Below, in pieces: positions 1 to 64,000 of a stretch of DNA of 64,000 nt. The notes beneath the pieces were generated by a model. It was not told the DNA's origin, searched no databases, and saw only the letters and a program-made list of their open reading frames with translations. The first letter of the stretch is position 1; each line of letters starts with the position of its first letter. Position numbers and translations under genes: made by a program. The stretch comes from Streptomyces ferrugineus (GTDB taxonomy: Bacteria; Actinomycetota; Actinomycetes; Streptomycetales; Streptomycetaceae): positions 3,906,001-3,970,000 of the forward strand of contig NZ_CP063373.1 in NCBI RefSeq assembly GCF_015160855.1. The letters run 5' to 3'.

Positions 1-1
1 G

Positions 2-1309
2 GTCCGCGGACAGGCGGTCACCACCGCGCTGCTACCCCTCGTCGGCCTGCCCGTCCTCGCGGCGGCGGCCGGGCTGCACGACCACCCGGTCGCCCGCGAC
101 CTCACCTTCCTCGCCGTCGTCGGCGCCGGCGTCTACGCCCGCCGCTGGGGGCCGCGCGGGCACAGCCTCGGCGTGTTCGCGTTCATGACCTTCTTCGTGG
201 CGCAGTTCCTCCAGGCGACCCCGCGGCAGCTTCCCGAGCTCTACGCCGCCGTACTGCTGTCCCTGCTCACCGCCGCCGCGGTGCGGTTCGGGCTCTGGTG
301 CTACGAGCGCCGGATGCCCCCGGCCCCCGTACCCGCGGCGCCGGGCGGCAGTGGACTGGCCCGGGTGACCACACGCCAGGCGATCCAGGCCACCGCCGGC
401 GCGGGCTTCGCCCTCGTCGTGGGCCAGCTGGTGTCCGGGCAGCGCTGGTACTGGGCCGTCGGCGCCACCTGGTGGATCTTCGTCAACACCACCTCGCGCG
501 GCGAGACCCTGGTCCGCGGCTTCCGCCGGGTCCTCGGCACCGTGATCGGCATCGGCCTCGGCCTGCTCGTCGCCGTCCCGCTGGAGGGCGCGGGCGTGCC
601 GACGGCGGTGCTGCTCACCGTCTGCGTCTTCGGCATCTTCTACACGGCCGCCGTCTCGTACACCTGGATGATGCTCTGCGTCACGGTCCTGGCCGAACTG
701 CTCTACGGCCTGCTGGGCGTCCTCGACCCCGCCCTGCTGGCGCTGCGGCTCGCCGAGACCGGTGTCGGGGCGATCGGCGCCGTCCTGGCCGTGCTGTTCG
801 TCCTGCCCGTCACCACCCACGCCATCACCGACACCTGGATCCAGCGGGCTCTGCGCTGTGTCCACGCGGCCACCGCCGAGGCCGCCGCCCGCCTCGCCGG
901 GGACGAGACCGCGGACCCGGCCCCCCGGGTGGCCGAACTGGAGCAGTCGCTCGCCCGGGTACGGCTCTCGCTGGCCCCGCTCGTGCACCCGCTGAACCCG
1001 ATGCCGGCCCGCAAGCGGCGCGCCCGCCACGTCCTGGCCCTGCTCGACGACTGCGCCCGGGAGATCCGCGGCCTGGTCGCCGTCGCCGCCGACCCCGAGG
1101 CCTCGCACGACGCCCGCCTGGCCGCCGCGTGCTGGCGGGTCGAGGCCGCCGTCGAGGCCCTGACCGGCGGCGCGGACATGACCGCCCCCATCGCGCAGCC
1201 CACGGCGACGGACCCCGCGCTGGCCCATCTGCACGGCCTGGAGCGAGCGCTCGTCGAACTCGCCACACCACTACGAGCACCGTCGGGCTCACCGCTCGTC
1301 GGCGCCTGA
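2..1309 (+). CDS. FUSC family membrane protein, 5' end missing
   Basis: The frame is open from the first bases, so the N-terminus lies upstream of the window; 435 residues are visible. It has two clusters of hydrophobic helices separated and followed by soluble stretches, the layout of FUSC/aromatic acid exporter-like (YccS/AaeB type) proteins. The second cluster contains the typical motif WYWAVGATWWIFVN followed by RGETLVRGFRRVLGTVIG, where the Arg-rich loop and Gly-rich helix are hallmark FUSC features. The C-terminal ~200 residues are cytoplasmic and Ala/Arg/Leu-rich. Role by family is efflux of organic acids or similar small molecules at the cell membrane; the substrate cannot be told. 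The last ~16 codons are repeated downstream (see the repeat at 1261-1600). Internal ATGs exist near 186 but are not the real start. Confidence 0.85.
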   Translation, partial: VRGQAVTTALLPLVGLPVLAAAAGLHDHPVARDLTFLAVVGAGVYARRWGPRGHSLGVFAFMTFFVAQFLQATPRQLPELYAAVLLSLLTAAAVRFGLWCYERRMPPAPVPAAPGGSGLARVTTRQAIQATAGAGFALVVGQLVSGQRWYWAVGATWWIFVNTTSRGETLVRGFRRVLGTVIGIGLGLLVAVPLEGAGVPTAVLLTVCVFGIFYTAAVSYTWMMLCVTVLAELLYGLLGVLDPALLALRLAETGVGAIGAVLAVLFVLPVTTHAITDTWIQRALRCVHAATAEAAARLAGDETADPAPRVAELEQSLARVRLSLAPLVHPLNPMPARKRRARHVLALLDDCAREIRGLVAVAADPEASHDARLAAACWRVEAAVEALTGGADMTAPIAQPTATDPALAHLHGLERALVELATPLRAPSGSPLVGA

Positions 1310-1600
1310 GGGAGCCGCGCGGCCGTTTGGTCTAGTCGGCCGGCTGGGGGGTGGGTCAGGCCGTGTGCCTGGTGACCCCGCATCGGATCCATCGGGCCGC
1401 GAGTCGAATCCATGTCCGAATTCGCCACACGCTGCGAGCGCCGTCGGGCTCGCCGCTCGTCGGCGGCTGAGGGCCTGCGCGGTACCGCCTTGAGCAGCCG
1501 GTTGGCCTTTGTCGGCCACCTGAGGGTGGAGCAGGCCGTGTGCCTGGTGACCCCGCACCCGACCCGCCGGGCCGCGAGCCGAAACCATGTCCGAACTCGC
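1261..1600. repeat. ~162-bp imperfect tandem duplication beginning in the 3' end of the FUSC gene
   Basis: Unit 1 (about 1261-1422) begins with the last codons of the FUSC gene and runs past its stop. Unit 2 (about 1423-1600) repeats it at a 162-bp offset. Conserved blocks are CGCCACAC..GAGC.CCGTCGGGCTC.CCGCTCGTCGG at both unit starts and the shared stretch GCCGTGTGCCTGGTGACCCC near 1362 and 1537. Each unit ends in a version of CCATGTCCGAA.TCGCC, which also echoes the sequence just before unit 1. Copies differ by scattered substitutions, so this is an old duplication and not an assembly artefact. The downstream copies keep a TGA in the position of the gene's stop. No gene is supported between 1310 and 1685. 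Confidence 0.85.
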
Positions 1601-1614
1601 CGACGATCAGGCGA

Positions 1615-1630
1615 CCTTGGTCTAGACCGA
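1615..1630. promoter_or_regulatory. DasR-type operator (dre-like site) before the lactonase gene
   Basis: A perfect 10-bp palindrome GGTCTAGACC sits inside CTTGGTCTAGACCGAT. The known Streptomyces DasR element has the core TGGTCTAGACCA; here 11 of those 12 bases match. It lies about 58 bp upstream of the lactonase start codon, a normal promoter position. A weaker relative (TTGGTCTAG) occurs at 1327-1335 within the repeat. Match to the consensus is seen directly; control by DasR and GlcNAc-6-P is inference. Confidence 0.5.
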
Positions 1631-1685
1631 TGATGATCCGCTGCTACCGTCGGCCCGGACGGCACCCGACCGGAAGGGGACAGCG

Positions 1686-2735
1686 TTGGCAGACGTCGAC
1701 AGGCGGGGGAGAAGGGCCTACATCGGGTCGTTCACGGCGGCCGGAGGTCATGGCATCACGACGGCCTCGGTGGCGGACAACGGAGCGCTGACCGTCCTGA
1801 GCGGCGTGCGCGATGTGCCCGACCCCGCGTACCTGGCCCTGTCGCCACAGGGCGACACGCTCTACGCGGTCAGCGAGACGGCCGAGGGCGCGGTGGCCGC
1901 CTACCGCGTGCACGCGGGCAAGCCGGAGCTGCTCGGATCGCCGGTCCCGGTGGGCGGCAGCGGCCCCACGCACCTGAGCCTGTTCGCGGGCCACGTCCTG
2001 ACCGCCAACTACGGCTCCGGCAGCGTCACCGCCCTGTCCGTGCGCCCCGACGGCACCCTCTCGGACACCCCGCCCATCGTCCTGCGGCACACCGGCTCGG
2101 GCCCGCACACGCCGCGCCAGCAGGGCCCGCACGCCCACCAGGTGCAGCCCGACCCCAGCGGCCGCTGGGCCGTCAGCGTCGACCTGGGCACCGACTCGGT
2201 GCGGGTGTGCACCCTGGCCGACGGCACGTTCGAGGTACACCGCGAGAGCGCCCTGCGCCCCGGCTCGGGCCCCCGCCACCTGGCCTTCCACCCGCACGGC
2301 CGGTACGCCTACGTCGTCAACGAACTCACCCCCACCGTCACCGTCTGCCACTGGGACGCCGACGACGGCACACTCAAGCCCTTGGCCGAGGTCCCGGTGC
2401 TGCCGGACGCCCCGGTCGGCGACGCCTACCCCTCGGGGATCGTCGCCTCGCCCGACGGCCGCTTCGTGTGGACGGCCACCCGCGGCGAGGACGTGCTGTC
2501 CACCTTCGCCGTCCAGGGCGAGGAGCTGCGCCTGGTCGCCACCGTCGCCTGCGCCGGTCACTGGCCACGCGCGCTCACCGAGGCGGGCGGCTTCCTGTAC
2601 GTCGCGAACGAGCGCTCCGGCGACGTGTCCTGGTTCGCCGTGGACCCGGACCGGGGACTTCCGCGCCACGAGGGCTCGATCGAGGTGCCCGCGGCATCCT
2701 GCGTGGTCATCGGCCCGGACGCCGACGAGGTGTGA
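1686..2735 (+). CDS. lactonase family protein (6-phosphogluconolactonase Pgl/YbhE-like beta-propeller)
   Basis: A 349-residue protein of the seven-bladed beta-propeller lactonase family (Lactonase, 7-bladed), the usual length for it. It opens with RAYIGSFTAAGGHGITTA and then shows blade motifs such as PAYLALSPQGDTLYAVSE, PTHLSLFAGHVLTANY, HAHQVQPDPSGRWAVSVDLG, PRHLAFHPHGRYAYVVNE, YPSGIVASPDGRFVWTATRG and FLYVANERSGDVSWFAVD. Family members hydrolyse 6-phosphogluconolactone in the oxidative pentose phosphate pathway, but many paralogues act on other sugar lactones. The TTG start is chosen because GGAAGGGGA stands 5-6 nt upstream; no better ATG/GTG follows with a ribosome binding site. No signal peptide is seen. 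A DasR-like operator lies upstream and a strong terminator immediately downstream. Confidence 0.88.
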   Translation: MADVDRRGRRAYIGSFTAAGGHGITTASVADNGALTVLSGVRDVPDPAYLALSPQGDTLYAVSETAEGAVAAYRVHAGKPELLGSPVPVGGSGPTHLSLFAGHVLTANYGSGSVTALSVRPDGTLSDTPPIVLRHTGSGPHTPRQQGPHAHQVQPDPSGRWAVSVDLGTDSVRVCTLADGTFEVHRESALRPGSGPRHLAFHPHGRYAYVVNELTPTVTVCHWDADDGTLKPLAEVPVLPDAPVGDAYPSGIVASPDGRFVWTATRGEDVLSTFAVQGEELRLVATVACAGHWPRALTEAGGFLYVANERSGDVSWFAVDPDRGLPRHEGSIEVPAASCVVIGPDADEV

Positions 2736-2741
2736 CCGCAT

Positions 2742-2782
2742 GCCGAAGGGCCCGCTCCTCGCACGGGAGCGGGCCCTTCGGC
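2742..2782. terminator. bidirectional intrinsic terminator hairpin
   Basis: A perfect 17-bp stem (GCCGAAGGGCCCGCTCC pairing with its complement) closes a 7-nt loop. It sits 6 bp after the lactonase stop and 21 bp before the stop of the convergent chelatase gene, so it can end transcription from both sides. Confidence 0.9.
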
Positions 2783-2803
2783 GTTACGGCGGTGACGTGC
2801 GAG

Positions 2804-3727
2804 TCAGCGGACCGGCGTGCCCTGCGCCTGCTGCGGGGTGATGCCCAGCGCCGTCGTGTACTTCGACAGGGCGAGCTTGCCGATCGCCGGGTACGGGCCG
2901 AGCGGCTCGGCGGCGGAGCAGCCCGCCTCCTGCGCGGCCTGCGCGATCAGGCTCGGGTCGATCTCCGGCCCTATCAGGTACGGCGCCAGCGCCAGCTGCT
3001 GCGAGCCCGAGGACCGCAGCTGCTCGGCGACGGCCGTGATCGAGCCGTCCTGGTCCAGGGCCGCAGCCATCACCGGCACGGCCAGACGCGCGGCGAGCAG
3101 CATGCCGGTGATCCCGGCCGCCTGCACGGCCTCCTCGCCACCGACCGAGGCCAGGATGATGCCGTCCGCGGCGGTGGCCACGGTGAACAGGCGGGCGCGG
3201 TCGGCGCGGGCCAGACCGGCCTCCGACAGGCGCACGTGCAGCGCCTCGGCGAGCAGCGGGTGCGGGCCGAGCACATCGGTCAGGTCGGCCGCGACACGGC
3301 TGTCCATCACGGCCTGGCGGATGACGCGCAGCAGCGCGCCGTCCGGGCCGGCGAGCAGCGGCACGACGACCGCGACGGGGCCCTCGGGCTCCTTGGCGTC
3401 CACACCCGCGGCGAGCGCCTGCTCATAGCGGGCGGTGCGCTCCTCGGCGGCGTGTACCAGCACCGACTGGAGCGTGGGGAACTCCGCGTCGTCACCGTCG
3501 ACGTACCCGATCCGGGCGTCGAGGCCGGGGAGCTCGGAGCGGGCGATGCTCACGACCTCCTCGGCGAGGCCACGGGTCGCGGCGCTCGGCGTGCCCGGCA
3601 CCGCGAGGACGAGCGCGGGCGCGCCCTCGGGAGCCGCCAGGGGCTCGGGTCGGCGGTGCCGCCCGGGCTGGCGGGGGCGCGGCATTCGTACTGGCAGGCC
3701 GGACGCGGGCCCAGTGGGGGAGCTCAT
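2804..3727 (-). CDS. sirohydrochlorin chelatase-like protein (CbiX family)
   Basis: A 307-residue protein whose body (from about residue 38) fits two tandem CbiX half-domains: ALVLAVPGTPSAATRGLAEEV at the start of the first, then VAVVVPLLAGPDG, and in the second PVMAAALDQDGSITAVAEQL with ALAPYLIGPEID. CbiX enzymes insert Co2+ or Fe2+ into sirohydrochlorin for cobalamin or siroheme. The classical His metal ligand (HGS motif at the N-terminal strand) is replaced here by PGT, so catalytic activity is not assured; many actinobacterial paralogues share this. The first ~35 residues are Pro/Arg-rich and probably disordered, and a later start is possible. No cobalamin or siroheme genes are adjacent. 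Confidence 0.7.
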   Translation of the reverse strand: MSSPTGPASGLPVRMPRPRQPGRHRRPEPLAAPEGAPALVLAVPGTPSAATRGLAEEVVSIARSELPGLDARIGYVDGDDAEFPTLQSVLVHAAEERTARYEQALAAGVDAKEPEGPVAVVVPLLAGPDGALLRVIRQAVMDSRVAADLTDVLGPHPLLAEALHVRLSEAGLARADRARLFTVATAADGIILASVGGEEAVQAAGITGMLLAARLAVPVMAAALDQDGSITAVAEQLRSSGSQQLALAPYLIGPEIDPSLIAQAAQEAGCSAAEPLGPYPAIGKLALSKYTTALGITPQQAQGTPVR

Positions 3728-3847
3728 GGCGCCGCATGTTACTGGTTTCCTGGGCTCCCCTGTTCGGGGAGGGTGCAGGTGAGCGGTATCCGTCCGCTTT
3801 TGTCTGATTGAGTTACATGCGGTGCGGAACCATCTGACGTAGGTGGA

Positions 3848-4825
3848 TCAGTCCCTCCGCCCGGTCACCACACAGAGCATCGCCTCGTCACTCGGCAGCG
3901 TCAGCGCGCCCGCCGTCAGATCCGTCGCGATGCGCACCGACCCCTCCAGCGGATCCCCGGCGGCCGGCACCCGCCGTGCGTGCGGCAGCCGCTTCGACAA
4001 CTCCTTCTCCAGAGGTACGGCCAGCGCGGCACCCATGTTCAACAGGCCACCGGTCAGCGCGACTTGGGGTTCCCCCGAGGCCGGGCAGACGGCGGCCGCG
4101 GAGTCGGCCATGTGCCGTGCGGCGGCGCGCAGGATGTCCGCGGCCACCGCATCGCCGTCGGCGCAGGCGGCCACCTGGGGAGCGAAGGAGGCGAGGACGG
4201 CGGGCCGGTCCGGGCGTGGATAGAGCCTGCCGGGCAGTCCGCGCACCGGCCCGAACAGTTCCTCGGCGCGGGCCAGCAGTTCGGCCGACCCCTCGGCCCG
4301 CCCGTCGTACGCCCGCATCGCCGCCTCCAGCCCGGCCCGCCCGATCCAGGCACCGCTGCCGCAGTCGCCCAGCAGATGCCCCCAGCCGTCCGCCCGGCGC
4401 CAGCGCGTCAGGTCGGTGCCGACCGCGATCAGCCCCGTACCGGCCGCGATCACGGCACCGGGCCGGGGCCCGAGGGCGCCGACATAGGCGGTGACGGCAT
4501 CGGCGGCCAGGGCAACCCGCCGGATGCCGAACTCCCGCTCCAGCGCGGCCGGCAGCTCGGCCCGCAGACCGTCCCCCAGACTGGCGAGCCCGGCTGCCCC
4601 GACGGCCACCGCACCGAGCCCGGCGATCCCGCCCTCGGTCATCGCGTCGCGCACCAGGGGCACCAACCGCTCCATGAAGTGCCCGGCGTCGATACCTCGT
4701 TCCCCGGTGCGCACGGGCTCACGGGACTCGCGACGGGCCAGCACACCGCCGTCGACCGTACCGACGGCGATCCGCATGCCGGAGCCGCCGGAGTCGACCG
4801 CGAGGAAGCCGGCGGCGCCGGTCAC
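3848..4825 (-). CDS. BadF/BadG/BcrA-type ATPase, probable N-acetylglucosamine kinase
   Basis: A 325-residue ASKHA-fold protein. The N-terminal phosphate-1 motif [16 protein letters not shown], the [16 protein letters not shown] phosphate-2 region and the [19 protein letters not shown] signature, typical of the BadF/GlcNAc kinase group, are all present. [13 protein letters not shown] is the adenosine motif. Family members phosphorylate GlcNAc or activate dehydratases; in an aerobic streptomycete sugar kinase is more likely. I chose the GTG at 4825 because it overlaps the ung stop as GTGA, implying translational coupling; a longer in-frame reading upstream runs antisense-like through ung and has no family similarity. 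Nearest functional link is the DasR-like site at 1615, but that belongs to another transcript. Confidence 0.8.
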
Positions 4826-5508
4826 GGCAGGCGCCAGTCCACCGGCCGGCCTCCCTGGCCGACCAGGAGGTCGTTGGCGCGGCTGAACGGGCGGGAGCCG
4901 AAGAAGCCGCGGTCGGCGGACATGGGGGACGGGTGCGCCGACTCCACCGAGGGGAGGTTGCCGAGCAGGGGGCGGAGGTTGCGGGCGTCGCGGCCCCAGA
5001 GAATGGACACCAGTGGCTTGCCGCGTGCGGCGAGGGCACGTATGGCCTGCTCGGTGACCTCCTCCCAGCCCTTGCCGCGGTGGGCGCCCGGCTTGCGCGG
5101 GGCCGTGGTGAGCGCCCTGTTGAGCAGCAGCACGCCCTGCTGGGTCCACGGCGTCAGATCGCCGTTGGACGGCTGCGGCAGCCCCAGGTCGGTGTTCAGC
5201 TCCCGGTAGATGTTGATGAGGCTGCCGGGCAGCGGTCGCACCTCGGGCGCCACCGAGAACGACAGCCCCACGGCATGTCCGGGTGTCGGGTACGGGTCCT
5301 GTCCGACGATCAGGACCCGTACGTCGTCGAAGGGTTGCTGGAAGGCCCGCAGAACGTTCGGCCCGGCCGGCAGATAGGTGCGTCCCGCGCCGATCTCCTG
5401 GCGCAGGAAGTCGCCCATCGCGGCGATCCGTTCGGCGACGGGTTCCAGGGCCTTCGCCCAGCCCGCTTCGACGATTTCATGCAAGGGTCGTGGTGCCACG
5501 GGCGTCAC
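4822..5508 (-). CDS. ung: uracil-DNA glycosylase, family 1
   Basis: A 228-residue protein, normal size for Ung. It has the water-activating motif [17 protein letters not shown] (Asp about residue 71), the uracil-binding LLNRALTT segment, and the leucine-loop/catalytic His motif [18 protein letters not shown]. It removes uracil from DNA at the start of base excision repair. The GTG at 5508 is chosen because homologues begin a few residues before [16 protein letters not shown]; the reading frame stays open far upstream but there encodes nothing conserved. The stop overlaps the kinase start by 4 nt. The gene is 64 bp downstream of the BNR-repeat gene, so all may share a transcript. Confidence 0.95.
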
Positions 5509-5572
5509 CCTACTGCCGCACGGGCAGCACTGATCAACCAGTGGCCAAGGCCGGGCGGTAAGCCGCGACCGC

Positions 5573-6658
5573 TCATGCGACCACCGCGGCCCTGACGCAC
5601 AGCACGTCCGGCAGATGCGACGCGAGCTGCCGCCAGCTGTCGCCGTCGTCGGCCGAGGCGAAGACCTCGCCGTTGCGATTGCCGAAGTACACGCCCGCCG
5701 GGTCCGCGTCGTCCGTGCACATCGCGTCGCGCAGCACCGTGCCGTAGTGGTCCTCCTGCGGCAGCCCCGCCGACAGCGGTTCCCAGCTCTTGCCCGCGTC
5801 CGCCGTGCGGAAGACACGACAGCGGTGGTCGGCCGGGACGCGGTCCGAGTCGGCGTTGATCGGGAAGACGTACGCCGTCTCGCCGCGGTGCGGGTGTGCG
5901 GCCGCCGCGAAGCCGAAGGTCGACGGCAGGCCCTCGCCGATGTCCGTCCAGTGCGCGCCCGCGTCGTCGCTGCGGTACACGCCCCAGTGGTTCTGGAGGT
6001 ACAGCCGGTCCGAGTCCGCCGCGTCCTGTGCGATTTTGTGGACGCACTGGCCGAACTCCGGGTTCGGGTCCGGCAGGAACACCGCGGAGACCCCGGAGTT
6101 GGACGGCGCCCAGCTCGCACCGCCGTCGGACGTCCTGAACACCCCCGCGGTCGAGACGGCGATGGTCACGGCCCGCGGGTCGCGCTTGTCGGTGATGACG
6201 GTGTGCAGGCCCTCACCGCCGCCGCCCGGCACCCATTTCGACCGGGTCGGGTGCTCCCACAGCGGGCGGACGAGCTCGAAGGTCTCGCCGCGGTCCTCGG
6301 AGCGGTACAGCGCCGCCGGTTCCGTGCCCGCGTACACCACGTCCGGCTCCGCGGCCGCCGGGTGCAGCTGCCACACCCGCTCCAGCGAAGCCTCGGTGTC
6401 CTGCGGGAACTTGACGGCCGGCTTGGCTGGTTCGGTCCAGGTGCGGCCCAGGTCGTCGGAGTGGAACACGGACGGGCCCCAGTGCGCGCTGTCGCCGCCG
6501 GCCAGCAGCCGGGGACGCTCGCCCCGGGTGTCGATGGCGACCGAGTACACGGCCTGGGCGTTGAAGTAGGGACTCTCGTCGAACTCCCAGGTCTCACCCC
6601 TCCTCCGCCCGATGAACAGGCCCTTGCGTGTACCCACGGCGAGCAATACCTCGGTCAT
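5573..6658 (-). CDS. BNR/sialidase-like beta-propeller protein (exo-alpha-sialidase superfamily)
   Basis: A 361-residue protein beginning [17 protein letters not shown]. It carries at least four Asp-box-like turns ([67 protein letters not shown]), the S/T-x-D-x-G-x-x-W pattern of BNR repeats. No signal peptide is present, so it is probably cytoplasmic and not a secreted sialidase; similar proteins are annotated as WD40/YVTN or glycosyl hydrolase-like without known substrate. The ATG at 6658 is preferred over the in-frame GTG nine bases upstream because the CGGAGG ribosome binding site overlaps that GTG. Downstream lies ung. Confidence 0.75.
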
Positions 6659-6934
6659 GCCGATCACCTCCGCGACGCCTTTGTCTCAGACACGGGCCAG
6701 TCTGCACCCCGCCACTGACAGTCACCTCTGGAAAGGGTGACGTCGCAGGTCAGGACGGCGGTGACAGCCCGGCGCCACGAGCCGCGGGGCCCTTGCACCG
6801 AACACGGCCGACCGGGGTCCGTGACGCGTGCCACCGTCGACTCCGGCGGGTGTCGTGAGCATCCGCCCGCCCTGTGCCGTATGGGAGGGAGGTCGGTGCG
6901 GCATGTTCGTGTGCTCATGAGGAGGAAGCCCTCG

Positions 6935-7528
6935 ATGGCGTTCCGTGGTCCGAAGGTGTGGCTGTGGCGGTGGCGGCGCAATCCGCTCAAGCGCCGGGCC
7001 GACGCGGTGGAGGCCTGGGTGCTGCTCGCCACCTGGGTGCTCACCGTGCTCGCCGGAGTGCTCGCCGGGCTGACGACGGCCCGCACGGTGGAGCAGGGCA
7101 TGGCCAGGGAGCGCGTCGAGTGGCGGCCCGTGGTGGCCCTGCTCGCCGAGCAGGCGCCGGGCACGTCCGACGCGCGTTCGCGCACCACGACCGCCGAACA
7201 GGTGTGGGCCAAGGTCCGCTGGAGCGCGCGGGACGGCTCCACGCACACCGGCCAGGCCCGCGTCCATCCCGGCAGCGGCGTCGGCACGCCGGTCACCGTC
7301 TGGACCGACCCCCAGGGCCGCCTGGTGACCAGGCCCGCCACCCCCTCCGAGGCCCGCACCCGGGCCACCCTGGTGGGCGGCCTGGCGGGCGTGTGCGCCG
7401 CGTTCGTCCCGTTCGTGGCGGGCCGGGCGCTCCGCAGCCGCCTGGAGAGCCGGCGTATCGACCAGTGGGGCTACGAGTGGGCGCGGTTCGGACCGCTGTG
7501 GGGCGGGCGGATGCGGGGCACCGGTTGA
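6935..7528 (+). CDS. two-helix membrane protein, Rv1733c-like family
   Basis: A 197-residue protein with a basic N-terminus (WRWRRNPLKRRADAVE), a first membrane helix at about residues 27-46 (VLLATWVLTVLAGVLAGL), an extracellular region of about 100 residues, and a second helix (LVGGLAGVCAAFVPFVAG) followed by a basic tail. This layout matches the actinobacterial Rv1733c-like membrane proteins of unknown function. The external part contains an HTGQARV..GSGVGTPVTVW segment typical of the family. The ATG at 6935 is used because GGAGGAAG lies 6 nt upstream; in-frame starts at 6737 and 6917 have no such site and the extra residues look non-coding. It is transcribed away from the BNR gene. Confidence 0.75.
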   Translation: MAFRGPKVWLWRWRRNPLKRRADAVEAWVLLATWVLTVLAGVLAGLTTARTVEQGMARERVEWRPVVALLAEQAPGTSDARSRTTTAEQVWAKVRWSARDGSTHTGQARVHPGSGVGTPVTVWTDPQGRLVTRPATPSEARTRATLVGGLAGVCAAFVPFVAGRALRSRLESRRIDQWGYEWARFGPLWGGRMRGTG

Positions 7529-7586
7529 CGCGCACCGGCACCCGGCACCGGCACCGGCCCCTCGGTGCCCGCTCGCTCGGCGCGGC

Positions 7587-7960
7587 GATCTCACCCGTGA
7601 TCCGGCAGCGCCCTTTCCGGAATCGGGTCTACGTCGGTCGTGTCGGGCAGTGTTCTGATGGTGTGCCTGTAGTGGTGGCGGTGCTGGGGCGTGTGGGACG
7701 GGCACCGTCGGCGGCAGTGGTCCCTTGGTGCCTGCTCGCTGCGCGTGGCGATCTCACCCGTGATCCGGCAGCGCCCTTTCCGGAATCGGGTCTACGTCGG
7801 TCGTGTCGGGCAGTGTTCTGATGGTGTGCCTGTAGTGGTGGCGGTGCTGGGGCGTGTGGGACGGGCACCGTCGGCGGCAGTGGTCCCTCGGTGCCTGCTC
7901 GCTGCGCGCGGCGATCTCACCCGTGATCCGGCAGCGCCCTTCCCAGGATCCCGTCCACGT
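7587..7960. repeat. 163-bp tandem repeats derived from the 3' end of the AidB-like gene
   Basis: Two nearly identical units (7587-7749 and 7750-7912) are followed by a third, partial and more diverged copy that is the real 3' end of the acyl-CoA dehydrogenase gene (from 7913). All three start GATCTCACCCGTGATCCGGC; the two outer copies continue as degenerate versions of the gene's last codons. For example, GGGCAGTGTTCTGATGGTG in the copies corresponds to GGGCAGTGTCCCGAACGCG in the gene. The two copies are far more like each other than like the gene, so the array was re-amplified after the first duplication. Open frames crossing it are repetitive shadows. Nothing else is visible in 7529-7916. 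Confidence 0.9.
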
Positions 7961-9590
7961 CGGCCCCGTCGGGCAGTGTCCCGAACGCGTGCCCCCAGTC
8001 GCCGCCGAGGCGGGTCGCGCAGAAGGCGTCGGCGACCGCCGCGGGGCAGTGCCGGACCAGTAGGGAGGCCTGGAGGGCCAGGGCCATCTGCTCGACCAGG
8101 CGACGGGCGCCGGCCTCGGAACCGGCGGCGAGCATGCCCTTCAGCCGGGTGACCGCCGCGTCCAGCCGGGCGTCCGCGCCCCGCGCCGACGCCAGTTCGG
8201 TGAAGAGCGCCTCCGCCGTGCCCGGCTCCCTGCTCAACGCCCGCAGCACATCGAGGGCGTTGACGTTCCCCGAGCCCTCCCAGATCGACAGCAGCGGAGC
8301 CTCACGGTAGTGGCGGGGCATGCCCGACTCCTCGACATAGCCGTTGCCGCCCAGGCACTCCAGGGCCTCGGCGGTGAAGGCCGGACCCCGCTTGGTGACC
8401 CAGTACTTGCCGACCGCGGTGGCGATCCGGCGGAACGCCGCCTCGGCCCCGTCCGCGTCGGCTCCGCGCACCGTTCGGTCGGCGGCTCCGGCCAGCCGTA
8501 GCGTGAGCGTCGTGGCCGCCTCGGACTCCAGCGCCAGGTCGGCGAGGACGTTGCGCATCAGCGGCTGGTCGATCAGCCGGGCACCGAACGCGCTGCGGTG
8601 GCCGACATGGTGCCCCGCCTCCACGAGCGTCTTGCGCATCAGCGTCGCCGACGACATCACACAGTCCAGCCGGGTGCAGTTGACCATCTCGATGATCGTC
8701 TTGACGCCCCGCCCCTCGGGCCCGACCAGCCAGGCGACGGTCCCGTCGAACTCGGGCTCGGAGGACGCGTTGGAGCGGTTGCCCAGCTTGTCCTTCAGGC
8801 GCTGGATGCGGAAGGCGTTGCGGCCGCCGTCCGGCAGGACGCGCGGCACGAGGAAGCAGGACAGGCCACCCGGAGCCTGGGCCAGCACCAGGAAGACGTC
8901 GCACATGGGCGCCGACGTGAACCACTTGTGCCCGCGCAGCGTGTACACGCCGGGCTCGGCGGTCGGCCACGCCGTGGTGGTGTTCGTACGGACGTCGGAG
9001 CCGCCCTGCTTCTCGGTCATCCCCATGCCCGCGAGCAGGCCCCGCTTCTCGGTCGGCACCCGCAGCCCGGGATCGTACTCCCGGCTGGTCAGCAGGGGCT
9101 CGTACACCTTCGCGAGCTCCGGCTGGCGGCGCAGCACGGGGACGGCGGCGTACGTCATCGACGTCGGACAGCCGTGCCCCGCCTCGGTGTGCCCCCACAC
9201 CAGCCCGCCCGCCGTGCGGGCGACATGCGCGCCGGGCCGCTCGTCCGCCCAGGGCGCCGCCGCGAGGCCCTCGGCGACCGCGACCCCCATCAGGTGGTGC
9301 CAGCTCGGATGGAACTCGACCTCGTCGACGCGATGGCCGTACCGGTCGTGCGTCCGCAGCTCGGGCTCGTGGCGGTTGGCCTGCTCGCCCCACTCCTGCG
9401 CCTGAACGCTCCCGGCCCGCAGGCCGAGCCGCCGGACCTCCTCCTCGGCCCATCCGGCGCCTTCCCGGCGCAGCCCTTCGAGCAGCGCCGTGTCCTCCGA
9501 CGCGTCGTACGGCGTCAGAGGCGGGGGCTGGTTGGTGACGTCGTGCGTGGCGTACTGCCCGGACTGCTCCTGCGCGGGTATCGAGACCAT
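7917..9590 (-). CDS. acyl-CoA dehydrogenase family protein, AidB (DNA alkylation response) type
   Basis: A 557-residue protein, the length of AidB-like dehydrogenases and clearly longer than ordinary ~380-residue enzymes. Visible are TNQPPPLTPYD near the N-terminus (typical of AidB), GMGMTEKQGGSDVRTNTT (flavin-binding loop), KWFTSAPMCDVFLVLAQ, RIQRLKDKLGNRSNASSE, ECLGGNGYVEES, and PLLSIWEGSGNVNALDVLR near the catalytic-base region. E. coli AidB binds DNA and FAD with weak isovaleryl-CoA dehydrogenase activity; cellular substrate here is unknown. The start is uncertain: ATG at 9590 is used, but ATG at 9605 is equally possible and neither has a good ribosome binding site. It is divergent from a PaaX-type regulator with a palindrome between them. 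Its 3' end seeds the repeats at 7587. Confidence 0.85.
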   Translation of the reverse strand: MVSIPAQEQSGQYATHDVTNQPPPLTPYDASEDTALLEGLRREGAGWAEEEVRRLGLRAGSVQAQEWGEQANRHEPELRTHDRYGHRVDEVEFHPSWHHLMGVAVAEGLAAAPWADERPGAHVARTAGGLVWGHTEAGHGCPTSMTYAAVPVLRRQPELAKVYEPLLTSREYDPGLRVPTEKRGLLAGMGMTEKQGGSDVRTNTTTAWPTAEPGVYTLRGHKWFTSAPMCDVFLVLAQAPGGLSCFLVPRVLPDGGRNAFRIQRLKDKLGNRSNASSEPEFDGTVAWLVGPEGRGVKTIIEMVNCTRLDCVMSSATLMRKTLVEAGHHVGHRSAFGARLIDQPLMRNVLADLALESEAATTLTLRLAGAADRTVRGADADGAEAAFRRIATAVGKYWVTKRGPAFTAEALECLGGNGYVEESGMPRHYREAPLLSIWEGSGNVNALDVLRALSREPGTAEALFTELASARGADARLDAAVTRLKGMLAAGSEAGARRLVEQMALALQASLLVRHCPAAVADAFCATRLGGDWGHAFGTLPDGADVDGILGRALPDHG

Positions 9591-9600
9591 GCGCCCATGT

Positions 9601-9621
9601 TGCATCACCGCTGCGGTTGCA
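9601..9621. promoter_or_regulatory. inverted repeat in the AidB-like/paaX-like divergent promoter
   Basis: ACCGCTGCGGT (9607-9617) is a perfect 11-bp palindrome flanked by TGCA on both sides (9601-9604 and 9618-9621). It lies in the 74-bp gap between the two divergent genes, so it is a likely operator for the PaaX-type regulator. Assignment is inference from position. Confidence 0.4.
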
Positions 9622-9664
9622 GCAATCCTGTAATACGCCGGATCGGCACGTAAGGTACCTGGCC

Positions 9665-10423
9665 ATGCGCAACAACGCGGCACTGACGGCCGACGAGGTG
9701 GAGCTGCGCCCGCTGTCCGCCCGCTCGGTGGTCCTGAGTCTGCTGCTGGGGCTGCATCCGCCCGAGCTTCCGGTGAAGGACCTGGTGGGCGCGGTGGAGC
9801 CGTTCGGGATCGCGGGATCCACGCTGCGGGCCGCGCTCAGCCGGATGGTGGCGGCCGGCGACCTGCGCCGCGCGGACACGGTCCACCGGCTCAGCGACCG
9901 CCTCCTGGAACGACAGCGACGCCAGGACGACGCCGTCCACCCCGAGACCCGGCCCTGGGACGGCGACTGGGAGATGGTCGTCGTCACGGCGACGGGCCGG
10001 AGTGCCGCCGAGCGCGCGGAACTGCGCACCGAGCTGACCCGGCTGCGGCTCGCCGAACTCCGCGAGGGCGTCTGGCTGCGACCGGCCAACCTGCGCCGCG
10101 CCCTGCCGGACGGTCTGCGCGACGTGGCGCAGTGCTACACGGCCCGTCCCGACCGCCCAGCGCGGGAGCAGGCCGCGGACCTGTGGCCCCTGGACGCCTG
10201 GGCCGACACGGGGCGCGCCCTGCTGGCCCATGTCGCCGCCGCCCGCCGCCCGTCGGAACGCTTCACCGGCTTCGCGGCCGTCGTACGGCATCTGCTCGCC
10301 GACCCGGTGCTGCCGGCTCGACTCCTCCCGCCAGACTGGCCCGGCGAGCCGCTGCGCACCGCGTACGCGGACTACCGGCGGGAGCTGGTGGAGGACGTAC
10401 GCGCGCGGGGCCGTCAGGAATGA
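9665..10423 (+). CDS. PaaX family transcriptional regulator
   Basis: A 252-residue protein. Residues ~20-90 form the PaaX winged-helix domain (SLLLGLHPPELPVKDLVGAVEPFGIAGSTLRAALSRMVAAGDLR), followed by the PaaX central domain (DGDWEMVVVTATGRSAAER, LREGVWLRPANL) and C-terminal domain. PaaX proteins are repressors responding to acyl-CoA thioesters such as phenylacetyl-CoA. Being divergent from the acyl-CoA dehydrogenase suggests it controls that gene and itself. ATG at 9665 directly precedes the conserved start; upstream frame is open but not conserved. Confidence 0.85.
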   Translation: MRNNAALTADEVELRPLSARSVVLSLLLGLHPPELPVKDLVGAVEPFGIAGSTLRAALSRMVAAGDLRRADTVHRLSDRLLERQRRQDDAVHPETRPWDGDWEMVVVTATGRSAAERAELRTELTRLRLAELREGVWLRPANLRRALPDGLRDVAQCYTARPDRPAREQAADLWPLDAWADTGRALLAHVAAARRPSERFTGFAAVVRHLLADPVLPARLLPPDWPGEPLRTAYADYRRELVEDVRARGRQE

Positions 10424-10424
10424 C

Positions 10425-10491
10425 GGCGGCCTTCGGGAACGACGCGAGCGGCCGCACGAAGCGCCGTGCGGGGACGCTTCGGACGGCCGCC
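10425..10491. terminator. nested hairpin between convergent genes
   Basis: Outer arms GGCGGCC (10425) and GGCCGCC (to 10491) enclose an inner 7-bp stem CGAAGCG/CGCTTCG (10457-10463 with 10475-10481). The structure starts just after the PaaX-like stop and ends 35 bp before the pectate lyase stop, so it probably terminates both transcripts. Confidence 0.6.
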
Positions 10492-10525
10492 TTCACCGTG
10501 GGGGGCTACCGGAGGGCGCGGGCGA

Positions 10526-11308
10526 TCACCTGTAGGTGATGTCCGAGCTGGAGTACCGGCAGTTCGTGCTGTCCGGGCCCGTACCCACGGCGTCGTTGTT
10601 GTTGTACTTCTGGCAGGGGATGACCTTGCGGCTGGAGTCGTTCAGGATCGTGATGCCGCGCAGCGTCGCCACGTCGTCCCGGTTGACGTTGATGCCGACG
10701 AGGCGGGCCGTGGACCCCGTGCCGGTCACCTCGATGTTGCTGAGATTGACCTTGCGCGTGTGCTGTGTGGAGCAGTCGCCGCACGAGCGGTACAGCGTCT
10801 TGAACTCGCTGACCGCGAAGTTGGAGATGTTCACCGTGCCGGGCCCGTTGTGCTGGAAGACCTTGTCGGCCGCCTTCTTGGCGCCGCCGCCGGTGACGGT
10901 GTAGGTCGAGCCGCCGCGGAAGGTGGCGGCGTCCTCGCCGACGTCCTCCCACCACACGTTCTGCAGGGTGCAGTTGCCCTCGCAGTGGATGCCGTCGGCG
11001 CCGGGCGCGCCGATGATGACGTTCTTCAGCGTCGCGCCGGCCGCGAGCTTGAAGATCGGGTCCTGGCCCTCTTCCTGGCCGTCGCCGGCCAGGTCGCCGC
11101 TGCCGTAGTAGCGGACCATGCCGCCGTCCCGTACGCCGGACACGTCGATGGTGGAGCTCACCGGCTGGCTGCTGGTGGGCCTCGGCCACGTGGCGGCGCT
11201 CGCCGGCGGTGCTCCGACTGTCGTGATCATGACAGACGAGAGCCCGAGTGCGGCCAGGCCGCCGGTCAGTGCGCGCCGGCGGGCGCGGGGATTCGCTGGG
11301 GAAGTCAT
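10526..11308 (-). CDS. secreted pectate lyase, PL3 family
   Basis: A 260-residue protein with a signal peptide of Tat-like look (RARRRALTGGLAALGLSS... ending ASAAT, about 38 residues). The mature part is a short right-handed beta-helix of PL3 type with DGGMVRYYGSGDL, NVIIGAPGADGIHCEGNCTLQNVWWEDVGEDAATF, VFQHNGPGTVNISNF and VGINVNRDDVATL; the GIHC/WWEDVGEDA and QHNG motifs are characteristic. It cleaves polygalacturonan by Ca2+-dependent beta-elimination outside the cell. It follows the PL1 gene by 31 bp on the same strand with a GAAGAAGG ribosome binding site, so both lyases form an operon. Confidence 0.92.
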   Translation of the reverse strand: MTSPANPRARRRALTGGLAALGLSSVMITTVGAPPASAATWPRPTSSQPVSSTIDVSGVRDGGMVRYYGSGDLAGDGQEEGQDPIFKLAAGATLKNVIIGAPGADGIHCEGNCTLQNVWWEDVGEDAATFRGGSTYTVTGGGAKKAADKVFQHNGPGTVNISNFAVSEFKTLYRSCGDCSTQHTRKVNLSNIEVTGTGSTARLVGINVNRDDVATLRGITILNDSSRKVIPCQKYNNNDAVGTGPDSTNCRYSSSDITYR

Positions 11309-11339
11309 GTCCCGATGCCTTCTTCCGGTTGGGGGGTGG

Positions 11340-12320
11340 TCAGAGCTTTCCGGCGCCCGCGCCGGACGTCACCGAGGCGACGACGCCGGACGCGGGCTCC
11401 GCGGTGTAGCTGTAGGGCGGCGTGGTGAAGCTGCCGGACTGCGAGATCTCGGTCGCGGCTCCACCGAGATCGTTGCCGCGCAGATTGGCGTAGCCGTCCT
11501 CGTCGCTGCTGCGGTTGGTGGTGACGGCGAGCTTGGTGTCGCGGAAGACGTTGTTCTCCACGAGCATCTGGGCGCCCATGCGCGAGTGGCAGGCGGTGTC
11601 CGCGCCGGCCACGTAGTTGTTGTAGAAGTGCCCGGTGCCGAAGCGCAGGCTGGGGATGCGCGAGTAGACGTCGCTGAACTGGTTGTGGTGGTACGTCACC
11701 TTCAGGTGCCCGGTGTCCTCGCTCGCGTTGTTGTCGCTGTGGCCGACGAGCGAGCCCTTGAAATGGTCCTTGAAGGTGTTCCAGGACACCGTCACGTCGT
11801 CCGAGCCGTGATTGATGTCCAGCAGGCCGTCGTAGTAGTCCTTGTCGTGATCACGGTCGGCGGAGAAGGAGTTGTGGTCGATCCACACCTTCGTCGACGC
11901 CTGGACCGTGATGCCGTCGGCCGGCGCCACCGGCTTGCTGATGTTCAGGTTGCGTACGACGACGTTGGAGACGTTCTTCAGGCGCAGCCCGCCGCCGGTG
12001 AACCCGGACGACGAACCCACGCCCAGCACCGTGGTGTTGGAGCCGACGTCGACCTGACCGCTCAGCGGGATCAGTCCGCTCACCCGGACGACCTTGGCCG
12101 AACTGCCGGTCACCGCCGCCTTGAAGGCGTCCAGCGTGGAGACGGTGACCGCCGAGGCGCTGCCGCCGCCGGTGGTCCCCGCGCCGAAGCCGATCGGCGA
12201 GGTCTCGGCGGCCCCGGCCGGCTGCGGCAGGGCGAGGGCGACCGCGGTGGCGAGGGCGGCCGCGGCGGCTGCCACCGGCGCGGTTCTTTGCGGGCGTGCA
12301 TGTGGGGGGAGAGTTCGCAT
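11340..12320 (-). CDS. secreted pectate lyase, PL1 (PelB/PelC-like) family
   Basis: A 326-residue protein with a cleavable signal peptide (hydrophobic AAAAALATAVALALPQPAGAAE). The PL1 beta-helix is clear: WIDHNSFSADRDHDKDYYDGLLDI (Ca2+-binding Asp cluster), SDDVTVSWNTFKDHFKGSLVGHSD, and VTYHHNQFSDVYSRIPSLRFGTGHFYNN with the catalytic Arg of the R-x-P-x-x-R motif. It depolymerises pectate in concert with the PL3 enzyme encoded downstream. ATG at 12320 is chosen for the AAGGGA site 9 nt upstream; a longer in-frame start at 12362 would place a basic stretch before the signal peptide. Confidence 0.92.
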   Translation of the reverse strand: MRTLPPHARPQRTAPVAAAAAALATAVALALPQPAGAAETSPIGFGAGTTGGGSASAVTVSTLDAFKAAVTGSSAKVVRVSGLIPLSGQVDVGSNTTVLGVGSSSGFTGGGLRLKNVSNVVVRNLNISKPVAPADGITVQASTKVWIDHNSFSADRDHDKDYYDGLLDINHGSDDVTVSWNTFKDHFKGSLVGHSDNNASEDTGHLKVTYHHNQFSDVYSRIPSLRFGTGHFYNNYVAGADTACHSRMGAQMLVENNVFRDTKLAVTTNRSSDEDGYANLRGNDLGGAATEISQSGSFTTPPYSYTAEPASGVVASVTSGAGAGKL

Positions 12321-12639
12321 GCGGGTGCGTCCCTTCGAGAGGAGCGACACGATCATGTACATGAACTTTGTGCGTCATGTAGAACGCCGCGCGCGGGCAG
12401 TGTGGCCCTGTGGGGGTGCGATGATGCGGCTCGGTCACACTGCTGAACGGAACGTAGGGGGCAAGCGCTTTCTAGTCAACGCTTTGCGCAGAAGAATTCG
12501 GTCAGGCCTACTGGAGGCGAGGGCTCTCGGGGGTACTGGCCGTGGGAGCGCTTCCATGCTGAGCGTGTCCATGCCACGATGCCCTCTCGTCGCACTGCCC
12601 GCACCACGTCCACGAGCCGCGACCAGAAGGGACAAGGAC
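12321..12639. promoter_or_regulatory. divergent promoter region with a LacI-type palindrome
   Basis: This 319-bp gap separates the pectate lyase operon from the esterase gene. AAGCGCTT at 12463-12470 is a perfect 8-bp palindrome with the central CG of LacI/GalR-family operators, in GCAAGCGCTTTC. A second LacI-type site, the CebR-like box, is listed separately. No further gene is supported here. Confidence 0.45.
12543..12556. promoter_or_regulatory. CebR-like box (cellulose utilisation repressor site)
   Basis: TGGGAGCGCTTCCA matches 13 of 14 bases of the Streptomyces CebR consensus TGGGAGCGCTCCCA. It is 84 bp upstream of the GTG of an esterase that carries a CBM2 cellulose-binding module, which fits repression in the absence of cello-oligosaccharides. 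Match is seen; regulation is inferred from knowledge of CebR. Confidence 0.65.
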
Positions 12640-13953
12640 GTGCCCACCCCCCTCCGCACGACCGTGAGAAGACCGCTCCGGACGCTGTTGGCCGCCCTCC
12701 TGCCGCTGCTCGCGGCACTCCTCGCCGCCGCCCCCGCGGCCGCCGCCCGCACCGAGGCCGCCGACGCGGTCCCCACCGCGACGCTCACCGAGGTCACCGA
12801 CTTCGGCACCAACCCCAGCGATCTGCGGATGTACGTGTACGTGCCGGACAACGTGAGCGTCGACCCGGCGGTGCTGGTGGCCGTGCACTGGTGCACCGGC
12901 TCCGGCCCCGACATGTACAACGGCACCGAGTACGACACCCTCGCCGACCAGTACGGCTTCATCGTGCTGTACCCGTCCGTCACCCGCAGCAGCAAGTGCT
13001 TCGACGTCTCCTCGCCGCAGGCCCTGAAGCGGGGCGGCGGCAGCGATCCGGTCGGCATCAAGTCCATGATCGACTGGGTCACCGACACCTACGACGCCGA
13101 CCCCCGCCGGATCTACGCCACCGGCATCTCCTCCGGCGCGATGATGACCAACGTCCTGCTCGGCGACTACCCCGACGTGTTCGCCGCGGGCGCCGCATTC
13201 TCCGGCGTCCCCTTCGGCTGCTTCGCCACCACCGACGGCTCGGAGTGGAACAGCGCCTGCGCCCAGGGCACGGTCACCCGCACCGCGCAGCAGTGGGGCG
13301 ACATCGCCCGCGCCGCCTACCCCGGCTACACCGGGCCCCGGCCGCGCATGCAGCTCTGGCACGGCACCGAGGACGACGTCCTGCGCCACCCCAACCTAGG
13401 CGAGATGATCAAGCAGTGGACGAACGTCCAGGGCGTCGCCCAGACCCCGGCCGCCACCGACACACCCCAGACCGGCTGGACCCGCACCCGCTACGGCGGC
13501 ACCGGTGACCGGGCCCCCGTCGAGGCGATCAGCCTCCAGGGCGTCGGCCACAACCTGTACAGCTACGGCATGGCCGCCCGCGTCCTCACCTTCTTCGGCC
13601 TGGACAGCGGCGGCCCCGCCCCCCAGCCGCAGCCCGGCGCCTGCAAGGTGACCGCCACGACCAACGCCTGGAGCACGGGCCTGACCGCCTCCCTGACCAT
13701 CACCAACACCGGCACGACGCCGGTCAACGGCTGGCGGCTCGGCTTCACGCTGCCCGCCGGCCAGACCATCACCAACGGCTGGGGAGCCACGTACGCCCCG
13801 GCCTCCGGCGCGGTGACGGCGGCCAGCGCCTCGTACAACGCGGTGCTCGCGCCAGGTGCGAGCGTCAGCGTCGGCTACCAGGCGAACCACACCGGGAACG
13901 GCGCGGCGCCGGGCGCCTTCACGCTCAATGGGACGGCCTGCGCGGCCGGCTGA
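12640..13953 (+). CDS. secreted CE1/PHB-depolymerase-like esterase with C-terminal CBM2
   Basis: A 437-residue protein: signal peptide (residues ~1-40, LAALLPLLAALLAAAPAAAA), an alpha/beta-hydrolase domain of the esterase-PHB/acetylxylan-feruloyl esterase type (about 45-325), a short Pro linker (APQPQPG) and a family 2 carbohydrate-binding module (about 335-437) with CKVTATTNAWSTGLTASLTITNTG and the closing Cys in GTACAAG. The nucleophile elbow is ATGISSGAMM (Ser about 164) and the His is in GVGHNLYSYG. Such enzymes release acetyl or feruloyl groups from xylan. GTG is preceded by AGAAGGGACAAGG. The CebR-like box upstream and the adjacent pectate lyases place it in plant cell wall degradation. 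Confidence 0.85.
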   Translation: MPTPLRTTVRRPLRTLLAALLPLLAALLAAAPAAAARTEAADAVPTATLTEVTDFGTNPSDLRMYVYVPDNVSVDPAVLVAVHWCTGSGPDMYNGTEYDTLADQYGFIVLYPSVTRSSKCFDVSSPQALKRGGGSDPVGIKSMIDWVTDTYDADPRRIYATGISSGAMMTNVLLGDYPDVFAAGAAFSGVPFGCFATTDGSEWNSACAQGTVTRTAQQWGDIARAAYPGYTGPRPRMQLWHGTEDDVLRHPNLGEMIKQWTNVQGVAQTPAATDTPQTGWTRTRYGGTGDRAPVEAISLQGVGHNLYSYGMAARVLTFFGLDSGGPAPQPQPGACKVTATTNAWSTGLTASLTITNTGTTPVNGWRLGFTLPAGQTITNGWGATYAPASGAVTAASASYNAVLAPGASVSVGYQANHTGNGAAPGAFTLNGTACAAG

Positions 13954-14049
13954 TCGCCCCGGGCCGCGTACGGGCGGATGACATGCCGTTTTGCGGGAAC
14001 CCGGGCGCACAGCAGGAGATGTCTCCACACGACCGGCTGAGAGTGATCG

Positions 14050-17000
14050 ATGGTTCTCGGACTTCTCACCCCCGCCCTGACACATCCGGCGTCCGCCGCG
14101 GCCGATCTGCTCACGGCCGGGCCCAGGCTGCTGGCCAAAGGAGCCGCACCCGCGGTGGGAGCCGCCGCGGGTGCGGTGGCCGGCACCGCCCGGGCGGGGG
14201 TGCGAAGCGCCGACGCCGCGGTACGTGTGGTGCGCGTCGCCCGCAGCACACTGACCCCCGGCTCGCACCCCTGGCGATCCGGCGCCCGGGCCCACCTCGC
14301 GCTGCGCCCCGAGGAGCCGGAACGCGTACGGCGCGCGGGCGGGACGGAGCGCGCGGCACGCAAGGTCGCCGCGGCGCTGGCCGAGCGGCCCGACGTGGCC
14401 CTCGCCTACTGGGACGGCGGACTGCGCCGGCTCGTGGTGACCGCCGTCGAGGAGTCCGTCAGCGACCGGGTGCTGGACAGGGCCGCGCAGCTCGCCGCCC
14501 GGCACGGTCTGGCCCGGACCGACGACGCGGTGGAGGACATCGCGCACCCCGCCGACCCCGCCGGAGTGCGGGCCGCCGCGATCACGGTCGCCGCCGACGG
14601 GATCGGCATCGCGACCGCGCTCGCCGGATACGTCCTGCGCCTGCCCTCCTCGCCCCGGTCCGTGACCGCGCTGGTGACGCTGGCGCGGGAGAACCCGACC
14701 TTCCGCGGATGGCTGCGCGCGAGGATCGGCCGCCGCCGGATGGACATGGCGCTGGCCATCGCGAACGCCGCCGCCCACGGTGTCGGCCGCACCCCGACCT
14801 CCCTGGTGCTCGACGGCACGCTGCGCAGCCTCCAGCTCGCGGAGACGGTGGCGCGCGCGACGGCGTTCGACAGGGCCCACGACGAGTTCTGCGCGCCTGA
14901 GCGGTGCAGCGTGGCGGGGGAGGAGTTCCCCCGCCCGCCGCTGAGCACCTCACCGGCCCAGCAGTACGCCGCACACGCCGAGACCGGCAGCCTGGTGGGC
15001 GCGGCGGCCACCCTGCTGGTCAAGCACGACGGCACCGAGGCCGCGGAGGCGGTGCTCGCCGGATCCCCCAAGGCCGCGCGCTACGGGCCCGCCGCCTTCC
15101 ACGCCGTACTGAGCTCCGCACTGTCGCGCACCGGCGTCCTCGTACGGGACACCGAGCGGCTGCGACAGCTGGAGATGGCCGACACGGTCGTACTGCACCC
15201 CAGCGCGCTGCGCACCCCGGACGCCGGCGCGGACCCGTGGGCGGAGGCCGTGCTGGACGCGGCGCGGCGGGCGGGGCTGCGGGTGGTGATGGTGGACGAC
15301 CCGGCCCTGGCCGATTTCACGACCCTCGCGGACCAGGTGGTGCGCGAGGAGCGGTCGCTGAGCGACGTGGTGAACGAACTGCGCGGCGAGGACGGCGTCG
15401 TCGTCACGGTCGCCCGGCCCGGGCCGGGCGACGAGGACGTGTTCGCCGGGCTGCTCGCCGGCGACGTGGCCGTCGCCCTCACCGACCAGGACGGCGCCGT
15501 CCTGTGGGGAGCCGATGTGCTGGCCCCGCACGGACTGTCCGATGTGTGGCGGCTGCTGCGGGCGGTGCCGGCCGCGCGCGGCGTCGGCCGTAGGTCGCAG
15601 ACCCTGGCCCGGTCCGGCGCCGCCCTGTCCGGGCTCCTGGTGGCCATCGGCAAGTCCGCCCGGGGCCGCCGTACGCCGTGGCCCGGGCTGCGCCACACGC
15701 CGGTCGACGCCGGCGCCGCCTGGGCCCTGCTGGCCGGCACACGTGCGGCCGTCGGCGTGGCCCTGGCCCGCGCGCCCCACCCCCGGCCGCGCGTGGCCTG
15801 GCACGAACTGGAGCACACCGAGGTCCGCGACCGGCTGGAGCAGGTACCGGGCCCCGAGCCGACCCTGTCCGAGCAGCTCACCGACGGGGTGCGCAGGACG
15901 CTCCGGACGATGGGCCGCCGACGCCTGTTCACCCCGCTGAGCGGGCCACTGCGCCTTGGCCGCGCCGTGCGCAGCGAGCTCGACGACCCTCTCACCCCGG
16001 TGCTGGCCGTCGGCTCGGCCGCCGAGGCGATCCTCGGCTCGGTCCTGGACGCCCTGCTGGTCGTCGGCGCCCTCGACCTGAACGCGCTGCTCGGCGGCGT
16101 GCAGCGGATGCGGGCCGAGCGGGCGCTGTCCGGCCTGCTCGCCAAGCAGAAGCAGAAGGCGCGCGTGGCCACCGAGGACGACGAGGCCGAGCCGCACGTG
16201 GTGGACGCCACCAAGCTGCGGCCCGGCGACCTGATCGAGCTCCGGGTGGACGACGTCGTGCCCGCCGACGCCCGCCTGGTGTGGGAGGACGGCCTGGAGG
16301 TCGACGAGTCCGCGCTGACCGGCGAGTCCCTGCCGGCCGACAAGGCCATCGACCCGACGCCGGACGCCGCCGTGCCGGACCGGCGCTGCATGGTGTTCGA
16401 GGGGACGACCGTGGTGGCCGGGAACGCCCGGGCCGTCGTCGTGGACACCGGCAAGCGCACGGAGGCCGCCCGGGCCGTGGCCCTCGCCGCCCGCAGGCCG
16501 CCGTCCGCCGGAGTCCAGGCCAGGCTCCGGGAACTCACCGACAAGGCCCTGCCGTTGACCCTCGCGGGCGGCGCCGGGGTGACCGCCCTGTCGCTGCTGC
16601 GCGGCACACCGATCCGCCGGGCCGTCAGCGGCGGGGTGGCGGTGGCCGTGGCCGCGGTCCCGGAAGGACTGCCGCTGGTCGCGACCGTGGCGCAACTGGC
16701 CGCCGCCCGCCGGCTCAGCCGCCGCGGCGTCCTGGTCCGGGCCCCGCGCACCCTCGAGGCGCTCGGCCGCACCGACACCATCTGCTTCGACAAGACCGGC
16801 ACGCTCACCGAGAACCGGCTGCGCCTGGTGCGCGTCACCGACGCCGACGGCACGGTCCGCAAGCCGGACGAGAAGGGCGCCGACGCCACGCTGCGGGTCG
16901 CGGCCCGAGCCTGCCCCCGGCTTAACGGCGGCTCGGACCGGCCGGTGCACGCCACCGACGAGGCCGTCCTGGACGCGGCCGACCCCGACCCCGAGTGGAC

Positions 17001-18390
17001 CCAGGCCGAGAGCCTGCCCTTCGAGGCCGCCCGCGGCTACGCCGCCGCCGTCGGCCGGGCCGGGGACGGCACGCCCGTGCTCGTGATCAAGGGCGCCCCC
17101 GAGACGGTGCTGCCCGCCTGCTCCGACCTGCCCTCCTCGGTGTCCGAGGCGGCACAGGCACTGGCCGGCGACGGCCTGCGGGTGCTGGCGGTGGCCAGTC
17201 GCCCGCTCGACCCGGCCGACAAGGCGACGGACGTCCTCGAACAGGGCCTGGCGGACCTGGAGTTCACCGGCCTGCTCGCGCTCGCCGACGTACCGCGCGC
17301 CACCTCCACGGCCCTCGTCACGGGCCTGCGCGAGGCAGGCGTACGACCCGTCATGCTGACCGGCGACCATCCGCAGACCGCACGGGCGATCGCCGCCGAG
17401 CTGGGCTGGCCCGAGGACACCGTCGTGATCACGGGTGACGAACTGGCGTCCGCGGAACGGGAGGAGCGCGTGCGGATGCTGCGCGACGTCGGAGTGGTGG
17501 CCCGGGTCGCTCCCGAGCAGAAACTCCAGGTCGTCGAGGGGCTGCGGGACGCCGGCCGGGTCGTCGCCATGGTCGGCGACGGAGCCAACGACGCCGCCGC
17601 CATCCGCGCCGCCGACATCGGCGTCGGCATCAGCGCCCGTGGCTCGGCGGCCGCCCGCAACGCGGCCGACCTCGTCCTCACCCGCGACGACCTGACGGTC
17701 CTGATCGACGCGATCGGCGAGGGCCGGGCGCTGTGGCACAGCGTCGGCGACGCCATCGCCATCCTGATCGGCGGCAACGCGGGCGAGGTGGGCTTCGGCC
17801 TGCTCGGCACGGTCCTGTCGGGCTCGGCCCCGCTGTCGACCCGTCAGATGCTGCTGGTGAACCTGTTCACGGACCTCTTCCCGGCGATGGCGGTGGCGGT
17901 GACCCCGAAGGAGGCGGAGGAGGCGGCGGAGTCGGCGGAGTCGGGCGAAGGACCCGCGTCCGAGCCCGAAGCCACCGAACCCCTCGGCACCTCACTCCTC
18001 GGCGCCCCCCTGATCCGCAAGATCCGGCACCGCGCCCTGACCACCACCCTGGGAGCCACGTCCGCCTGGCTGTTCGGCCGCTTCACCCCGGGTACGGCCC
18101 GCCGCTCCACCACGATGGCGCTGTGCGCGGTCGTCGGCACCCAGCTCGCCCAGACCCTGGCCGACCGGCGGGGCAGCCCGCTGGTACGGGCCACCGCCTT
18201 CGGCTCCGCGGCCGCCCTCGCGGTGCTGGTCGAGACGCCCGGCGTCAGCCACCTCTTCGGCTGCACGCCGCTCGGCCCGGTCGCCTGGGCGGGCGTGGCC
18301 GCGTCGATCGCCATCGCGGTGGCCGGCCAGCGTGCCGTGCCGCATCTGGAACGGACGGTTCTGCGGCATCTGCCGACGGGCCCGCGGTGA
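14050..18390 (+). CDS. large cation-transporting P-type ATPase, CtpI-like
   Basis: A 1446-residue P-type ATPase. Motifs in order: TGES dephosphorylation loop (about 757-760, in DESALTGESLPADKA), PEGLP in a membrane helix (about 871), phosphorylation site DKTGTLTE (Asp about 914), KGAPE nucleotide-binding motif, and the hinge VGDGANDAAAIRAADIGVGIS (about 1175). The first ~660 residues are a long extension with no metal-binding CxxC, rich in Ala/Arg and containing weak HMA-like or degenerate halves, as in mycobacterial CtpI and similar giant actinobacterial ATPases. The PEGLP motif instead of CPC argues against a Cu/Zn pump and for Ca2+/Mg2+-like or unknown cations. No regulator is adjacent; it converges with the oxidoreductase gene with 18 bp between stops. 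Confidence 0.88.
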   Translation: MVLGLLTPALTHPASAAADLLTAGPRLLAKGAAPAVGAAAGAVAGTARAGVRSADAAVRVVRVARSTLTPGSHPWRSGARAHLALRPEEPERVRRAGGTERAARKVAAALAERPDVALAYWDGGLRRLVVTAVEESVSDRVLDRAAQLAARHGLARTDDAVEDIAHPADPAGVRAAAITVAADGIGIATALAGYVLRLPSSPRSVTALVTLARENPTFRGWLRARIGRRRMDMALAIANAAAHGVGRTPTSLVLDGTLRSLQLAETVARATAFDRAHDEFCAPERCSVAGEEFPRPPLSTSPAQQYAAHAETGSLVGAAATLLVKHDGTEAAEAVLAGSPKAARYGPAAFHAVLSSALSRTGVLVRDTERLRQLEMADTVVLHPSALRTPDAGADPWAEAVLDAARRAGLRVVMVDDPALADFTTLADQVVREERSLSDVVNELRGEDGVVVTVARPGPGDEDVFAGLLAGDVAVALTDQDGAVLWGADVLAPHGLSDVWRLLRAVPAARGVGRRSQTLARSGAALSGLLVAIGKSARGRRTPWPGLRHTPVDAGAAWALLAGTRAAVGVALARAPHPRPRVAWHELEHTEVRDRLEQVPGPEPTLSEQLTDGVRRTLRTMGRRRLFTPLSGPLRLGRAVRSELDDPLTPVLAVGSAAEAILGSVLDALLVVGALDLNALLGGVQRMRAERALSGLLAKQKQKARVATEDDEAEPHVVDATKLRPGDLIELRVDDVVPADARLVWEDGLEVDESALTGESLPADKAIDPTPDAAVPDRRCMVFEGTTVVAGNARAVVVDTGKRTEAARAVALAARRPPSAGVQARLRELTDKALPLTLAGGAGVTALSLLRGTPIRRAVSGGVAVAVAAVPEGLPLVATVAQLAAARRLSRRGVLVRAPRTLEALGRTDTICFDKTGTLTENRLRLVRVTDADGTVRKPDEKGADATLRVAARACPRLNGGSDRPVHATDEAVLDAADPDPEWTQAESLPFEAARGYAAAVGRAGDGTPVLVIKGAPETVLPACSDLPSSVSEAAQALAGDGLRVLAVASRPLDPADKATDVLEQGLADLEFTGLLALADVPRATSTALVTGLREAGVRPVMLTGDHPQTARAIAAELGWPEDTVVITGDELASAEREERVRMLRDVGVVARVAPEQKLQVVEGLRDAGRVVAMVGDGANDAAAIRAADIGVGISARGSAAARNAADLVLTRDDLTVLIDAIGEGRALWHSVGDAIAILIGGNAGEVGFGLLGTVLSGSAPLSTRQMLLVNLFTDLFPAMAVAVTPKEAEEAAESAESGEGPASEPEATEPLGTSLLGAPLIRKIRHRALTTTLGATSAWLFGRFTPGTARRSTTMALCAVVGTQLAQTLADRRGSPLVRATAFGSAAALAVLVETPGVSHLFGCTPLGPVAWAGVAASIAIAVAGQRAVPHLERTVLRHLPTGPR

Positions 18391-18408
18391 CCGGTGACGC
18401 GTCGGCGA

Positions 18409-19488
18409 TCACACCGACCGGTGGTACTGGTCCGGCACGTGCACGTCGCCGCCCAGCTCCCGGGCCGCATGCCGCGCCCACGACGGGTTGCGCAGCAGTT
18501 CGCGGCCGAGCAGCACCGCGTCCGCCTCGCCGTTCGCGAGGATCTTCTCGGCCTGTTCGGCTTCGGTGATCAGCCCCACCGCGGCGACCGGCAGCGACGT
18601 CTCGGCCTTCACTCGCGCGGCGAACGGCACCTGATAGCCCGGCCCGACGGGGATGCGGACGCCGGAGGCGTTGCCGCCGGTGGACACGTCGAGCAGGTCG
18701 ATGCCATGGGCCTCGAGGTCGGCCGCGAAGCGGACCGTGTCGTCGGCCGTCCAGCCGTCCTGCTCCAGCCAGTCCGTCGCCGAGATACGGAAGAACAGCG
18801 GCTTGTCGTCCGGCCACACCTCGCGCACGGCGTCCACGACCTGGAGGGCGAAGCGGGTGCGGTTCTCGTAGGAGCCGCCGTATGCGTCGGTGCGGTGGTT
18901 GGAGTACGGCGAGAGGAACTCGTTGATCAGATAGCCGTGGGCGCCATGGATCTCGGCGATCTCGAAGCCGGCGGCGAGTGCCCGGCGCGCGGCGTCCGCG
19001 AACTGCCCCACGATCTCCTGGATCTCGGCGACCGTCAGCTCGTGCGGCACGGGGTGCCCGTCGGCGAACGCGATCGCGCTGGGCGCCACCGGCCGCCAGC
19101 CGTACGCGTCCGGTCCGAGCGGCGCACCGCCCTTCCACGGCCGGTCGGTCGACGCCTTGCGCCCGGCGTGGGCGAGCTGGATCGCCGGCACCGTGCCCTG
19201 CGACTTGAGGAACCGGGTGATCCGGCGGAACGCGGCGACCTGGGTGTCGTTCCAGATGCCCAGGTCCCACGGCGTGATCCGGCCCTCGGGGCTGACCCCG
19301 GTGGCCTCGACGACGATCAGCCCCGTGCCGCCGGCCGCGCGGGCCGCGTAGTGCGCGAAGTGCCAGTCGTCGGGGGCGCCCGTGTCGGGGCCTTCCGGTG
19401 CGGCCGAGTACTGGCACATCGGGGGCATCCACACCCGGTTGGGGATCGTCACATCACGCAGGGTGCGGGGCTCGAAGAGCGCGCTCAC
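18409..19488 (-). CDS. NADH:flavin oxidoreductase, Old Yellow Enzyme family (YqjM-like)
   Basis: A 359-residue FMN-dependent TIM barrel. It has IPNRVWMPPMCQYSA, where the Cys of PPMCQYSA marks the thermophilic-like/YqjM class, HFAHYAARAAGGTGLIVVEATGV, QLAHAGRKAS, the catalytic pair in EIHGAHGYLINEFLSPYSNHRTDAYGGS (His-x-x-His), and ADAVLLGRELLRNP for phosphate binding. It reduces activated alkenes with NAD(P)H. GTG at 19488 is preferred because GGAG precedes it by 6 nt; ATG at 19500 would add four residues. Divergent from an ArsR-like regulator with clustered GTACGAG/CTCGTAC repeats between them. Confidence 0.9.
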   Translation of the reverse strand: MSALFEPRTLRDVTIPNRVWMPPMCQYSAAPEGPDTGAPDDWHFAHYAARAAGGTGLIVVEATGVSPEGRITPWDLGIWNDTQVAAFRRITRFLKSQGTVPAIQLAHAGRKASTDRPWKGGAPLGPDAYGWRPVAPSAIAFADGHPVPHELTVAEIQEIVGQFADAARRALAAGFEIAEIHGAHGYLINEFLSPYSNHRTDAYGGSYENRTRFALQVVDAVREVWPDDKPLFFRISATDWLEQDGWTADDTVRFAADLEAHGIDLLDVSTGGNASGVRIPVGPGYQVPFAARVKAETSLPVAAVGLITEAEQAEKILANGEADAVLLGRELLRNPSWARHAARELGGDVHVPDQYHRSV

Positions 19489-19523
19489 GGCGGACTCCAT
19501 TCATCGCGGGGACCAGCGGTCGA

Positions 19524-19578
19524 CTCGTACGATAACCATCGTAGTACGAGAAGTGTCAAACTACGAGAGGTCTCGTAC
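19524..19578. promoter_or_regulatory. operator cluster between Old Yellow Enzyme and ArsR-like genes
   Basis: Inverted arms CTCGTAC (19524-19530) and GTACGAG (19544-19550) are followed by CTACGAG (19561) and TCTCGTAC (19571-19578). Four copies of a TCGTAC/GTACGA word in 55 bp, lying in the divergent promoter, look like binding sites for the adjacent winged-helix regulator. Confidence 0.6.
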
Positions 19579-19609
19579 AATGAGGGAACCCGAGTGAAGT
19601 GGAGCCGCC

Positions 19610-19960
19610 GTGACCAGCCCCGCTGTCAGCAGCCGAGACCTCCCGCACCCGGCGCGCGAGGAGATCCGCCTGGAAGGCGTGCTGCACGCGCTGTCCGACC
19701 CGCTGCGGTTGCAGATCGTGCGGGAGCTCGCCGCGGTCGACGACGAGCTGTCCTGTTCGCACTTCGACCTGCCCGTCACCAAGTCCACCACCACGCACCA
19801 CTTCCGGGTGCTGCGCGAGAGCGGGGTGATCCGGCAGATCTACCGGGGCACGGCCAAGATGAACGGCCTGCGCAGGGACGACCTAGACGGTCTCTTCCCG
19901 GGACTTCTCGACGCCCTCCTCGCCTCCGCCGCCCGCCAGGCCGTCCGCCTCGGCGCCTGA
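19610..19960 (+). CDS. ArsR-like winged-helix regulator
   Basis: A 116-residue protein with a single winged-helix domain: EGVLHALSDPLRLQIVRELA, then the recognition helix region TKSTTTHHFRVLRESGVIRQIYRGTAKMN. The DPLRLxIVRxL motif is the ArsR signature. The cysteine in ELSCSHFDL is a single Cys with His nearby, so metal sensing is possible but a full ArsR metal site is not evident; related proteins sense oxidants or alkenes. GTG start with GGAG 5 nt upstream. Its last 78 nt overlap the 3' end of the convergent permease gene. Confidence 0.85.
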   Translation: MTSPAVSSRDLPHPAREEIRLEGVLHALSDPLRLQIVRELAAVDDELSCSHFDLPVTKSTTTHHFRVLRESGVIRQIYRGTAKMNGLRRDDLDGLFPGLLDALLASAARQAVRLGA

Positions 19961-21262
19961 ACCGGCCCTCGCGGGCAGGTGGTTGAAGAGCAGGTTCAGC
20001 ACGATCGCGGTGAGGCAGCCCGCGCTGATGCCACTGTTCATCACCGTCTGGAACCAGTCCGGGAACTTCTCGTAGATCGTCGGCACGCCGACCGGCAGCA
20101 TGCCCACGGCCACGGAGACGGCCACCACCGTCAGGTTGTCGTTGCCCTTGAAGTCCACCCCGGCCAGTGTCCTGAGGCCGCTGGCGGCGACCGTCCCGAA
20201 CATCACCAGGCCCGCGCCGCCCAGCACCGGCGCCGGTATCGCCGCCACCACCGCGCCCAGCTTGGGCAGCAGGCCCAGCAGTACGAGGATGCCGCCCGCG
20301 GTGGCCACCACCCACCGGCTGCGCACGCGGGTCATGCCGACCAGTCCCACGTTCTGGGCGTACGCCGTGTAGGGGAAGGTGTTGAAGACACCGCCCAGCA
20401 CCGTCGACAGGCCGTCGGCGCGCAGGCCGTCGGCGAGGGAGCGCGGCTCGACCCTGCGGTCCGTCATCTCGCCGACCGCGATCAGGTCACCGGTGGTCTC
20501 GGTCATCGTCACCAACGCGACCACCAGCATCGACACGATCGCCGAGAACTCGAAGGTGGGCGCCCCGAAGTGGAACGGCGTGCTGATCCCGAGCCAGTCG
20601 GCCTCGCCCACACCGCCGAAGTCCGTGAACCCGAACGGAACCGCGACCGCGAGCCCGACCGCTATGCCGATCAGCACGGCGACCCGGCTCAGATACGCCG
20701 GCGCGAACCGCTGCACACCGAGCACCACCGCGAGGACGAACCCGGCCAGCGCGAGGTTCTCGGGCTCCCCGAAGTCCGCCGAACCGACGCCGCCGGCCGC
20801 CCAGTTGCCCGCGACCGGCAGCAGGGACAGCCCGATGATCAGGATCACGGTGCCCGTGACGAGGGGCGGGAAGAAGCGCAGGAGCCTGCCGAAGACGGGT
20901 GCCAGCAGGACGATCGCCAGCCCCGCGACGATGACCGAGCCGTAGATCGCGGGCAGGCCCCCGCCCGTCGTGCCGATCAGCACCATCGGGGAGACCGCGG
21001 CGAAGGTGCAGCCCTGCATGATGGGCAGCCGCACGCCGAAGCGCCAGAAGCCGACGCACTGGATCAGGGTCGCGATACCGCACACCAGCAGGTCGGCGGT
21101 GATCAGATACGCCAGGTCCGCGGGCGGAAGTCGCATCGCGCCGCCGACGATCAGAGGGACGGCCACGGCGCCGGCGTACATCGCCAGCACGTGCTGGAGA
21201 CCGAAGGCGGCCAAGTGGCGGGCGGGGGGAACTTCGTCGACGGGGTGGAGCGTTGAGGTCAT
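19883..21262 (-). CDS. xanthine/uracil permease, NCS2 family
   Basis: A 459-residue transporter with about 12-14 hydrophobic segments. It carries the NCS2 QH motif (FGLQHVLAMYAGAVAVPL) and the nucleobase-ascorbate signature in AQNVGLVGMTRVRSR, which follows the Q/E/P-N-x-G-x4-T-R/K pattern of xanthine/urate permeases. Expected role is proton-driven uptake of xanthine or uric acid. ATG at 21262 begins MTSTLHPVDEVPPARHL. The C-terminal ~26 codons overlap the convergent ArsR-like gene, an unusually long tail overlap. The 17-bp motif at 21285, shared with the DUF6986 gene, sits 22 nt upstream of the start and suggests control with purine/ureide catabolism. Confidence 0.88.
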   Translation of the reverse strand: MTSTLHPVDEVPPARHLAAFGLQHVLAMYAGAVAVPLIVGGAMRLPPADLAYLITADLLVCGIATLIQCVGFWRFGVRLPIMQGCTFAAVSPMVLIGTTGGGLPAIYGSVIVAGLAIVLLAPVFGRLLRFFPPLVTGTVILIIGLSLLPVAGNWAAGGVGSADFGEPENLALAGFVLAVVLGVQRFAPAYLSRVAVLIGIAVGLAVAVPFGFTDFGGVGEADWLGISTPFHFGAPTFEFSAIVSMLVVALVTMTETTGDLIAVGEMTDRRVEPRSLADGLRADGLSTVLGGVFNTFPYTAYAQNVGLVGMTRVRSRWVVATAGGILVLLGLLPKLGAVVAAIPAPVLGGAGLVMFGTVAASGLRTLAGVDFKGNDNLTVVAVSVAVGMLPVGVPTIYEKFPDWFQTVMNSGISAGCLTAIVLNLLFNHLPARAGSGAEADGLAGGGGEEGVEKSREETV

Positions 21263-21284
21263 GCGCGGACCGTAGACTCCTTGA

Positions 21285-21301
21285 ACAGATTGTTGATTTC
21301 G
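21285..21301. promoter_or_regulatory. operator motif shared with the DUF6986 gene
   Basis: ACAGATTGTTGATTTCG lies 22 nt before the permease start. ACGGATTGTTGATTCCG occurs at 44683-44699, 26 nt before the DUF6986 start: 15 of 17 bases are identical. The motif is quasi-palindromic (CGGA..TCCG in the second copy), as expected for a dimeric repressor site overlapping the ribosome-entry region. Confidence 0.55.
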
Positions 21302-21366
21302 GGGGTGTTGCCGGTTCGTTTCTCCCCCGAAGGGCGTTCCTGATGGGCGTTCCTGGAAGGGCGTTT

Positions 21367-22710
21367 CTAAAGGGTGTCGCCGTGCGCGGCGGTGAGGAGC
21401 GACTCCCAGTCCGGGAGCTTCACCACACCCCGCCCCAGCGATGCCCCCAGCGCCGCCTCGGCCCGCTCGATCGACTGCCAGCCGGACCACTCGACGGGCT
21501 CGACGCCCTCCGCGCGCAACGCCGCGAGCGGGTCCCCGGGCAGTTCCCTCCCCGCGAGGACGGCGGCATCCTCCAGCAGTGACGTCACCGTCTCCTTGGC
21601 GCACGGGCGATTGGTGCCGATGACCCCGGTCGGGCCCCGCTTGATCCAGCCGGCCACGTACTCGCCCGGCGCCACGAGGCCCTCGCGCAGGACACGACCC
21701 GCGAGGTGCGGCACCGTGGCGGTCTTCGGGTCGAACGGCAGCCCCTCCAGCGGCACTCCGCGATAGCCCACCGAACGCAGCACCAACTGGGCCTCGATGT
21801 CCTCCCAGCGGCCCGTGCCGGTCACCCCTCCCCGGCCGTCCGGCGCCGTCCGCTCGAAGCGCACCGCGCCCACGCGCCCCGCGTCGGCGAGGAGTTCGAC
21901 CGGGCGCAGGAAGAAGCGCAGGCGGATGCGGTGCCCGGCGTTCCGTGCCGGGGACTCGGCCCAGCCGCGCAGCACCTCCACGTTGCGGCGCTGCGGCGCG
22001 GGCAGGCCGGAGGGGTCGGCGTAGGCCGGGTCCAGCGCCAACTCCTGCGGATCCACGCTCACTTCGGTGTCCGGCAGGGTGCCCAGCTCCCGCAGCTCCT
22101 TGGTGGTGAAGCGGGCCTGCGAGGGGCCCCGGCGGCCGACCATGCTGACCTCGGTCACACGGCTCGCGGCGAGGGTGGTGAGCGCCGCCTGCGGCATGTC
22201 GGTGGGGCTCAGTTCGGACGTGCCCCGGGCCAGCATCCGGGTGACGTCGACCGCGACGTTCCCGACGCCGATCACCACCGCCGACCTCGCGCCGGCCACG
22301 AACCCGTCGTCGACGGCGTCCGGATGGGCGCTGTACCAGGACACGAACTCGGTCGCCGACCAGCTGCCCGGCAGTTCCTCGCCCGGAATCCCGAGATGCC
22401 GGTCGGTGGCGGCGCCCACGCAGTACACCACCGCGTGGTACAGCTCGCGCAGCCGCGCCGTCGGCACCCCGTCCGGGCCGATCTGGACGCCCCCGAGGAA
22501 CCGCACCCGCTCGTGCTCCAGGACCGTCCGCAGATTGTTCTGGAGGGACTTGATCTTCTCGTGGTCCGGCGCCACCCCGTAGCGCACCAGACCGTACGGG
22601 CACGGCAGCCGGTCCAGGACGTCGACGACCACGTCGGGGTCCTGCTGAACGAGGCTCTGGGCGGTGTAGCACCCACTGGGCCCGGAGCCGACGACGGCGA
22701 CATGAAGCAC
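21367..22710 (-). CDS. ferredoxin/adrenodoxin-NADP+ reductase (FprA-like)
   Basis: A 447-residue flavoprotein of the adrenodoxin reductase family. FAD-binding VAVVGSGPSGCYTAQSL is at the N-terminus, then DRLPCPYGLVRYGVAPDH (family signature), NADP-binding VVIGVGNVAVDVTRML, SMVGRRGPSQARFTTKELREL, and the second FAD segment GEYVAGWIKRGPTGVIGTNRPCAKETV. Such enzymes pass electrons from NADPH to ferredoxin for cytochromes P450 and other redox enzymes. GTG at 22710 has AAGGAG 7 nt upstream; earlier in-frame ATGs lie in unconserved sequence. Divergent from the DUF6214 gene. Confidence 0.93.
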   Translation of the reverse strand: MLHVAVVGSGPSGCYTAQSLVQQDPDVVVDVLDRLPCPYGLVRYGVAPDHEKIKSLQNNLRTVLEHERVRFLGGVQIGPDGVPTARLRELYHAVVYCVGAATDRHLGIPGEELPGSWSATEFVSWYSAHPDAVDDGFVAGARSAVVIGVGNVAVDVTRMLARGTSELSPTDMPQAALTTLAASRVTEVSMVGRRGPSQARFTTKELRELGTLPDTEVSVDPQELALDPAYADPSGLPAPQRRNVEVLRGWAESPARNAGHRIRLRFFLRPVELLADAGRVGAVRFERTAPDGRGGVTGTGRWEDIEAQLVLRSVGYRGVPLEGLPFDPKTATVPHLAGRVLREGLVAPGEYVAGWIKRGPTGVIGTNRPCAKETVTSLLEDAAVLAGRELPGDPLAALRAEGVEPVEWSGWQSIERAEAALGASLGRGVVKLPDWESLLTAAHGDTL

Positions 22711-22853
22711 GGCGGAACTCCTTGTCCAAAGATCGTCAGGAGTCGCTCTCAAGTCCAGCATCGCACCGCGGCCGCTCCGCTGACAGGGTGCAGTGCGCCG
22801 CATGGGTGCGTGTTCGTTCGTATGGAATGTGATCATGCGGTTACGTTGCGTGT

Positions 22854-23411
22854 GTGCTGGAAGCATCCTTTCTTAATCTTTCCGATCGCTCCGCGGCGGA
22901 CGGTGCCGTGTCGGTGTGGCCCGCGTGGAGAGTGTGGGACGGCAACGGCGCCACCATGTGGTTCGGCGTCCGGCTGGAGTTCGGCGACGGCGCCCGGGTC
23001 GACGCGATCGCCGTGGTGTCGGAGGGGTGTGTGTCCATCGAGGACGTACGGGCCGAGCCGGCGCTGTCCCTCGACGACCTGGCGGCGCTCGCCGACTGGA
23101 TCGAGGATCCGCTCTCCGAGGCGTGCGGGATCGGGGCCGTACCGGACGGCGGTGAACCGGACACCGCCCAAGCGGACACCGTCGGACCCGGCGGTGCGGA
23201 CGCCGCGCCGAGCGGGGCCGGGGCGGCCTGGCCGGGCGGCGTCGAGGGGCAGTGGCTCGTCGCGCAGAAGTACCGGGCGGCCCAGGAGCAGGGCGTCGAC
23301 CCCGTTCTCGCGGTGATGAGCGCGACGGGACACGGCCGCCGCAAGTCGCTCAGGCTGATCGGGCAGGCGCGCGACGCCGGCTTCCTGACCCGGCGCCGGG
23401 CCCGTCGCTGA
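22854..23411 (+). CDS. DUF6214 family protein
   Basis: A 185-residue soluble protein of unknown function, recognised as the Streptomyces DUF6214 type. The N-terminal half (VSVWPAWRVWDGNGATMWFGVRLEF, ALSLDDLAALADWIEDPL) looks like a small alpha/beta domain. A Gly/Ala/Pro-rich linker (about residues 98-128) leads to a C-terminal helical part, YRAAQEQGVDPVLAVMSATGHGRRKSLRLI, resembling a small HTH-like region with basic end RRRARR. No signal peptide or membrane helix. GTG start; a second GTG is 2 nt off frame, and no clear ribosome binding site is visible. Confidence 0.7.
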   Translation: MLEASFLNLSDRSAADGAVSVWPAWRVWDGNGATMWFGVRLEFGDGARVDAIAVVSEGCVSIEDVRAEPALSLDDLAALADWIEDPLSEACGIGAVPDGGEPDTAQADTVGPGGADAAPSGAGAAWPGGVEGQWLVAQKYRAAQEQGVDPVLAVMSATGHGRRKSLRLIGQARDAGFLTRRRARR

Positions 23412-23450
23412 GAGCGGCCCCAGAGGTGGCGGCCGTATCGGGCGGGTCCG

Positions 23451-24107
23451 TCAGAGCATGTCCCGCATCCGGGTGATCTCGCTCGTCTGCTGCGCGACCA
23501 CCTCGTCGGCCATCTCCTCGATCTGGATGTTGTTGCCCTGCCCCTTCACGTCGGTGGCCATGGTGATCGCCCCTTCGTGATGGGTGATCATCAGCGTGAG
23601 GAACAGCTGGTCGAATGCCTTGCCCTGCGCGGCGCGGAGCTTTCGAAGCTGTGCCTCGGTGGCCATGCCGGGCATCGAGGCGTGCTCGTGGCCGTGGCTG
23701 TGTTCGGCCCTCTCGGCCTTGCCGTGGTTCTTCAACCAGCCCTTCATGGCGGTGATCTCCGGGCCCTGTGCGGCGGTGATCCGCTCGGCGAGGGCCTTGA
23801 CCTTCTTCGACTCGGCGCGGTTCGGGACGAGTTCGGTCATCTCCAGGGCCTGGTCATGGTGCACGATCATCATCCGCGTGTAGTCGACGTCCGCGGAGTT
23901 GGGGGAGTCGTCCTCGGCGTGCATGCGCGCCGCCTCCTCGGCGGACAGCTCGCGGTTCGGCTCTCCGGGCTTGCCCGGTGCGATCACCGAAGGCCCGCTC
24001 CGTGCGGCCGGCTCGGAGTCGGAGTCGCATCCCCCGAGCGCGAGCACGGCCAGGGCGGCCAACGCGGCACCGGCGAGCGGCCGTTGACGCCAGGGCGTCT
24101 TGGTCAC
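23451..24107 (-). CDS. DUF305 domain lipoprotein
   Basis: A 218-residue secreted protein with a lipobox (LALGGC, Cys about residue 29) after a hydrophobic signal peptide. Two DUF305 halves follow, each with a double-His motif: DYTRMMIVHHDQALEMTEL and LFLTLMITHHEGAITMATD, separated by a His-rich stretch (HSHGHEHASMPGM). DUF305 proteins are four-helix ferritin-like domains often linked to copper or other metals. GTG at 24107 is chosen because GGGGG stands 10 nt before it and gives a normal signal peptide; ATG at 24137 adds ten residues. Divergent from the LVIVD-like protein, a pair commonly kept together in streptomycetes. Confidence 0.88.
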   Translation of the reverse strand: MTKTPWRQRPLAGAALAALAVLALGGCDSDSEPAARSGPSVIAPGKPGEPNRELSAEEAARMHAEDDSPNSADVDYTRMMIVHHDQALEMTELVPNRAESKKVKALAERITAAQGPEITAMKGWLKNHGKAERAEHSHGHEHASMPGMATEAQLRKLRAAQGKAFDQLFLTLMITHHEGAITMATDVKGQGNNIQIEEMADEVVAQQTSEITRMRDML

Positions 24108-24165
24108 ATGTCTGTTGCCCCCTGTTGATGTGTGCATGGTGAAGACGATACTCGGGCTTGCATGA

Positions 24166-24185
24166 ACCGTTCCAGTGCGAACGGT
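24166..24185. promoter_or_regulatory. inverted repeat between the DUF305 and LVIVD-like genes
   Basis: ACCGTTC (24166-24172) and GAACGGT (24179-24185) form a perfect 7-bp inverted repeat with a 6-nt centre, ending just before the ribosome binding site of the rightward gene. It is a candidate shared operator for the divergent secreted-protein pair. Confidence 0.45.
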
Positions 24186-24199
24186 CAAGGGAGGAAACA

Positions 24200-25702
24200 G
24201 TGATCCTGTTGAGCAATCCCCGAACACGCCGCAGACGCCTGGGAGTCGTCGCAGCCGCCGGTGGACTCCTCGCCGCGCTGCTGACCGCGCAGCCGGCCGT
24301 CGCCACCCCGGACCCGGGGGACGGCCCCGCCCAGGAACAGAAGGTCTCCGAGAGCACCCGGGCCGAAGTGCGGGAGGCTCTCGCGGACGGCGAGATACCC
24401 GGTCAGAACGAGATCGTCCACTCCGACAACATCGAACACGTCGCCAACATCCCCAAGGACGTGCTGCCGGGCACCAATTCGGACCTCGCCTTCCAGGGCA
24501 GATACGCCTTCGCCGGCAACTACGACGGCTTCCGCATCTTCGACATCGGCAACCCGAGGTCACCGAAGACGGTCGCCCAGGTCCTCTGCCCCGGCTCCCA
24601 GAACGACATCTCCGTCTCCGGCAACCTGCTGTTCCTGTCCACCGACTCCTCGCGCAGCGACAGTAGTTGCAACAGCACCACACAGCCCGCGACCGAGAAG
24701 TCGTCGTGGGAGGGCATGAAGGTCTTCGACATCAGCGACAAGACCAACCCGAAGTACGTCGCCGCCGTGGAGACCGCCTGCGGTTCGCACACCCACACGC
24801 TGGTGCCCGAACGCCGCAACGTCTACGTCTACGTCTCCTCGTACTCGCCGAACGCCGCCTACCCCGACTGCCGGCCGCCGCACGACGGCATCTCCGTCAT
24901 CAAGGTGCCGCGGTACGCCCCCGAGAAGGCGGCGGTCGTCGGCTTCCCGGTGCTGTTCCCCGGTGAGGGCCCGGACGGCGGCGGCAACCCGGGCGCGCCC
25001 ACCAACCCGGGTGTCTCCAAGACCACCGGCTGCCACGACATCACGGTCCTGCCCGGGAAGGACCTGGCGGCGGGTGCCTGCATGGGTGACGGGATCCTGT
25101 TCTCCATCGCCGACCCGGAGCACCCGAAGGTCATCGACCAGGTCCAGGACAACGTCAACTTCGCGTTCTGGCACTCGGCGACCTTCAACCAGAAGGCCGA
25201 CAAGGTCATCTTCACCGACGAGCTGGGCGGCGGCAGCGGGGCCACCTGCAACGCGGAGATCGGCCCGAACCGCGGCGCCGACGGCATCTACGACATCGTC
25301 GGCAAGGGCGACAAACGCAAGCTCGTCTTCCGCAGCTACTTCAAGATCCCCCGACACCAGGCGAACACCGAGAACTGCGTCGCCCACAACGGCTCGCTGA
25401 TCCCGGTCAGGGGCCGCGACCTCATGGTCCAGGCCTGGTACCAGGGCGGCGTCTCCGTGTGGGACTTCACCGACTCGGCCCACCCGAAGGAGATCGCCTA
25501 CTTCGACCGGGGCCCGCTGACCACCGACACCATCAGGTCGGCCGGTTCGTGGTCGGCGTACTACTACAACGGCTACATCTACTCCAACGAGATGGCCAGG
25601 GGCTTCGACGTCCTGAAGATCAACGACCGGCGCACCGACCCGGCCCGCTGGGTCAAGCTGCGCGAACTCAACGTCCAGACGCAGCCCGACTACTTCGACT
25701 GA
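24200..25702 (+). CDS. secreted LVIVD-repeat-like beta-propeller protein
   Basis: A 500-residue exported protein: twin-Arg-like signal (NPRTRRRRLGVVAAAGGLLAALL...AVA, ~35 residues), then a beta-propeller of LVIVD-like repeats: GFRIFDIGNPRSPKTVAQV, GMKVFDISDKTNPKYVAAV, GISVIKVPRYAPEKAAVVG, GILFSIADPEHPKVIDQV, GVSVWDFTDSAHPKEIAYF, RGFDVLKINDRR. Histidines such as THTLVPERR, GCHDITV and FWHSATF could bind metal. Function unknown; secreted with the DUF305 lipoprotein it may form a surface metal or adhesion system (inference). GTG at 24200 follows GGAGGA by 5 nt. The last 13 nt overlap the convergent TetR gene. Confidence 0.82.
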   Translation: MILLSNPRTRRRRLGVVAAAGGLLAALLTAQPAVATPDPGDGPAQEQKVSESTRAEVREALADGEIPGQNEIVHSDNIEHVANIPKDVLPGTNSDLAFQGRYAFAGNYDGFRIFDIGNPRSPKTVAQVLCPGSQNDISVSGNLLFLSTDSSRSDSSCNSTTQPATEKSSWEGMKVFDISDKTNPKYVAAVETACGSHTHTLVPERRNVYVYVSSYSPNAAYPDCRPPHDGISVIKVPRYAPEKAAVVGFPVLFPGEGPDGGGNPGAPTNPGVSKTTGCHDITVLPGKDLAAGACMGDGILFSIADPEHPKVIDQVQDNVNFAFWHSATFNQKADKVIFTDELGGGSGATCNAEIGPNRGADGIYDIVGKGDKRKLVFRSYFKIPRHQANTENCVAHNGSLIPVRGRDLMVQAWYQGGVSVWDFTDSAHPKEIAYFDRGPLTTDTIRSAGSWSAYYYNGYIYSNEMARGFDVLKINDRRTDPARWVKLRELNVQTQPDYFD

Positions 25703-26376
25703 CCGTCCGGGCAGCCGGGTGCGGACCCGGTCGCGAAGAACCGCGACAGATCCGTGTCGCACGTCCCGCCGGGCTCGGTCTCCGAGACCGGCGGGACCCC
25801 AAGCTCCCAGTCCAGCCGGTAACGCTTGAACAGCTCGGCCCGCAGCACCGGCACGGGCATCGGGGCCCCGGGCACCAGCGCCGCGTAGACCGCGCCCATG
25901 AGCAGGCAGCGCAGCATGGGGTAGTCGGCGTCGACGTCCAGTGAGCCATGCCGTACACAGGTGTCCCGCAGCAGCTCGGCCAGCCGCCGCTGCTCCGGGC
26001 ACGGCATGAAGCCCTCGGCCTGGAGGATGCCCGCCATGTGCTGGCGCATCAGCACGGGCCGTTCCCGGGCCAGGCCCAGGATCGCGTCGATGGCCCGGGC
26101 CATCCGCTCCGCTCCGTCCTCGGTGCGCGGCTCGCGCTCCAGCGCCTCCTGAAGCGTGCGGTGCATCAGCCGGTGCACGGCGGACTGCACGAGCTGGCGC
26201 TTGCCGGGGAAGTAGTACGACACCAGTCCGCGTGCCGAGCCCGCCCGGTCCGCGATGTCACCCAGCGTGGTGGCCTCGTAGCCGCGCTCGCCGACCACCT
26301 CCACCGCCGCCTGCAGAAGCCGCTCCCGGGAACGCCGCCGCAACTCTTCATTGACCGAGGCGCTGCGCGGGGACAT
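25690..26376 (-). CDS. TetR family transcriptional regulator
   Basis: A 228-residue protein with the TetR N-terminal HTH (RLLQAAVEVVGERGYEATTLGDIADRAGSARGLVSYYFPGKRQLVQSAV) and a helical ligand domain (RPVLMRQHMAGILQAEGFMPCPEQRRLAELLRD). Ligand unknown. ATG at 26376. A 21-bp palindrome 15 nt upstream probably mediates autoregulation. No obvious target enzyme is divergent from it; the next gene upstream (HAD) is on the same strand. Confidence 0.9.
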   Translation of the reverse strand: MSPRSASVNEELRRRSRERLLQAAVEVVGERGYEATTLGDIADRAGSARGLVSYYFPGKRQLVQSAVHRLMHRTLQEALEREPRTEDGAERMARAIDAILGLARERPVLMRQHMAGILQAEGFMPCPEQRRLAELLRDTCVRHGSLDVDADYPMLRCLLMGAVYAALVPGAPMPVPVLRAELFKRYRLDWELGVPPVSETEPGGTCDTDLSRFFATGSAPGCPDGQSK

Positions 26377-26390
26377 GCTGTAACTCCTGC

Positions 26391-26411
26391 GTTGACTGGC
26401 TGCCAGCCAAC
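26391..26411. promoter_or_regulatory. TetR operator palindrome
   Basis: GTTGACTGGCTGCCAGCCAAC is a 21-bp inverted repeat with a single mismatch pair, centred on one base, and lies 15 bp upstream of the tetR-like start codon. Autoregulation is the natural reading. Confidence 0.65.
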
Positions 26412-26524
26412 TATACTCAGCGCGTCCGGCCCGGCCTCGATACGGCCTGGCCGGGGCTGCTGTCTGCCCCGGGCGACACGGGGGATCGTCCGGGGCGGGC
26501 TCGCCCCCTGATGGTCGCCGGAGG

Positions 26525-27259
26525 CTACTTCTCCGGTCGTGGGGCGGTGCCGTTCGCCCGTGGCCCGGCGCCGCCCACCAGGTCCAGCACCGGCCGCAGC
26601 GCGTCCGGCCGCCGGTCCGCCGGCAGATGGTCCACGAAGTGCACCGCGCAGCCCAGCGCCGCCGCACCGCCGTCCGCACGCCGGTTGTCGCCGACCATGA
26701 CGACATCGCGCGGATCGGCGTCGAGCGCCTCGCAGGCGGCCGCGAACAGCCGCGGGTCGGGCTTCTGGATGCCGTGCTCGTACGACAGCACATAGGTGTC
26801 CACGTACGGGTCGAGACCGTGCTCCCGGAACACCGGGCGGAGGTCCCAGCCGATGTTGCTGACCACGCCCACACCGACGCCGCGCTCACGCAGCGCCCCC
26901 AGCACCTCGGCGCTGTCCGGGTACGGCCCCCACGCGGCCGGTGTCATGTGGCGCTCGTAGAGCGCGTCGTGCAGCCGGTCGTCGGGCAACTGCACATGCC
27001 GGGAGAGGGCGGTGTACGCCGCCCGGTGCAGCTCCGCGCTCTTGTCCCGCACTCCCCAGACGCTCGCGACGTCCTCGGGCAGCCAGGACGGGTCGGCCCC
27101 GCCCGGCAGCGCGCCCATCGCCTCCAGCGCCTGCGCCGCCTCGGCCAACTCGGCCTCGGTGAGCTCCACTTGGACCTCGGCGAGCGCTCCGCGCAGCCAG
27201 GACTCGGTGGACTCGATACGGAAGAGGGTGCCGGAGAAGTCGAACAGGACTGCGGTCAT
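26525..27259 (-). CDS. HAD family hydrolase
   Basis: A 244-residue HAD-superfamily phosphatase. Motif I is FDFSGTL (first residue Asp; the second position is Ser-Gly instead of the usual Asp, i.e. D-F-S), motif II VVSNIG, motif III Lys in GIQKPDPRLF, motif IV VMVGDNRRAD. The second Asp of DxD is replaced by Ser, as in some haloacid dehalogenase-like members, so a phosphatase role is less certain. Substrate unknown. Single gene with ATG start; the following PAP2 gene upstream on the same strand is 70 bp away. Confidence 0.82.
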   Translation of the reverse strand: MTAVLFDFSGTLFRIESTESWLRGALAEVQVELTEAELAEAAQALEAMGALPGGADPSWLPEDVASVWGVRDKSAELHRAAYTALSRHVQLPDDRLHDALYERHMTPAAWGPYPDSAEVLGALRERGVGVGVVSNIGWDLRPVFREHGLDPYVDTYVLSYEHGIQKPDPRLFAAACEALDADPRDVVMVGDNRRADGGAAALGCAVHFVDHLPADRRPDALRPVLDLVGGAGPRANGTAPRPEK

Positions 27260-27329
27260 GGTGCGGATCCTACGGCGCCGTGTCGCGCCGCGCGGGAAGA
27301 TCGCCGCGCTGTGTGGAGCCGGGTGGCGC

Positions 27330-28001
27330 TCAGCCCCGTCGGCGGGCGTGCACCCCCACCGCCAGCACCACGACCAGCGCCCCCAGCAGCCAGCCGCCGA
27401 CGACGTCCGTGGCCCAGTGGACGCCCAGCCAGACCCGGGTGAGCCCGACGCCGGCCACGGAGACTACGGCCACGGCGACGGCCGTACGCCACACAGCGCG
27501 CTGGGCGCCATGGCGGTGCAGCAGCCACAGCAGGAGACCGCAGACCACCGTGGCCGTCATGGCGTGGCCGGAGGGGAACGCGGCGTAGTGGGCGGAGTCG
27601 ACGGGGTCGGGCCAGACGGGCCGGGGGCGGTCGACCAGGGCCTTCAGGGTTTGCTGGATCGCCGTGGCCAGTCCGCAGGCGGCCAGCAGCCACACGGCCG
27701 TCCAGCGCGCGGCTCTGCGCCACACCAGCCAGATCGCGACCGCGACGGTCAGGATGCGCATCGTCCACGGGTCCCAGACCCAGTCCGTCAGGATCCGGAA
27801 CGCGTGCGTGACGCCGCGCTCGTCGACCGCCCAGCGGTGCGTGGTCTCCGCGATGTCCCCGTCGAGGGTGATCAACGGGTGCCACCGGATCGCGACCAGG
27901 GCGAGCAGCAGCGCCGAGCACAGCGCCAGGGCACCGGCCCAGCGGGAGGCTCTGCGTTCGGCCGGTGGACGGGGCGGGGACTCGACGGTCTGGGTGTGCA
28001 T
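27330..28001 (-). CDS. PAP2 superfamily membrane phosphatase
   Basis: A 223-residue integral membrane protein with five to six helices and the three PAP2 motifs: KALVDRPRP, PSGHAMT, and TRVWLGVHWATDVVGG (Arg..His..Asp). Such enzymes dephosphorylate lipid phosphates such as undecaprenyl pyrophosphate or phosphatidate at the outer membrane face. ATG at 28001 begins MHTQTVESPPRPP; the frame is open upstream only by chance. Confidence 0.9.
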   Translation of the reverse strand: MHTQTVESPPRPPAERRASRWAGALALCSALLLALVAIRWHPLITLDGDIAETTHRWAVDERGVTHAFRILTDWVWDPWTMRILTVAVAIWLVWRRAARWTAVWLLAACGLATAIQQTLKALVDRPRPVWPDPVDSAHYAAFPSGHAMTATVVCGLLLWLLHRHGAQRAVWRTAVAVAVVSVAGVGLTRVWLGVHWATDVVGGWLLGALVVVLAVGVHARRRG

Positions 28002-28120
28002 ACTGCGATCCTCGCCGACCGATGGGGCGAGAGGCCAATGCCGGGGCTGGGATCGCGACGCCCGCCACAGGAGGACCGCCTCGTGCGGCGGGCGTCGTGC
28101 CGGGCTTGCGGCGCGCCGCC

Positions 28121-28672
28121 TCAGAGCGTCAGCAGCATCGCCAGCATCGCGATCCCCATCGACACCCGGCAGGCCCGCGCCAGCTCCGGCCGGTCGGCCC
28201 AGCCGACGCCCGCGCCGACGCTCGCGCCGCCGGCGGTGACCGGCAACAGCCGGACGCCGGACAACAGCACATATCCCGTGAAGTACAGGAGCAGAGCGCC
28301 CGTCAGGAGAGGGATGCCGGAACCGCCGTGCCCGAGCCGGTGGTCGGGTGAGGCGGCCATCACGATCGACATGTAGACCATGGCAAGGGCCCCCACCAGA
28401 TGGTGCAGATGGTGCCCGCCGGCCCGCGCCGACCACAGGGCGTGCACGGTGGCCGCGCCGAACACGGCGACATAGCCGGGCCAGGCCCACGACGGCGGGG
28501 TGAACGCCGCGGCGGGCACCGCCATCGCGGCCATGCCGAAGCCCATCAGCGCCTCGCCGCCCGCGGCCCGGCGCTGTTCCTCGACGTGGCTGCGCATCCG
28601 CAGCAGGCAGTAGGCCCCGGTCGCCGCACACAGCGCGACCAGCAGCCAGCCGGGCGAAGCCGGTCCGTGCAC
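28121..28672 (-). CDS. DUF5134 domain membrane protein
   Basis: A 183-residue protein with about five or six membrane helices, starting VHGPASPGWLLVALCAATGAYCLLRM. His-rich motif GGHHLHHLVGALAMVYMS and GYVLLSGVRLLPV are typical of the actinobacterial DUF5134 family of unknown function, sometimes near copper-handling genes. GTG at 28672 follows GGGAGG by 5 nt; the longer in-frame reading to 28813 is Arg/Cys-rich and unlike the family. Confidence 0.78.
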   Translation of the reverse strand: MHGPASPGWLLVALCAATGAYCLLRMRSHVEEQRRAAGGEALMGFGMAAMAVPAAAFTPPSWAWPGYVAVFGAATVHALWSARAGGHHLHHLVGALAMVYMSIVMAASPDHRLGHGGSGIPLLTGALLLYFTGYVLLSGVRLLPVTAGGASVGAGVGWADRPELARACRVSMGIAMLAMLLTL

Positions 28673-28805
28673 GCGCACCTCCCCGCTCGACGGTCTCGGA
28701 CAGTGCGTCGATGCCCCGGCCGTGCGGCGCGCACGCGAGCGCAAGGGTGTACACGGGGAGCATTCGACGGAGCACGGCAGGTCACGGCGACCGGTGGAAC
28801 TGGCG

Positions 28806-29130
28806 ATGTACACGATGGCCGGATCCCTGTGCGCGCTGTACGCGCACCAGCGTCCCTACGCGGCCCGGGTCCGCGCCCTGGCGTCGGTGGCGCTCGGCAG
28901 GGGCCCCCGCCGCCGCGTACGTCGAGGCGCACGGCACGGGCCGCGATCCCGCCCAGGCCCACGCCGCCGTGCGCACCGCCCTCGGCTGCGCCCTCACCGG
29001 CTGCGCCTCCCACCCCCTGGGGATCGGCCCCCTACCGGGCCCTGGTGCCCCTCGCCCACACCGGCGGGGTCGCCCTGGTCGGCGCGCTCGTAGGGCTCGG
29101 CGCTGCCCTCGCCGGTCGCGGGTCGCGCGT
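28806..29130 (+). pseudogene. frameshifted remnant of a small membrane protein gene
   Basis: Three adjacent frames each hold a piece that reads like one protein: MYTMAGSLCALYAHQRPYA (frame of 28806), then AAAYVEAHGTGRDPAQ and ALTGCASH (+2 shift at about 28905), then PYRALVPLAHTGGVALVGA with a hydrophobic helix (shift at about 29020). Both shifts fall in C/G homopolymer runs (GGGGCCCCCG and CACCCCCTGGGG), so they may be true decay or sequencing indels. No family is recognised. It is divergent from the DUF5134 gene. Confidence 0.4.
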
Positions 29131-29228
29131 GCCGAGTGGAGCGGACCACGTACGCTCGCCGCTACGGGGCGAGGCAGGGCACCGCACCCGGACCAGCGCA
29201 CGGGCGACACGACGGAGGGCGTACGGCC

Positions 29229-29765
29229 ATGACGGCGACGAGCGGCGGGCCGACCGGGACGAGACATGACACGGTGGCCGGGGTGGTCCGCCAGTGGCGG
29301 ACCGTCCACCCCGACCTCGACACCGCGCCGATGGAGATCATCGGCCGCATCAACCGCTGTGCCGCCCTCCTCCAGCAGGCCGAGGACGCCCCCCTGCGCC
29401 GGGCGGGCCTGAGCCGCCCCGAGTTCGACCTGCTCGGCGCGCTGCGCCGCACCGGCCATGAGCTGACCCCCAGTGAACTCGCCCGCGAGACCTTCGCCTC
29501 GGGCGCCGCCGTCACCAAGCGACTCAAGCAGCTCACCGAGCGGGGCCTGGTCGAGCGCCGCGGCGACACCCGCGACCGCCGCGTCGCCCACCTCCGCCTC
29601 ACTGACGCGGGCCGGGACCTCGTCGACGGCATCCTGCCGGAGCAACTCGCCTACGAGACGGCCGTACTCTCCGAGCTCGCCCCCGAGGGACGGGGCGAAC
29701 TCGCCTCCCTGCTCGGCGAGTTGCTCGGCCGGCTGGAGGGACGGCTGGGAGCGCTGCGCGCCTGA
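29229..29765 (+). CDS. MarR family transcriptional regulator
   Basis: A 178-residue winged-helix protein: LRRAGLSRPEFDLLGALRRTGHELTPSELARETFASGAAVTKRLKQL (HTH) and the wing GLVERRGDTRDRRVAHLRLTDAGRDLV, diagnostic of MarR. Likely a repressor responding to aromatic or oxidising compounds, but no divergent target is present; it ends 10 bp from the convergent VOC gene. ATG at 29229. Confidence 0.9.
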   Translation: MTATSGGPTGTRHDTVAGVVRQWRTVHPDLDTAPMEIIGRINRCAALLQQAEDAPLRRAGLSRPEFDLLGALRRTGHELTPSELARETFASGAAVTKRLKQLTERGLVERRGDTRDRRVAHLRLTDAGRDLVDGILPEQLAYETAVLSELAPEGRGELASLLGELLGRLEGRLGALRA

Positions 29766-29775
29766 GCCGAGCCCG

Positions 29776-30540
29776 TCAGCTCTCGTCGGCCGACCGGTAC
29801 ACGCCGAACACCGCTCCCTGCGGGTCCCGCAGCACGGCGATGCGCGGCCCGTCAGGGAGGGAGGTGGGCTCCATGAGGACGCTGCCGCCCGCCCGCGCCG
29901 CGTCCGCCGACGTCGTGTCCACGTCCACCACCGCGAAGTACGGCATCCAGTGCGCCGGCACCTCGTGCGGGAACTTGTCGTCCATCGCGAGCATGCCGCC
30001 GAAGTCGGCGCCGTCGACGCCCCACTGCGTGTAGTGCTCGGCGGCATTCACGGTCCAGCCGAACACCGCGGTGTAGAACTCCACGGCCCGCTCGGGCGCC
30101 CGGGTCAGCAGCTCCACCCAGCCCAGCGAGCCGGGCGCGTTGAGCAGCCCCGCCCCCGGGAACGACCGTGCCTGCCACAGCTGGAAGGCCGCCCCGGTGG
30201 GGTCCATGGCCACCGCGAACCGGCCCATGTCGAACACGTCCATCGGGCCGACCAGCACCGTCCCGCCGGCCTGCGCCACCCGCGCGGCCGCGGCGTCCGC
30301 GTCCGGCACCGCGAACGACACGTTCCACGCCACCGGCTGCCCCTCCTGGTACAGCGGCGTCAGCGCGGCCACGGCCGCGTCGCCCAGGTGCGCGATCGTG
30401 TAGCCGCCCGCCTCCTGGCGCGGATCGGTCTCGGCGCGCCAGCCGAACAGCGCCTCGTAGAACCGCCTGGCCCCGGCCAGGTCACTGGTGCCGAGCTCGG
30501 TCCAGCAGGGCCCGCCGGTCACCGGCTTGTCGAGCTTCAT
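29776..30540 (-). CDS. VOC family protein with two glyoxalase-like domains
   Basis: A 254-residue protein with two tandem vicinal-oxygen-chelate domains (about 8-120 and 135-252). Each shows the beta-alpha-beta signature: CWTELGTSDLAGARRFYEALFGW and GWVELLTRAPERAVEFYTAVFGW, followed by PDADAAAARVAQAGGTVLVGP and DVDTTSADAARAGGSVLMEP. This resembles streptomycete antibiotic-resistance or hydroxylase-like VOC proteins such as the CFP-30B group; substrate unknown. ATG at 30540. Confidence 0.87.
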   Translation of the reverse strand: MKLDKPVTGGPCWTELGTSDLAGARRFYEALFGWRAETDPRQEAGGYTIAHLGDAAVAALTPLYQEGQPVAWNVSFAVPDADAAAARVAQAGGTVLVGPMDVFDMGRFAVAMDPTGAAFQLWQARSFPGAGLLNAPGSLGWVELLTRAPERAVEFYTAVFGWTVNAAEHYTQWGVDGADFGGMLAMDDKFPHEVPAHWMPYFAVVDVDTTSADAARAGGSVLMEPTSLPDGPRIAVLRDPQGAVFGVYRSADES

Positions 30541-30636
30541 GGCGCTCCTCCCGCGAAGGACCCCCTCCAGCACGCTAAGCCCCGCCCGGGGACCCGGCCA
30601 TCCGACCCGAACGCCCTGGTCCTCCGGTCAGTACAC

Positions 30637-31029
30637 CTAGATCCCGGGGCGGTACCGCAGCGGATGGTCCGCCGGTACCTCCACCAGCACGATCCGCGTC
30701 CCGTCCGGGTCGGCGATCCACATCTCGATCAGTCCCCAGGGCTCGCGCACCGGCGGCCGCACGACCCCGACGCCCTTCGCCACCAGCTCCTCGTGCGCGG
30801 CGGCGACGTCCTCGACCTGCATCCACAGCTGCACGGCCGGGGACGGCGGCGTCTCGGAACGCCCCGAGACCTCCAGGAAGCCCCCGCCGAGGAAGTAGAC
30901 GGTGCCGCGGTGCGGGCCCGTCCCGAACTCGCGGTAGACGGCGAGGCCGAGCTGCTCGCCGTAGAAGTGCCGGGACCGTTCGGGATCGGTGGGTCGGAGC
31001 AGGGTCCGGCCGCTCAGTACGTGCACCAT
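30637..31029 (-). CDS. VOC family protein (glyoxalase/bleomycin resistance-like)
   Basis: A single 130-residue VOC domain: LSGRTLLRPTDPERSRHFYGEQLGLAVYREFG, GTVYFLGGGFLEV, QLWMQVEDVAAAHEELVAKGV and IEMWIADPDGTRIVLVEVP. Potential metal ligands are at the usual strand positions (a Glu in LVEVP). Function unknown. ATG at 31029; 96 bp separates it from the two-domain VOC gene downstream on the same strand. Confidence 0.85.
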   Translation of the reverse strand: MVHVLSGRTLLRPTDPERSRHFYGEQLGLAVYREFGTGPHRGTVYFLGGGFLEVSGRSETPPSPAVQLWMQVEDVAAAHEELVAKGVGVVRPPVREPWGLIEMWIADPDGTRIVLVEVPADHPLRYRPGI

Positions 31030-31100
31030 GCAGTCGGAGCCTAGTGGCGCGTTACGCTCAGCGGTGCCCGAGCCGCGCCCGAGTAGGGGAGAACCGCACC

Positions 31101-31652
31101 ATGGACACCACCGCGACCGACTCCTGCGCCGGAGTCGTCTTCCGTGACGCCACCGAGGCCGATGTGGACACACTGGTCGCGTTGATCGAGTCCGCCTACC
31201 GCGGGGACTCCAGCCGGTCGGGGTGGACCACCGAGGCGGACATCCTCAAGGGCCAGAGGACCGATCCGCAGGGCGTGCTGGAGGTCCTCAGATCGCCCGA
31301 CAGCCGGCTGCTCACCGTGGAGCGGGACGGACGGGTCGTCGGCTGCTGTCAGCTCGAACACCGTGGGGACCACGCCTACTTCGGGTTGTTCGCGGTCAGC
31401 CCCGCGCTCCAGGGCGCGGGCCTGGGCAAGGTCATCATCGCGGAGGCCGAGCGGCAGGCCCGCGAGACATGGGGTGCGAGCGAGATGCACATGACCGTGA
31501 TCTCCGTACGGGAAGATCTGATCGCCTGGTACGAGCGGCGGGGCTACCGCCGTACGGGACGGATGACCCCGTACCCGTACGGCGACGAGCACCTCTCTAT
31601 CCCGCAGCGCCCCGACCTGCAGTTCGAGCTGCTGGTCAAGGCGTTGGTGTGA
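31101..31652 (+). CDS. GNAT family N-acetyltransferase
   Basis: A 183-residue GNAT protein. Acetyl-CoA binding motif A is in LFAVSPALQGAGLGKVIIAEAER (Q-G-x-G-x-G variant), and the C-terminal half has MTVISVREDLIAWYERRGYRRTGR, typical of small-molecule acetyltransferases. Substrate cannot be predicted. ATG at 31101 follows GGGGAGAACCGCACC. It converges with the GDPD gene with 3 bp between stops. Confidence 0.87.
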   Translation: MDTTATDSCAGVVFRDATEADVDTLVALIESAYRGDSSRSGWTTEADILKGQRTDPQGVLEVLRSPDSRLLTVERDGRVVGCCQLEHRGDHAYFGLFAVSPALQGAGLGKVIIAEAERQARETWGASEMHMTVISVREDLIAWYERRGYRRTGRMTPYPYGDEHLSIPQRPDLQFELLVKALV

Positions 31653-31655
31653 CGT

Positions 31656-32339
31656 TCACGCGGTGAAGCGGCCGGTGCGTTTGATCTCCGGGTAGTCGGT
31701 GGTCGCGCCGTCCAGCTCCAGGGCCCGGACCAGCCGCAGATGGTCCTGGGTGTTCACCACCCAGCCGATGATCCTGAGGTCCGCCTTCCGGGCGTGCTCC
31801 ACGACCTCCAGGGTGATCCGGCGGATGTTCAGGCATACCGTCGCCGCGCCCACCGCGACGGCGCGGTCCACGATGTCGGTGCCGTAGCGGCTGGCGATCA
31901 GCGCGGTGCGCACCCCGGGCACGAGGCGGGCGATCTCGGCGACGGCGTCGTCGTGGAACGAGGACACCTCGACCCGGGGCGCCAGATCCCGGGCGTTCAT
32001 CACCCCGGCGAGCGCCCGTGCCGCCGCGACGTCCTTGATCTCGGCCTGGAGCGGCGACCTCACGGCGTCCAGGACCTCTTCGAAGACCGGCACGCGCTCG
32101 CCGCGGCCCGCGTCCAGGGCGCGCAGCTCGGCGAGGGTCTTGTCGGCGATCGCGCCGGTGCCGTCGGTCGTGCGGTCCACGTCGGTGTCGTGCATGACGA
32201 CGAGGGCGCCGTCCTTGCTCAGGTGGAGATCGAGTTCGATGACGTCGAGGCCGGCCTGCTGGGCGGCGACGAAGGAACGGAGGGTGTTCTCGGGTTCGAC
32301 ACCCATGACTCCGCGATGACCGATGGTAAGGAAGTTCAA
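31656..32339 (-). CDS. glycerophosphodiester phosphodiesterase family protein
   Basis: A 227-residue GDPD TIM-barrel enzyme, short but complete for the bacterial type. Catalytic motifs: TIGHRGVMGVEPENTLRSF (His-Arg), DVIELDLHLSKDGALVVMHD (Glu, Asp, His), VEVSSFHDDAV and IIGWVVNTQDHLR near the end. It hydrolyses glycerophosphodiesters to glycerol-3-phosphate and an alcohol. No signal peptide, so cytoplasmic. Confidence 0.9.
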   Translation of the reverse strand: MNFLTIGHRGVMGVEPENTLRSFVAAQQAGLDVIELDLHLSKDGALVVMHDTDVDRTTDGTGAIADKTLAELRALDAGRGERVPVFEEVLDAVRSPLQAEIKDVAAARALAGVMNARDLAPRVEVSSFHDDAVAEIARLVPGVRTALIASRYGTDIVDRAVAVGAATVCLNIRRITLEVVEHARKADLRIIGWVVNTQDHLRLVRALELDGATTDYPEIKRTGRFTA

Positions 32340-32650
32340 GGTTCAACTCGCTTCCGTCGACGGCGGCTCGGCGTGCGCGAACCGGAGCGGAGCGTTCGCG
32401 CGGCAGTGCCGCAGCCTAGTGGTCCGTGCGCGTGATGAACCCCACGTGTACACGGGGTTCGCGGCGGTGGACATGTCGTGCCTGGCTCGCGCCCCTGACG
32501 GTGGTCACCCTGGCGTGGGCGAGTCCCGCGGGGATTGACCGGACTTGCGGGGTGAGTGATGCGTATGCCCACGGAGCGCCGGTCTAATCGCCGTAGAGGC
32601 ATCCGGCAGGAAAAAGTTCGGTGACTTTGGGGGTCTGCAGGATAATTTCC
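32340..32650. other. non-coding gap with an inverted repeat
   Basis: No gene is supported between the GDPD start and the leader of the DUF6421 gene. An inverted repeat with arms GAACCC (32437-32442) and GGGTTC (32455-32460) encloses the palindrome CGTGTACACG. It could be an operator or a weak terminator; nothing else stands out. Confidence 0.4.
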
Positions 32651-32711
32651 CGAGGTCTCACTTGCTGGGAGAAACCTCGTATGCGTACGGTGTCCCGACG
32701 CGAGGTTCTCC
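32651..32711 (+). promoter_or_regulatory. 5' leader RNA with mutually exclusive hairpins before DUF6421
   Basis: The segment GGAGAAACCTCG (32668-32679) can pair with an upstream CGAGGT (32651-32656, 6 bp) or with a downstream CGAGGTTCTCC (32701-32711, 11 bp with one bulged A). The second pairing ends 3 nt before the GGAGGA ribosome binding site (32715). The two pairings exclude each other, the geometry of an attenuator or translational switch. No known riboswitch family is recognised. Confidence 0.4.
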
Positions 32712-32726
32712 AGCGGAGGATGGGAC

Positions 32727-34124
32727 ATGACGGAAATTCTTGTGCAGGCGGCTTCGGGGGATCAGGTTCCTCCCATGACCAGGGTGGTCGAGCACCCGGC
32801 ATGGCCGGTGCTCAAGGATGCCGTGGAGCAGATCCGGCCATGGCAGTCCAAGGACGGGTCGATCGACTTCGAGGCCGAGGGCGCGCCCGCGCGTGCGGAC
32901 GCCGAGGCCGCCGTACGCCGCGTCGTGGCGGCCGTCGAGGAGCTGTCCCCGCTGCTGCCGCACGACGCCGACTACCACGCGGCCCTGGTGAAGGACCTGA
33001 ACCGCTGGGCCGAGGGCGGCTTCGAGGTGCCCGACTTCCTCGACTCGCTGCTGGCCTTCCAGCCCGCCGCGAGCCGCGCGGACGGCCTCCAGCACCTGGT
33101 CGTCTTCGCGATGTACACGCAGAACGGCAACCCCGACCGCAACCTCGAGGCGGTCGTCCTGCGCATGGTCTGGCCGGACTGGCTGGCCGAGCTGGAGCGC
33201 ACCCGCTACGACAACCCGCTGTTCTGCGGCATCAAGTTCGAGGACTTCACGGCGGGCTACGACACCAACTCCGCCGTCCTCTTCCCCGAGACCATCGCCG
33301 TGCGCCAGGCCCCCGAGCGCTTCAGCTGGGGCGGCATCTTCTGCGACCGCGAGGCCGCCCGCTTCCGCCGGGTCACCGACGCCGCCGTCGACATACTCGG
33401 CCTGGAGCTGCCCGAGGACATCGCCGCGATGGTCCACGACCAGAAGCGCTGCGAGGAGGCCTTCGTGCTGTGGGACATGGTCCACGACCGCACCCACAGC
33501 CACGGCGACCTGCCGTTCGACCCGTTCATGATCAAGCAGCGCCAGCCGTTCTGGATGTACGGCCTGGAAGAGCTGCGCTGCGACCTCACCGCCTTCAAGG
33601 AGGCCGTGAAGCTCCAGGCGGACGGCGTCCCGCAGGCTCGTGACGTGCAGTACGCGGTGCTGTTCGACCGCATGTTCCGCTTCCCGGTCACCGGCGAGCG
33701 GGTGCGCAACTACGACGGCCTCGGCGGCCAGCTCCTCTTCGCCTACCTGCACAAGCACGGCGTCGTCCGCTGGACCGACAACAGGCTCGCCATCGACTGG
33801 GAGCGCGCCCCGCAGGTCACCAACCAGCTCTGCGCCGAGATCGAGAAGCTCTACCGCGACGGCATCGACCGCCCCAAGCTCGTCCACTGGTTCGCCGGCT
33901 ACGAGCTCGTCTCCACCTACCTCGCCCCGCACCCGGGATCCAAGTGGGCCAAGGGCCCCGACGCCCTCGACCTGTCGCAGCCGCCCCGGAAACTCGTCGA
34001 TGACGTGCTTCCGGACGAGTTTCCGCTGAGCATGTTCTATGAGGCCCTCTCCAAGAAGCTGAAGAACGTGATCGCCTCGACCCGGGGCATCCGTGCGGAG
34101 AGCGCCGAGCGAGTCGCCGCGTGA
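32727..34124 (+). CDS. DUF6421 family protein
   Basis: A 465-residue soluble protein of unknown function, recognised as the streptomycete DUF6421 type. It is rich in conserved His/Asp/Trp motifs such as HAALVKDLNRWAEGGFEVPDFLDSL, QHLVVFAMYTQNGNPDRN, MVWPDWLAELERTRYDNPLF, LWDMVHDRTHSHGDLPFDPFMIKQRQPFWMYG and LHKHGVVRWTDNRLAIDW; HDRTHSHGD could bind a metal (inference). No signal peptide or membrane helix. ATG at 32727 follows GGAGGATGGGAC. It is translationally linked to the SDR gene (GTGA overlap of stop and an alternative GTG), and downstream lies a threonine aldolase-like enzyme, so the three probably act together. Confidence 0.8.
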   Translation: MTEILVQAASGDQVPPMTRVVEHPAWPVLKDAVEQIRPWQSKDGSIDFEAEGAPARADAEAAVRRVVAAVEELSPLLPHDADYHAALVKDLNRWAEGGFEVPDFLDSLLAFQPAASRADGLQHLVVFAMYTQNGNPDRNLEAVVLRMVWPDWLAELERTRYDNPLFCGIKFEDFTAGYDTNSAVLFPETIAVRQAPERFSWGGIFCDREAARFRRVTDAAVDILGLELPEDIAAMVHDQKRCEEAFVLWDMVHDRTHSHGDLPFDPFMIKQRQPFWMYGLEELRCDLTAFKEAVKLQADGVPQARDVQYAVLFDRMFRFPVTGERVRNYDGLGGQLLFAYLHKHGVVRWTDNRLAIDWERAPQVTNQLCAEIEKLYRDGIDRPKLVHWFAGYELVSTYLAPHPGSKWAKGPDALDLSQPPRKLVDDVLPDEFPLSMFYEALSKKLKNVIASTRGIRAESAERVAA

Positions 34125-34165
34125 GCGACCGCAGCACCAGCAACACTGCTCAGGAGGCGAAGAAC

Positions 34166-34915
34166 ATGGCGGGGAACGGAGCTCTCAGCGGTGCGGTGAT
34201 CGCGGTGGCCGGCGCGGGTGGCCCCGCGGGCCGGGCGGCGCTGCTGCGACTGGCCGAGGCCGGTGCGACCGTCGTCGGCGCGGACAACGATCCCGAACGG
34301 CTCGCGGAGGCCGTGGACGCGGCACGCTACGCGTCCGGCGGCGCGACCGTCACCGGCGAACCCGTCGACCTGCTCGACCTGCAGTCCGCCCGCGAGTGGG
34401 CCGACCACATCGAGAAGGACTTCGGCCGCATCGACGGCTTGGTCCACCTCGTCGGCGGCTGGCGCGGCAGCGAGACCTTCGTCAAGACCAGCCTCGACGA
34501 CTGGGACTTCCTGGAGCTGCTGCTCATCCGCACCGTGCAGCACACCTCGCTCGCCTTCTTCGAGGCCCTCCAGCGCAGCGACCGCGGACGGTACGTACTG
34601 ATCAGCGCCGCCGGCGCGACGAAGCCGACCGCGGGCAACGCCTCCTACGCCGCCGCCAAGGCCGCCGCCGAGGCGTGGACCCTGGCGCTCGCCGACGCCT
34701 TCCGCAAGGCCGGGGGCGCCGAGGGCCCGTCCTCCGCGGCTGCCATCCTGGTGGTGAAGGCGTTGGTGCACGACGCGATGCGCGCCGAGCGGCCCAACGC
34801 GAAGTTCGCGGGCTTCACTGACGTCAAGGACCTGGCGGACGCCGTCGTCGGCGTCTGGGACAAGCCCGCCGCCGAAGTGAACGGAAAACGCCTGTGGCTG
34901 ACCGAGAAGCCGTGA
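34166..34915 (+). CDS. short-chain dehydrogenase/reductase (SDR)
   Basis: A 249-residue Rossmann protein: cofactor loop VIAVAGAGGPAGRAAL (TGxxxGxG variant AGAGGPAG), GLVHLVGGWRGSET (NNAG-equivalent), YVLISAAGATKPTAGNASYAAAKAA with the catalytic Ser, Tyr and YxxxK (YAAAK). Substrate unknown. The ATG at 34166 has AGGAGG 8 nt upstream; a GTG at 34121 overlapping the DUF6421 stop would add 15 residues and could be used for coupling. Its TGA overlaps the aldolase GTG (GTGA). Confidence 0.88.
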   Translation: MAGNGALSGAVIAVAGAGGPAGRAALLRLAEAGATVVGADNDPERLAEAVDAARYASGGATVTGEPVDLLDLQSAREWADHIEKDFGRIDGLVHLVGGWRGSETFVKTSLDDWDFLELLLIRTVQHTSLAFFEALQRSDRGRYVLISAAGATKPTAGNASYAAAKAAAEAWTLALADAFRKAGGAEGPSSAAAILVVKALVHDAMRAERPNAKFAGFTDVKDLADAVVGVWDKPAAEVNGKRLWLTEKP

Positions 34916-35982
34916 ACCCTCCGAAGACCGACGCGCGTCGCCATCACGACCCGGAGGTCCGCGGTTTCGCCAGTGACAACTACGCCGGCGCCCACCCGGA
35001 GGTGCTCGCCGCCGTGGCCCTGGCCAACGGCGGGCACCAGGTCGCGTACGGCGAGGACGACTACACCGAGAACCTCCAGCGGATCATCCGCAGCCACTTC
35101 GGCGCCACCGCCGAGGCGTTCCCGGTCTTCAACGGCACCGGTGCCAACGTCGTCGCGCTCCAGGCGGTCACCGACCGCTGGGGCGCGGTGATCTGCGCCG
35201 AGAGCGCGCACATCCACGTGGACGAGGGCGGGGCGCCGGAGCGGATGGGCGGCCTCAAGCTGCTCACCGTGCCGACCCCCGACGGCAAGCTCACGCCCGA
35301 GCTGATCGACAAGCAGGCGTACGGCTGGGACGACGAGCACCGGGCGATGCCCCAGGTCGTCTCGATCACCCAGAGCACGGAACTGGGCACCCTCTACACG
35401 CCGGACGAGATCCGCGCCATCTGCGAGCACGCCCACGCGCACGGCATGAAGGTGCACCTGGACGGCTCCCGGATAGCCAACGCGGCCGCCTCCCTCGACG
35501 TCCCGATGCGGACGTTCACCGACGCGGTCGGCGTCGACATCCTCTCCCTCGGCGGCACCAAGAACGGCGCCCTGTTCGGCGAGGCGGTCGTGGTCCTCAA
35601 CCAGGACGCCGTCAGCCATATGAAGCACCTGCGCAAGCTGTCCATGCAGCTCGCCTCCAAGATGCGTTTCGTGTCCGTGCAGTTGGAGGCCCTGCTCGCC
35701 AAGGACCTGTGGCTGCGCAACGCCCGTCATGCGAACGAGATGGCCCAGCGGCTGGCCGAGGGCGTACGCGCCGTCCACGGCGTGGAGATCCTCTACCCGG
35801 TGCAGGCCAACGGCGTCTTCGCCAAGCTCCCGCACGACGTGAGCGAGCGCCTGCAGAAGAGGTTCCGGTTCTACTTCTGGGACGAGGCGGTCGGCGTCGT
35901 GCGCTGGATGTGCGCGTTCGACACGACCGAGGACGACGTGGACGCGTTCGTGGCGGCGCTGAAGGAGGAGATGGCGCGCTAG
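34912..35982 (+). CDS. threonine aldolase / beta-eliminating lyase family protein
   Basis: A 356-residue PLP enzyme of the low-specificity threonine aldolase type. RGFASDNYAGAHPEVLAAV is the family start (SDN), FNGTGANVVALQ binds PLP phosphate, HLDGSRIANAAASL carries the PLP Asp, and SLGGTKNGALFGEAVV holds the Schiff-base Lys (about residue 217). It would cleave threonine or a related beta-hydroxy amino acid to glycine and aldehyde. GTG at 34912 overlaps the SDR stop; a GTG at 34894 is possible. Last gene of a three-gene operon ending at the hairpin at 36016. Confidence 0.9.
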   Translation: MNPPKTDARRHHDPEVRGFASDNYAGAHPEVLAAVALANGGHQVAYGEDDYTENLQRIIRSHFGATAEAFPVFNGTGANVVALQAVTDRWGAVICAESAHIHVDEGGAPERMGGLKLLTVPTPDGKLTPELIDKQAYGWDDEHRAMPQVVSITQSTELGTLYTPDEIRAICEHAHAHGMKVHLDGSRIANAAASLDVPMRTFTDAVGVDILSLGGTKNGALFGEAVVVLNQDAVSHMKHLRKLSMQLASKMRFVSVQLEALLAKDLWLRNARHANEMAQRLAEGVRAVHGVEILYPVQANGVFAKLPHDVSERLQKRFRFYFWDEAVGVVRWMCAFDTTEDDVDAFVAALKEEMAR

Positions 35983-36015
35983 GCGTCACGTGAGCCCCGG
36001 AATCTGCATAGATAT

Positions 36016-36053
36016 GCGATCACTCGAAGAGTCATTGACTCGCGAGTGATCGC
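36016..36053. terminator. strong two-stage hairpin after the aldolase operon
   Basis: Outer stem GCGATCACTCG/CGAGTGATCGC (11 bp) and inner stem GAGTC/GACTC with an ATT loop stack almost continuously, and GTTTCTAC follows. It begins 33 bp after the aldolase stop, which suits a terminator. Confidence 0.7.
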
Positions 36054-36181
36054 GTTTCTACTGCAGCATGGAGCGGGCGGATGACTCGTATGTCTATGCA
36101 CAGCTAGGGGACCGGCATCTGCACGGTGCCTGGCATCGGCAGGATCCGCGCCTTCACGCCCGACCCGGAGTCCAACGAGTT

Positions 36182-36195
36182 GGACTATCCAGTCC
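36182..36195. promoter_or_regulatory. palindrome upstream of the B3/4-domain gene
   Basis: GGACTATCCAGTCC is an inverted repeat (GGACT/AGTCC around ATCC) in the promoter region of the B3/4 gene. It resembles GntR-type operator spacing, but no regulator is assigned. The rest of 35983-36267 holds the terminator and no gene. Confidence 0.35.
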
Positions 36196-36267
36196 TGTAT
36201 GCTGAACCGCACCCGGCGACCGGCCGTACCTGTGGAAGACGCTCCCCACCGCACTCTGAGGCAGCCG

Positions 36268-36963
36268 ATGACTCTCTCCCTGACCGTGTCCGACGAGGTG
36301 CGTGCCCTTGCGCCCGGTTTCACGCACGTCGCCGTCGAGGCGCACGGCCTGGTCAACGGCCCGAGCACCGATGCCGGCGCCGCGCTCCTCGACGACGCCG
36401 CCCGCCGGCTCGCCGTACGCCTGGACGGGCGCGCCCCGCACGAGGACCCGCACATGGCGGCCTGGCGCGAGGCCTACACGGCGTTCGGATCGAAGCCGTC
36501 GCGCACCCGCAATTCGGCGGAGGCGCTCGCCAAGCGGGCCCTGGCCGGGGCCGGGCTGCCGCGCATCAACGTCCTCGTCGACGTCTACAACGCCATCAGC
36601 GTCGCCCACCTCATCCCCGTCGGCGGCGAGGACATCGACCGCATCCAGGGCGGGATGCGGCTGGTGCGCGCCACCGGGGACGAGGACTTCGTGACCGTGG
36701 CCGGCGGCGAGGAGGTCGTCGAGCACCCCGACGCCGGCGAGGTGGTCTGGCGCGACGACGCGGGCGTGACCTGCCGCCGCTGGAACTGGCGCCAGGGGCC
36801 GCGCACCCGGCTCACCGAGGAGACCACCTCCGGCATCTTCCTGCTGGAGAGCATGGCCCCGATGCCGGTCGCCGAGGTCGAGGCCGCGGCGGCCGAACTG
36901 GCCGAACTGCTTCAGAAGTTCAGCCCCGGAGCGCGGATCACGGTGCGTTCTCCGGCGTCGTGA
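36268..36963 (+). CDS. B3/B4 domain-containing protein (PheRS beta-like editing domain)
   Basis: A 231-residue stand-alone B3/B4 tRNA-binding domain protein. The hallmark is RRxxxRN-like YTAFGSKPSRTRNSAEALAKRAL, followed by LPRINVLVDVYNAISVAHLIPVGGEDIDRIQGGMRLVRATGDE and WRWNWRQGPRTRLTEETTSGIFLLES. Homologues may trans-edit mischarged tRNA, but bacterial functions are largely unproven. ATG at 36268 with GAGG just upstream; ATG at 36199 would add 23 unlikely residues. The last 26 nt overlap the convergent LysR gene. Confidence 0.85.
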   Translation: MTLSLTVSDEVRALAPGFTHVAVEAHGLVNGPSTDAGAALLDDAARRLAVRLDGRAPHEDPHMAAWREAYTAFGSKPSRTRNSAEALAKRALAGAGLPRINVLVDVYNAISVAHLIPVGGEDIDRIQGGMRLVRATGDEDFVTVAGGEEVVEHPDAGEVVWRDDAGVTCRRWNWRQGPRTRLTEETTSGIFLLESMAPMPVAEVEAAAAELAELLQKFSPGARITVRSPAS

Positions 36964-37861
36964 CGGCCGGGCGCCCGAGCGTGTCGCGGGCGCACCTGCG
37001 GAAGTCCGCCACCAGCCGGCCGCGATCCCCGGCACGCGTGGCCAGCACCACATGGCTCGGTTCCACGCCCTCCAGGGGGACCGTGGTCAGATCGGGGCGG
37101 ATCGTGTGCACGCGCGGGGTGGCCGGGACGATCGCCACGGCCTGACCGTCGGCTATCAGCTCGTACTTGTCCTCCATGGCCTCCACCAGCGGACCGTCCG
37201 GCGCCGGCCGCCCGTCGGGCCGCGGATCGATGCGCCAGTAGGCGTTCCACACCGGGTTGTTCCGCACCCGGGGCATGGGCTCGTCGGCGATGTCGTCCAG
37301 GGTCACCGACTCCTTGCCGGCCAGGCGATGGTCCAGCGGCACCATCAGCACCCGCGGCTCGTCGTGGAGGACCGTCACCTCCAGCCCGTCGGCCGGGAGG
37401 GGCAGCCGCGTCACCACCGCGTCCACCCGGTGGTCGAGCAGGGCCAGATGTGCCTCCTCCCACGGCAGGTGCACGGCGTGCACCTCGGCTTCGGGACGGC
37501 GCCGGCGCAGGGCGCGTACGGCCGGGGTGACGATGAGGGTCGTGGTGTAGCCGACCGTGAACCTGCCGGGCCGGGCCGCGGCCCGGGTGCGCGCCGCGGC
37601 CTCGGCGGCCGACCGCAGCAGCGCCCGCGCGCGGGGCAGGAAGACCTCCCCGGCCTCGGTGAGCCGGGTGCCGCGCGGGGTGCGATCGAGCAGGCGGGCG
37701 CCCAGCTCCTGCTCCAGCCGGCGGATCTGCCGGCTCAGTGACGGCTGGGCGACGCGCAACGCCTCGGCGGCGCGGCCGAAGTGGCCGTGCTCGGCGACGG
37801 CCGTGAAGTAGCGCACGAGGCGCAGATCGAGGTCCGGTGAGGGCTGCGGTGGCTGGGGCAC
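36938..37861 (-). CDS. LysR family transcriptional regulator
   Basis: A 307-residue LysR protein: N-terminal HTH LRLVRYFTAVAEHGHFGRAAEALRVAQPSLSRQIRRLEQELGARLLDRTPRGTRLTEAGEVFL, then a periplasmic-binding-like effector domain (FTVGYTTTLIVTPAVRAL, VDAVVTRLPL, VLMVPLDHRLAGKESV). Length and motif are canonical. The likely target is the divergent epimerase gene 170 bp away, or itself. GTG at 37861. Confidence 0.92.
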   Translation of the reverse strand: MPQPPQPSPDLDLRLVRYFTAVAEHGHFGRAAEALRVAQPSLSRQIRRLEQELGARLLDRTPRGTRLTEAGEVFLPRARALLRSAAEAAARTRAAARPGRFTVGYTTTLIVTPAVRALRRRRPEAEVHAVHLPWEEAHLALLDHRVDAVVTRLPLPADGLEVTVLHDEPRVLMVPLDHRLAGKESVTLDDIADEPMPRVRNNPVWNAYWRIDPRPDGRPAPDGPLVEAMEDKYELIADGQAVAIVPATPRVHTIRPDLTTVPLEGVEPSHVVLATRAGDRGRLVADFRRCARDTLGRPAVTTPENAP

Positions 37862-37978
37862 TCTCCCAACGTACGCCTCCTCACCGCACTCTGGGCTGGG
37901 GTGATGCCTGAAACGTATGGCTCACTGCGAAAGGGGACTTGGACCCGGGGTGCCTCGTGCTCGCAGGGTGGAGTCACC

Positions 37979-37998
37979 GGCCCGGAAACGTCCGGGCC
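37979..37998 (+). promoter_or_regulatory. short hairpin in the leader of the epimerase gene
   Basis: GGCCCGGA/TCCGGGCC, a perfect 8-bp stem with an AACG loop, stands 18 bp before the ribosome binding site of the epimerase gene. Too close to the gene for a normal terminator; may be an attenuator or protect the mRNA. Confidence 0.4.
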
Positions 37999-38030
37999 TT
38001 CCGACTTCCCTGCCGAAGGAGTGCTTTCCT

Positions 38031-38921
38031 GTGCGTGTCCTCGTCACCGGCGCGACCGGATTCATCGGGTCCGCCGTCGTCCGCGACCTGCTGCGAGCCG
38101 GGCACCAGGTCCTCGGGCTCGCCCGCTCGGACCGTTCCGCCACGGCGCTGAAGGAGGCCGGGGCCGAGGTGCGTCGGGGCGACCTCGACGACCTCGCCGG
38201 CCTGCGGGAGGCGGCGGCCGCAGTGGACGGCGTCGCCCATCTGGCGTTCATCCACGACTTCTCGAACTACCCGGCCGCCGCACAGGCCGACGAGCGGGCC
38301 ATCGAGGCGATGGGCCAGGCGCTGGCGGGCAGCGACCGCCCTCTCGTCGTCACCGCCGGCACCATGTCGCTCGCGCCGGGCCGCACCGCCACGGAGGAGG
38401 ACGTGGTCGACCCGCGGACAACCGCGGTGCCCCGCCGGTCCGAACAGGCCGCTGCGGCGTTCGTCGAGCGGGGTGTACGGGTCTCGGTGGTGCGGCTTCC
38501 GCCGTCGGTGCACGGCGAGGGCGACCACGGCTTCGTCCCGCGTCTGATCGAGATCGCCCGCGAGAAGGGCGTCTCGGCCTACCCAGGCGACGGCTCCAAC
38601 CGCTGGCCCGCCGTGCACCGCGTGGATGCGGCCCGTCTCTTCCGGCTGGCCCTGGAGGCGGCGCCCGCGGGCAGCAGGCTGCACGGCATCGACGACGAGG
38701 GCGTCCGGGTGCGTGACATCGCCGAGGTCTTCGGCCGCCACCTGAATCTGCCGATGACCTCGATTCCTCGTGAGGAGGCGGCGGGTCACTTCGGCTGGCT
38801 CGGCCCCCTCTTCGCGGCGGACGCCCCGGCGTCCAGCGCGCTCACCCGCGAGCTGCTGGGCTGGCAGCCCACGCGGCAGGGCCTCCTGGCGGACCTCGAA
38901 GCGGGCCACTACTTCAACTGA
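38031..38921 (+). CDS. NAD-dependent epimerase/dehydratase (extended SDR)
   Basis: A 296-residue protein. N-terminal Rossmann motif VRVLVTGATGFIGSAVVRDLL, then AEVRRGDLDDLAGL and AVDGVAHLAFIHDFS, catalytic-region RRSEQAAAAFVERGVRVSVVRLPPSVHGEGDHGF; the usual YxxxK tyrosine is not obvious (the corresponding site reads RSEQAAA), as in other atypical NAD(P)-binding SDRs of this branch (YlbE/NmrA-like). Substrate unknown. GTG at 38031 is 11 nt after GAAGGAG. It is divergent from the LysR gene. Confidence 0.8.
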   Translation: MRVLVTGATGFIGSAVVRDLLRAGHQVLGLARSDRSATALKEAGAEVRRGDLDDLAGLREAAAAVDGVAHLAFIHDFSNYPAAAQADERAIEAMGQALAGSDRPLVVTAGTMSLAPGRTATEEDVVDPRTTAVPRRSEQAAAAFVERGVRVSVVRLPPSVHGEGDHGFVPRLIEIAREKGVSAYPGDGSNRWPAVHRVDAARLFRLALEAAPAGSRLHGIDDEGVRVRDIAEVFGRHLNLPMTSIPREEAAGHFGWLGPLFAADAPASSALTRELLGWQPTRQGLLADLEAGHYFN

Positions 38922-38966
38922 GGGCCGGCACCACCGGCGTTCGACCGACGCCGGCCGGCTGTGCGC

Positions 38967-39695
38967 TCAGCGCGCCTCGGACTCCCGAACCTGCTCCGCC
39001 GTGGGCGCGGTGCCGCCGAGGTGGGCCGGCATCCACCAGGTGTCGCTCGCGTCCTTGGGACGCACGGGGTAGGCGCGCTGGGCGGCCTCCAGGAGTTCCT
39101 GCACCCGCTCGCGCAGCTGGCGGGTGATCGCGCCCGCGTACTTGTCCTTGGAGGCCTCGAGAGCCTCGCCGACCCGGATGGTGATCGGGATGTGGCTGCG
39201 CCTGAAGTTGCGCGGGTGGCCCTTGGTCCACAGGCGCTGGGTGCCCCACACGGCCATCGGGATCAGCGGTACGCCCGCCTCCTGGGCCAGCCGGGCGGCG
39301 CCCGACTTGAAGCTCTTCAGCGTGAACGACTGCGAGATCGTGGCCTCCGGGAAGACCCCGACGATCTCGCCGGACTTCAGCGAGTCCAGCGCGTGGGCGT
39401 ACGCCGCCTCACCCTGCTCGCGGTCCACCGGGATGTGCTTCATGCCGCGCATCAGCGGACCGGAGATCCGGTGCCGGAACACGGACTCCTTCGCCATGAA
39501 GCGCACCAGGCGCTTCTGCGGGAGCGCCGCGAGCCCGTTGAAGACGAAGTCCAGATAGCTGATGTGGTTGCTCACCAGCACGGCGCCGCCCGAGCGCGGA
39601 ATGTTCTCCGACCCCTTGCAGTCGATCTTGAGGTCCCACGCCTTGAACAATGTCTGGGCGAAGCCGACGACGGGACGGTAGACAAGCTCTGCCAT
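38967..39695 (-). CDS. 1-acyl-sn-glycerol-3-phosphate acyltransferase (PlsC family)
   Basis: A 242-residue PlsC-type acyltransferase. Catalytic HX4D is in VLVSNHISYLDFVFNG, followed by HIPVDREQGEAA, the glycerol-phosphate motif FPEATISQSFTLKSFKSGAARLA (variant of EGTRS) and IPMAVWGTQRLW. It acylates lysophosphatidate in membrane phospholipid synthesis; a streptomycete genome usually has several paralogues. ATG at 39695 begins MAELVYRPVVGF. Confidence 0.92.
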   Translation of the reverse strand: MAELVYRPVVGFAQTLFKAWDLKIDCKGSENIPRSGGAVLVSNHISYLDFVFNGLAALPQKRLVRFMAKESVFRHRISGPLMRGMKHIPVDREQGEAAYAHALDSLKSGEIVGVFPEATISQSFTLKSFKSGAARLAQEAGVPLIPMAVWGTQRLWTKGHPRNFRRSHIPITIRVGEALEASKDKYAGAITRQLRERVQELLEAAQRAYPVRPKDASDTWWMPAHLGGTAPTAEQVRESEAR

Positions 39696-39883
39696 GGACG
39701 GGGTGGACCCTTCCTTCTCTGCCTGGGAAGGAAGCTCCCAGTGGGAAAGTTACGCAGCCGTAGGTTTACGGCTTGCCGCAGATCGTGCCCCAAGAACGGC
39801 CGAGGGCCAAGCCCAAGTGCCTGGGAACGGCGAGATCCTCGTCACGTCCACCCCTTGATCCACCTCGGACTTTGGCGTCGCCT

Positions 39884-40300
39884 TTACCCGGCGGCGGCCG
39901 TGAACCGCCGTGCGAGCAGGTACATCTCGCACCCCAGGCAGTAGCCGAACACGGCGTTCAGGAACGCCGCCGCGAGCGCCGCCCCGGTCGCGGCGAGACC
40001 CAGCCAGTCCGGCCCGAGCGTGTACCCGATCAGCCCGACGCCCGCGAAGACCAGTCCCACCGCCTGGGCGAACCGCGGCGGCTGCGGCGCCTCGAACTCC
40101 GTCGGCGGCCCGATCCGCGGCCGCACGGCCCTGCGGAACAGCCGGCCGTACGGCGAACGGCCCACCCCGCCCGCCGCGCCCAGCGCGAACGCCAGCGTCT
40201 GCCAGGCCAGCAGCCAGGCGCTGCCGGTGACCAGAACGACCGCGAGCACCACGGTCGTCACGGCCGCCCCGAAGCGCGGCCCCCTCACGTCGATGTCCAT
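39884..40300 (-). CDS. DUF4395 family membrane protein
   Basis: A 138-residue protein with three to four membrane helices and the DUF4395 start VRGPRFGAAVTTVVLAVVLVTGSAWLL; RLFRRAVRPRIGPPTEFEAPQPPRFAQAVGLVF is the conserved central loop. The helix FGYCLGCEMYLLARR carries a CxxC, which together with the divergent thioredoxin suggests a thiol-redox membrane partner (inference). ATG at 40300. Confidence 0.87.
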   Translation of the reverse strand: MDIDVRGPRFGAAVTTVVLAVVLVTGSAWLLAWQTLAFALGAAGGVGRSPYGRLFRRAVRPRIGPPTEFEAPQPPRFAQAVGLVFAGVGLIGYTLGPDWLGLAATGAALAAAFLNAVFGYCLGCEMYLLARRFTAAAG

Positions 40301-40377
40301 GAATCAAGCATTCCGCATGGGAAAGGCTTCTGGGGAGTCGGGAATCTTTGCGGTCCCGTGAACGCTTGAGCAGGGTG

Positions 40378-40791
40378 ATGACCGGACTTGTGGTGTGCGT
40401 GGCGGTGCTCGCGGCGGCGAGCGCCTACGGAGTGCTGCATCGGCGGCGGAGCGGGAGAGTAAGGGTGCGCGGGCGCGACGACGGAAAGCGGCTCGGGGCG
40501 GCCGAGTTGGGCACCGGGCTCGGCGAGCGCGCCACCCTCGTGCAGTTCTCCAGCGCCTTCTGCGCGCCCTGCCGGGCCACCCGGCGCGTGCTCGGCGAGG
40601 TGGCCGGCATGGTCCCGGGTGTGACCCATGTCGAGATCGACGCCGAGGACCACCTGGACCTGGTCCGCCGGCTCGACATCCTCAAGACCCCGACCGTGCT
40701 GCTCCTCGACGCCGACGGCAACGTGGTGCGGCGGGCCACCGGTCAGCCGCGCAAGGCGGATGTGATCGCCGCCCTGGGGGAAGCGGTCTGA
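40378..40791 (+). CDS. membrane-anchored thioredoxin-like protein
   Basis: A 137-residue protein with an N-terminal membrane helix (TGLVVCVAVLAAASAYGVL) and a thioredoxin fold bearing the active site FSSAFCAPCRATRRVL (CAPC) and the cis-Pro segment DILKTPTVLLLDADG. It is divergent from the DUF4395 gene and probably forms a redox pair with it. ATG at 40378; a GTG three bases earlier is also possible. Confidence 0.87.
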   Translation: MTGLVVCVAVLAAASAYGVLHRRRSGRVRVRGRDDGKRLGAAELGTGLGERATLVQFSSAFCAPCRATRRVLGEVAGMVPGVTHVEIDAEDHLDLVRRLDILKTPTVLLLDADGNVVRRATGQPRKADVIAALGEAV

Positions 40792-40874
40792 GGGGCCGTG
40801 ACGCGAGGGTGAGTCATCTCCCACATCGCGGAACGTACTTGACTGTGTGCACCAGCTATCGTCAGCCTGACCGT

Positions 40875-40955
40875 ATGCCTGAGGAACTCCTTCTCTTCGG
40901 ACGGGCCCACGTCGATCTGGCCCGCACCGCGAGCGCGTGCTGTCCGAGCTGTTGA
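40875..40955 (+). CDS. 26-codon cysteine-ending leader peptide upstream of the flavin reductase
   Basis: MPEELLLFGRAHVDLARTASACCPSC* matches the actinobacterial leader-peptide pattern HVDLxRxxSAxC found before sulfur assimilation genes; three of its last five residues are Cys, encoded TGC-TGT-CCG-AGC-TGT. The ATG lies about 15 nt from a possible -10 (TATCGT), so the transcript may be nearly leaderless. In mycobacteria such poly-Cys peptides act as cysteine-responsive attenuators. The 44-nt gap to the flavin reductase start shows no strong terminator, so coupling by ribosome stalling is the likely mode. Too short for ordinary gene calling. Confidence 0.75.
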   Translation: MPEELLLFGRAHVDLARTASACCPSC

Positions 40956-40999
40956 ACGGCCACGGATCCCCACGTCTCTCCTCGCAGAAGGACAACTCC

Positions 41000-41509
41000 A
41001 TGACGGCCATCTCCGGCCTCGGCACCCCTCGGCTCGCCTCACCGGACCTGCTCCGCTCGGTCTTCCGGCGCCATGCCGCCGGAGTGGCCGTGATCACGGC
41101 CACGGGTGAGACGGGCCCGGTCGGCTTCACCGCCACCTCCCTCACCTCCGTCTCCGCCGAGCCCCCGATGCTCTCCTTCGGCATCGGAACCGGTGCCTCC
41201 AGCTGGCCCGCGATAGCCGCCACGGACCACGTCGGTGTCCACATACTCGGTGAGCACCAACAGGAGCTGGCCGCCACCTTCGCCCGCAGCGGCGCCGACC
41301 GCTTCGGGCCGCCCACGGTCTGGCGCGAGGGCCCCGAAGGCGTTCCGCTGCTCGACGACGTCCCGGCCTGGATGGTGTGCCGGGTGGTGGGGCGGGTGCC
41401 GGCCGGCGATCACCGCATCGTGCTGGCCGAGGTCGTCCTGGGCGACCCCACGGGTCCCGGGCAGCCGCTCGTGTACCACCAGGGCAGGTTCAACGGCCTA
41501 CGTGACTGA
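41000..41509 (+). CDS. flavin reductase family protein
   Basis: A 169-residue FMN-binding split-barrel protein: LRSVFRRHAAGVAVITATGETGPVGFTATSLTSVSAEPPMLSFGIG is the family core with the flavin site, followed by HVGVHILGEHQQELAATFA and the C-terminal PLVYHQGRFNGL. Such reductases supply reduced FMN to monooxygenases, for instance those releasing sulfite from sulfonates. The Cys-type leader peptide upstream points to a sulfur starvation role. ATG at 41000 follows AGAAGGA; the in-frame reading from 40937 overlaps the leader peptide. Confidence 0.9.
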   Translation: MTAISGLGTPRLASPDLLRSVFRRHAAGVAVITATGETGPVGFTATSLTSVSAEPPMLSFGIGTGASSWPAIAATDHVGVHILGEHQQELAATFARSGADRFGPPTVWREGPEGVPLLDDVPAWMVCRVVGRVPAGDHRIVLAEVVLGDPTGPGQPLVYHQGRFNGLRD

Positions 41510-41751
41510 CGTCACCGGACTCCTGTGACCGAACCGGCGTTCCGTGGTTCTGCGAAGCCGTCGAATTCCGATTACGCTGCGTTGCAAAGGTCACAGTTCA
41601 AAGCGCTTGCTTAGCGGGGACGAACTGGGTGTACTGACGAGTAATATTTCGTTCGGAGCGCGGGTCGCCCCGAACGGGATCGGCCGCTTGGGGCGCCTAT
41701 GCTGCCTGCAAGTAGGCAGCAGAGAAATGTCGACGCAGTAGGAGAGCCGGC
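41510..41751. promoter_or_regulatory. etfBA promoter region with a palindrome
   Basis: TACTGACGAGTA at 41632-41643 is an inverted repeat (TACT/AGTA around GACG) about 110 bp before the etfB start, a candidate operator. AAAGCGCTTGC at 41610 resembles a LacI-type half palindrome. Regulators unknown. Confidence 0.35.
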
Positions 41752-42540
41752 GTGAGCTTGAGGATCGTTGTCACCGTGAAGTACGTGCCCGACGCCACTG
41801 GCGACCGGCACTTCGCCGATGACCTGACCGTCGACCGGGACGACGTGGACGGTCTGCTCTCCGAACTCGACGAGTACGCGGTCGAGCAGGCGCTGCAGAT
41901 CTCCGAGAACTCCGACGACGACGTGGAGATCACCGTTCTGACGGTGGGCCCGGAGGACGCCAAGGACGCGCTGCGCAAGGCGCTGTCCATGGGCGCGGAC
42001 AAGGCGATCCACGTCGAGGACGACGACCTGCACGGCACCGACGCGATGGGCACCTCGCTGGTGCTGGCCAAGGCGGTCGAGAAGGCCGGCTACGACCTGG
42101 TGATCTCCGGTATGGCCTCCACGGACGGCACCATGGGTGTCGTACCGGCCCTGCTGGCCGAGCGTCTGGGTGTCCCGCAGGTGACGCTGCTGTCCGAGGT
42201 CTCCGTCGAGGACGGCACGGTCAAGGGCCGCCGGGACGGCGACGCCGCCTCCGAGCAGCTCGAGGCCTCCCTGCCGGCCGTCGTGTCGGTCACCGACCAG
42301 TCGGGCGAGGCGCGTTACCCGTCCTTCAAGGGCATCATGGCCGCCAAGAAGAAGCCGGTTCAGTCCTGGGACCTGTCCGACCTCGACATCGAGGCGGAGG
42401 AGGTCGGTCTCGAGGGTGCCTACACCGTCGTGGACGCCGCGGCCGAGCGCCCGGCCCGTACCGCCGGCACGATCGTCAAGGACGAGGGCGAGGGCGGCAA
42501 GCAGCTCGCTGAGTTCCTCGCGAGCCAGAAGTTCATCTGA
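41752..42540 (+). CDS. etfB: electron transfer flavoprotein, beta subunit
   Basis: A 262-residue ETF beta/FixA protein with VVTVKYVPDATGDRHF, LDEYAVEQALQI, ALSMGADKAIHVEDDDLHGTDAMGTSLVLAKAV, DLVISGMASTDGTMGVVPALLAERLGVPQVTLL and the ETF beta signature SFKGIMAAKKKPVQSW. It pairs with EtfA to carry electrons from acyl-CoA dehydrogenases to the respiratory chain. GTG start after AGGAG. The AidB-like acyl-CoA dehydrogenase at 7917 is a conceivable partner. First gene of an etfB-etfA operon (51 bp gap). Confidence 0.96.
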   Translation: MSLRIVVTVKYVPDATGDRHFADDLTVDRDDVDGLLSELDEYAVEQALQISENSDDDVEITVLTVGPEDAKDALRKALSMGADKAIHVEDDDLHGTDAMGTSLVLAKAVEKAGYDLVISGMASTDGTMGVVPALLAERLGVPQVTLLSEVSVEDGTVKGRRDGDAASEQLEASLPAVVSVTDQSGEARYPSFKGIMAAKKKPVQSWDLSDLDIEAEEVGLEGAYTVVDAAAERPARTAGTIVKDEGEGGKQLAEFLASQKFI

Positions 42541-42591
42541 GCTCGACTTCGCTGACCGCCCCTCAAGTTTCGCAAGCAGGAGAGCATTCCC

Positions 42592-43554
42592 ATGGCTGAA
42601 GTTCTCGTCTACGTCGACCACGTGGACGGTGCCGTCCGCAAGCCCACCCTGGAGCTGCTGACCCTGGCTCGCCGCGTCGGCGAGCCGGTCGCCGTCGCAC
42701 TGGGCAACGGCGCCGCCGACACCGCCGCCACCCTCGCCGAGCACGGCGCCGTCAAGGTCCTCACCCACGAGGCGTCCGAGTACGCCGACTACCTGGTCGT
42801 CCCGAAGGTCGACGCCCTGCAGGCCGCCGTCGAGGCCGTCTCCCCGGCCGCCGTCCTGGTGCCGTCCTCCGCCGAGGGCAAGGAGATCGCCGCCCGTCTG
42901 GCGCTGCGCATCGGCTCGGGCATCATCACCGACGCCGTCGATCTGGAGGCCGGCGACGAGGGCCCGGTGGCCACCCAGTCGGTGTTCGCCGCCTCCTTCA
43001 CCACCAAGTCCCGTGTCTCCAAGGGCACCCCGGTCATCACCGTCAAGCCGAACAGCGCGGCCGTGGAGCCGGCTGCGGCGGCCGGTGCGGTCGAGGCCCT
43101 GGCCGTCACCTTCTCGGCGCAGGCGACCGGTACGAAGGTCACCGGCCGCACGGCGCGTGAGTCGACGGGCCGTCCGGAGCTGACCGAGGCCGCGATCGTG
43201 GTCTCCGGTGGCCGTGGTGTCAACGGCGCGGAGAACTTCGCGATCATCGAGGCGCTCGCCGACTCCCTCGGCGCGGCCGTCGGTGCCTCGCGTGCCGCGG
43301 TGGACGCGGGCTGGTACCCGCACACCAACCAGGTCGGCCAGACCGGCAAGAGCGTGTCCCCGCAGCTGTACATCGCCTCCGGCATCTCGGGTGCGATCCA
43401 GCACCGGGCCGGTATGCAGACCTCGAAGACGATCGTGGCGATCAACAAGGACGCCGAGGCCCCGATCTTCGAGCTGGTCGACTACGGCGTCGTCGGCGAC
43501 CTCTTCGACGTCGTCCCGGCCCTGACCGAGGAGATCAAGACCCGCAAGGGCTGA
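42592..43554 (+). CDS. etfA: electron transfer flavoprotein, alpha subunit
   Basis: A 320-residue ETF alpha/FixB protein. The N-terminal domain starts EVLVYVDHVDGAVRKPTLELLTLARR. The C-terminal FAD-binding domain is intact: AAIVVSGGRGVNG, LGAAVGASRAAVDAGWYPHTNQVGQTGKSVSPQLYIASGISGAIQHRAGM and TIVAINKDAEAPIFELVDYGVVGDLFDVVPAL. It binds FAD and forms the heterodimer with EtfB. ATG with AGGAG upstream; a strong hairpin ends the operon. Confidence 0.96.
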   Translation: MAEVLVYVDHVDGAVRKPTLELLTLARRVGEPVAVALGNGAADTAATLAEHGAVKVLTHEASEYADYLVVPKVDALQAAVEAVSPAAVLVPSSAEGKEIAARLALRIGSGIITDAVDLEAGDEGPVATQSVFAASFTTKSRVSKGTPVITVKPNSAAVEPAAAAGAVEALAVTFSAQATGTKVTGRTARESTGRPELTEAAIVVSGGRGVNGAENFAIIEALADSLGAAVGASRAAVDAGWYPHTNQVGQTGKSVSPQLYIASGISGAIQHRAGMQTSKTIVAINKDAEAPIFELVDYGVVGDLFDVVPALTEEIKTRKG

Positions 43555-43575
43555 TCACCACGCAGGCACAGCGAG

Positions 43576-43607
43576 GCCCCCATGACCGTGTCGACGGTCA
43601 TGGGGGC
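43576..43607. terminator. bidirectional terminator after etfA
   Basis: GCCCCCATGACCGT pairs perfectly with its complement (14 bp) around a GTCG loop, 21 bp after the etfA stop and 6 bp before the stop of the convergent hydrolase gene. Confidence 0.9.
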
Positions 43608-43612
43608 TCGTG

Positions 43613-44521
43613 TCATCCCAGGGTCAGATACGCCTGCACCGGCAGATGGTCGCTCGGGAACTGTCCGTCGTCGGAGAACGTGTTGATCACCGCCCGGTGC
43701 GCCGTGACACCGGGTGTGCTCAGGATCCAGTCGATGCGGTCGCCGTTCGGGGTCAGCGGCTGGTAGCCGTGGAAGGTCGCGTACAGCGCGCTGCGCTCGC
43801 GCGCGGTGTCCCAGGTGTCGACGAGACCGGAGCCGAGCAGCGAGTCGTACACCGCGTTCTCGTGGGCGGCGACATTGAAGTCCCCGGTCACCAGCACCGG
43901 CAGCGAGCGGTCGAACCCGGCGATCCGCTCGGCGATGAGCGAGGCGCTGCGCTCGCGCGCGTACTGGCTCACATGGTCGAAGTGGGTGTTGAGGGCGTAG
44001 AACTCCCGCCCGTCGTCGGTCAGATCGCGGAAGCGGACCCAGGTGACCATACGGGCGAAGCGGGCACCCCAGGTGTTGGAGCCGATCACGGCCGGGGTGT
44101 CGGAGAGCCAGAAGTGGTCGTACTCGGTCGGGCGCAGGCGCCGGGAGTCGTAGAAGATCGCCATGGATTCGTCGCGGCTGCCGTGCAGCCGTCCGGTGCC
44201 GACCCAGTCGTAGTGCGGGCCGAGGTCGGAGTCGATGTCCAGGAGCTGGGAGAAGATCCCCTCCTGGGTGCCGATGACATGCGGGGCCTCGCGGCGCAGC
44301 AACTCGCGCATCACCGGTCTGCGCACGGTCCAGCTGTTGGGTTCCGTCGTGCTCGCGAAGCGCAGGTTGAAGGACATGACCCGCAGGTGGCCGCGGGGCG
44401 GACGCTCGCCCGCCGAGGCGGCGGACGTGGGCAGTGCTGTACTGGAGAGGGGCGCGGTGACCGCGGCGGCCAGCGCGACTTTCAGGCCCAGGCGGCGCGT
44501 GACCCGGCTGTGGTTCGGCAC
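43613..44521 (-). CDS. secreted endonuclease/exonuclease/phosphatase family hydrolase
   Basis: A 302-residue EEP-fold enzyme with an N-terminal export signal (RRLGLKVALAAAVTAPLSSTALPTSAASA). Catalytic features: LRVMSFNLRFAS (Asn), GTQEGIFSQLLDI (metal Glu), ALNTHFDHVSQYAR (His), VLVTGDFNVAAHE (Asp-x-Asn) and DGQFPSDHLPVQAYL (Ser-Asp-His). It belongs near the exodeoxyribonuclease/sphingomyelinase group; extracellular DNase or phosphodiesterase activity is possible. GTG at 44521. Terminates against the etfA hairpin. Confidence 0.87.
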   Translation of the reverse strand: MPNHSRVTRRLGLKVALAAAVTAPLSSTALPTSAASAGERPPRGHLRVMSFNLRFASTTEPNSWTVRRPVMRELLRREAPHVIGTQEGIFSQLLDIDSDLGPHYDWVGTGRLHGSRDESMAIFYDSRRLRPTEYDHFWLSDTPAVIGSNTWGARFARMVTWVRFRDLTDDGREFYALNTHFDHVSQYARERSASLIAERIAGFDRSLPVLVTGDFNVAAHENAVYDSLLGSGLVDTWDTARERSALYATFHGYQPLTPNGDRIDWILSTPGVTAHRAVINTFSDDGQFPSDHLPVQAYLTLG

Positions 44522-44682
44522 TGAGGCTCCTTCGCTGGGAACTGCCGGACGAGTCGTGCGGGGCGTGCGTATGCAACTGTGATACCGCGTCCTGAGATGG
44601 GCGTGAACATGGCGAGATGGGGGAGTGACTCCCCGTGGACATGGTGTTGACCGGGCGGAAGGTCCCCAGATAACTTCATTCT

Positions 44683-44699
44683 ACGGATTGTTGATTCCG
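44683..44699. promoter_or_regulatory. operator motif shared with the xanthine permease gene
   Basis: ACGGATTGTTGATTCCG lies 26 nt before the DUF6986 start and matches 15 of 17 bases with the motif at 21285-21301. It is a quasi-palindrome with arms CGGA/TCCG. Proximity to the start codon suggests repression. Confidence 0.55.
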
Positions 44700-44725
44700 C
44701 ATGGTGGAAATCAGGAGGATGTGGG

Positions 44726-46030
44726 ATGGGTCAGGGCCAGCAGGAGAAGGTGGCGACGAGCCTCGCGGGCGCCGTCAGCGAGGAGATCAGCGCCTCCCTC
44801 GCGCCGGTCGACGCCGAGCTGGAGCGCCGCTACCCCGGAGACCCCGGCACCCGCCAGCCCGTGCACACCGTCTACGTCCCCGGCGACGTCTTCGCCGCCG
44901 ACACCATCCGGACCTGGGGCGAGAAGGCCCTCACCCTCCTCGACGAACACTCACCGGACGCCGCGTCCTTCGCCGCCGTCCTCGGTCTGTCCGACGAACT
45001 CGCCGAGCCCGTGTACACGCGCGTGCGCGCCAAGCTGGAGCACGAGCCCATCGAGGACCTGCGCGTCGACTTCGAGGACGGCTACGGCCCCCGCCCGGAC
45101 GCGGAGGAGGACGAGACGGCCGCCCGCGCCGCACGGCTGATCGCCGAGGCGTACGAGAACGGCACGGCGGCCCCGTACATGGGCATCCGCATGAAGTGCA
45201 TGGAGGCGCCCGTACGCGACCGGGGCATCCGGACCCTCGACATCTTCCTCACCGGCCTGATGGAGGCCGGCGGCCTGCCCGACGGGCTGGTGCTGACGCT
45301 GCCCAAGGTGACCTACCCCGAGCAGGTCACCGCCATGGTGCGGCTCCTGGAGGAGTTCGAGAAGGCACGCGGGCTCGAGCCCGGCCGGATCGGGTTCGAG
45401 ATCCAGATCGAGACCAGCCAGTCCATCCTGGCCACCGACGGCACCGCCACCGTCGCCCGGATGATCCAGGCCGCCGAGGGCCGCGCCACCGGACTGCACT
45501 ACGGCACCTTCGACTACAGCGCCTGCCTCGGCGTCTCCGCCGCCTACCAGGCCAGCGACCACCCGGCCGCCGACCACGCCAAGGCGATCATGCAGGTCGC
45601 CGCGGCGGGCACCGGCGTACGTGTCTCGGACGGCTCCACCAACGTCCTGCCGGTCGGCCCGACCGAGAAGGTCCACGACGCCTGGCGACTGCACTACGGC
45701 CTCACCCGCCGTGCCCTGGCCCGCGCCTACTACCAGGGCTGGGACATGCACCCCGGTCACATCCCGACCCGGTACGCCGCCGTGTTCGCCTTCTACCGCG
45801 AGGGCTTCGAGCAGGCGGCGGGCCGTCTCGCCCGGTACGTCAACCGGACCGGCGGCGACGTCATGGACGAGCCCGCCACCGCCAAGGCCCTCGGCGGCTA
45901 TCTGCTGCGCGGCCTGGACTGCGGCGCCCTCGACATCGCCGAGGTCGCCCGGCTGACCGGTCTGACCCGTGCCGATCTGGAGGGCTTCGCGGCGCCCCGG
46001 CGCGGTGACCTGACGGTCTCCGCCAAGTAG
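44726..46030 (+). CDS. DUF6986 aldolase/citrate lyase-like protein
   Basis: A 434-residue protein resembling the HpcH/citrate lyase beta TIM-barrel and malate synthase superfamily: DLRVDFEDGYGPRPDAEED (Mg2+-binding Asp/Glu), APYMGIRMKCMEAP, LVLTLPKVTYPEQVTAM, RIGFEIQIETSQSIL, GLHYGTFDYSACLGVSAAYQASDHPAADHAKAIMQVAA. In streptomycetes such genes are often near ureide/glyoxylate genes; a C-C bond cleaving step in that area is inference. ATG with AGGAGG 8 nt upstream. Confidence 0.85.
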   Translation: MGQGQQEKVATSLAGAVSEEISASLAPVDAELERRYPGDPGTRQPVHTVYVPGDVFAADTIRTWGEKALTLLDEHSPDAASFAAVLGLSDELAEPVYTRVRAKLEHEPIEDLRVDFEDGYGPRPDAEEDETAARAARLIAEAYENGTAAPYMGIRMKCMEAPVRDRGIRTLDIFLTGLMEAGGLPDGLVLTLPKVTYPEQVTAMVRLLEEFEKARGLEPGRIGFEIQIETSQSILATDGTATVARMIQAAEGRATGLHYGTFDYSACLGVSAAYQASDHPAADHAKAIMQVAAAGTGVRVSDGSTNVLPVGPTEKVHDAWRLHYGLTRRALARAYYQGWDMHPGHIPTRYAAVFAFYREGFEQAAGRLARYVNRTGGDVMDEPATAKALGGYLLRGLDCGALDIAEVARLTGLTRADLEGFAAPRRGDLTVSAK

Positions 46031-46097
46031 CGGGCCGGTCACATCCGTCCGTGCCCGCTGGCGCCGTCACCCGGGCCCCGTACTCTGTACGAACGCA

Positions 46098-48413
46098 ATG
46101 ACGGGTCACAGGAACGGGGCAGCGGTGTCTTCGGGGGAGAACGGACGGGCGGACGCGGCCGGCCGGATGCTGGCCGGGCGCTATCGCGTCGTGGCACAGC
46201 TGGGACGCGGCGGCATGGGCGTGGTCTGGCGGGCCCTCGACGAGGTCCTCGGCCGTGAGGTCGCCGTCAAGGAACTGCGCACCTACTCGGACGCGGACGG
46301 GCCCGAACTCGCGGATCTGCGGTTGCGAATGCAGCGCGAGGCCCGCGCGGCCGCCAGAGTGCGGCATCCGGGAGTCGTCGCCGTGCACGACGTCGCCGAG
46401 GTCGACGGACGCCCGCTCATCGTCATGGAGCTGGTCGAGGGACCGTCCCTGGAAGCCGTGTTGCGCGAGCGCGGCACGCTCGACCCGCGCGAGGCGGCCG
46501 GCATCGGCGCCAAGGTCATGGACGCGCTGGCCGCCGCCCACCGGGCCGGAGTCCTGCACCGTGACGTCAAGCCCGGCAACATCCTGCTGGAGACCACCGG
46601 CCGCGTCGTACTCACCGACTTCGGCATCGCGACGATGGAGGACCCGGGCGACGGCTCGGCCACCAACCTGACCCGCACCGGCCATCTCGTCGGCTCCCTG
46701 GACTACTTGGCCCCCGAGCGCGCCCAGGGCGGCGACCCGGGTCCGTCCTCGGACGTCTGGGCGCTGGGCGCCACGCTTTACGCGGCGGTGGAGGGCTCCG
46801 CGCCCTTCCGCCGTACGTCGACCTTCTCCACGCTCACCGCCATCGTCACCGAGCCACTGCCCGAGCCCGGAAACGCCGGACCGCTCGGCCCCGTCCTCCA
46901 GCGGCTGATGGACAAGCGGCCCGAGTCCCGCCCCGAGGCCGAGCAGGCGCGCGACCTCCTCCAGGCGGTCGCGGACGCGGGCGGCAAGGACACGCCGACG
47001 GCCGCACTGCGCGGGCCGGCCGGCTCCGGTCCCGGGGACACCGAGCGCAGCGTCCCGGCGGTGCCGCCCGGCTTCGGGCCTGCGGCATCGGCGGGCCACG
47101 AGGGGCAGCCGGGTCGGACGGCACCCGCGGGTGAGGCGTCCTGGGGCGGCGACACTCCTGTGCAGGGTGTGTCGCCCGGGTCAGGTCTCGCCGGGGCGGC
47201 GGGCTTCGGACCGGAGGCATCGGCGAGCCACGGGGGCCAGCCGAGTCCGACGGCACCCACAGGCCAGGCATCCCCTGGCGGCGACAGTCCCGCGCAGGGC
47301 GTGCCCGCGTCCGACCTCCCCGGGGCACCGCGCTTCGGGGCCGCCGCGCCACCGGCGGCGCAGGGACCCGGCACTCCAGGGCTGGGATCCGCCACTCCCG
47401 GGCAAGGCACGCCGTCGGCCCAGGGGTTCGGCGCCGCCGACCATTCCGGCCCGGCCGCCGCCGCTCCCGGTAGCCCCGGCCCGGCTGCCGCTCCCGGTAG
47501 CCCCGGCCCGGCTGCCGCTCCCGGTAGCCCCGGCCCGGCCGCCACCCCCGGGCAACCGCCCGTGTCGCCGTACGGCAGCACACAGGGCCCGTCCGGACCG
47601 CAGCGGCACGGCCTCGGCACTCCCACCCCACCCCACGACCCGGACGCCACCGGCTCCATGGTCACCTCCTCCGGCACACCCTCCCGGCGCAAGGGCCGCG
47701 CCCTGCTCGCCGCGGTGGCCGTCACCGTCGTCCTCGCGGCGGCCGGGGTCACCGCCGCCCTGGTGAACAACAAGGGCGAAGCCGGGACCGGGGCGCAGGA
47801 CGTGTCCTCCTCCACCTCGCGGGGCACGTCCGCCGCGGCGAACGGCAGCCCCGACGCCGGCCGCTCCGACGAGTCCGGCCCGACCGAGAAGGACGACGAG
47901 AAGTCCCCCGACGCGACCAAGTCCCCGAGCCGCGGCGCGCAGAGCGATCCCACGGACCGCCCCACCACCTCGGCCCCGACCGAGACCTCGGGCGAGGGCG
48001 GCGGCAACGGGGGCACCACGGGCGGCGGTTCCGGCGACGGCGGCACCACGGGCGGTGGCGGCACCTCCGGCGGCTCAGGCACGACGGGCGGCGGCGGAAC
48101 CACAGGCGGTGGCGGTGGCAGCACACCGACCCCGTCCTGCCACTCCATCGGCGGCGGCAAGTACAACTGCCAGGTCTGGCGGACCGCCAAGTCCTACACC
48201 GCCTCCGGCACCGAGGTCGGCGTCCTCAACGCGGGCACCAACTACTTCTACTGCCAGCAGAACCTGGGCCGTCGCGAGACATACGGCGAGTGGACCAACG
48301 TCTGGTGGGCCAGGACCGACGACGACAGCGGCAACGCCAACGTCTACGTCAGCGACGTCTACATCGAGGGCGGCGACAACGACGAGCCGGTGCCGGGCCT
48401 GCCCACCTGCTGA
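46098..48413 (+). CDS. Ser/Thr protein kinase with extracellular Pro-rich and C-terminal SH3-like domain
   Basis: A 771-residue receptor-type kinase. Kinase domain ~28-290: GRGGMGVVWRALD (P-loop), VAVKELRT (Lys about 58), HRDVKPGN (Asp about 156), TDFGIATM (Asp about 174), SLDYLAPERAQG. A Pro/Gly/Ala-rich juxtamembrane region (about 310-525) contains two ~50-residue repeats and three 9-residue repeats (see repeat). One membrane helix (~535-556, ALLAAVAVTVVLAAAGVTAALV) leads to a Ser/Gly/Thr-rich stalk and a C-terminal Cys-containing domain (CHSIGGGKYNCQVWRTAKSY...NVWWARTDDDSGNANVYVS) resembling SH3-like domains. It senses an outside cue and phosphorylates cytoplasmic proteins. ATG at 46098; GTG at 46125 is an alternative. 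Confidence 0.92.
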   Translation: MTGHRNGAAVSSGENGRADAAGRMLAGRYRVVAQLGRGGMGVVWRALDEVLGREVAVKELRTYSDADGPELADLRLRMQREARAAARVRHPGVVAVHDVAEVDGRPLIVMELVEGPSLEAVLRERGTLDPREAAGIGAKVMDALAAAHRAGVLHRDVKPGNILLETTGRVVLTDFGIATMEDPGDGSATNLTRTGHLVGSLDYLAPERAQGGDPGPSSDVWALGATLYAAVEGSAPFRRTSTFSTLTAIVTEPLPEPGNAGPLGPVLQRLMDKRPESRPEAEQARDLLQAVADAGGKDTPTAALRGPAGSGPGDTERSVPAVPPGFGPAASAGHEGQPGRTAPAGEASWGGDTPVQGVSPGSGLAGAAGFGPEASASHGGQPSPTAPTGQASPGGDSPAQGVPASDLPGAPRFGAAAPPAAQGPGTPGLGSATPGQGTPSAQGFGAADHSGPAAAAPGSPGPAAAPGSPGPAAAPGSPGPAATPGQPPVSPYGSTQGPSGPQRHGLGTPTPPHDPDATGSMVTSSGTPSRRKGRALLAAVAVTVVLAAAGVTAALVNNKGEAGTGAQDVSSSTSRGTSAAANGSPDAGRSDESGPTEKDDEKSPDATKSPSRGAQSDPTDRPTTSAPTETSGEGGGNGGTTGGGSGDGGTTGGGGTSGGSGTTGGGGTTGGGGGSTPTPSCHSIGGGKYNCQVWRTAKSYTASGTEVGVLNAGTNYFYCQQNLGRRETYGEWTNVWWARTDDDSGNANVYVSDVYIEGGDNDEPVPGLPTC
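47463..47543 (+). repeat. three 27-bp tandem repeats inside the kinase gene
   Basis: GCTCCCGGTAGCCCCGGCCC begins three virtually identical 27-bp units (start 47463, 47490, 47517), encoding APGSPGPAA three times in the Pro-rich juxtamembrane region. Near identity suggests recent slippage, so length may vary among strains. Confidence 0.85.
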
Positions 48414-48945
48414 CCAGCCCTGATCGTGTCGCGGACGGGGGCGCGGAGTATCGGCTGCGGCGGACGGAGTGAGGCTTCGACCTGGCCGCGGACGTCCCGA
48501 CGACGAGCCGCCGCACCACGCACAGGAGCCCTCTTTCGTTGGACTAGCGGCTTGATTAGACCCCGTTCCGCACCGGTTCGAACGGAGGTGCACGGCTACG
48601 TACGTAGCCATCGAAGTAGCCATAGTGCTCAGGGCAAGCCAGTGATGACTCAGGTGCCTGGGCCTGCGACTTGGGGCCTCTGCTGGACTATCCGGAGGGC
48701 TTGCTGCACCAGTCGAGGTGGTGCCGACACCTGGCGAGCTTGTACCTCTTCAATAGCCCCGCTCGGCTATACAGCTATTCGCGACTGAGGCCGGCGGCCC
48801 GGTCGCGCCATCTGACGTCGCAGTAAGGGAGGTAGCGCCAAACGTGCCGAGCCACGTGAAAGCGGGGCTGCGGCTGTTGATCAGCCTCAGCCCCGCTGAG
48901 TTTTCCTTCTCGCCGCTACACCTACGAGGGGCAGCGGTTGAGTGG
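48414..48945. other. kinase-integrase gap, probable left attachment region
   Basis: No gene is supported. GGCTACGTACGTAGCC (48594-48609) is a perfect 16-bp palindrome overlapping a direct repeat GTAGCCA (48604-48610 and 48616-48622), and CCGTTC/GAACGG arms (48563-48568, 48580-48585) flank it. Clustered short repeats beside the integrase gene are what core and arm sites look like. No tRNA gene was recognised. Confidence 0.4.
48861..48897. terminator. hairpin downstream of the integrase gene
   Basis: AGCGGGGCTG pairs with CAGCCCCGCT and, inside a single mismatch, GGCTG with CAGCC around TTGAT. GAGTTTTCC follows on the plus strand. It lies 49 bp after the leftward integrase stop and can also stop rightward reading from the kinase side. 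Confidence 0.8.
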
Positions 48946-50184
48946 TCACGCCGCGTCGCGCATGGGCGATGGCTCGGGCCGTGAGGTCAGACTGGCGGCG
49001 AAAGCTCCATAAGTGTCGGCGTGGTCCTTCAACAGGTGGCTGTACGTACTGCGCAGCATCTCGACTGAGTCGCCTACCCACGCGGCCACGGTGTGCTCGG
49101 GGATTCTGTTCTGGAGGCACGTGGAGATGAAGGTGTGCCGGAGGTCATGGAAGGTTGGAAGGTTCCCCTTCTCATCCTTGATCCCTAGCTTCCGCAGCGT
49201 GGGCTTCCACAGACATTCGTTGAAGTGGTTCTTGCAGAGGAGGGTGTTGTGTGGCCCCCAGAAGAGGGCCTGTACCGAGCCACGCTGGCAGTCATCGATC
49301 TTCTGCTTGTGCTGCCACAGGACGTTTTGTGCGGCCCGCGGAGGGTGGCGGTGCATGTGTTCGTTGAGGGTTTCTTGGAGATACGGGGGGATCGGAACGT
49401 CTTTCGTGGTGAGGCGCGGGCTCGTCTTGAGGCGGTCTATGAGCGTGGGCTTGTGACGAGTCTCCTTGGTCTTGAGCACTTGGCGGTGAACGGTGAGCAG
49501 CCTTCTGTCTGTGTCGATGACGTCTGTGCACACGGCTAGCGCCTCTGCTTGCCGGACGCCGCAGGCGAAGCCGAGCATCGGGATGGGACGGTAAGGCTCG
49601 GGAAACTCGTCATAGATTGCCCAGCACTCGTCTGGGGTGAAGACGTACGACTCCGTCGCGCTTACGTAGGGTCCGGGGACCTCGTATGTGGGGTTGGCGG
49701 CGATCCTTCCGTTCTGGAGGGCGTCTCTGATAATCATCTTGAAGACCTTCCAGTGGCCTTCGGCCGTGCGGTTGGCGAGGTTCTTGTTGGCCTCCATCTC
49801 CTGGACCCAGACCTCTACTTGGGCCCGCTTGATGGTCCGCAGGCGCTTGCTTCCCCAGCGAGGGTTGAGGTGTAGGCGAATAGACACCTCATAGTTCACG
49901 ACGGTGCCTTCCTTGGCGCGGCGCCTGCTGAGCCAGTCGGCAGCCCACTCTTTGAAGGTCAGGGATGCTTCGGCAGGCTCCGGAGCTACGCCGCTAGCCA
50001 TGTTGTCCAGAACGGCTTGCGCCTGAGCCTGGGTTATGCCAACTGACTCGGGGATAGTGGCTCGTGTGCGGTTACCCTCGGCGTTCGTGAGGTTGTAGGA
50101 CCAGCTATGGCCGCAGCCGCCCTTCTTGGGGCGGTTCTGGTCGGAGCAGTCGCACCGCTTGTAGACAGTGGGCTTGCGTGCCAC
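48946..50184 (-). CDS. tyrosine recombinase/integrase
   Basis: A 412-residue phage-type integrase. The N-terminus has a Cys-rich arm-binding region (CDCSDQNRPKKGGCGHSW), the core-binding domain spans about 70-170 (SLTFKEWAADWLSRRRAKEGTVVNYE), and the catalytic domain shows GFACGVRQAEALAV (first Arg, in the less common context CGVRQAE), HDLRHTFISTC (His-x-x-Arg, about 346-349), WVGDSVEMLRSTYSHL with the nucleophile Tyr about residue 381. It integrates and excises the element. ATG start. The excisionase-like gene is 165 bp upstream on the same strand. Confidence 0.95.
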   Translation of the reverse strand: MARKPTVYKRCDCSDQNRPKKGGCGHSWSYNLTNAEGNRTRATIPESVGITQAQAQAVLDNMASGVAPEPAEASLTFKEWAADWLSRRRAKEGTVVNYEVSIRLHLNPRWGSKRLRTIKRAQVEVWVQEMEANKNLANRTAEGHWKVFKMIIRDALQNGRIAANPTYEVPGPYVSATESYVFTPDECWAIYDEFPEPYRPIPMLGFACGVRQAEALAVCTDVIDTDRRLLTVHRQVLKTKETRHKPTLIDRLKTSPRLTTKDVPIPPYLQETLNEHMHRHPPRAAQNVLWQHKQKIDDCQRGSVQALFWGPHNTLLCKNHFNECLWKPTLRKLGIKDEKGNLPTFHDLRHTFISTCLQNRIPEHTVAAWVGDSVEMLRSTYSHLLKDHADTYGAFAASLTSRPEPSPMRDAA

Positions 50185-50349
50185 GGGATACCTCTCGAGA
50201 TTCAGTGGGTTCGCGGGTGACTCCCTGGCCAGGGGAGTTTGACTGTACGTAGGCGCAGCCGTGGCCGGTCAAGCCCGACGGGCGGGGGCTGGACGAGCGG
50301 TGATGGACCTTCTATTCGCGGCAATGGCACCTACGTCGGCGTGCGGGAT

Positions 50350-50535
50350 TCACTCCATGCGCGCTTCTATCCATGCCTCGAAATCGCGCTCCCGGACACG
50401 AAGAATGCGATCGCTGACACGTACGACGGGGATATCCCAGTTCCTGTAGTTGTCGAGCACCGTGCGCTTTGTGACTTCCATTCGCTCGGCAATCGTCTCG
50501 AAACTCAGCAATACGTTGGAGCCACCGCGAGCCAT
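50350..50535 (-). CDS. excisionase/AlpA-like HTH protein
   Basis: A 61-residue MerR-type/AlpA-like HTH protein: LLSFETIAERMEVTKRTVLDNYRNWDIPVVRVSDRILRVRERDFEAWIE, the usual excisionase pattern (residue blocks for HTH, then V-s-x-R-I-L-R-V-r). It directs the integrase toward excision and may regulate nearby promoters. ATG at 50535 follows AAGGA; the longer reading to 50613 is unlikely. Confidence 0.88.
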   Translation of the reverse strand: MARGGSNVLLSFETIAERMEVTKRTVLDNYRNWDIPVVRVSDRILRVRERDFEAWIEARME

Positions 50536-51013
50536 CGTCGTCCTTGCTTTCTCGTAGGTGTCCCCCGGCGGACCGATCCGGCCGGACGGAGCCGGTTGCG
50601 TTCCGCCCGGCACCGATACGTACGTCGATCATCGGAATCTGTTACACCTCTGCGAGGCCCGCCGGTCTCCAGCGCGATGAAGTCGCTTCGTGGTGGTGAC
50701 GGTTGGGATGGACGGGTTGCCCTCGAGATCGATGGCGGCGGGGTGGTGGCGTTCGTTGGGCATCGCAACATGGGCGCGGCAAATCGGGCGCACGGCCGGG
50801 GCGTCTGCGACGGCCGGGGCATACCCGCACCGCGTGGCAGCGAAGGTTGCGCGCCATCGCTGATCTGTTCGATGCGTTCTGTGACTGATTGGTTATGCTG
50901 CCTCGGTGCCGCATCGGAACGTGATCGTCCGTTGGTGGGGAGACCGTGGTGGTTGGTCCGAGGGCGGCGCTGTAGTTGATGACCACAGCACCGGCTTGGG
51001 GGGATAGCACGCC
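50536..51013. other. divergent control region of the element
   Basis: No gene is supported in these 478 bp between the leftward xis/int and the rightward sigma-factor gene. CCGATACGTACG (50612-50623) followed by ATCATCGG (50628-50635) forms an imperfect inverted repeat near the xis promoter. Long frames on both strands here have no conserved features. Promoters for both directions must lie within it. Confidence 0.4.
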
Positions 51014-51682
51014 GTGACCGACATTCTGGAGGCCCTGGTCGCACGCGCCGTAGCAGGCGGGGACGACGGGGCTGACGCCATTGGGGCGTTATACGACGAG
51101 CTCAATGACACCGTGTACCACTGGGTGCGGTTCTACATCCGGGACGGACACGTCGCGGAGGATTTGTGTCAGGAAGTGTGGCTGAAGGTCGCCCAGAACA
51201 TCAGCAAGTACCGCGCGGGGACGTGTCTGCTGGCCTGGCTGCGCACGATCACTAAGAACACCGCGCTTGACTACCTGCGCTCGGTGCAGCGGCGCCCCTC
51301 GGAAGTGCTGTACGCCGACCACCTTGAGCTCGACCGGCCGCGCTTCGATCAGAACCCGGAAGAGCACGCCGAACGGCGCGCACTGGCCCAGGCTGTTGCC
51401 TATCACCTGCAAAAATTGCGCCATGAGCAGCGGCAGGTCCTGATCCTGCGGTTCTTCGACGGGCTAACTCCGGGGCAGACTGCGCAGATCATGGGGAAGT
51501 CGGATGGCGCTGTCCGTACCCTCACGGTGCGAGCGCTGCGCAAGCTCGCCGCAGTCATGCCGGCAGGGGAGTCGTCTTCCGAATTGGTCGAAGAGCTGCT
51601 GTCGGCGGCAGCGGGCGGACATAGAGTTGTCGGAACACGGGTTGATGCACGAGAGGCGAGGGTGCATGTCGCGACGCGCTGA
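51014..51682 (+). CDS. ECF-like sigma-70 family sigma factor with a TTA codon
   Basis: A 222-residue sigma factor. Region 2 is ALYDELNDTVYHWVRFYIRDGHVAEDLCQEVWLKVAQNISKY, a linker follows, and region 4 is LQKLRHEQRQVLILRFFDGLTPGQTAQIMGKSDGAVRTLTVRALRKL. The C-terminal ~40 residues are extra. Codon 26 (51089-51091) is TTA, which in Streptomyces needs the bldA tRNA and links expression to development. GTG start after GGGGGG. The next two genes overlap or follow closely and are probably its control partners. A sigma factor in an integrative element is uncommon cargo. Confidence 0.9.
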   Translation: MTDILEALVARAVAGGDDGADAIGALYDELNDTVYHWVRFYIRDGHVAEDLCQEVWLKVAQNISKYRAGTCLLAWLRTITKNTALDYLRSVQRRPSEVLYADHLELDRPRFDQNPEEHAERRALAQAVAYHLQKLRHEQRQVLILRFFDGLTPGQTAQIMGKSDGAVRTLTVRALRKLAAVMPAGESSSELVEELLSAAAGGHRVVGTRVDAREARVHVATR

Positions 51683-52052
51683 CCAGAGTGAGCGCTTGGA
51701 GCGGGCGCTGGAAGGCGGGCCCATCCCTCATGATGAGGAGACCCGCCAGATGCTGGCTGCCGCGGGTGCACTGCATCCCGGCTACCAACGCAGTCCCTCG
51801 CGGGTGCGCGATGCCAGAGAGGCAATGCTCCGTGCGTACGCGCGTACCCAGAACGCGCAGGAGACGCGGGAGGACGCGGGATCCGGTGACGGCCTGGACG
51901 AGCCGGAGCTTCATCGTGAGGAGATTGAACTGCCCGACGGTGGGCAGCTCGTGCTCACGGACATCGAAGACATCACACCGGAGCGTGCCCAGAAGATGGC
52001 CGACCGCGTCGCTCGCATCCTGAACAGCAAGGAAAGAGACCACCAGAGTTGA
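51666..52052 (+). CDS. small protein overlapping the sigma gene, possible anti-sigma partner
   Basis: A 128-residue soluble, charged protein with no membrane helix. The N-terminal RLERALEGGPIPHDEETRQMLAAAGAL and RVRDAREAMLRAYART recall the short helical region at the start of actinobacterial DUF5667-type and RsdA-like anti-sigma factors, but similarity is only in pattern. The C-terminal half (EIELPDGGQLVLTDIEDITPERAQKMADRVARIL) is acidic. It overlaps the sigma gene by 17 nt, with GAGG upstream of ATG, so the two are coupled. Function by position only. Confidence 0.45.
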   Translation: MSRRADQSERLERALEGGPIPHDEETRQMLAAAGALHPGYQRSPSRVRDAREAMLRAYARTQNAQETREDAGSGDGLDEPELHREEIELPDGGQLVLTDIEDITPERAQKMADRVARILNSKERDHQS

Positions 52053-52092
52053 GCAGCGCAATACCGGAGGGCTTCGGCGTCTGGGGGCAGCC

Positions 52093-53715
52093 ATGACCGA
52101 GTCGCAGCCTCGTGTCCGGATCCACATCTTCACTCCCGAGGACGAGGACGAGGACGACCTCACTGACCTGGGCCTCGTCAATGTTGGAGGCGAGCGCCTC
52201 CTGTTCCTGAAGCCTCAGAGCTTCGATTCGGCTGTTCGGCAGGTGCGTTCCGCATTGCCGGATCTCCCGCTGGAGCAGGTTGAGCGCTTGTTGCGCGAGC
52301 ACCAGGAGTTCAAGGACTTCGAGGAACTGCTGGGGACGGCCAAGTCAGTTTCGCCCTTGGACATCACCCCTATGCTCGACGAGCCTCGCCTGCCGGGACG
52401 TCTGCGCGGCCGCACAAAACGATGGGTGATCGCTGCTGCGCTGGCGCCTGCGCTCGCGGGGAGTTGGGCACTGGGCTACTTCAGCGCCGGCAGCCCGGCA
52501 GGAACTTCAGCGAGTGTGCCGGACAAGAGCCCGTCGCCGAGTGCCACCGACGCTTCGGCCGTGCGGCCCGCAGCGAAGCCGTTCGTCGGCCCGGAGTTCA
52601 TGGACTTCTCCAAGGCTGGGCAGATCGACTGCAAGCCGATCGCCAACCTCGAAGCGGAGTGCACGGACGCGGACGGCATGGTGATGTCGAGTAAGGCAGC
52701 GATCGGGCCGGACAGCACGATCTTCACCTTCTCGTACGGTTCGGAGCAGATAGGGCTGAGAATCTTCGGAGACGCGACCTACGCGGAGACGTGGGCCCGG
52801 CAGGACGGTACGACCGAGCTATACCCTAACCTCACCCGCTCCGGCCGGTACGTGCTCTGGGGCACGGACAAGAAGCGGTTGTCGGAGTACACGGAATTGC
52901 TCCAGGCCGCGAATGCTAGCTCCTCGACTAGACCGCACATGATGCGTTCGGCGGCACCGCTCCCGCCCCGTCTGGCCGCGCTCACCCTAGGCACCTTGGG
53001 GCTTGGCGAAGGGGACGTGGCGACCATCCTGCACTCGCCGCGCAGCGCGCCGCTCGCCGAGCCCGTACTCCTAGCTGCGCAAGCAGTGCTCGGTGTCCAA
53101 ACAACCGTTCCGCGGTTCACGGGTGGCGATGACATCGTCGCGATTGCCGCCGGTCTTGATCGGCCGCCTGTGGTGTCCCCGGCCGAGCACACCACGGACA
53201 TGGACCCCCCTACGGTCCCGATCGTGCCCCGGGGCACTCAGCCCACGCCGATCGAGAACACCGAAGGGACGCAGCCGACTACGTCGACGCCGGCTCCTGC
53301 GGAAGAGCCGACCGCGGAAGGACCCCAGGCCGAGCAGCCGACATCAACGCCTGCTCCGGTCGAGTCAACAGCGCCGGAACAGTCCACACCTCCAGCAACG
53401 TCGGCCCCCGAGCCGTCGACTCCCCCGGCCTCCGATCCGGTCGAGGAGACGACTGCAGTCCCGGAGCCCACGGCTGTGGATGAGACCCAGACCGACGAAG
53501 GCTCCGGCCCGGTCGAGGAAACTCCGGCCGCCCCGGAGAGCCCGGCGCTGTCTGACGAGGGCTCAGCCCTGGTGGAGGAGACTCCGGCCCCCGTGGACCT
53601 GCCCGTGGATACCGCCGCTCCCACCGAGGAGCCGTCTCCCGCGGATCCGAGCACGGGGCAGAGCGTGGACGACCTGCTGATCCTGGACTCGGCCTGGACG
53701 GTCGCAACCGCCTGA
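52093..53715 (+). CDS. single-pass membrane protein with Pro/Thr/Glu-rich external tail
   Basis: A 540-residue protein. Residues 1-110 are cytoplasmic and acidic at first (FTPEDEDEDDLTDLG) with a helical DLPLEQVERLLREHQEFKDF; one membrane helix at about 111-130 (WVIAAALAPALAGSWALGYF); an external globular segment with a Cys pair (DCKPIANLEAECTDADG) about 165-275; then about 180 residues of low-complexity PTE-rich sequence. No family recognised. It follows the sigma gene and its overlapping partner on one transcript and could be the surface sensor that holds the sigma factor (inference). Confidence 0.6.
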   Translation: MTESQPRVRIHIFTPEDEDEDDLTDLGLVNVGGERLLFLKPQSFDSAVRQVRSALPDLPLEQVERLLREHQEFKDFEELLGTAKSVSPLDITPMLDEPRLPGRLRGRTKRWVIAAALAPALAGSWALGYFSAGSPAGTSASVPDKSPSPSATDASAVRPAAKPFVGPEFMDFSKAGQIDCKPIANLEAECTDADGMVMSSKAAIGPDSTIFTFSYGSEQIGLRIFGDATYAETWARQDGTTELYPNLTRSGRYVLWGTDKKRLSEYTELLQAANASSSTRPHMMRSAAPLPPRLAALTLGTLGLGEGDVATILHSPRSAPLAEPVLLAAQAVLGVQTTVPRFTGGDDIVAIAAGLDRPPVVSPAEHTTDMDPPTVPIVPRGTQPTPIENTEGTQPTTSTPAPAEEPTAEGPQAEQPTSTPAPVESTAPEQSTPPATSAPEPSTPPASDPVEETTAVPEPTAVDETQTDEGSGPVEETPAAPESPALSDEGSALVEETPAPVDLPVDTAAPTEEPSPADPSTGQSVDDLLILDSAWTVATA

Positions 53716-53722
53716 ACAGCCA

Positions 53723-53754
53723 GAGGGGGCCCGGACTGATGTCCGGGCCCCCTC
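53723..53754. terminator. bidirectional terminator after the sigma operon
   Basis: GAGGGGGCCCGGAC and its exact complement form a 14-bp stem with TGAT loop, 8 bp after the membrane-protein stop and 12 bp before the convergent ssb stop. Confidence 0.92.
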
Positions 53755-53766
53755 GGTGTACACGGG

Positions 53767-54219
53767 TCAGAACGGCGGTTCGTCCCGGTGCGGCGCGGCC
53801 CACGCGTCGTCGGCTGCGGGACGGTTGTGCACCGCGGCGGGGTGCTGCGCGCTGCCCCCAGTCTTGGTGACCTTCGCGGTGGCGTTGCGCAGGCTGGCTC
53901 CGACTTCCTCGACGTCCAGCTCGTAGACCGTGCGGTTGACGCCCTCACGGTCCTCGTAGGAGCGCTGCTTGAAGCGTCCCTGGACGATGACGCGCAAGCC
54001 CCGTATAAAGGACTCGGCGACGTTCTCGGCCGCCTGGCGCCACACGGCGCAGGTAAGGAACAGGCTTTCGCCGTCCTTCCACCCGTTGGTCTGTCGGTCG
54101 AAGGTGCGTGGGGTGGAGGCGATGCGGAACTTGGCCACCGCGGCGCCGGAGGGGGTGAAGCGGAGTTCGGGGTCGTCGACCAGGTTCCCGACGACGGTGA
54201 TGACGGTCTCGCCTGCCAC
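53767..54219 (-). CDS. ssb: single-stranded DNA-binding protein
   Basis: A 150-residue OB-fold [71 protein letters not shown] and the acidic tail ending DEPPF (the protein-interaction tip, close to DDEPPF) are typical. It binds single-stranded DNA during the element's replication or recombination. It is a second, element-borne SSB distinct from the longer chromosomal one. ATG at 54219. Confidence 0.93.
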
Positions 54220-54241
54220 GGACAGGGCCTTTCAGGGTTGG

Positions 54242-54267
54242 GGCCGCCCGCGCGGGTGCGGGCGGCC
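54242..54267. terminator. terminator of the endolysin gene
   Basis: GGCCGCCCGC pairs with GCGGGCGGCC (10 bp) around GCGGGT. It lies just 8 bp past the leftward amidase stop and upstream of ssb. Confidence 0.75.
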
Positions 54268-54274
54268 GGGAAGG

Positions 54275-55333
54275 TCAGGCGAACAGGCGCTTCCAGGTCT
54301 CGGGCCCCGGGATGCCGTCGGCGTCGCTACCGGTCCAGCCCTGGGCACGCTGGAAGGCCTCGACGTTCTTGCGGTCGGCGTCGGACCACCTCGGGCCAGG
54401 TCCCTGGGTGTAGAACCTGCCGAAGCCCTTCCGGACGAGCTGCTGCCCGAGCAGGGTGACGCTCGCGTTGCTCTTGCCGGGCCCGAACTTGCCCCGGCCC
54501 GGGAACGGGGGCGTCGGCTTCGCCGTGACCTTGGACGGCAGGGTGCCCAGCAGCTTCTTGAGGGACGTCTTGCCGGGGACACCGTCCGCCGCCGTGCCGG
54601 AGTAGCCGAGGGACTCCTGGAAGTCCTGGTAGTTCAGGGTGTCGGCGTCCGTCCACGTGGGGCCCGGCCCGCTGGTGTAGTGCCTGCTGAACCCCTTCCT
54701 CACCAGGGCCTGGCCGACCTTGGTGACCTGAGTGCCCTTGGCGCCGTAGCCGTACGCCAGGCCGTTGATGGTGACCTGGTAGCGGGCGGCCCCGGAGCTC
54801 GAGCCGCTGCCCGGGAGAGAGCCGCCCGGGTCCGGCGCCGCGTCGTAGTCTCCGGCCGGCATGCCCGCCTGCACCCAGGTGTAGAGCCTGGTGCCGGGGC
54901 ACGCGGTTGCGAACCCGTCGCGGTGACCGCGCTTGGCCAGCGTGCGTCCGGTCTTCCTGCACGCCTCCTCGTACAGGGCACGGCACGCGGCGAGCGCCTT
55001 GGCGCTGGGCGCCTGGTCGCCGCCGATGGCGATCTGGACACCGATGCCGCTGATGTTGTGGTTGGGGCAGTGGGCGCCCTGCAGGGTCCAGCCCCGACCC
55101 TCGTAGATGTTCCCGGCCTGGTCGATGACGAAGTTGTAGCCGACGCCGGACCAGCCCTGGTTGATGTGCCCGGCCTCGATGGCGCGCATGATGGCGTAGC
55201 CGGTGCGGGTGATCGGGGTGCCGCCGTCGTAGTGGACGAAGAACTCGGTGCGCTTCGACAGCGAAACGGTGGCCGGGGCGCCGTTCCAGGGCTTAGCGCC
55301 CCAGGTGGCGCGAGAGATGATCTTGATGGTCAT
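54275..55333 (-). CDS. endolysin-like N-acetylmuramoyl-L-alanine amidase (PGRP type) with two binding modules
   Basis: A 352-residue protein without signal peptide, as expected for a phage endolysin released by a holin. Residues 1-160 are an amidase-2/PGRP domain: ISRATWGAKPW, EFFVHYDGG (Zn His), GVGYNFVIDQAGNIYEGRGW, HCPNHNISGIGVQIAIGG and ACPGTRLYTWV (Zn Cys). The C-terminal part contains two similar ~65-residue modules (VTKVGQALVRKGFSRHYTSGPGPTWTDAD... and LLGQQLVRKGFGRFYTQGPGPRWSDAD..., each ending ADGVPG/ADGIPG) of the peptidoglycan-binding type in actinomycete hydrolases. It cleaves the stem-peptide amide bond of peptidoglycan. Confidence 0.92.
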   Translation of the reverse strand: MTIKIISRATWGAKPWNGAPATVSLSKRTEFFVHYDGGTPITRTGYAIMRAIEAGHINQGWSGVGYNFVIDQAGNIYEGRGWTLQGAHCPNHNISGIGVQIAIGGDQAPSAKALAACRALYEEACRKTGRTLAKRGHRDGFATACPGTRLYTWVQAGMPAGDYDAAPDPGGSLPGSGSSSGAARYQVTINGLAYGYGAKGTQVTKVGQALVRKGFSRHYTSGPGPTWTDADTLNYQDFQESLGYSGTAADGVPGKTSLKKLLGTLPSKVTAKPTPPFPGRGKFGPGKSNASVTLLGQQLVRKGFGRFYTQGPGPRWSDADRKNVEAFQRAQGWTGSDADGIPGPETWKRLFA

Positions 55334-55655
55334 GGGGGGTGGTGCCTTCCGCTCTGGTGATCAAGTGGAGGGCACCGTGCAGGGTGCGACTGGTTAACGT
55401 CGCGTGCTGCGCCTACCGGCCTTGGAGAACACCGGTGCAGCGGTCATTGGCTAGATTGATCTTGAGCGGTGGAAGGGCCCGTTATCGTGATACGGGCCCT
55501 TCGCGATCGGATGCTAGTCAGCGCTGGTGCTCGAACCAGAGGACTAGGTGTGCCGTCACATGAGGTTGGTGCCACGACCGCGATCACCGCGCAGCCGGTG
55601 CCCCGGTTTCCGGCTTTCCCCCTGCACTGCCGGGTCGGCTGGCTACCGTCTTCGT
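55334..55655. other. gap with terminator hairpin and a tRNA-like arm
   Basis: GAAGGGCCCGT/ACGGGCCCTTC (55472-55482 with 55492-55502) is a perfect 11-bp stem with 9-nt loop, a good bidirectional terminator. Just after it, CTGGTGCTCGAACCAG (55524-55539) makes a small stem-loop reminiscent of a T-arm, but no full tRNA fold follows. No gene is supported. Confidence 0.55.
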
Positions 55656-56063
55656 ATGACGTGGTGGCAGGCGGCCCTTTGGGGCCTGGCCGGCGGAGGA
55701 GCGGCCTCGGTGCTGTCCTTCACGACGGCCGTAGTGTCGTCCGGGTACTCCTGGCCCTGGAGGAAGAAGATAGACGCCGGGGAACCGTCTGGGGAGTTGG
55801 GGCCGCGGCTGTTCGTGCTGGCCGCCGGGGCCGTGCTGGGCGCCGCGGTTGCGGCCGCCGCGCACGACCAGATCAGCGGCCCCTGGCCAGCCTTCATCTT
55901 CGGCGTCGGTGCCCCCGCCACACTCCGCGGCCTGCTCTCCGGCGTCGAGGTCGCCCCCCGCACCTACCCCGCGCCACCCCCTGGGCCCGCGTCGGCCTCG
56001 TCCGCGCCGCGCACGGCCCTGCCCGCCCCCGGCCCGGGAGAGGTCCGTGAAGACGCACCCTGA
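55656..56063 (+). CDS. small two- or three-helix membrane protein
   Basis: A 135-residue protein of unknown family: MTWWQAALWGLAGGGAASVLSF (first helix), a basic loop PWRKKIDAGEPSGE, LFVLAAGAVLGAAVAAAAHD (second helix) and WPAFIFGVGAPATLRGLL (third hydrophobic stretch), ending in a Pro/Ala-rich cytoplasmic tail. It overlaps the pentapeptide gene by 17 nt, so both are co-translated and probably work together. Holin function is conceivable but the divergent orientation to the endolysin and the tail argue against it. ATG at 55656 with weak ribosome binding site. Confidence 0.6.
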   Translation: MTWWQAALWGLAGGGAASVLSFTTAVVSSGYSWPWRKKIDAGEPSGELGPRLFVLAAGAVLGAAVAAAAHDQISGPWPAFIFGVGAPATLRGLLSGVEVAPRTYPAPPPGPASASSAPRTALPAPGPGEVREDAP

Positions 56064-56982
56064 CACCCCGCTCGGCCGCATCGCGCTGGCCGCCCGCCCC
56101 GCCCGGCCGTGGCTGCACATCCGCGCCTCCCGCTGGTGGCGCCGTGTCCTGCTCGCCGCCGGCGCGCGGCAAGCGCCGTGGGCGGGGAAGAACTGGCGCG
56201 GCGCAGACCTGCGCGGCGCGGACCTGGCCGGCGTGGACCTGACCGACGCGAACTTGACCCGCGTGTTCCTGAGCGGCGCGGACCTGACCTACGCGTTCCT
56301 GAGCGGCGCGAACCTGACCCACGCGGAAGTGCGCGGCGCGAACCTGAGCCACGCGGACGTGCGCGAAGCGAACCTGACCGACGCGGACCTGACCGATGCG
56401 GACCTGCGCAGCGCGAACCTGCGTGGCGCGAACCTGCCCCGTGCGTTCCTGCGTGGCGCGAACCTGCGCCGTGCGAACCTGGCCGACGTGGACCTGGCCG
56501 GCGCGAACCTGATCGACGCGAAGCTGCGCGGCGCGAACCTGCGCGGCGCGAACCTGACCCGCGCGAACCTGGACGGCGCGAACCTGAACGGCGCGAACCT
56601 GATCCGCGTGGACCTGCGCGGCGCGTTCCTGCGTGGCGCGAACCTGCCCCGTGCGTTCCTGAGCGGCGCGGACCTGACCCGCGCGGACCTGGACGGCGCG
56701 GACCTGGACGGCGCGGACCTGACCGACACGTACTTGACTGGCGCGAAACTGACCGGCGCGAACCTGCGCGGCGCGGACGTGAGCGGCGCGAACCTGGCCG
56801 ACGTGAACCTGGCCGACGCGGACTTTGTGGATTTGACTTGGTCAGAGCAGACAATTTGGCCCGATACGCTTGCCGTGCAGATGCGGGCGCGCTCTGTACC
56901 GCTCGGGAGCGGCAAGTGGCGTGTGCAAGGGGCTGGCAACAGCGGAGCCGACCTGGAAGCACCGCCTCTGCCCATGCGTTGA
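56047..56982 (+). CDS. pentapeptide-repeat protein
   Basis: A 311-residue protein. After a basic N-terminus (RASRWWRRVLLAAGARQAP) come about 44 consecutive A(D/N)LXX pentapeptides (~residues 45-265) such as GADLRGADLAGVDLTDANL, forming a right-handed quadrilateral beta-helix; a short C-terminal tail (TWSEQTIWPDTLAVQM) follows. Known pentapeptide proteins either mimic DNA to bind gyrase or anchor partners at membranes; here the overlap with a membrane protein gene suggests the latter. GTG after GGGAGAGG. Its DNA is a dense 15-bp repeat, prone to slippage. Confidence 0.88.
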   Translation: MKTHPDTPLGRIALAARPARPWLHIRASRWWRRVLLAAGARQAPWAGKNWRGADLRGADLAGVDLTDANLTRVFLSGADLTYAFLSGANLTHAEVRGANLSHADVREANLTDADLTDADLRSANLRGANLPRAFLRGANLRRANLADVDLAGANLIDAKLRGANLRGANLTRANLDGANLNGANLIRVDLRGAFLRGANLPRAFLSGADLTRADLDGADLDGADLTDTYLTGAKLTGANLRGADVSGANLADVNLADADFVDLTWSEQTIWPDTLAVQMRARSVPLGSGKWRVQGAGNSGADLEAPPLPMR

Positions 56983-57916
56983 CGGCGACCACCACCGGCC
57001 TGTGACAGCCGAGACCGCGGCGTGCCCGCGTGCCGTGGCACCAACCTCATGAGACGACACAACTGATACGGAGGCTGACGGCACCGCTACCGACGCCGTA
57101 CGAGGCATCCCGGATCAAATTGCTCTTCACATCCTGGCCGTGCTGCGCAGCCTTCCGTGCAGCCCACACGCGCAGGCCTCGGATCCAACGCATCCATGGA
57201 TGCGTTGGGGTGGGGGCATTGCTAGGCTTGCTCACGGTGTTCCCTTCACTTCCTTTCACTACCTGATTGGGTGGGGCATCACGCAGAGAGCCCCCTGACG
57301 CTGGCCTGAGAAACTCGCGTTATGGCGGGGCTCCTGCTGTTTCAGCAGTGTAGTGAGCGGCGAAGCCAGCGTGGTCAGTCGGCGTAACACAACTACCCTC
57401 TGCGCTCCTGACTGTGACGTTGCGTCACCTTTTTCGCGTTGATTCGCGACGCAACACGGCGGAACGCAGCTCTCCATACTTCTGCTGTGCGTCTCGTCAC
57501 ACTTGGCGGGGCCCTCCTCCTGTGGCGGGACGACGTACACCGTAGGGAGTCGGATCGGCCACCGCACAAAGCCGCCGCCACTCTCGGCCACCAGCTACCT
57601 TTTCGCACGTCACAGCGGGGGAGTAGCGGCGAGTTTCATCTAGTTACCGCGAGGGAGCGAACTGAGGCCAACTAGAGCTAGGTAGGGTCAACTGCGGTTT
57701 TCCAGAATGGCTGAATCGCGTAGGAAAGCCTCATAGTGAGACCCCGGGGGTGACCGTGAACACCTCGTCTGCGTCCCACTCGCCGAGAACCTCGTCAAAG
57801 TGCCTGGATTCAGCATGTTTTCGCGGCGCCACGCGTACTCTGCCTCGCAGGCCTAGGCGTCGGGTCAGAAGACCGTTCGGGCGTCACAGAGCTGACCTGT
57901 CAATAGCGTCTCCTCG
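56983..57916. other. 934-bp non-coding region with palindromes and repeated words
   Basis: CCAACGCATCCATGGATGCGTTGG (57185-57208) is a perfect 24-bp palindrome, reported in two parts: CCAACGCATCCA and its complement. GTGACGTTGCGTCAC (57414-57428) is an inverted repeat, and GTTGCGTC/GACGCAAC (57419-57426 with 57448-57455) makes a larger stem; GCGTCTCGTCAC at 57488 is a related word. G+C is lower than around it. No convincing gene on either strand (a 110-codon leftward frame at 57259-57591 has no typical codon pattern). It may contain an origin, operator cluster or promoter for the leftward packaging genes. Confidence 0.5.
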
Positions 57917-58561
57917 TCATCCGTCGACCACCTCGGCGTCGACGACGTCGCCGTTCTCGAGCTGTGGCGGGTACTCCACCGCGAACAGGCTGCGGTCTAG
58001 GCGCTCTGCGAGGGCGGCCAGGTCGACGACCTGTTCCTCGGGGCCGACGGGTACGTCGCCCAGGCCGTTGATCTCGACCGCGACGACAGCGTCTTTGCCG
58101 TAGTGCTCGCGGTGCTGGCGCTCCAAATACCAGGCGTCGGCGCGCCAGTCGGGCGATGTGCGGTCCTCTACGGTCTCCTCGACGATCTCGCCGGTCACGG
58201 AGTCGCGGAACCGGCGGGTGGTGACCTTGGTGACGATGCCGCCGTCGGCGACGCGGCGGATGTTCATCATGGCGCGCGCGGCCGCCGTGGCGCGGGCGGT
58301 GCGGACTTTCTCGTACAGGGCTGCGTACTCCTCCTCGTCGGGGTCCGGGTCTTCGCCTGCCTCGCGGGCTTCGACTTCGGCGCGTCCGCGGGCCATCCAC
58401 GCCAGGAAGCTCGAGCGGGAGACCCCGGCCATCTCGGCGGCCAGCTCGACGGCCACGCCCGTGCGCGAGGCGCCGACGAGGCGCGCCTCGACCTCTTCGG
58501 AGAGCAGGCGTGGGCGACCGCTGCGGCTCTGCGGCCGGCGTGCCTTGCGTCGGGTGGACAT
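57917..58561 (-). CDS. phage terminase small subunit-like protein
   Basis: A 214-residue protein. An N-terminal basic arm precedes an HTH (VAVELAAEMAGVSRSSFLAWMARGR), then a coiled acidic helix (EAREAGEDPDPDEEEYAALYEKVRTARATAAARAMMN), a central segment with DWRADAWYLERQHREHYGKD, which is the phage TerS-like signature, and an acidic C-terminus. TerS recognises the packaging site. No large-subunit ATPase follows on this strand. Alternative is a generic HTH protein. ATG at 58561. Directly downstream of the ParB-like gene (20 bp). Confidence 0.55.
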   Translation of the reverse strand: MSTRRKARRPQSRSGRPRLLSEEVEARLVGASRTGVAVELAAEMAGVSRSSFLAWMARGRAEVEAREAGEDPDPDEEEYAALYEKVRTARATAAARAMMNIRRVADGGIVTKVTTRRFRDSVTGEIVEETVEDRTSPDWRADAWYLERQHREHYGKDAVVAVEINGLGDVPVGPEEQVVDLAALAERLDRSLFAVEYPPQLENGDVVDAEVVDG

Positions 58562-58581
58562 GGTGTTCCTCGGAGGGCGGG

Positions 58582-59220
58582 TCAGCGGCTGGAGGTGAAC
58601 ATGTGCCCGCACGCGGGGCACGTGGCGTGGGGAGCGCGGCCCTCGCCGTCGGGGCTGAGCTTGTCGCCGTCGCGTTCTCCGTCGTCGGGCAGGTGGAGCA
58701 GGGGCGTCTCGTCCTCGCGGCCGCCGCCGGGGAGGGTCTCGGGGTCGACCTGGCCGAGCATCTTGTCGATCTCTTCGTGCGGGATGGCTAGGGAGTCGAA
58801 CAGCTCCGCCTCGTTGGTGGCTAGGTCCTCGAGGACCTCGGCGAGTTCGCGGGGGTCCCATCCGCCCTCGCCGGGCAGTCGGTTCAACTTGATGGCCAGG
58901 GCCTCGGCTTCGGCATCGTTCTTCGATGACCAGCCGCGCAGGATGGGAACGAGCCAGCCGCCGTCCTCGTCGATGGCGATGCCGCTCGGCGCGCGCATGC
59001 CGCGGGACTGCATCTCGATCAGGGACTCACGGCGGCCGTGGCCGTGGAGGGTTTGCTGGGTGCGCTCGTCGACGACTGGTATCTCCACTAGGCCGTGCAT
59101 GTCGATCGACGCGATGATGAGCTCGAGTTCGTGCCGCTTCGGGTTACGGGCCGCCGGTGTCAGGTCGGTGAGCGGCACGTAGGCGATGAAGCGCGGCGGC
59201 CTGGCGATCGTCTCGGTCAC
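58582..59220 (-). CDS. ParB/Srx-like nuclease domain protein
   Basis: A 212-residue protein with an N-terminal ParB-like fold: FIAYVPLTDLTPAARNPKRHELELIIASIDMHGLVEIPVVDERTQQTLHGHGRRESLIEMQ (GHGRR matches the ParB GxxR box), a partner segment WDPRELAEVLEDL, and a C-terminal zinc-ribbon-like CPACGHMF. Such proteins in phages bind DNA near methyltransferases or packaging genes. The start is unsure: GTG 59220 or ATG 59328 (which would add MTACPACEAGRRG with another CxxC and has a better-placed GAGG). Confidence 0.75.
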   Translation of the reverse strand: MTETIARPPRFIAYVPLTDLTPAARNPKRHELELIIASIDMHGLVEIPVVDERTQQTLHGHGRRESLIEMQSRGMRAPSGIAIDEDGGWLVPILRGWSSKNDAEAEALAIKLNRLPGEGGWDPRELAEVLEDLATNEAELFDSLAIPHEEIDKMLGQVDPETLPGGGREDETPLLHLPDDGERDGDKLSPDGEGRAPHATCPACGHMFTSSR

Positions 59221-59649
59221 GGCTGGTGCGGTCCTCTCCCATGCGTCGGTGTCCGGCAGCGGGAGAGGGCTGCGAGCCCGCGGACTCCTACCGCGGCGCC
59301 CCGCCTCGCAAGCGGGGCATGCCGTCATGGCCGGCCCTCACCCGCCGCCGGGCCGGTTCCGCCCTCGTACCGGATGGGGCGGAGCCGGAGCTCGGCCGCG
59401 TTCGGTGACGTCGCCGAATGCTGCAGAGCCGCAAGGAAGGTAGGAGGGCGCGCTGTTAGCGTCGCGTCCTCCACAAGGCGTTGCCCTGGGTGTACTATTC
59501 GGATCGGCTGGGAGAGCAACCCAGCTACCTGGGCCTAGGTGTAACAAAAAGCGGCCGGCGGCGTACCTCAAAGCGACGCCCCGAGACACCCCGCCCGGGA
59601 GGACCAAAACCCTGGGCCACGGCGTCCGGGGAAAGAGAGGAACACCCAG
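59221..59649. other. gap between leftward packaging and rightward replication blocks
   Basis: About 430 bp without a supported gene except for a possible extension of the ParB-like gene to 59328. It must hold divergent promoters; TACTATTC at 59491 is a candidate -10. GGAGCCGGAGCTC and GCCGCAAGG... blocks show no clear fold. Confidence 0.4.
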
Positions 59650-60252
59650 ATGTCGAACGACGTCGCCGACGGCACCCCGGTTGAGGAGCCGAAGGAGCTC
59701 CCCCTGCCGTCTCTTGCGCTGATTGGTGCGCTTGCCCGCGCCATGGAAGAGCATCAGGAGGTGGTCATCAAGCCGCGGAAGGACGCGCCGAAGGTGCCTC
59801 TGGTCGAGGGCTTCTTGAAGGAGAGGCGCAAGGACCTCGTCGTGGATGTCGATGGCGTAGAGGTCGGGTACTACAAGGTCTCCACCACCAGGGACCGGTT
59901 CGAGGTGGCCGACCGGTCCGCGTTCGACGCCTACGCAGAGGGCAAGGGCGAGATCGACATCGTCATCACCGCGAAGCCTGCGTTCGAGAAGGCGGCGCTC
60001 AAGCACGCCACTGTCAGCCAGGAGACCGGCACCGTCTTCGACCGGCGGACCGGTGAGGAAATCCCCGGCGTCAAGTTCGTCCCGGGCGGGCAGCCCACTG
60101 GCAATGTCACCTGGACATGGAAGAAGCGCAATGGGGAGCCGGTCGGTAAGGACGTACTGCTGAGGGCTTACCGGGGCGGTCGACTCGACGAACTGCTGAA
60201 GGAGACGCCGGAGTTGCTGCCCACGAGGCAGCCCGGCGCGAGCGACGAGTGA
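59650..60252 (+). CDS. hypothetical protein of the replication block
   Basis: A 200-residue soluble protein not recognised. Predicted helices at the N-terminus (LALIGALARAMEEHQEVVIKP) precede beta-rich segments (LVVDVDGVEVGYYKVSTTRDRFEVAD, GEIDIVITAKPAFEKAALKHATV, VFDRRTGEEIPGVKFVPGG) and a C-terminal helix. First gene of a rightward operon of six; ATG after AGAGAGG. Placement suggests a role in element DNA replication or its control. Confidence 0.7.
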   Translation: MSNDVADGTPVEEPKELPLPSLALIGALARAMEEHQEVVIKPRKDAPKVPLVEGFLKERRKDLVVDVDGVEVGYYKVSTTRDRFEVADRSAFDAYAEGKGEIDIVITAKPAFEKAALKHATVSQETGTVFDRRTGEEIPGVKFVPGGQPTGNVTWTWKKRNGEPVGKDVLLRAYRGGRLDELLKETPELLPTRQPGASDE

Positions 60253-60311
60253 CGACGGCCGCTTGGGTCCGGCCTCCTGCGGCCGGGCCCCTCTCCCCAG
60301 GAACCCAGACC

Positions 60312-60593
60312 ATGACCACGACTGCGACCGACCGGAGTCGGAACTTCTCCGACCGAGCGCACCGCATTCTTTTCGAGCTCGCCATGCATCCCGACGGCGA
60401 GTGGGTCGGCGTGACGTCCATCTACACCAGTCTCGGGCTGAACTCTCACGAGGTTCGCGGCGCCCTCACCGAACTGCGCAACGCGGGCATGGCCGAGAGG
60501 AAACGGCGCTACGTGCGCGACGAAAAGACCGGCCGCCGGACACACCGCACCTACTTCCGCCTGACCGACACCACCAGCGAGGCATCCGCATGA
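60312..60593 (+). CDS. small winged-helix protein
   Basis: A 93-residue winged-helix protein: RAHRILFELAMHPDGEWVGVTSIYTSLGLNSHEVRGALTELRNAGMAERKRRYVRDEKTGRRTHRTYFRL, i.e. HTH plus a long basic wing. Its TGA overlaps the next ATG (ATGA), so it is translated with the initiator-like protein and may regulate the operon or assist origin binding. Confidence 0.75.
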   Translation: MTTTATDRSRNFSDRAHRILFELAMHPDGEWVGVTSIYTSLGLNSHEVRGALTELRNAGMAERKRRYVRDEKTGRRTHRTYFRLTDTTSEASA

Positions 60594-61642
60594 CCAGCCG
60601 CCTAGCGAGCCCCACGGCGGTCCGTCACAACCGGCGTCGCCCCTACTACGTCCACGTAGAGTCGACGACCGTCCGCAACACGCGCCTCAGCTACCGGGCG
60701 CTCGGGCTGTTGACCTATCTCCTCGATCAGAAGGAGGGGTGGCAGGTTCGGTCCGACCAACTCTCCAAAGGAGAGGGCCGCGAGGGACGTGAAGCCATAC
60801 GGACCACGCTGCGCCTGCTCGCGGCTGAAGGCCACTACCGCCTCGAGCGGCGCCGACTGCGCAACGGCAAGGTAGTCATGGGCACGGCGGTGTCGGAGTA
60901 TCCCGTGGAACAGTGGATCAAGGATCACGAGATTTTCAGCACCCAGAAGGATCCGGCCGTCCCCGTCGTCGAGCAGGAGGACGGCACGTTCTTCGTCGAG
61001 TACCCCGACGGCACCCTCGGCAGTGACGGGTTCGAGATCGACCCGTACGACGACGCGGAACCCCCCGCCGACCCGGAACCTGAGCCGGGTAAGGGCTTGG
61101 CTGAAGAGGAGCCACCCGCCGAGGAGCAGCAGCCCGCCACACCGCCGAAGAACGCCACCCGTACGCGACGCCCTCGCCGAACTCCAGCACAGAAGGCCGC
61201 CGATGACGCGAAGAAGGAGGCTGCAGCCAACCAGAAGGCCGAGGAGAAGGCTGCCCTGGACGCGGCCGCTGAGGAAGTCGCCAAGTGGTGGTGGGACGAC
61301 GCCGAGAAGCACCTCGGCCCATTCGTCGGCAAGACGAACGGCTACGTCGCCATGCGCGGCATGGTGAAAAAGGCGCTGGAGAAGGGCTACACCAAGCGGC
61401 AGTGCGCGGACGCCCTCCGGCACGCACGCAAACACCTACCAAGCGCGCAGCAGTGGCAGAACGCCCTTGGGGTCATCACCAACCGCATTGTTCCGAACCA
61501 GTCCAACGGGCGGGCCCCGTACAGCGACTCGGCGACCTGGGGCTACCAGGGCGACGATCCGCCAAGCACGCCCGTCGGCACCACCAGCACCCCGGCAGAC
61601 GACCTTGACGACGCCACCTTCGGCGTCCTCGCACGACCGTAA
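60590..61642 (+). CDS. replication initiator-like protein
   Basis: A 350-residue protein. Residues 1-110 form a winged-helix domain common in phage replication initiators (RPYYVHVESTTVRNTRLSYRALGLLTYLLDQKEGWQVRSDQLSKG..EAIRTTLRLLAAEGHYRLERRRLRNG). An acidic Pro-rich linker and a Lys/Ala coiled stretch (AADDAKKEAAANQKAEEKAALDAA) lead to a C-terminal helical domain (WWWDDAEKHLGPFVGKTNGYVAMRGMVKKALEKGYTKRQCADALRHARKHLP). With the DnaC-like gene 11 bp downstream, it is the probable initiator that recruits the helicase loader, like DnaD/phage O-P pairs. Confidence 0.7.
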   Translation: MTSRLASPTAVRHNRRRPYYVHVESTTVRNTRLSYRALGLLTYLLDQKEGWQVRSDQLSKGEGREGREAIRTTLRLLAAEGHYRLERRRLRNGKVVMGTAVSEYPVEQWIKDHEIFSTQKDPAVPVVEQEDGTFFVEYPDGTLGSDGFEIDPYDDAEPPADPEPEPGKGLAEEEPPAEEQQPATPPKNATRTRRPRRTPAQKAADDAKKEAAANQKAEEKAALDAAAEEVAKWWWDDAEKHLGPFVGKTNGYVAMRGMVKKALEKGYTKRQCADALRHARKHLPSAQQWQNALGVITNRIVPNQSNGRAPYSDSATWGYQGDDPPSTPVGTTSTPADDLDDATFGVLARP

Positions 61643-61653
61643 GGAGCGCCACG

Positions 61654-62472
61654 ATGTCGGTCACCACGGACACCCGAGCCCCCGCTCCGGCGCGCGGCCT
61701 GAACGCCCTTGGAGATTTGAGCGCTCATCTCCTCGGTGTCCTCGAGCGCGGCGGCGCCGACATGTCCCAACTCGGCGTGCCCGCCCAGCCCGAGCCGGAG
61801 GACGGCCTCTGGGAAGACGTGGCCGTACCGCAGGCCCGCGCGCGGCGGAACATATGGCGGAACAGCATCCTCGATGCCTCGCACGACGAGTACCTGTCGT
61901 TTCGGCTCGACCACCTGGACGAGAACCAGAAGCCGAACACGCTTCGGAAGTGGCTCAAGTCGCTGGTGGAGGCTAAGAAGCTCGGTGCGCGGCCGTCGCA
62001 CCTCAACCTGATCATGACGGGCAACATCGGCAGTGGGAAGACAGCCGGGGCAATAACGATCGGCAACGAGGCAGCGGAGCGGGGCCTGTGGACCCTGTTC
62101 GTCAAGCATGCCACCTACCTGACTTGGCGGCGCCCGGACTCTGCACCACGCAACTTGAAGGCATGGGAGGTGCGCAAGCAGTTCGTGGAATGCGACCTGC
62201 TCATCCTCGACGAGCTTTGTGGCGAGATGGACATGACTGCCACCGAGTTCGCTCGCAGGGAGACCATCGACCTGATCGAATCCCGGATCGCGTCCGGTCG
62301 GCCCACGGCGTACACCACGAACCTGCGCAGCCGCAGGCAGCCGGGCAGTCAGGGCATGGGCGTGGTGGACATCCTGGGGGAGCGGCTGCTTTCCCGGCTC
62401 GAGTCCTCCGCCCACCTGGTGAAGGTCGTGGGCCCGGACAGGCGGAAGCCGGCGAAGCCGCTCGACTGGTGA
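61654..62472 (+). CDS. DnaC-like helicase loader (AAA+ ATPase)
   Basis: A 272-residue AAA+ protein. Walker A is MTGNIGSGKTAGAITIGN (Lys about 129), Walker B DLLILDELCGEMDM (Asp-Glu about 186-187), sensor 1 TAYTTNL and the arginine-finger region GERLLSRLESSAHLVKV. The spacing is that of DnaC/IstB-type loaders. Upstream ~120 residues form a helical N-terminal domain. It loads the host replicative helicase on the element's origin. ATG after AAGGAG. Confidence 0.88.
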   Translation: MSVTTDTRAPAPARGLNALGDLSAHLLGVLERGGADMSQLGVPAQPEPEDGLWEDVAVPQARARRNIWRNSILDASHDEYLSFRLDHLDENQKPNTLRKWLKSLVEAKKLGARPSHLNLIMTGNIGSGKTAGAITIGNEAAERGLWTLFVKHATYLTWRRPDSAPRNLKAWEVRKQFVECDLLILDELCGEMDMTATEFARRETIDLIESRIASGRPTAYTTNLRSRRQPGSQGMGVVDILGERLLSRLESSAHLVKVVGPDRRKPAKPLDW

Positions 62473-62626
62473 CCACCGGAGCGAATAGGCCTATGTGTCC
62501 TGGAAACTGACGAGGTGGGAGTTGCAGACGCAGGCGCAAGAGGCGAAAGACGCTATATCGTTTAGTCGATCCGGAAGGCTATGAGCATACGCCGACCGGG
62601 GAGACCCGAACGAGAGGAAAGGTGTC

Positions 62627-63805
62627 TTGAAACGTCTGTCCGCCCGCTCAGACACGGATGAGGAGCCAAAAGCTCTCGATGACTCCGATGTACCGCCCCT
62701 CAGTGGCCGGGAGCGCTTTGGTGCTGGGCTGACCGCCCTGGGCGGGGCCGCCGTCGGAGGCCTCGGTTTCTATGCATCGTTCGACGCTGTGTCCAAGGCG
62801 GCCGCGTCCTGGGGCTTCACCGAACCGTGGGTCCTGCCCACCGCCATCGACTCAGCCATCCCCGTCTTCACCGGGGCGTATCTCTTTCTCATCCGTATGG
62901 ACATGCCGCTGTGGTGGGCGCGGCTCGTTCCCTGGGCCCTGAGCCTGGTCACCTGCGCGCTGAACGTCGCCTCCGGCGACTCCCTGTGGTCCAAGGTCGC
63001 CCACGGGGCCATGTCCCTGCTCTGGGTCGCCGTCTCCGAGATCGCCGCGCACACATACGCCGTCCGCATCGGCGCGGCCACCGGCCGCCGCCGGATGGAC
63101 AAGGTGCGGCGGTCCCGTTGGTTTCTCGACCCTGTGGCCACCTTCCTGCTCTGGCGCCGCATGCAGTTGTGGGAGCTGTCGTCGTACGACAAGGCCCTCG
63201 AGCTCGAGCAGGAACGGCTCGAGTACCGGGCGCTGCTGCGTAGCAAGTTCGGTCGGGCCTGGCGCAGGAAGGCGCCCGTCGAATCGCTGCTTCCGCTGCA
63301 GCTCGTCCGCCACGGCCGCCCACTCAGGGAGACAGCCGCCGCCGGCCTGCTCGCAGCGGGCATCGAGCCCACAGGCATCTTCGCCTCAGCACCTGAGCCG
63401 CCCGTGCTTCCGGCCCCGGCCCTTCCGGTTCCGGGGGTGCCCGTCGTGCCCGCCCCGGCCAAGCCCCCGACTCCGTCCGTTCTGCCAGCCGTCAAAAAGC
63501 CCCGCCCCGTCGCGGTCACCGCGCCTGCGCAGCAGGGCGGCATCCCGCAGTGGAGTACCGAAGGTGAGCTGTACGAGATCATCAAGGACGTCATCGACAA
63601 CGGCCGCCGGGACGTGTTCAACGGACCGCTGACCGGCAGGGCGATCGGCCTGGTGCTCGGCAAGCACGAGGGCGAGGGGCGTAAGGTCCGTAGCCGCCTC
63701 ATCAAGACCTATGCGGCGACGAAGGGCATCAGCATCCCGGACAAGGCCACCATGAACCAGGTCTTCGCCTTGTTTGGCCAAGCGCTGACGCCAGCCAACC
63801 CGTAG
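62627..63805 (+). CDS. DUF2637 (SpdB-like) membrane protein
   Basis: A 392-residue protein with four membrane helices in the first ~145 residues (GAGLTALGGAAVGGLGFYASF, TAIDSAIPVFTGAYLFLI, WWARLVPWALSLVTCALNV, VAHGAMSLLWVAVSEIAAH), the DUF2637 pattern found in Streptomyces plasmid/ICE spread proteins. A charged coiled region (DKALELEQERLEYRALLRSKF), a Pro-rich linker and a C-terminal HTH-like domain (FNGPLTGRAIGLVLGKHEGEGRKVRSRLIKTYA) follow. TTG start after GGAAAGG. A role in intramycelial spreading or in regulating replication is inferred. Confidence 0.82.
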   Translation: MKRLSARSDTDEEPKALDDSDVPPLSGRERFGAGLTALGGAAVGGLGFYASFDAVSKAAASWGFTEPWVLPTAIDSAIPVFTGAYLFLIRMDMPLWWARLVPWALSLVTCALNVASGDSLWSKVAHGAMSLLWVAVSEIAAHTYAVRIGAATGRRRMDKVRRSRWFLDPVATFLLWRRMQLWELSSYDKALELEQERLEYRALLRSKFGRAWRRKAPVESLLPLQLVRHGRPLRETAAAGLLAAGIEPTGIFASAPEPPVLPAPALPVPGVPVVPAPAKPPTPSVLPAVKKPRPVAVTAPAQQGGIPQWSTEGELYEIIKDVIDNGRRDVFNGPLTGRAIGLVLGKHEGEGRKVRSRLIKTYAATKGISIPDKATMNQVFALFGQALTPANP

Positions 63806-63831
63806 GGCATCCTGCCCCTACCCGTACCGAA

Positions 63832-63863
63832 GCGGCGGGCTCCCCACCTGGGGTGCCCGCCGC
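63832..63863 (+). terminator. hairpin between DUF2637 and the next gene
   Basis: GCGGCGGGC (63832-63840) pairs with GCCCGCCGC (63855-63863), with further pairing CCCC/GGGG inside. It lies 26 bp after the DUF2637 stop; the next start is only 5 nt beyond, so partial read-through or attenuation is likely. Confidence 0.65.
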
Positions 63864-63867
63864 CTGC

Positions 63868-64000
63868 ATGATCGGACCCTTCCACATGACACCGGAGATC
63901 CTGGCCCGGGTCGCTTCCGCTCGAGCGGCCCGTGACCTGTCCGACCTCGCCCGGCAGGCTGTCGCGACGACCGCACAGACCGCCAGCCCGACGGAGCGCA
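63868..64000 (+). CDS. start of an unidentified protein, cut by the window end
   Basis: From ATG 63868 (or ATG 63886) the frame stays open to the edge: MIGPFHMTPEILARVASARA then ARDLSDLARQAVATT. Only 44 codons are visible, helix-forming, no family assignable. It continues the rightward operon. Confidence 0.55.
   Translation, partial: MIGPFHMTPEILARVASARAARDLSDLARQAVATTAQTASPTER

Follow-up and report, generated by a model that had tools for sequence, protein, structure and literature searches.

A leader peptide with a constant UGU cysteine codon as a candidate translational attenuator of a Streptomyces flavin reductase gene

Amino-acid attenuators are usually characterised by the amino acid that they count. 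A short open reading frame ahead of a flavin reductase gene of Streptomyces ferrugineus, in which one synonymous codon is fixed at a fixed place of the peptide, raises the question as to whether cysteine is sensed by the codon, by the nascent chain, or by both, a question that is directly testable with a one-base change. In addition, a common predicted control emerges for this enzyme and for further actinobacterial genes that follow leaders of this type. The reading that we favor, and which we judge to have slightly better than an even chance of being right, is that the leader is a leaderless, cysteine-responsive translational attenuator of the flavin reductase.

The leader, its family and its predicted promoter

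The window, that is, the whole stretch of 64,000 nucleotides that was analysed, carries the leader (MPEELLLFGRAHVDLARTASACCPSC, 26 codons followed by a stop) at positions 40875 to 40955 of the plus strand, on which all features described here lie unless otherwise stated. Its stop is 44 nt apart from the ATG of the reductase gene (41000 to 41509), whose 169-residue product matches PF01613 (Flavin_Reduct) at 138 bits and whose Shine-Dalgarno sequence, AGAAGGA, occupies 40986 to 40992. An overlapping open frame would allow the reductase to start at a GTG at 40937; this start was dropped because the Shine-Dalgarno sequence belongs to the ATG at 41000. A Cys-to-stop hairpin lies at 40942-40967 of the leader region. 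The Rfam search of 38000-44000 gave two matches, both below their gathering scores and neither of them on the leader. To the 5' side lie a thioredoxin-like gene and then a DUF4395 gene, divergent from the leader, while the reductase is followed by an ETF beta-type gene and by a gene that reads, from its translation, as the alpha partner. Loose sequence patterns place the end of a thioredoxin-type gene before the reductase at 102 of 127 loci; on the other side, 113 of 120 loci show an etfB-type start. The gene setting is stable, yet it does not name the partner of the reductase.

The leader scored 29.0 bits against NF042934 ('putative leader peptide', cut-off 27) and 27.3 bits in the genome search, and it belongs to this already catalogued family. 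Against NF042936, the Ms4527A Cys-rich leader, it reached 20 bits, below the curated cut-off of 45. Nine NF042934 matches occur in the host genome, eight of them over the cut-off (the leader at 40875 and seven others). All 41 genomes of the genus contained the family and none of 14 control genomes did; across the class it was found in 144 of 197 genomes at E 0.001, with 128 over the cut-off. The genes that follow the sister leaders, named from our own reading of the translations of the nearest recognisable gene, include a cysteine synthase (401 nt on), a cysteine dioxygenase, a sulfite reductase, a rhodanese, and two sulfonate-type binding proteins. A single name stems from a family search: the leader at 8231333 is followed by a luciferase-like monooxygenase, with a PF00296 match at 8230175-8231080. 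The original prediction had assigned the leader to a sulfur leader-peptide family and tied it to sulfur acquisition; the assignment is borne out by the score and by the sister leaders before genes read as sulfur genes, and the tie is supported as likely, by way of the same family and sister leaders.

The comparison before homologous reductases covered 127 orthologous loci (30 and 97 from two gatherings, one being a 61% second copy), with two truncated orthologs (G138, G118) kept outside this set. The peptide pattern HVDLxRxxSAxC, which had been predicted in the 26-codon frame and is indeed there (codons 12-23, 40908 to 40943), proved intact in 83 of the 127. Its recurrence in these loci, together with the 0 of 14 control genomes, ruled out a chance reading frame at 40875. 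At the remaining 44 loci the motif had decayed, the leader was shortened, or no leader was found. On the reductase tree (125 genes, without L129 and without L139, the 61% second copy of G040), the intact and non-intact conditions are separated by 21 state changes. Two further sets also contained intact motifs, one of 80 named loci (54 intact) and one of 24 later loci (18 intact); the three sets possibly overlap in species, and their counts are not summed. The loci that depart from the motif take several forms. In L055, L064, L068, and L083, the leader body is lost and the conserved promoter runs directly into the reductase frame, while L133, L135, L136, and L137 hold a 13-14 codon remnant ending near the reductase start. 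In L226, L234, L239, L241, L244, L247, and relatives, the Cys and the motif are both lost and the leader ends in ARVRRPGR, with promoter position and open frame retained.

Upstream of the leader, a -35-like TTGACT (40839 to 40844) and a -10-like CAGCCT, with C as its first base (40863 to 40868), form a predicted leaderless promoter. The latter element lies 6 nt before the ATG, whose A would therefore be the first transcribed base. A strict sigma-70 scan of the window locus found no promoter. When the motif was searched independently of the promoter, the Cys of 81 of 83 matches lay exactly 22 codons after a start codon, and the same 81 had TTGA 35-37 nt before that start; CANNNT stood at -12 to -7 in 77 of the 83. 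This spacing suggests the geometry of a leaderless transcript. A classical transcription attenuator would be marked by an intrinsic terminator between leader and gene; no terminator-like site was found in 40700-41800, and control should therefore lie in translation. This agrees with what had been anticipated for the locus, namely no strong terminator in the 44-nt spacer and control through translation or an alternative structure, such control being supported by the predicted pairing of the Shine-Dalgarno sequence described below.

The constrained peptide and its cysteine codon

Since an earlier count of base changes had taken only motif-selected loci, the count was repeated on 96 leaders picked by promoter position and length with no motif criterion, 80 of which are motif-intact. 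On the tree, the motif codons change less at their first two positions than at the third: the changes at first, second, and third base were 5/6/18 for H, 8/9/14 for V, 2/3/13 for D, and 2/9/20 for L, and, for the later residues, 4/2/15 for R, 3/4/13 for A, 7/0/11 for S, and 2/2/9 for the second A. The unconstrained neighbouring codon 18 gave 22/12/16. The Cys codon 23 (TGT, 40941 to 40943) gave 3/0/0, so that third-base changes number zero here versus 2-21 elsewhere, the start codon excepted. This pattern implies that HVDLxRxxSA is held as a peptide, and that the Cys is held also as a codon.

Indeed, codon 23 is TGT in 83 of 83 intact leaders, in 54 of 54 named loci, and in 18 of 18 later loci, and it is TGT in all 92 leaders of the repeated count that have Cys at this place, the other four of the 96 having Gly or Arg; relatedness among the leaders makes such counts non-independent. 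In the reductases themselves, TGT makes up 0.7% of 139 Cys codons. The same holds family-wide, with TGT at the sensor position in 107 of 107 leaders (own genome 37/37, genus 30/30, class 40/40), a non-random sample composed of own-genome matches, the best-scoring match of roughly one per genome, and 40 picked by hand from the class listing. The other Cys codons of these leaders are TGC 125 times versus TGT 31 times, and leaders of the mycobacterial poly-Cys type (beginning AVDLCRVAGCCC) follow the TGT rule too. As the family HMM sees the peptide only, it is unable to select a codon. Neither the UGU rule nor a flavin-reductase target turned up in searches of the openly licensed literature or in the available passages of PMC1262725, PMC4633059, PMC8079986, PMC9031893, PMC13236596, PMC8632094, and PMC9094748.

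The leader had been read as a poly-Cys leader on account of its C-C-P-S-C ending. The ending is present at 40875, where the leader has three Cys, two of them adjacent, but it is not conserved: of the 83 intact leaders, 2 end in exactly this way, namely the window leader and that of L015, and the 83 have one Cys in 52 cases, two in 26, and three in 5. The poly-Cys reading must accordingly give way to that of a single UGU in a fixed place of a conserved 12-residue peptide; the constant Cys element is codon 23 only, with no Cys run.

Ribosome arrest peptides such as TnaC require residues of the nascent chain for arrest, and the constraint on the leader peptide would fit such a requirement. The alternative that fares best is a codon-specific nascent-chain arrest: a ribosome holding HVDLxRxxSAx in its exit tunnel and UGU in its A site would be arrested, cysteine or Cys-tRNA would either relieve or bring about the arrest, and the pairing of the Shine-Dalgarno sequence would be secondary. 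Such an arrest would account for a peptide-level constraint at a fixed distance from the Cys, for motif and spacing that are identical in class-wide samples, and for the exact codon at the sensor place in leaders whose other Cys codons are mostly TGC. However, HVDL is lost while UGU and the pairing are kept in L018, L046, L056, L061, L081, L097, and L102, among others, and we regard arrest as the principal device as unlikely, if a serious contender.

Predicted pairing of the leader start with the Shine-Dalgarno sequence

The favored reading, a translational attenuator, calls on the first codons of the leader. Codons 5-7, CTC CTT CTC (40887 to 40895), contain TCCTTCT, which is complementary to the AGAAGGA of the reductase. 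Codon 6 reads CTT in 71 of the 83, although CTT accounts for just 1.7% of 1565 Leu codons. At codon 5, third-base changes on the tree numbered 0 for the 83 leaders and 2 for the 96. For 63 of the 83 intact loci, with spacers of at most 60 nt and leaders of at most 28 codons, the helix was tested with 20 synonymous recodings of each leader. The mean predicted pairing probability of the Shine-Dalgarno core with leader codons 3-9 (nt 8-26) was 0.96. Recoding lowered the predicted Shine-Dalgarno pairing to 0.29, the real sequence exceeding all 20 recodings at 51 of 63 loci. In 16 of the 18 later loci the predicted pairing was 0.98, a value that carries no recoded control. A complete 6-bp CCUUCU:AGAAGG is possible in 67 of the 83 loci.

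The helix is a prediction that draws on codon choice and folding. Among the listed variants no compensatory change was found, the Shine-Dalgarno sequence hardly varying, and RNAalifold recovered the helix neither from a MAFFT alignment of 64 loci nor from the joined leader and Shine-Dalgarno pieces; on the full 64-locus alignment it paired the GUCC of the Cys-Pro codons with the GGAC of the Shine-Dalgarno sequence. The overall fold stability of the locus is unremarkable (z -0.77). Among 24 decayed leaders that were folded or tried, 14 keep a pairing of at least 0.75, three of them lacking the sensor Cys, and loss of the UGU was not associated with loss of the helix in this set. As a family-wide device the helix found no support, as just 2 of 18 other leaders stood out in a test for which starts and Shine-Dalgarno sites were assumed (none found for L168). 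These two, L006 and L171, precede genes read as rhodanese, and their predicted Shine-Dalgarno pairing exceeds nearly all recodings.

Ribosomes were then represented by masking parts of the leader. The mean predicted Shine-Dalgarno pairing in free RNA was 0.88 over the 63 loci and 0.88 at the window locus. With a ribosome masked at the UGU (nt 52-80), the values were 0.93 and 0.98, respectively; with nt 22-80 masked they were 0.86 and 0.66, and with nt 1-80 masked, to imitate three queued ribosomes, 0.53 and 0.60. As the mask of a single ribosome at the UGU was ineffective, a stalled ribosome is read as acting through those queued behind it. Even under the full queue, 31 of 63 loci keep a predicted Shine-Dalgarno pairing of more than 0.5. 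The partners that remain lie in the spacer and on the reductase side, and the switch would therefore be partial. Masking nt 1-18 alone gave 0.51 and 0.57; a ribosome at the leader start thus equals the effect of the queue, and release need not depend on cysteine.

In the attenuator that we propose, transcription would start at the leader AUG and ribosomes would load directly on the leader. When cysteine is ample, they would clear the leader, and codons 5-7 would pair with the Shine-Dalgarno sequence and keep the reductase low. When charged tRNA-Cys is scarce, a ribosome would wait with the rare UGU of codon 23 in its A site, a pause that the conserved HVDLxRxxSAx in the exit tunnel probably prolongs. 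Ribosomes would queue behind it, the leader being about long enough for three, and the one at the leader start would cover codons 5-7, free the Shine-Dalgarno sequence, and raise the output of the reductase. We infer the transcription start, the stalling, the role of the nascent chain, the queueing, and the cysteine response from the data above. More tentatively, and with the balance of probability against it, HVDLxRxxSAx-UGU may be an ancient, class-wide cysteine sensor that tests charged tRNA-Cys at UGU rather than UGC, and that each sulfur gene reads via its own local RNA device, here the helix of leader start and Shine-Dalgarno sequence opened by a ribosome queue.

A somewhat less probable alternative than nascent-chain arrest is ordinary codon attenuation in the style of the mycobacterial poly-Cys leaders, in which one Cys-stalled ribosome would melt a sequestering structure such as UGUCC:GGACA. 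The family is the same, the poly-Cys leaders share the motif and the UGU, and the M. smegmatis cases are termed translation attenuation in the available part of PMC13236596. The GUCC:GGAC pairing from RNAalifold points the same way, as does the company of TGTCC and GGAC, which occur together in 69 of the 83 leaders (neither in 7, mixed cases 5 and 2); with 2-3 independent pairs behind it, this association is too small to be tested. In single folds, however, the share of the Shine-Dalgarno pairing that falls to the Cys-Pro region is 0.02, or 0.05 once nt 1-27 are masked. Pairing is predicted instead for a strand some 50 nt before the UGU, and a mask of nt 52-80 alone leaves it at 0.93.

We consider it improbable that the leader is non-regulatory, whether as a decaying relic or as a frame that just feeds ribosomes to the reductase by reinitiation. 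Such a leader would agree with the many loci that lack an intact motif and the repeated changes of state on the tree, with the four loci in which the promoter drives the reductase directly, and with the finding that a ribosome at the leader start suffices to lower the pairing. The constraint seen in the 83 intact loci, with their invariant TGT, argues against it, and a 44-nt spacer is long for coupling. Finally, leucine sensing, in which CTC CTT CTC would pair with the Shine-Dalgarno sequence as does the LEU element before leuA and a held ribosome would open the pairing, is hardly credible: the geometry resembles that given in the available part of PMC1262725, where leader Leu codons likewise pair with the Shine-Dalgarno sequence of the next gene, and CTT is rare, but the constant codon here is the Cys UGU at position 23, whereas 13 of 83 leaders have P, I, T, V, or H in place of the Leu at codon 5, and the sister leaders precede genes read as sulfur genes.

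Related leaders and the role of the reductase

The closest known relative is the NF042934 family itself, a cis_reg_atten entry, which the leader resembles in its score over the cut-off, its motif, and its sister leaders before apparent sulfur genes; it differs in its target, an HpaC/HsaB-like flavin reductase, and the entry names neither a codon nor a mechanism. Mycobacteria have leaderless short ORFs of the poly-Cys type, reportedly described by Canestrari et al. 2020 in Mol Microbiol. Like the mycobacterial leaders, represented by the related NF042936, the present one is a short ORF that is predicted to be leaderless and has Cys close to its end; in both no terminator was found and control is probably translational. 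The mycobacterial leaders carry a Cys run, whereas the present one has one constant Cys codon; here, furthermore, the Shine-Dalgarno sequence is predicted to be paired by the first codons of the leader. As far as their available parts go, PMC9031893 and PMC13236596 provide precedent in the Cys leaders of M. smegmatis.

The cys leader candidates of Seliverstov et al. 2005 (PMC1262725), from Mycobacterium, P. acnes, and B. longum, have Cys runs in the part of that paper available; they resemble the present leader in having Cys codons near the stop and no terminator, but Rho-dependent termination was proposed for them, in contrast to the Shine-Dalgarno pairing predicted here. The uORFC-8-2 before cysS of Rhodobacterales (PMC8632094, available part) is likewise a Cys-codon uORF attenuator, unlike this leader in its terminator-like stem and U run, its tandem Cys, and the dominance of UGC. 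In the available part of PMC8079986, eight leader peptides of S. lividans are given, none of them assigned to cysteine, with three Cys in the metL peptide.

The reductase is nearest to the FerA, HsaB, and HpaC-type models, while staying below every NCBIfam cut-off. The best 80 of 211 named relatives are Streptomyces or 'Actinobacteria bacterium' records, with identities of up to 94%. In 15 genomes from other genera of the order no match exceeded 50% identity, and the ortholog therefore looks confined to the genus. That the enzyme supplies FMNH2 to a sulfonate monooxygenase is a guess. In the host genome, the region G000:C1:8228922-8255287 (L199, L200) holds several matches to PF00296 (luciferase-like monooxygenases) and four to NF042934, of which one falls short of the cut-off; it is likely an organosulfur uptake region. 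The presence of reduced-flavin-type monooxygenases beside leaders suits the idea of FMNH2 supply, but an FMN_red-type reductase, at 8234333, also lies within this monooxygenase cluster at about 8.23 Mb.

The DUF4395 gene of the window (39884-40300, minus strand), the second gene 5' of the leader, has no NF042934 match beside it. In other actinobacterial families (L169, L170, L173, L176, L187, L198), the same leader type precedes a gene read as DUF4395.
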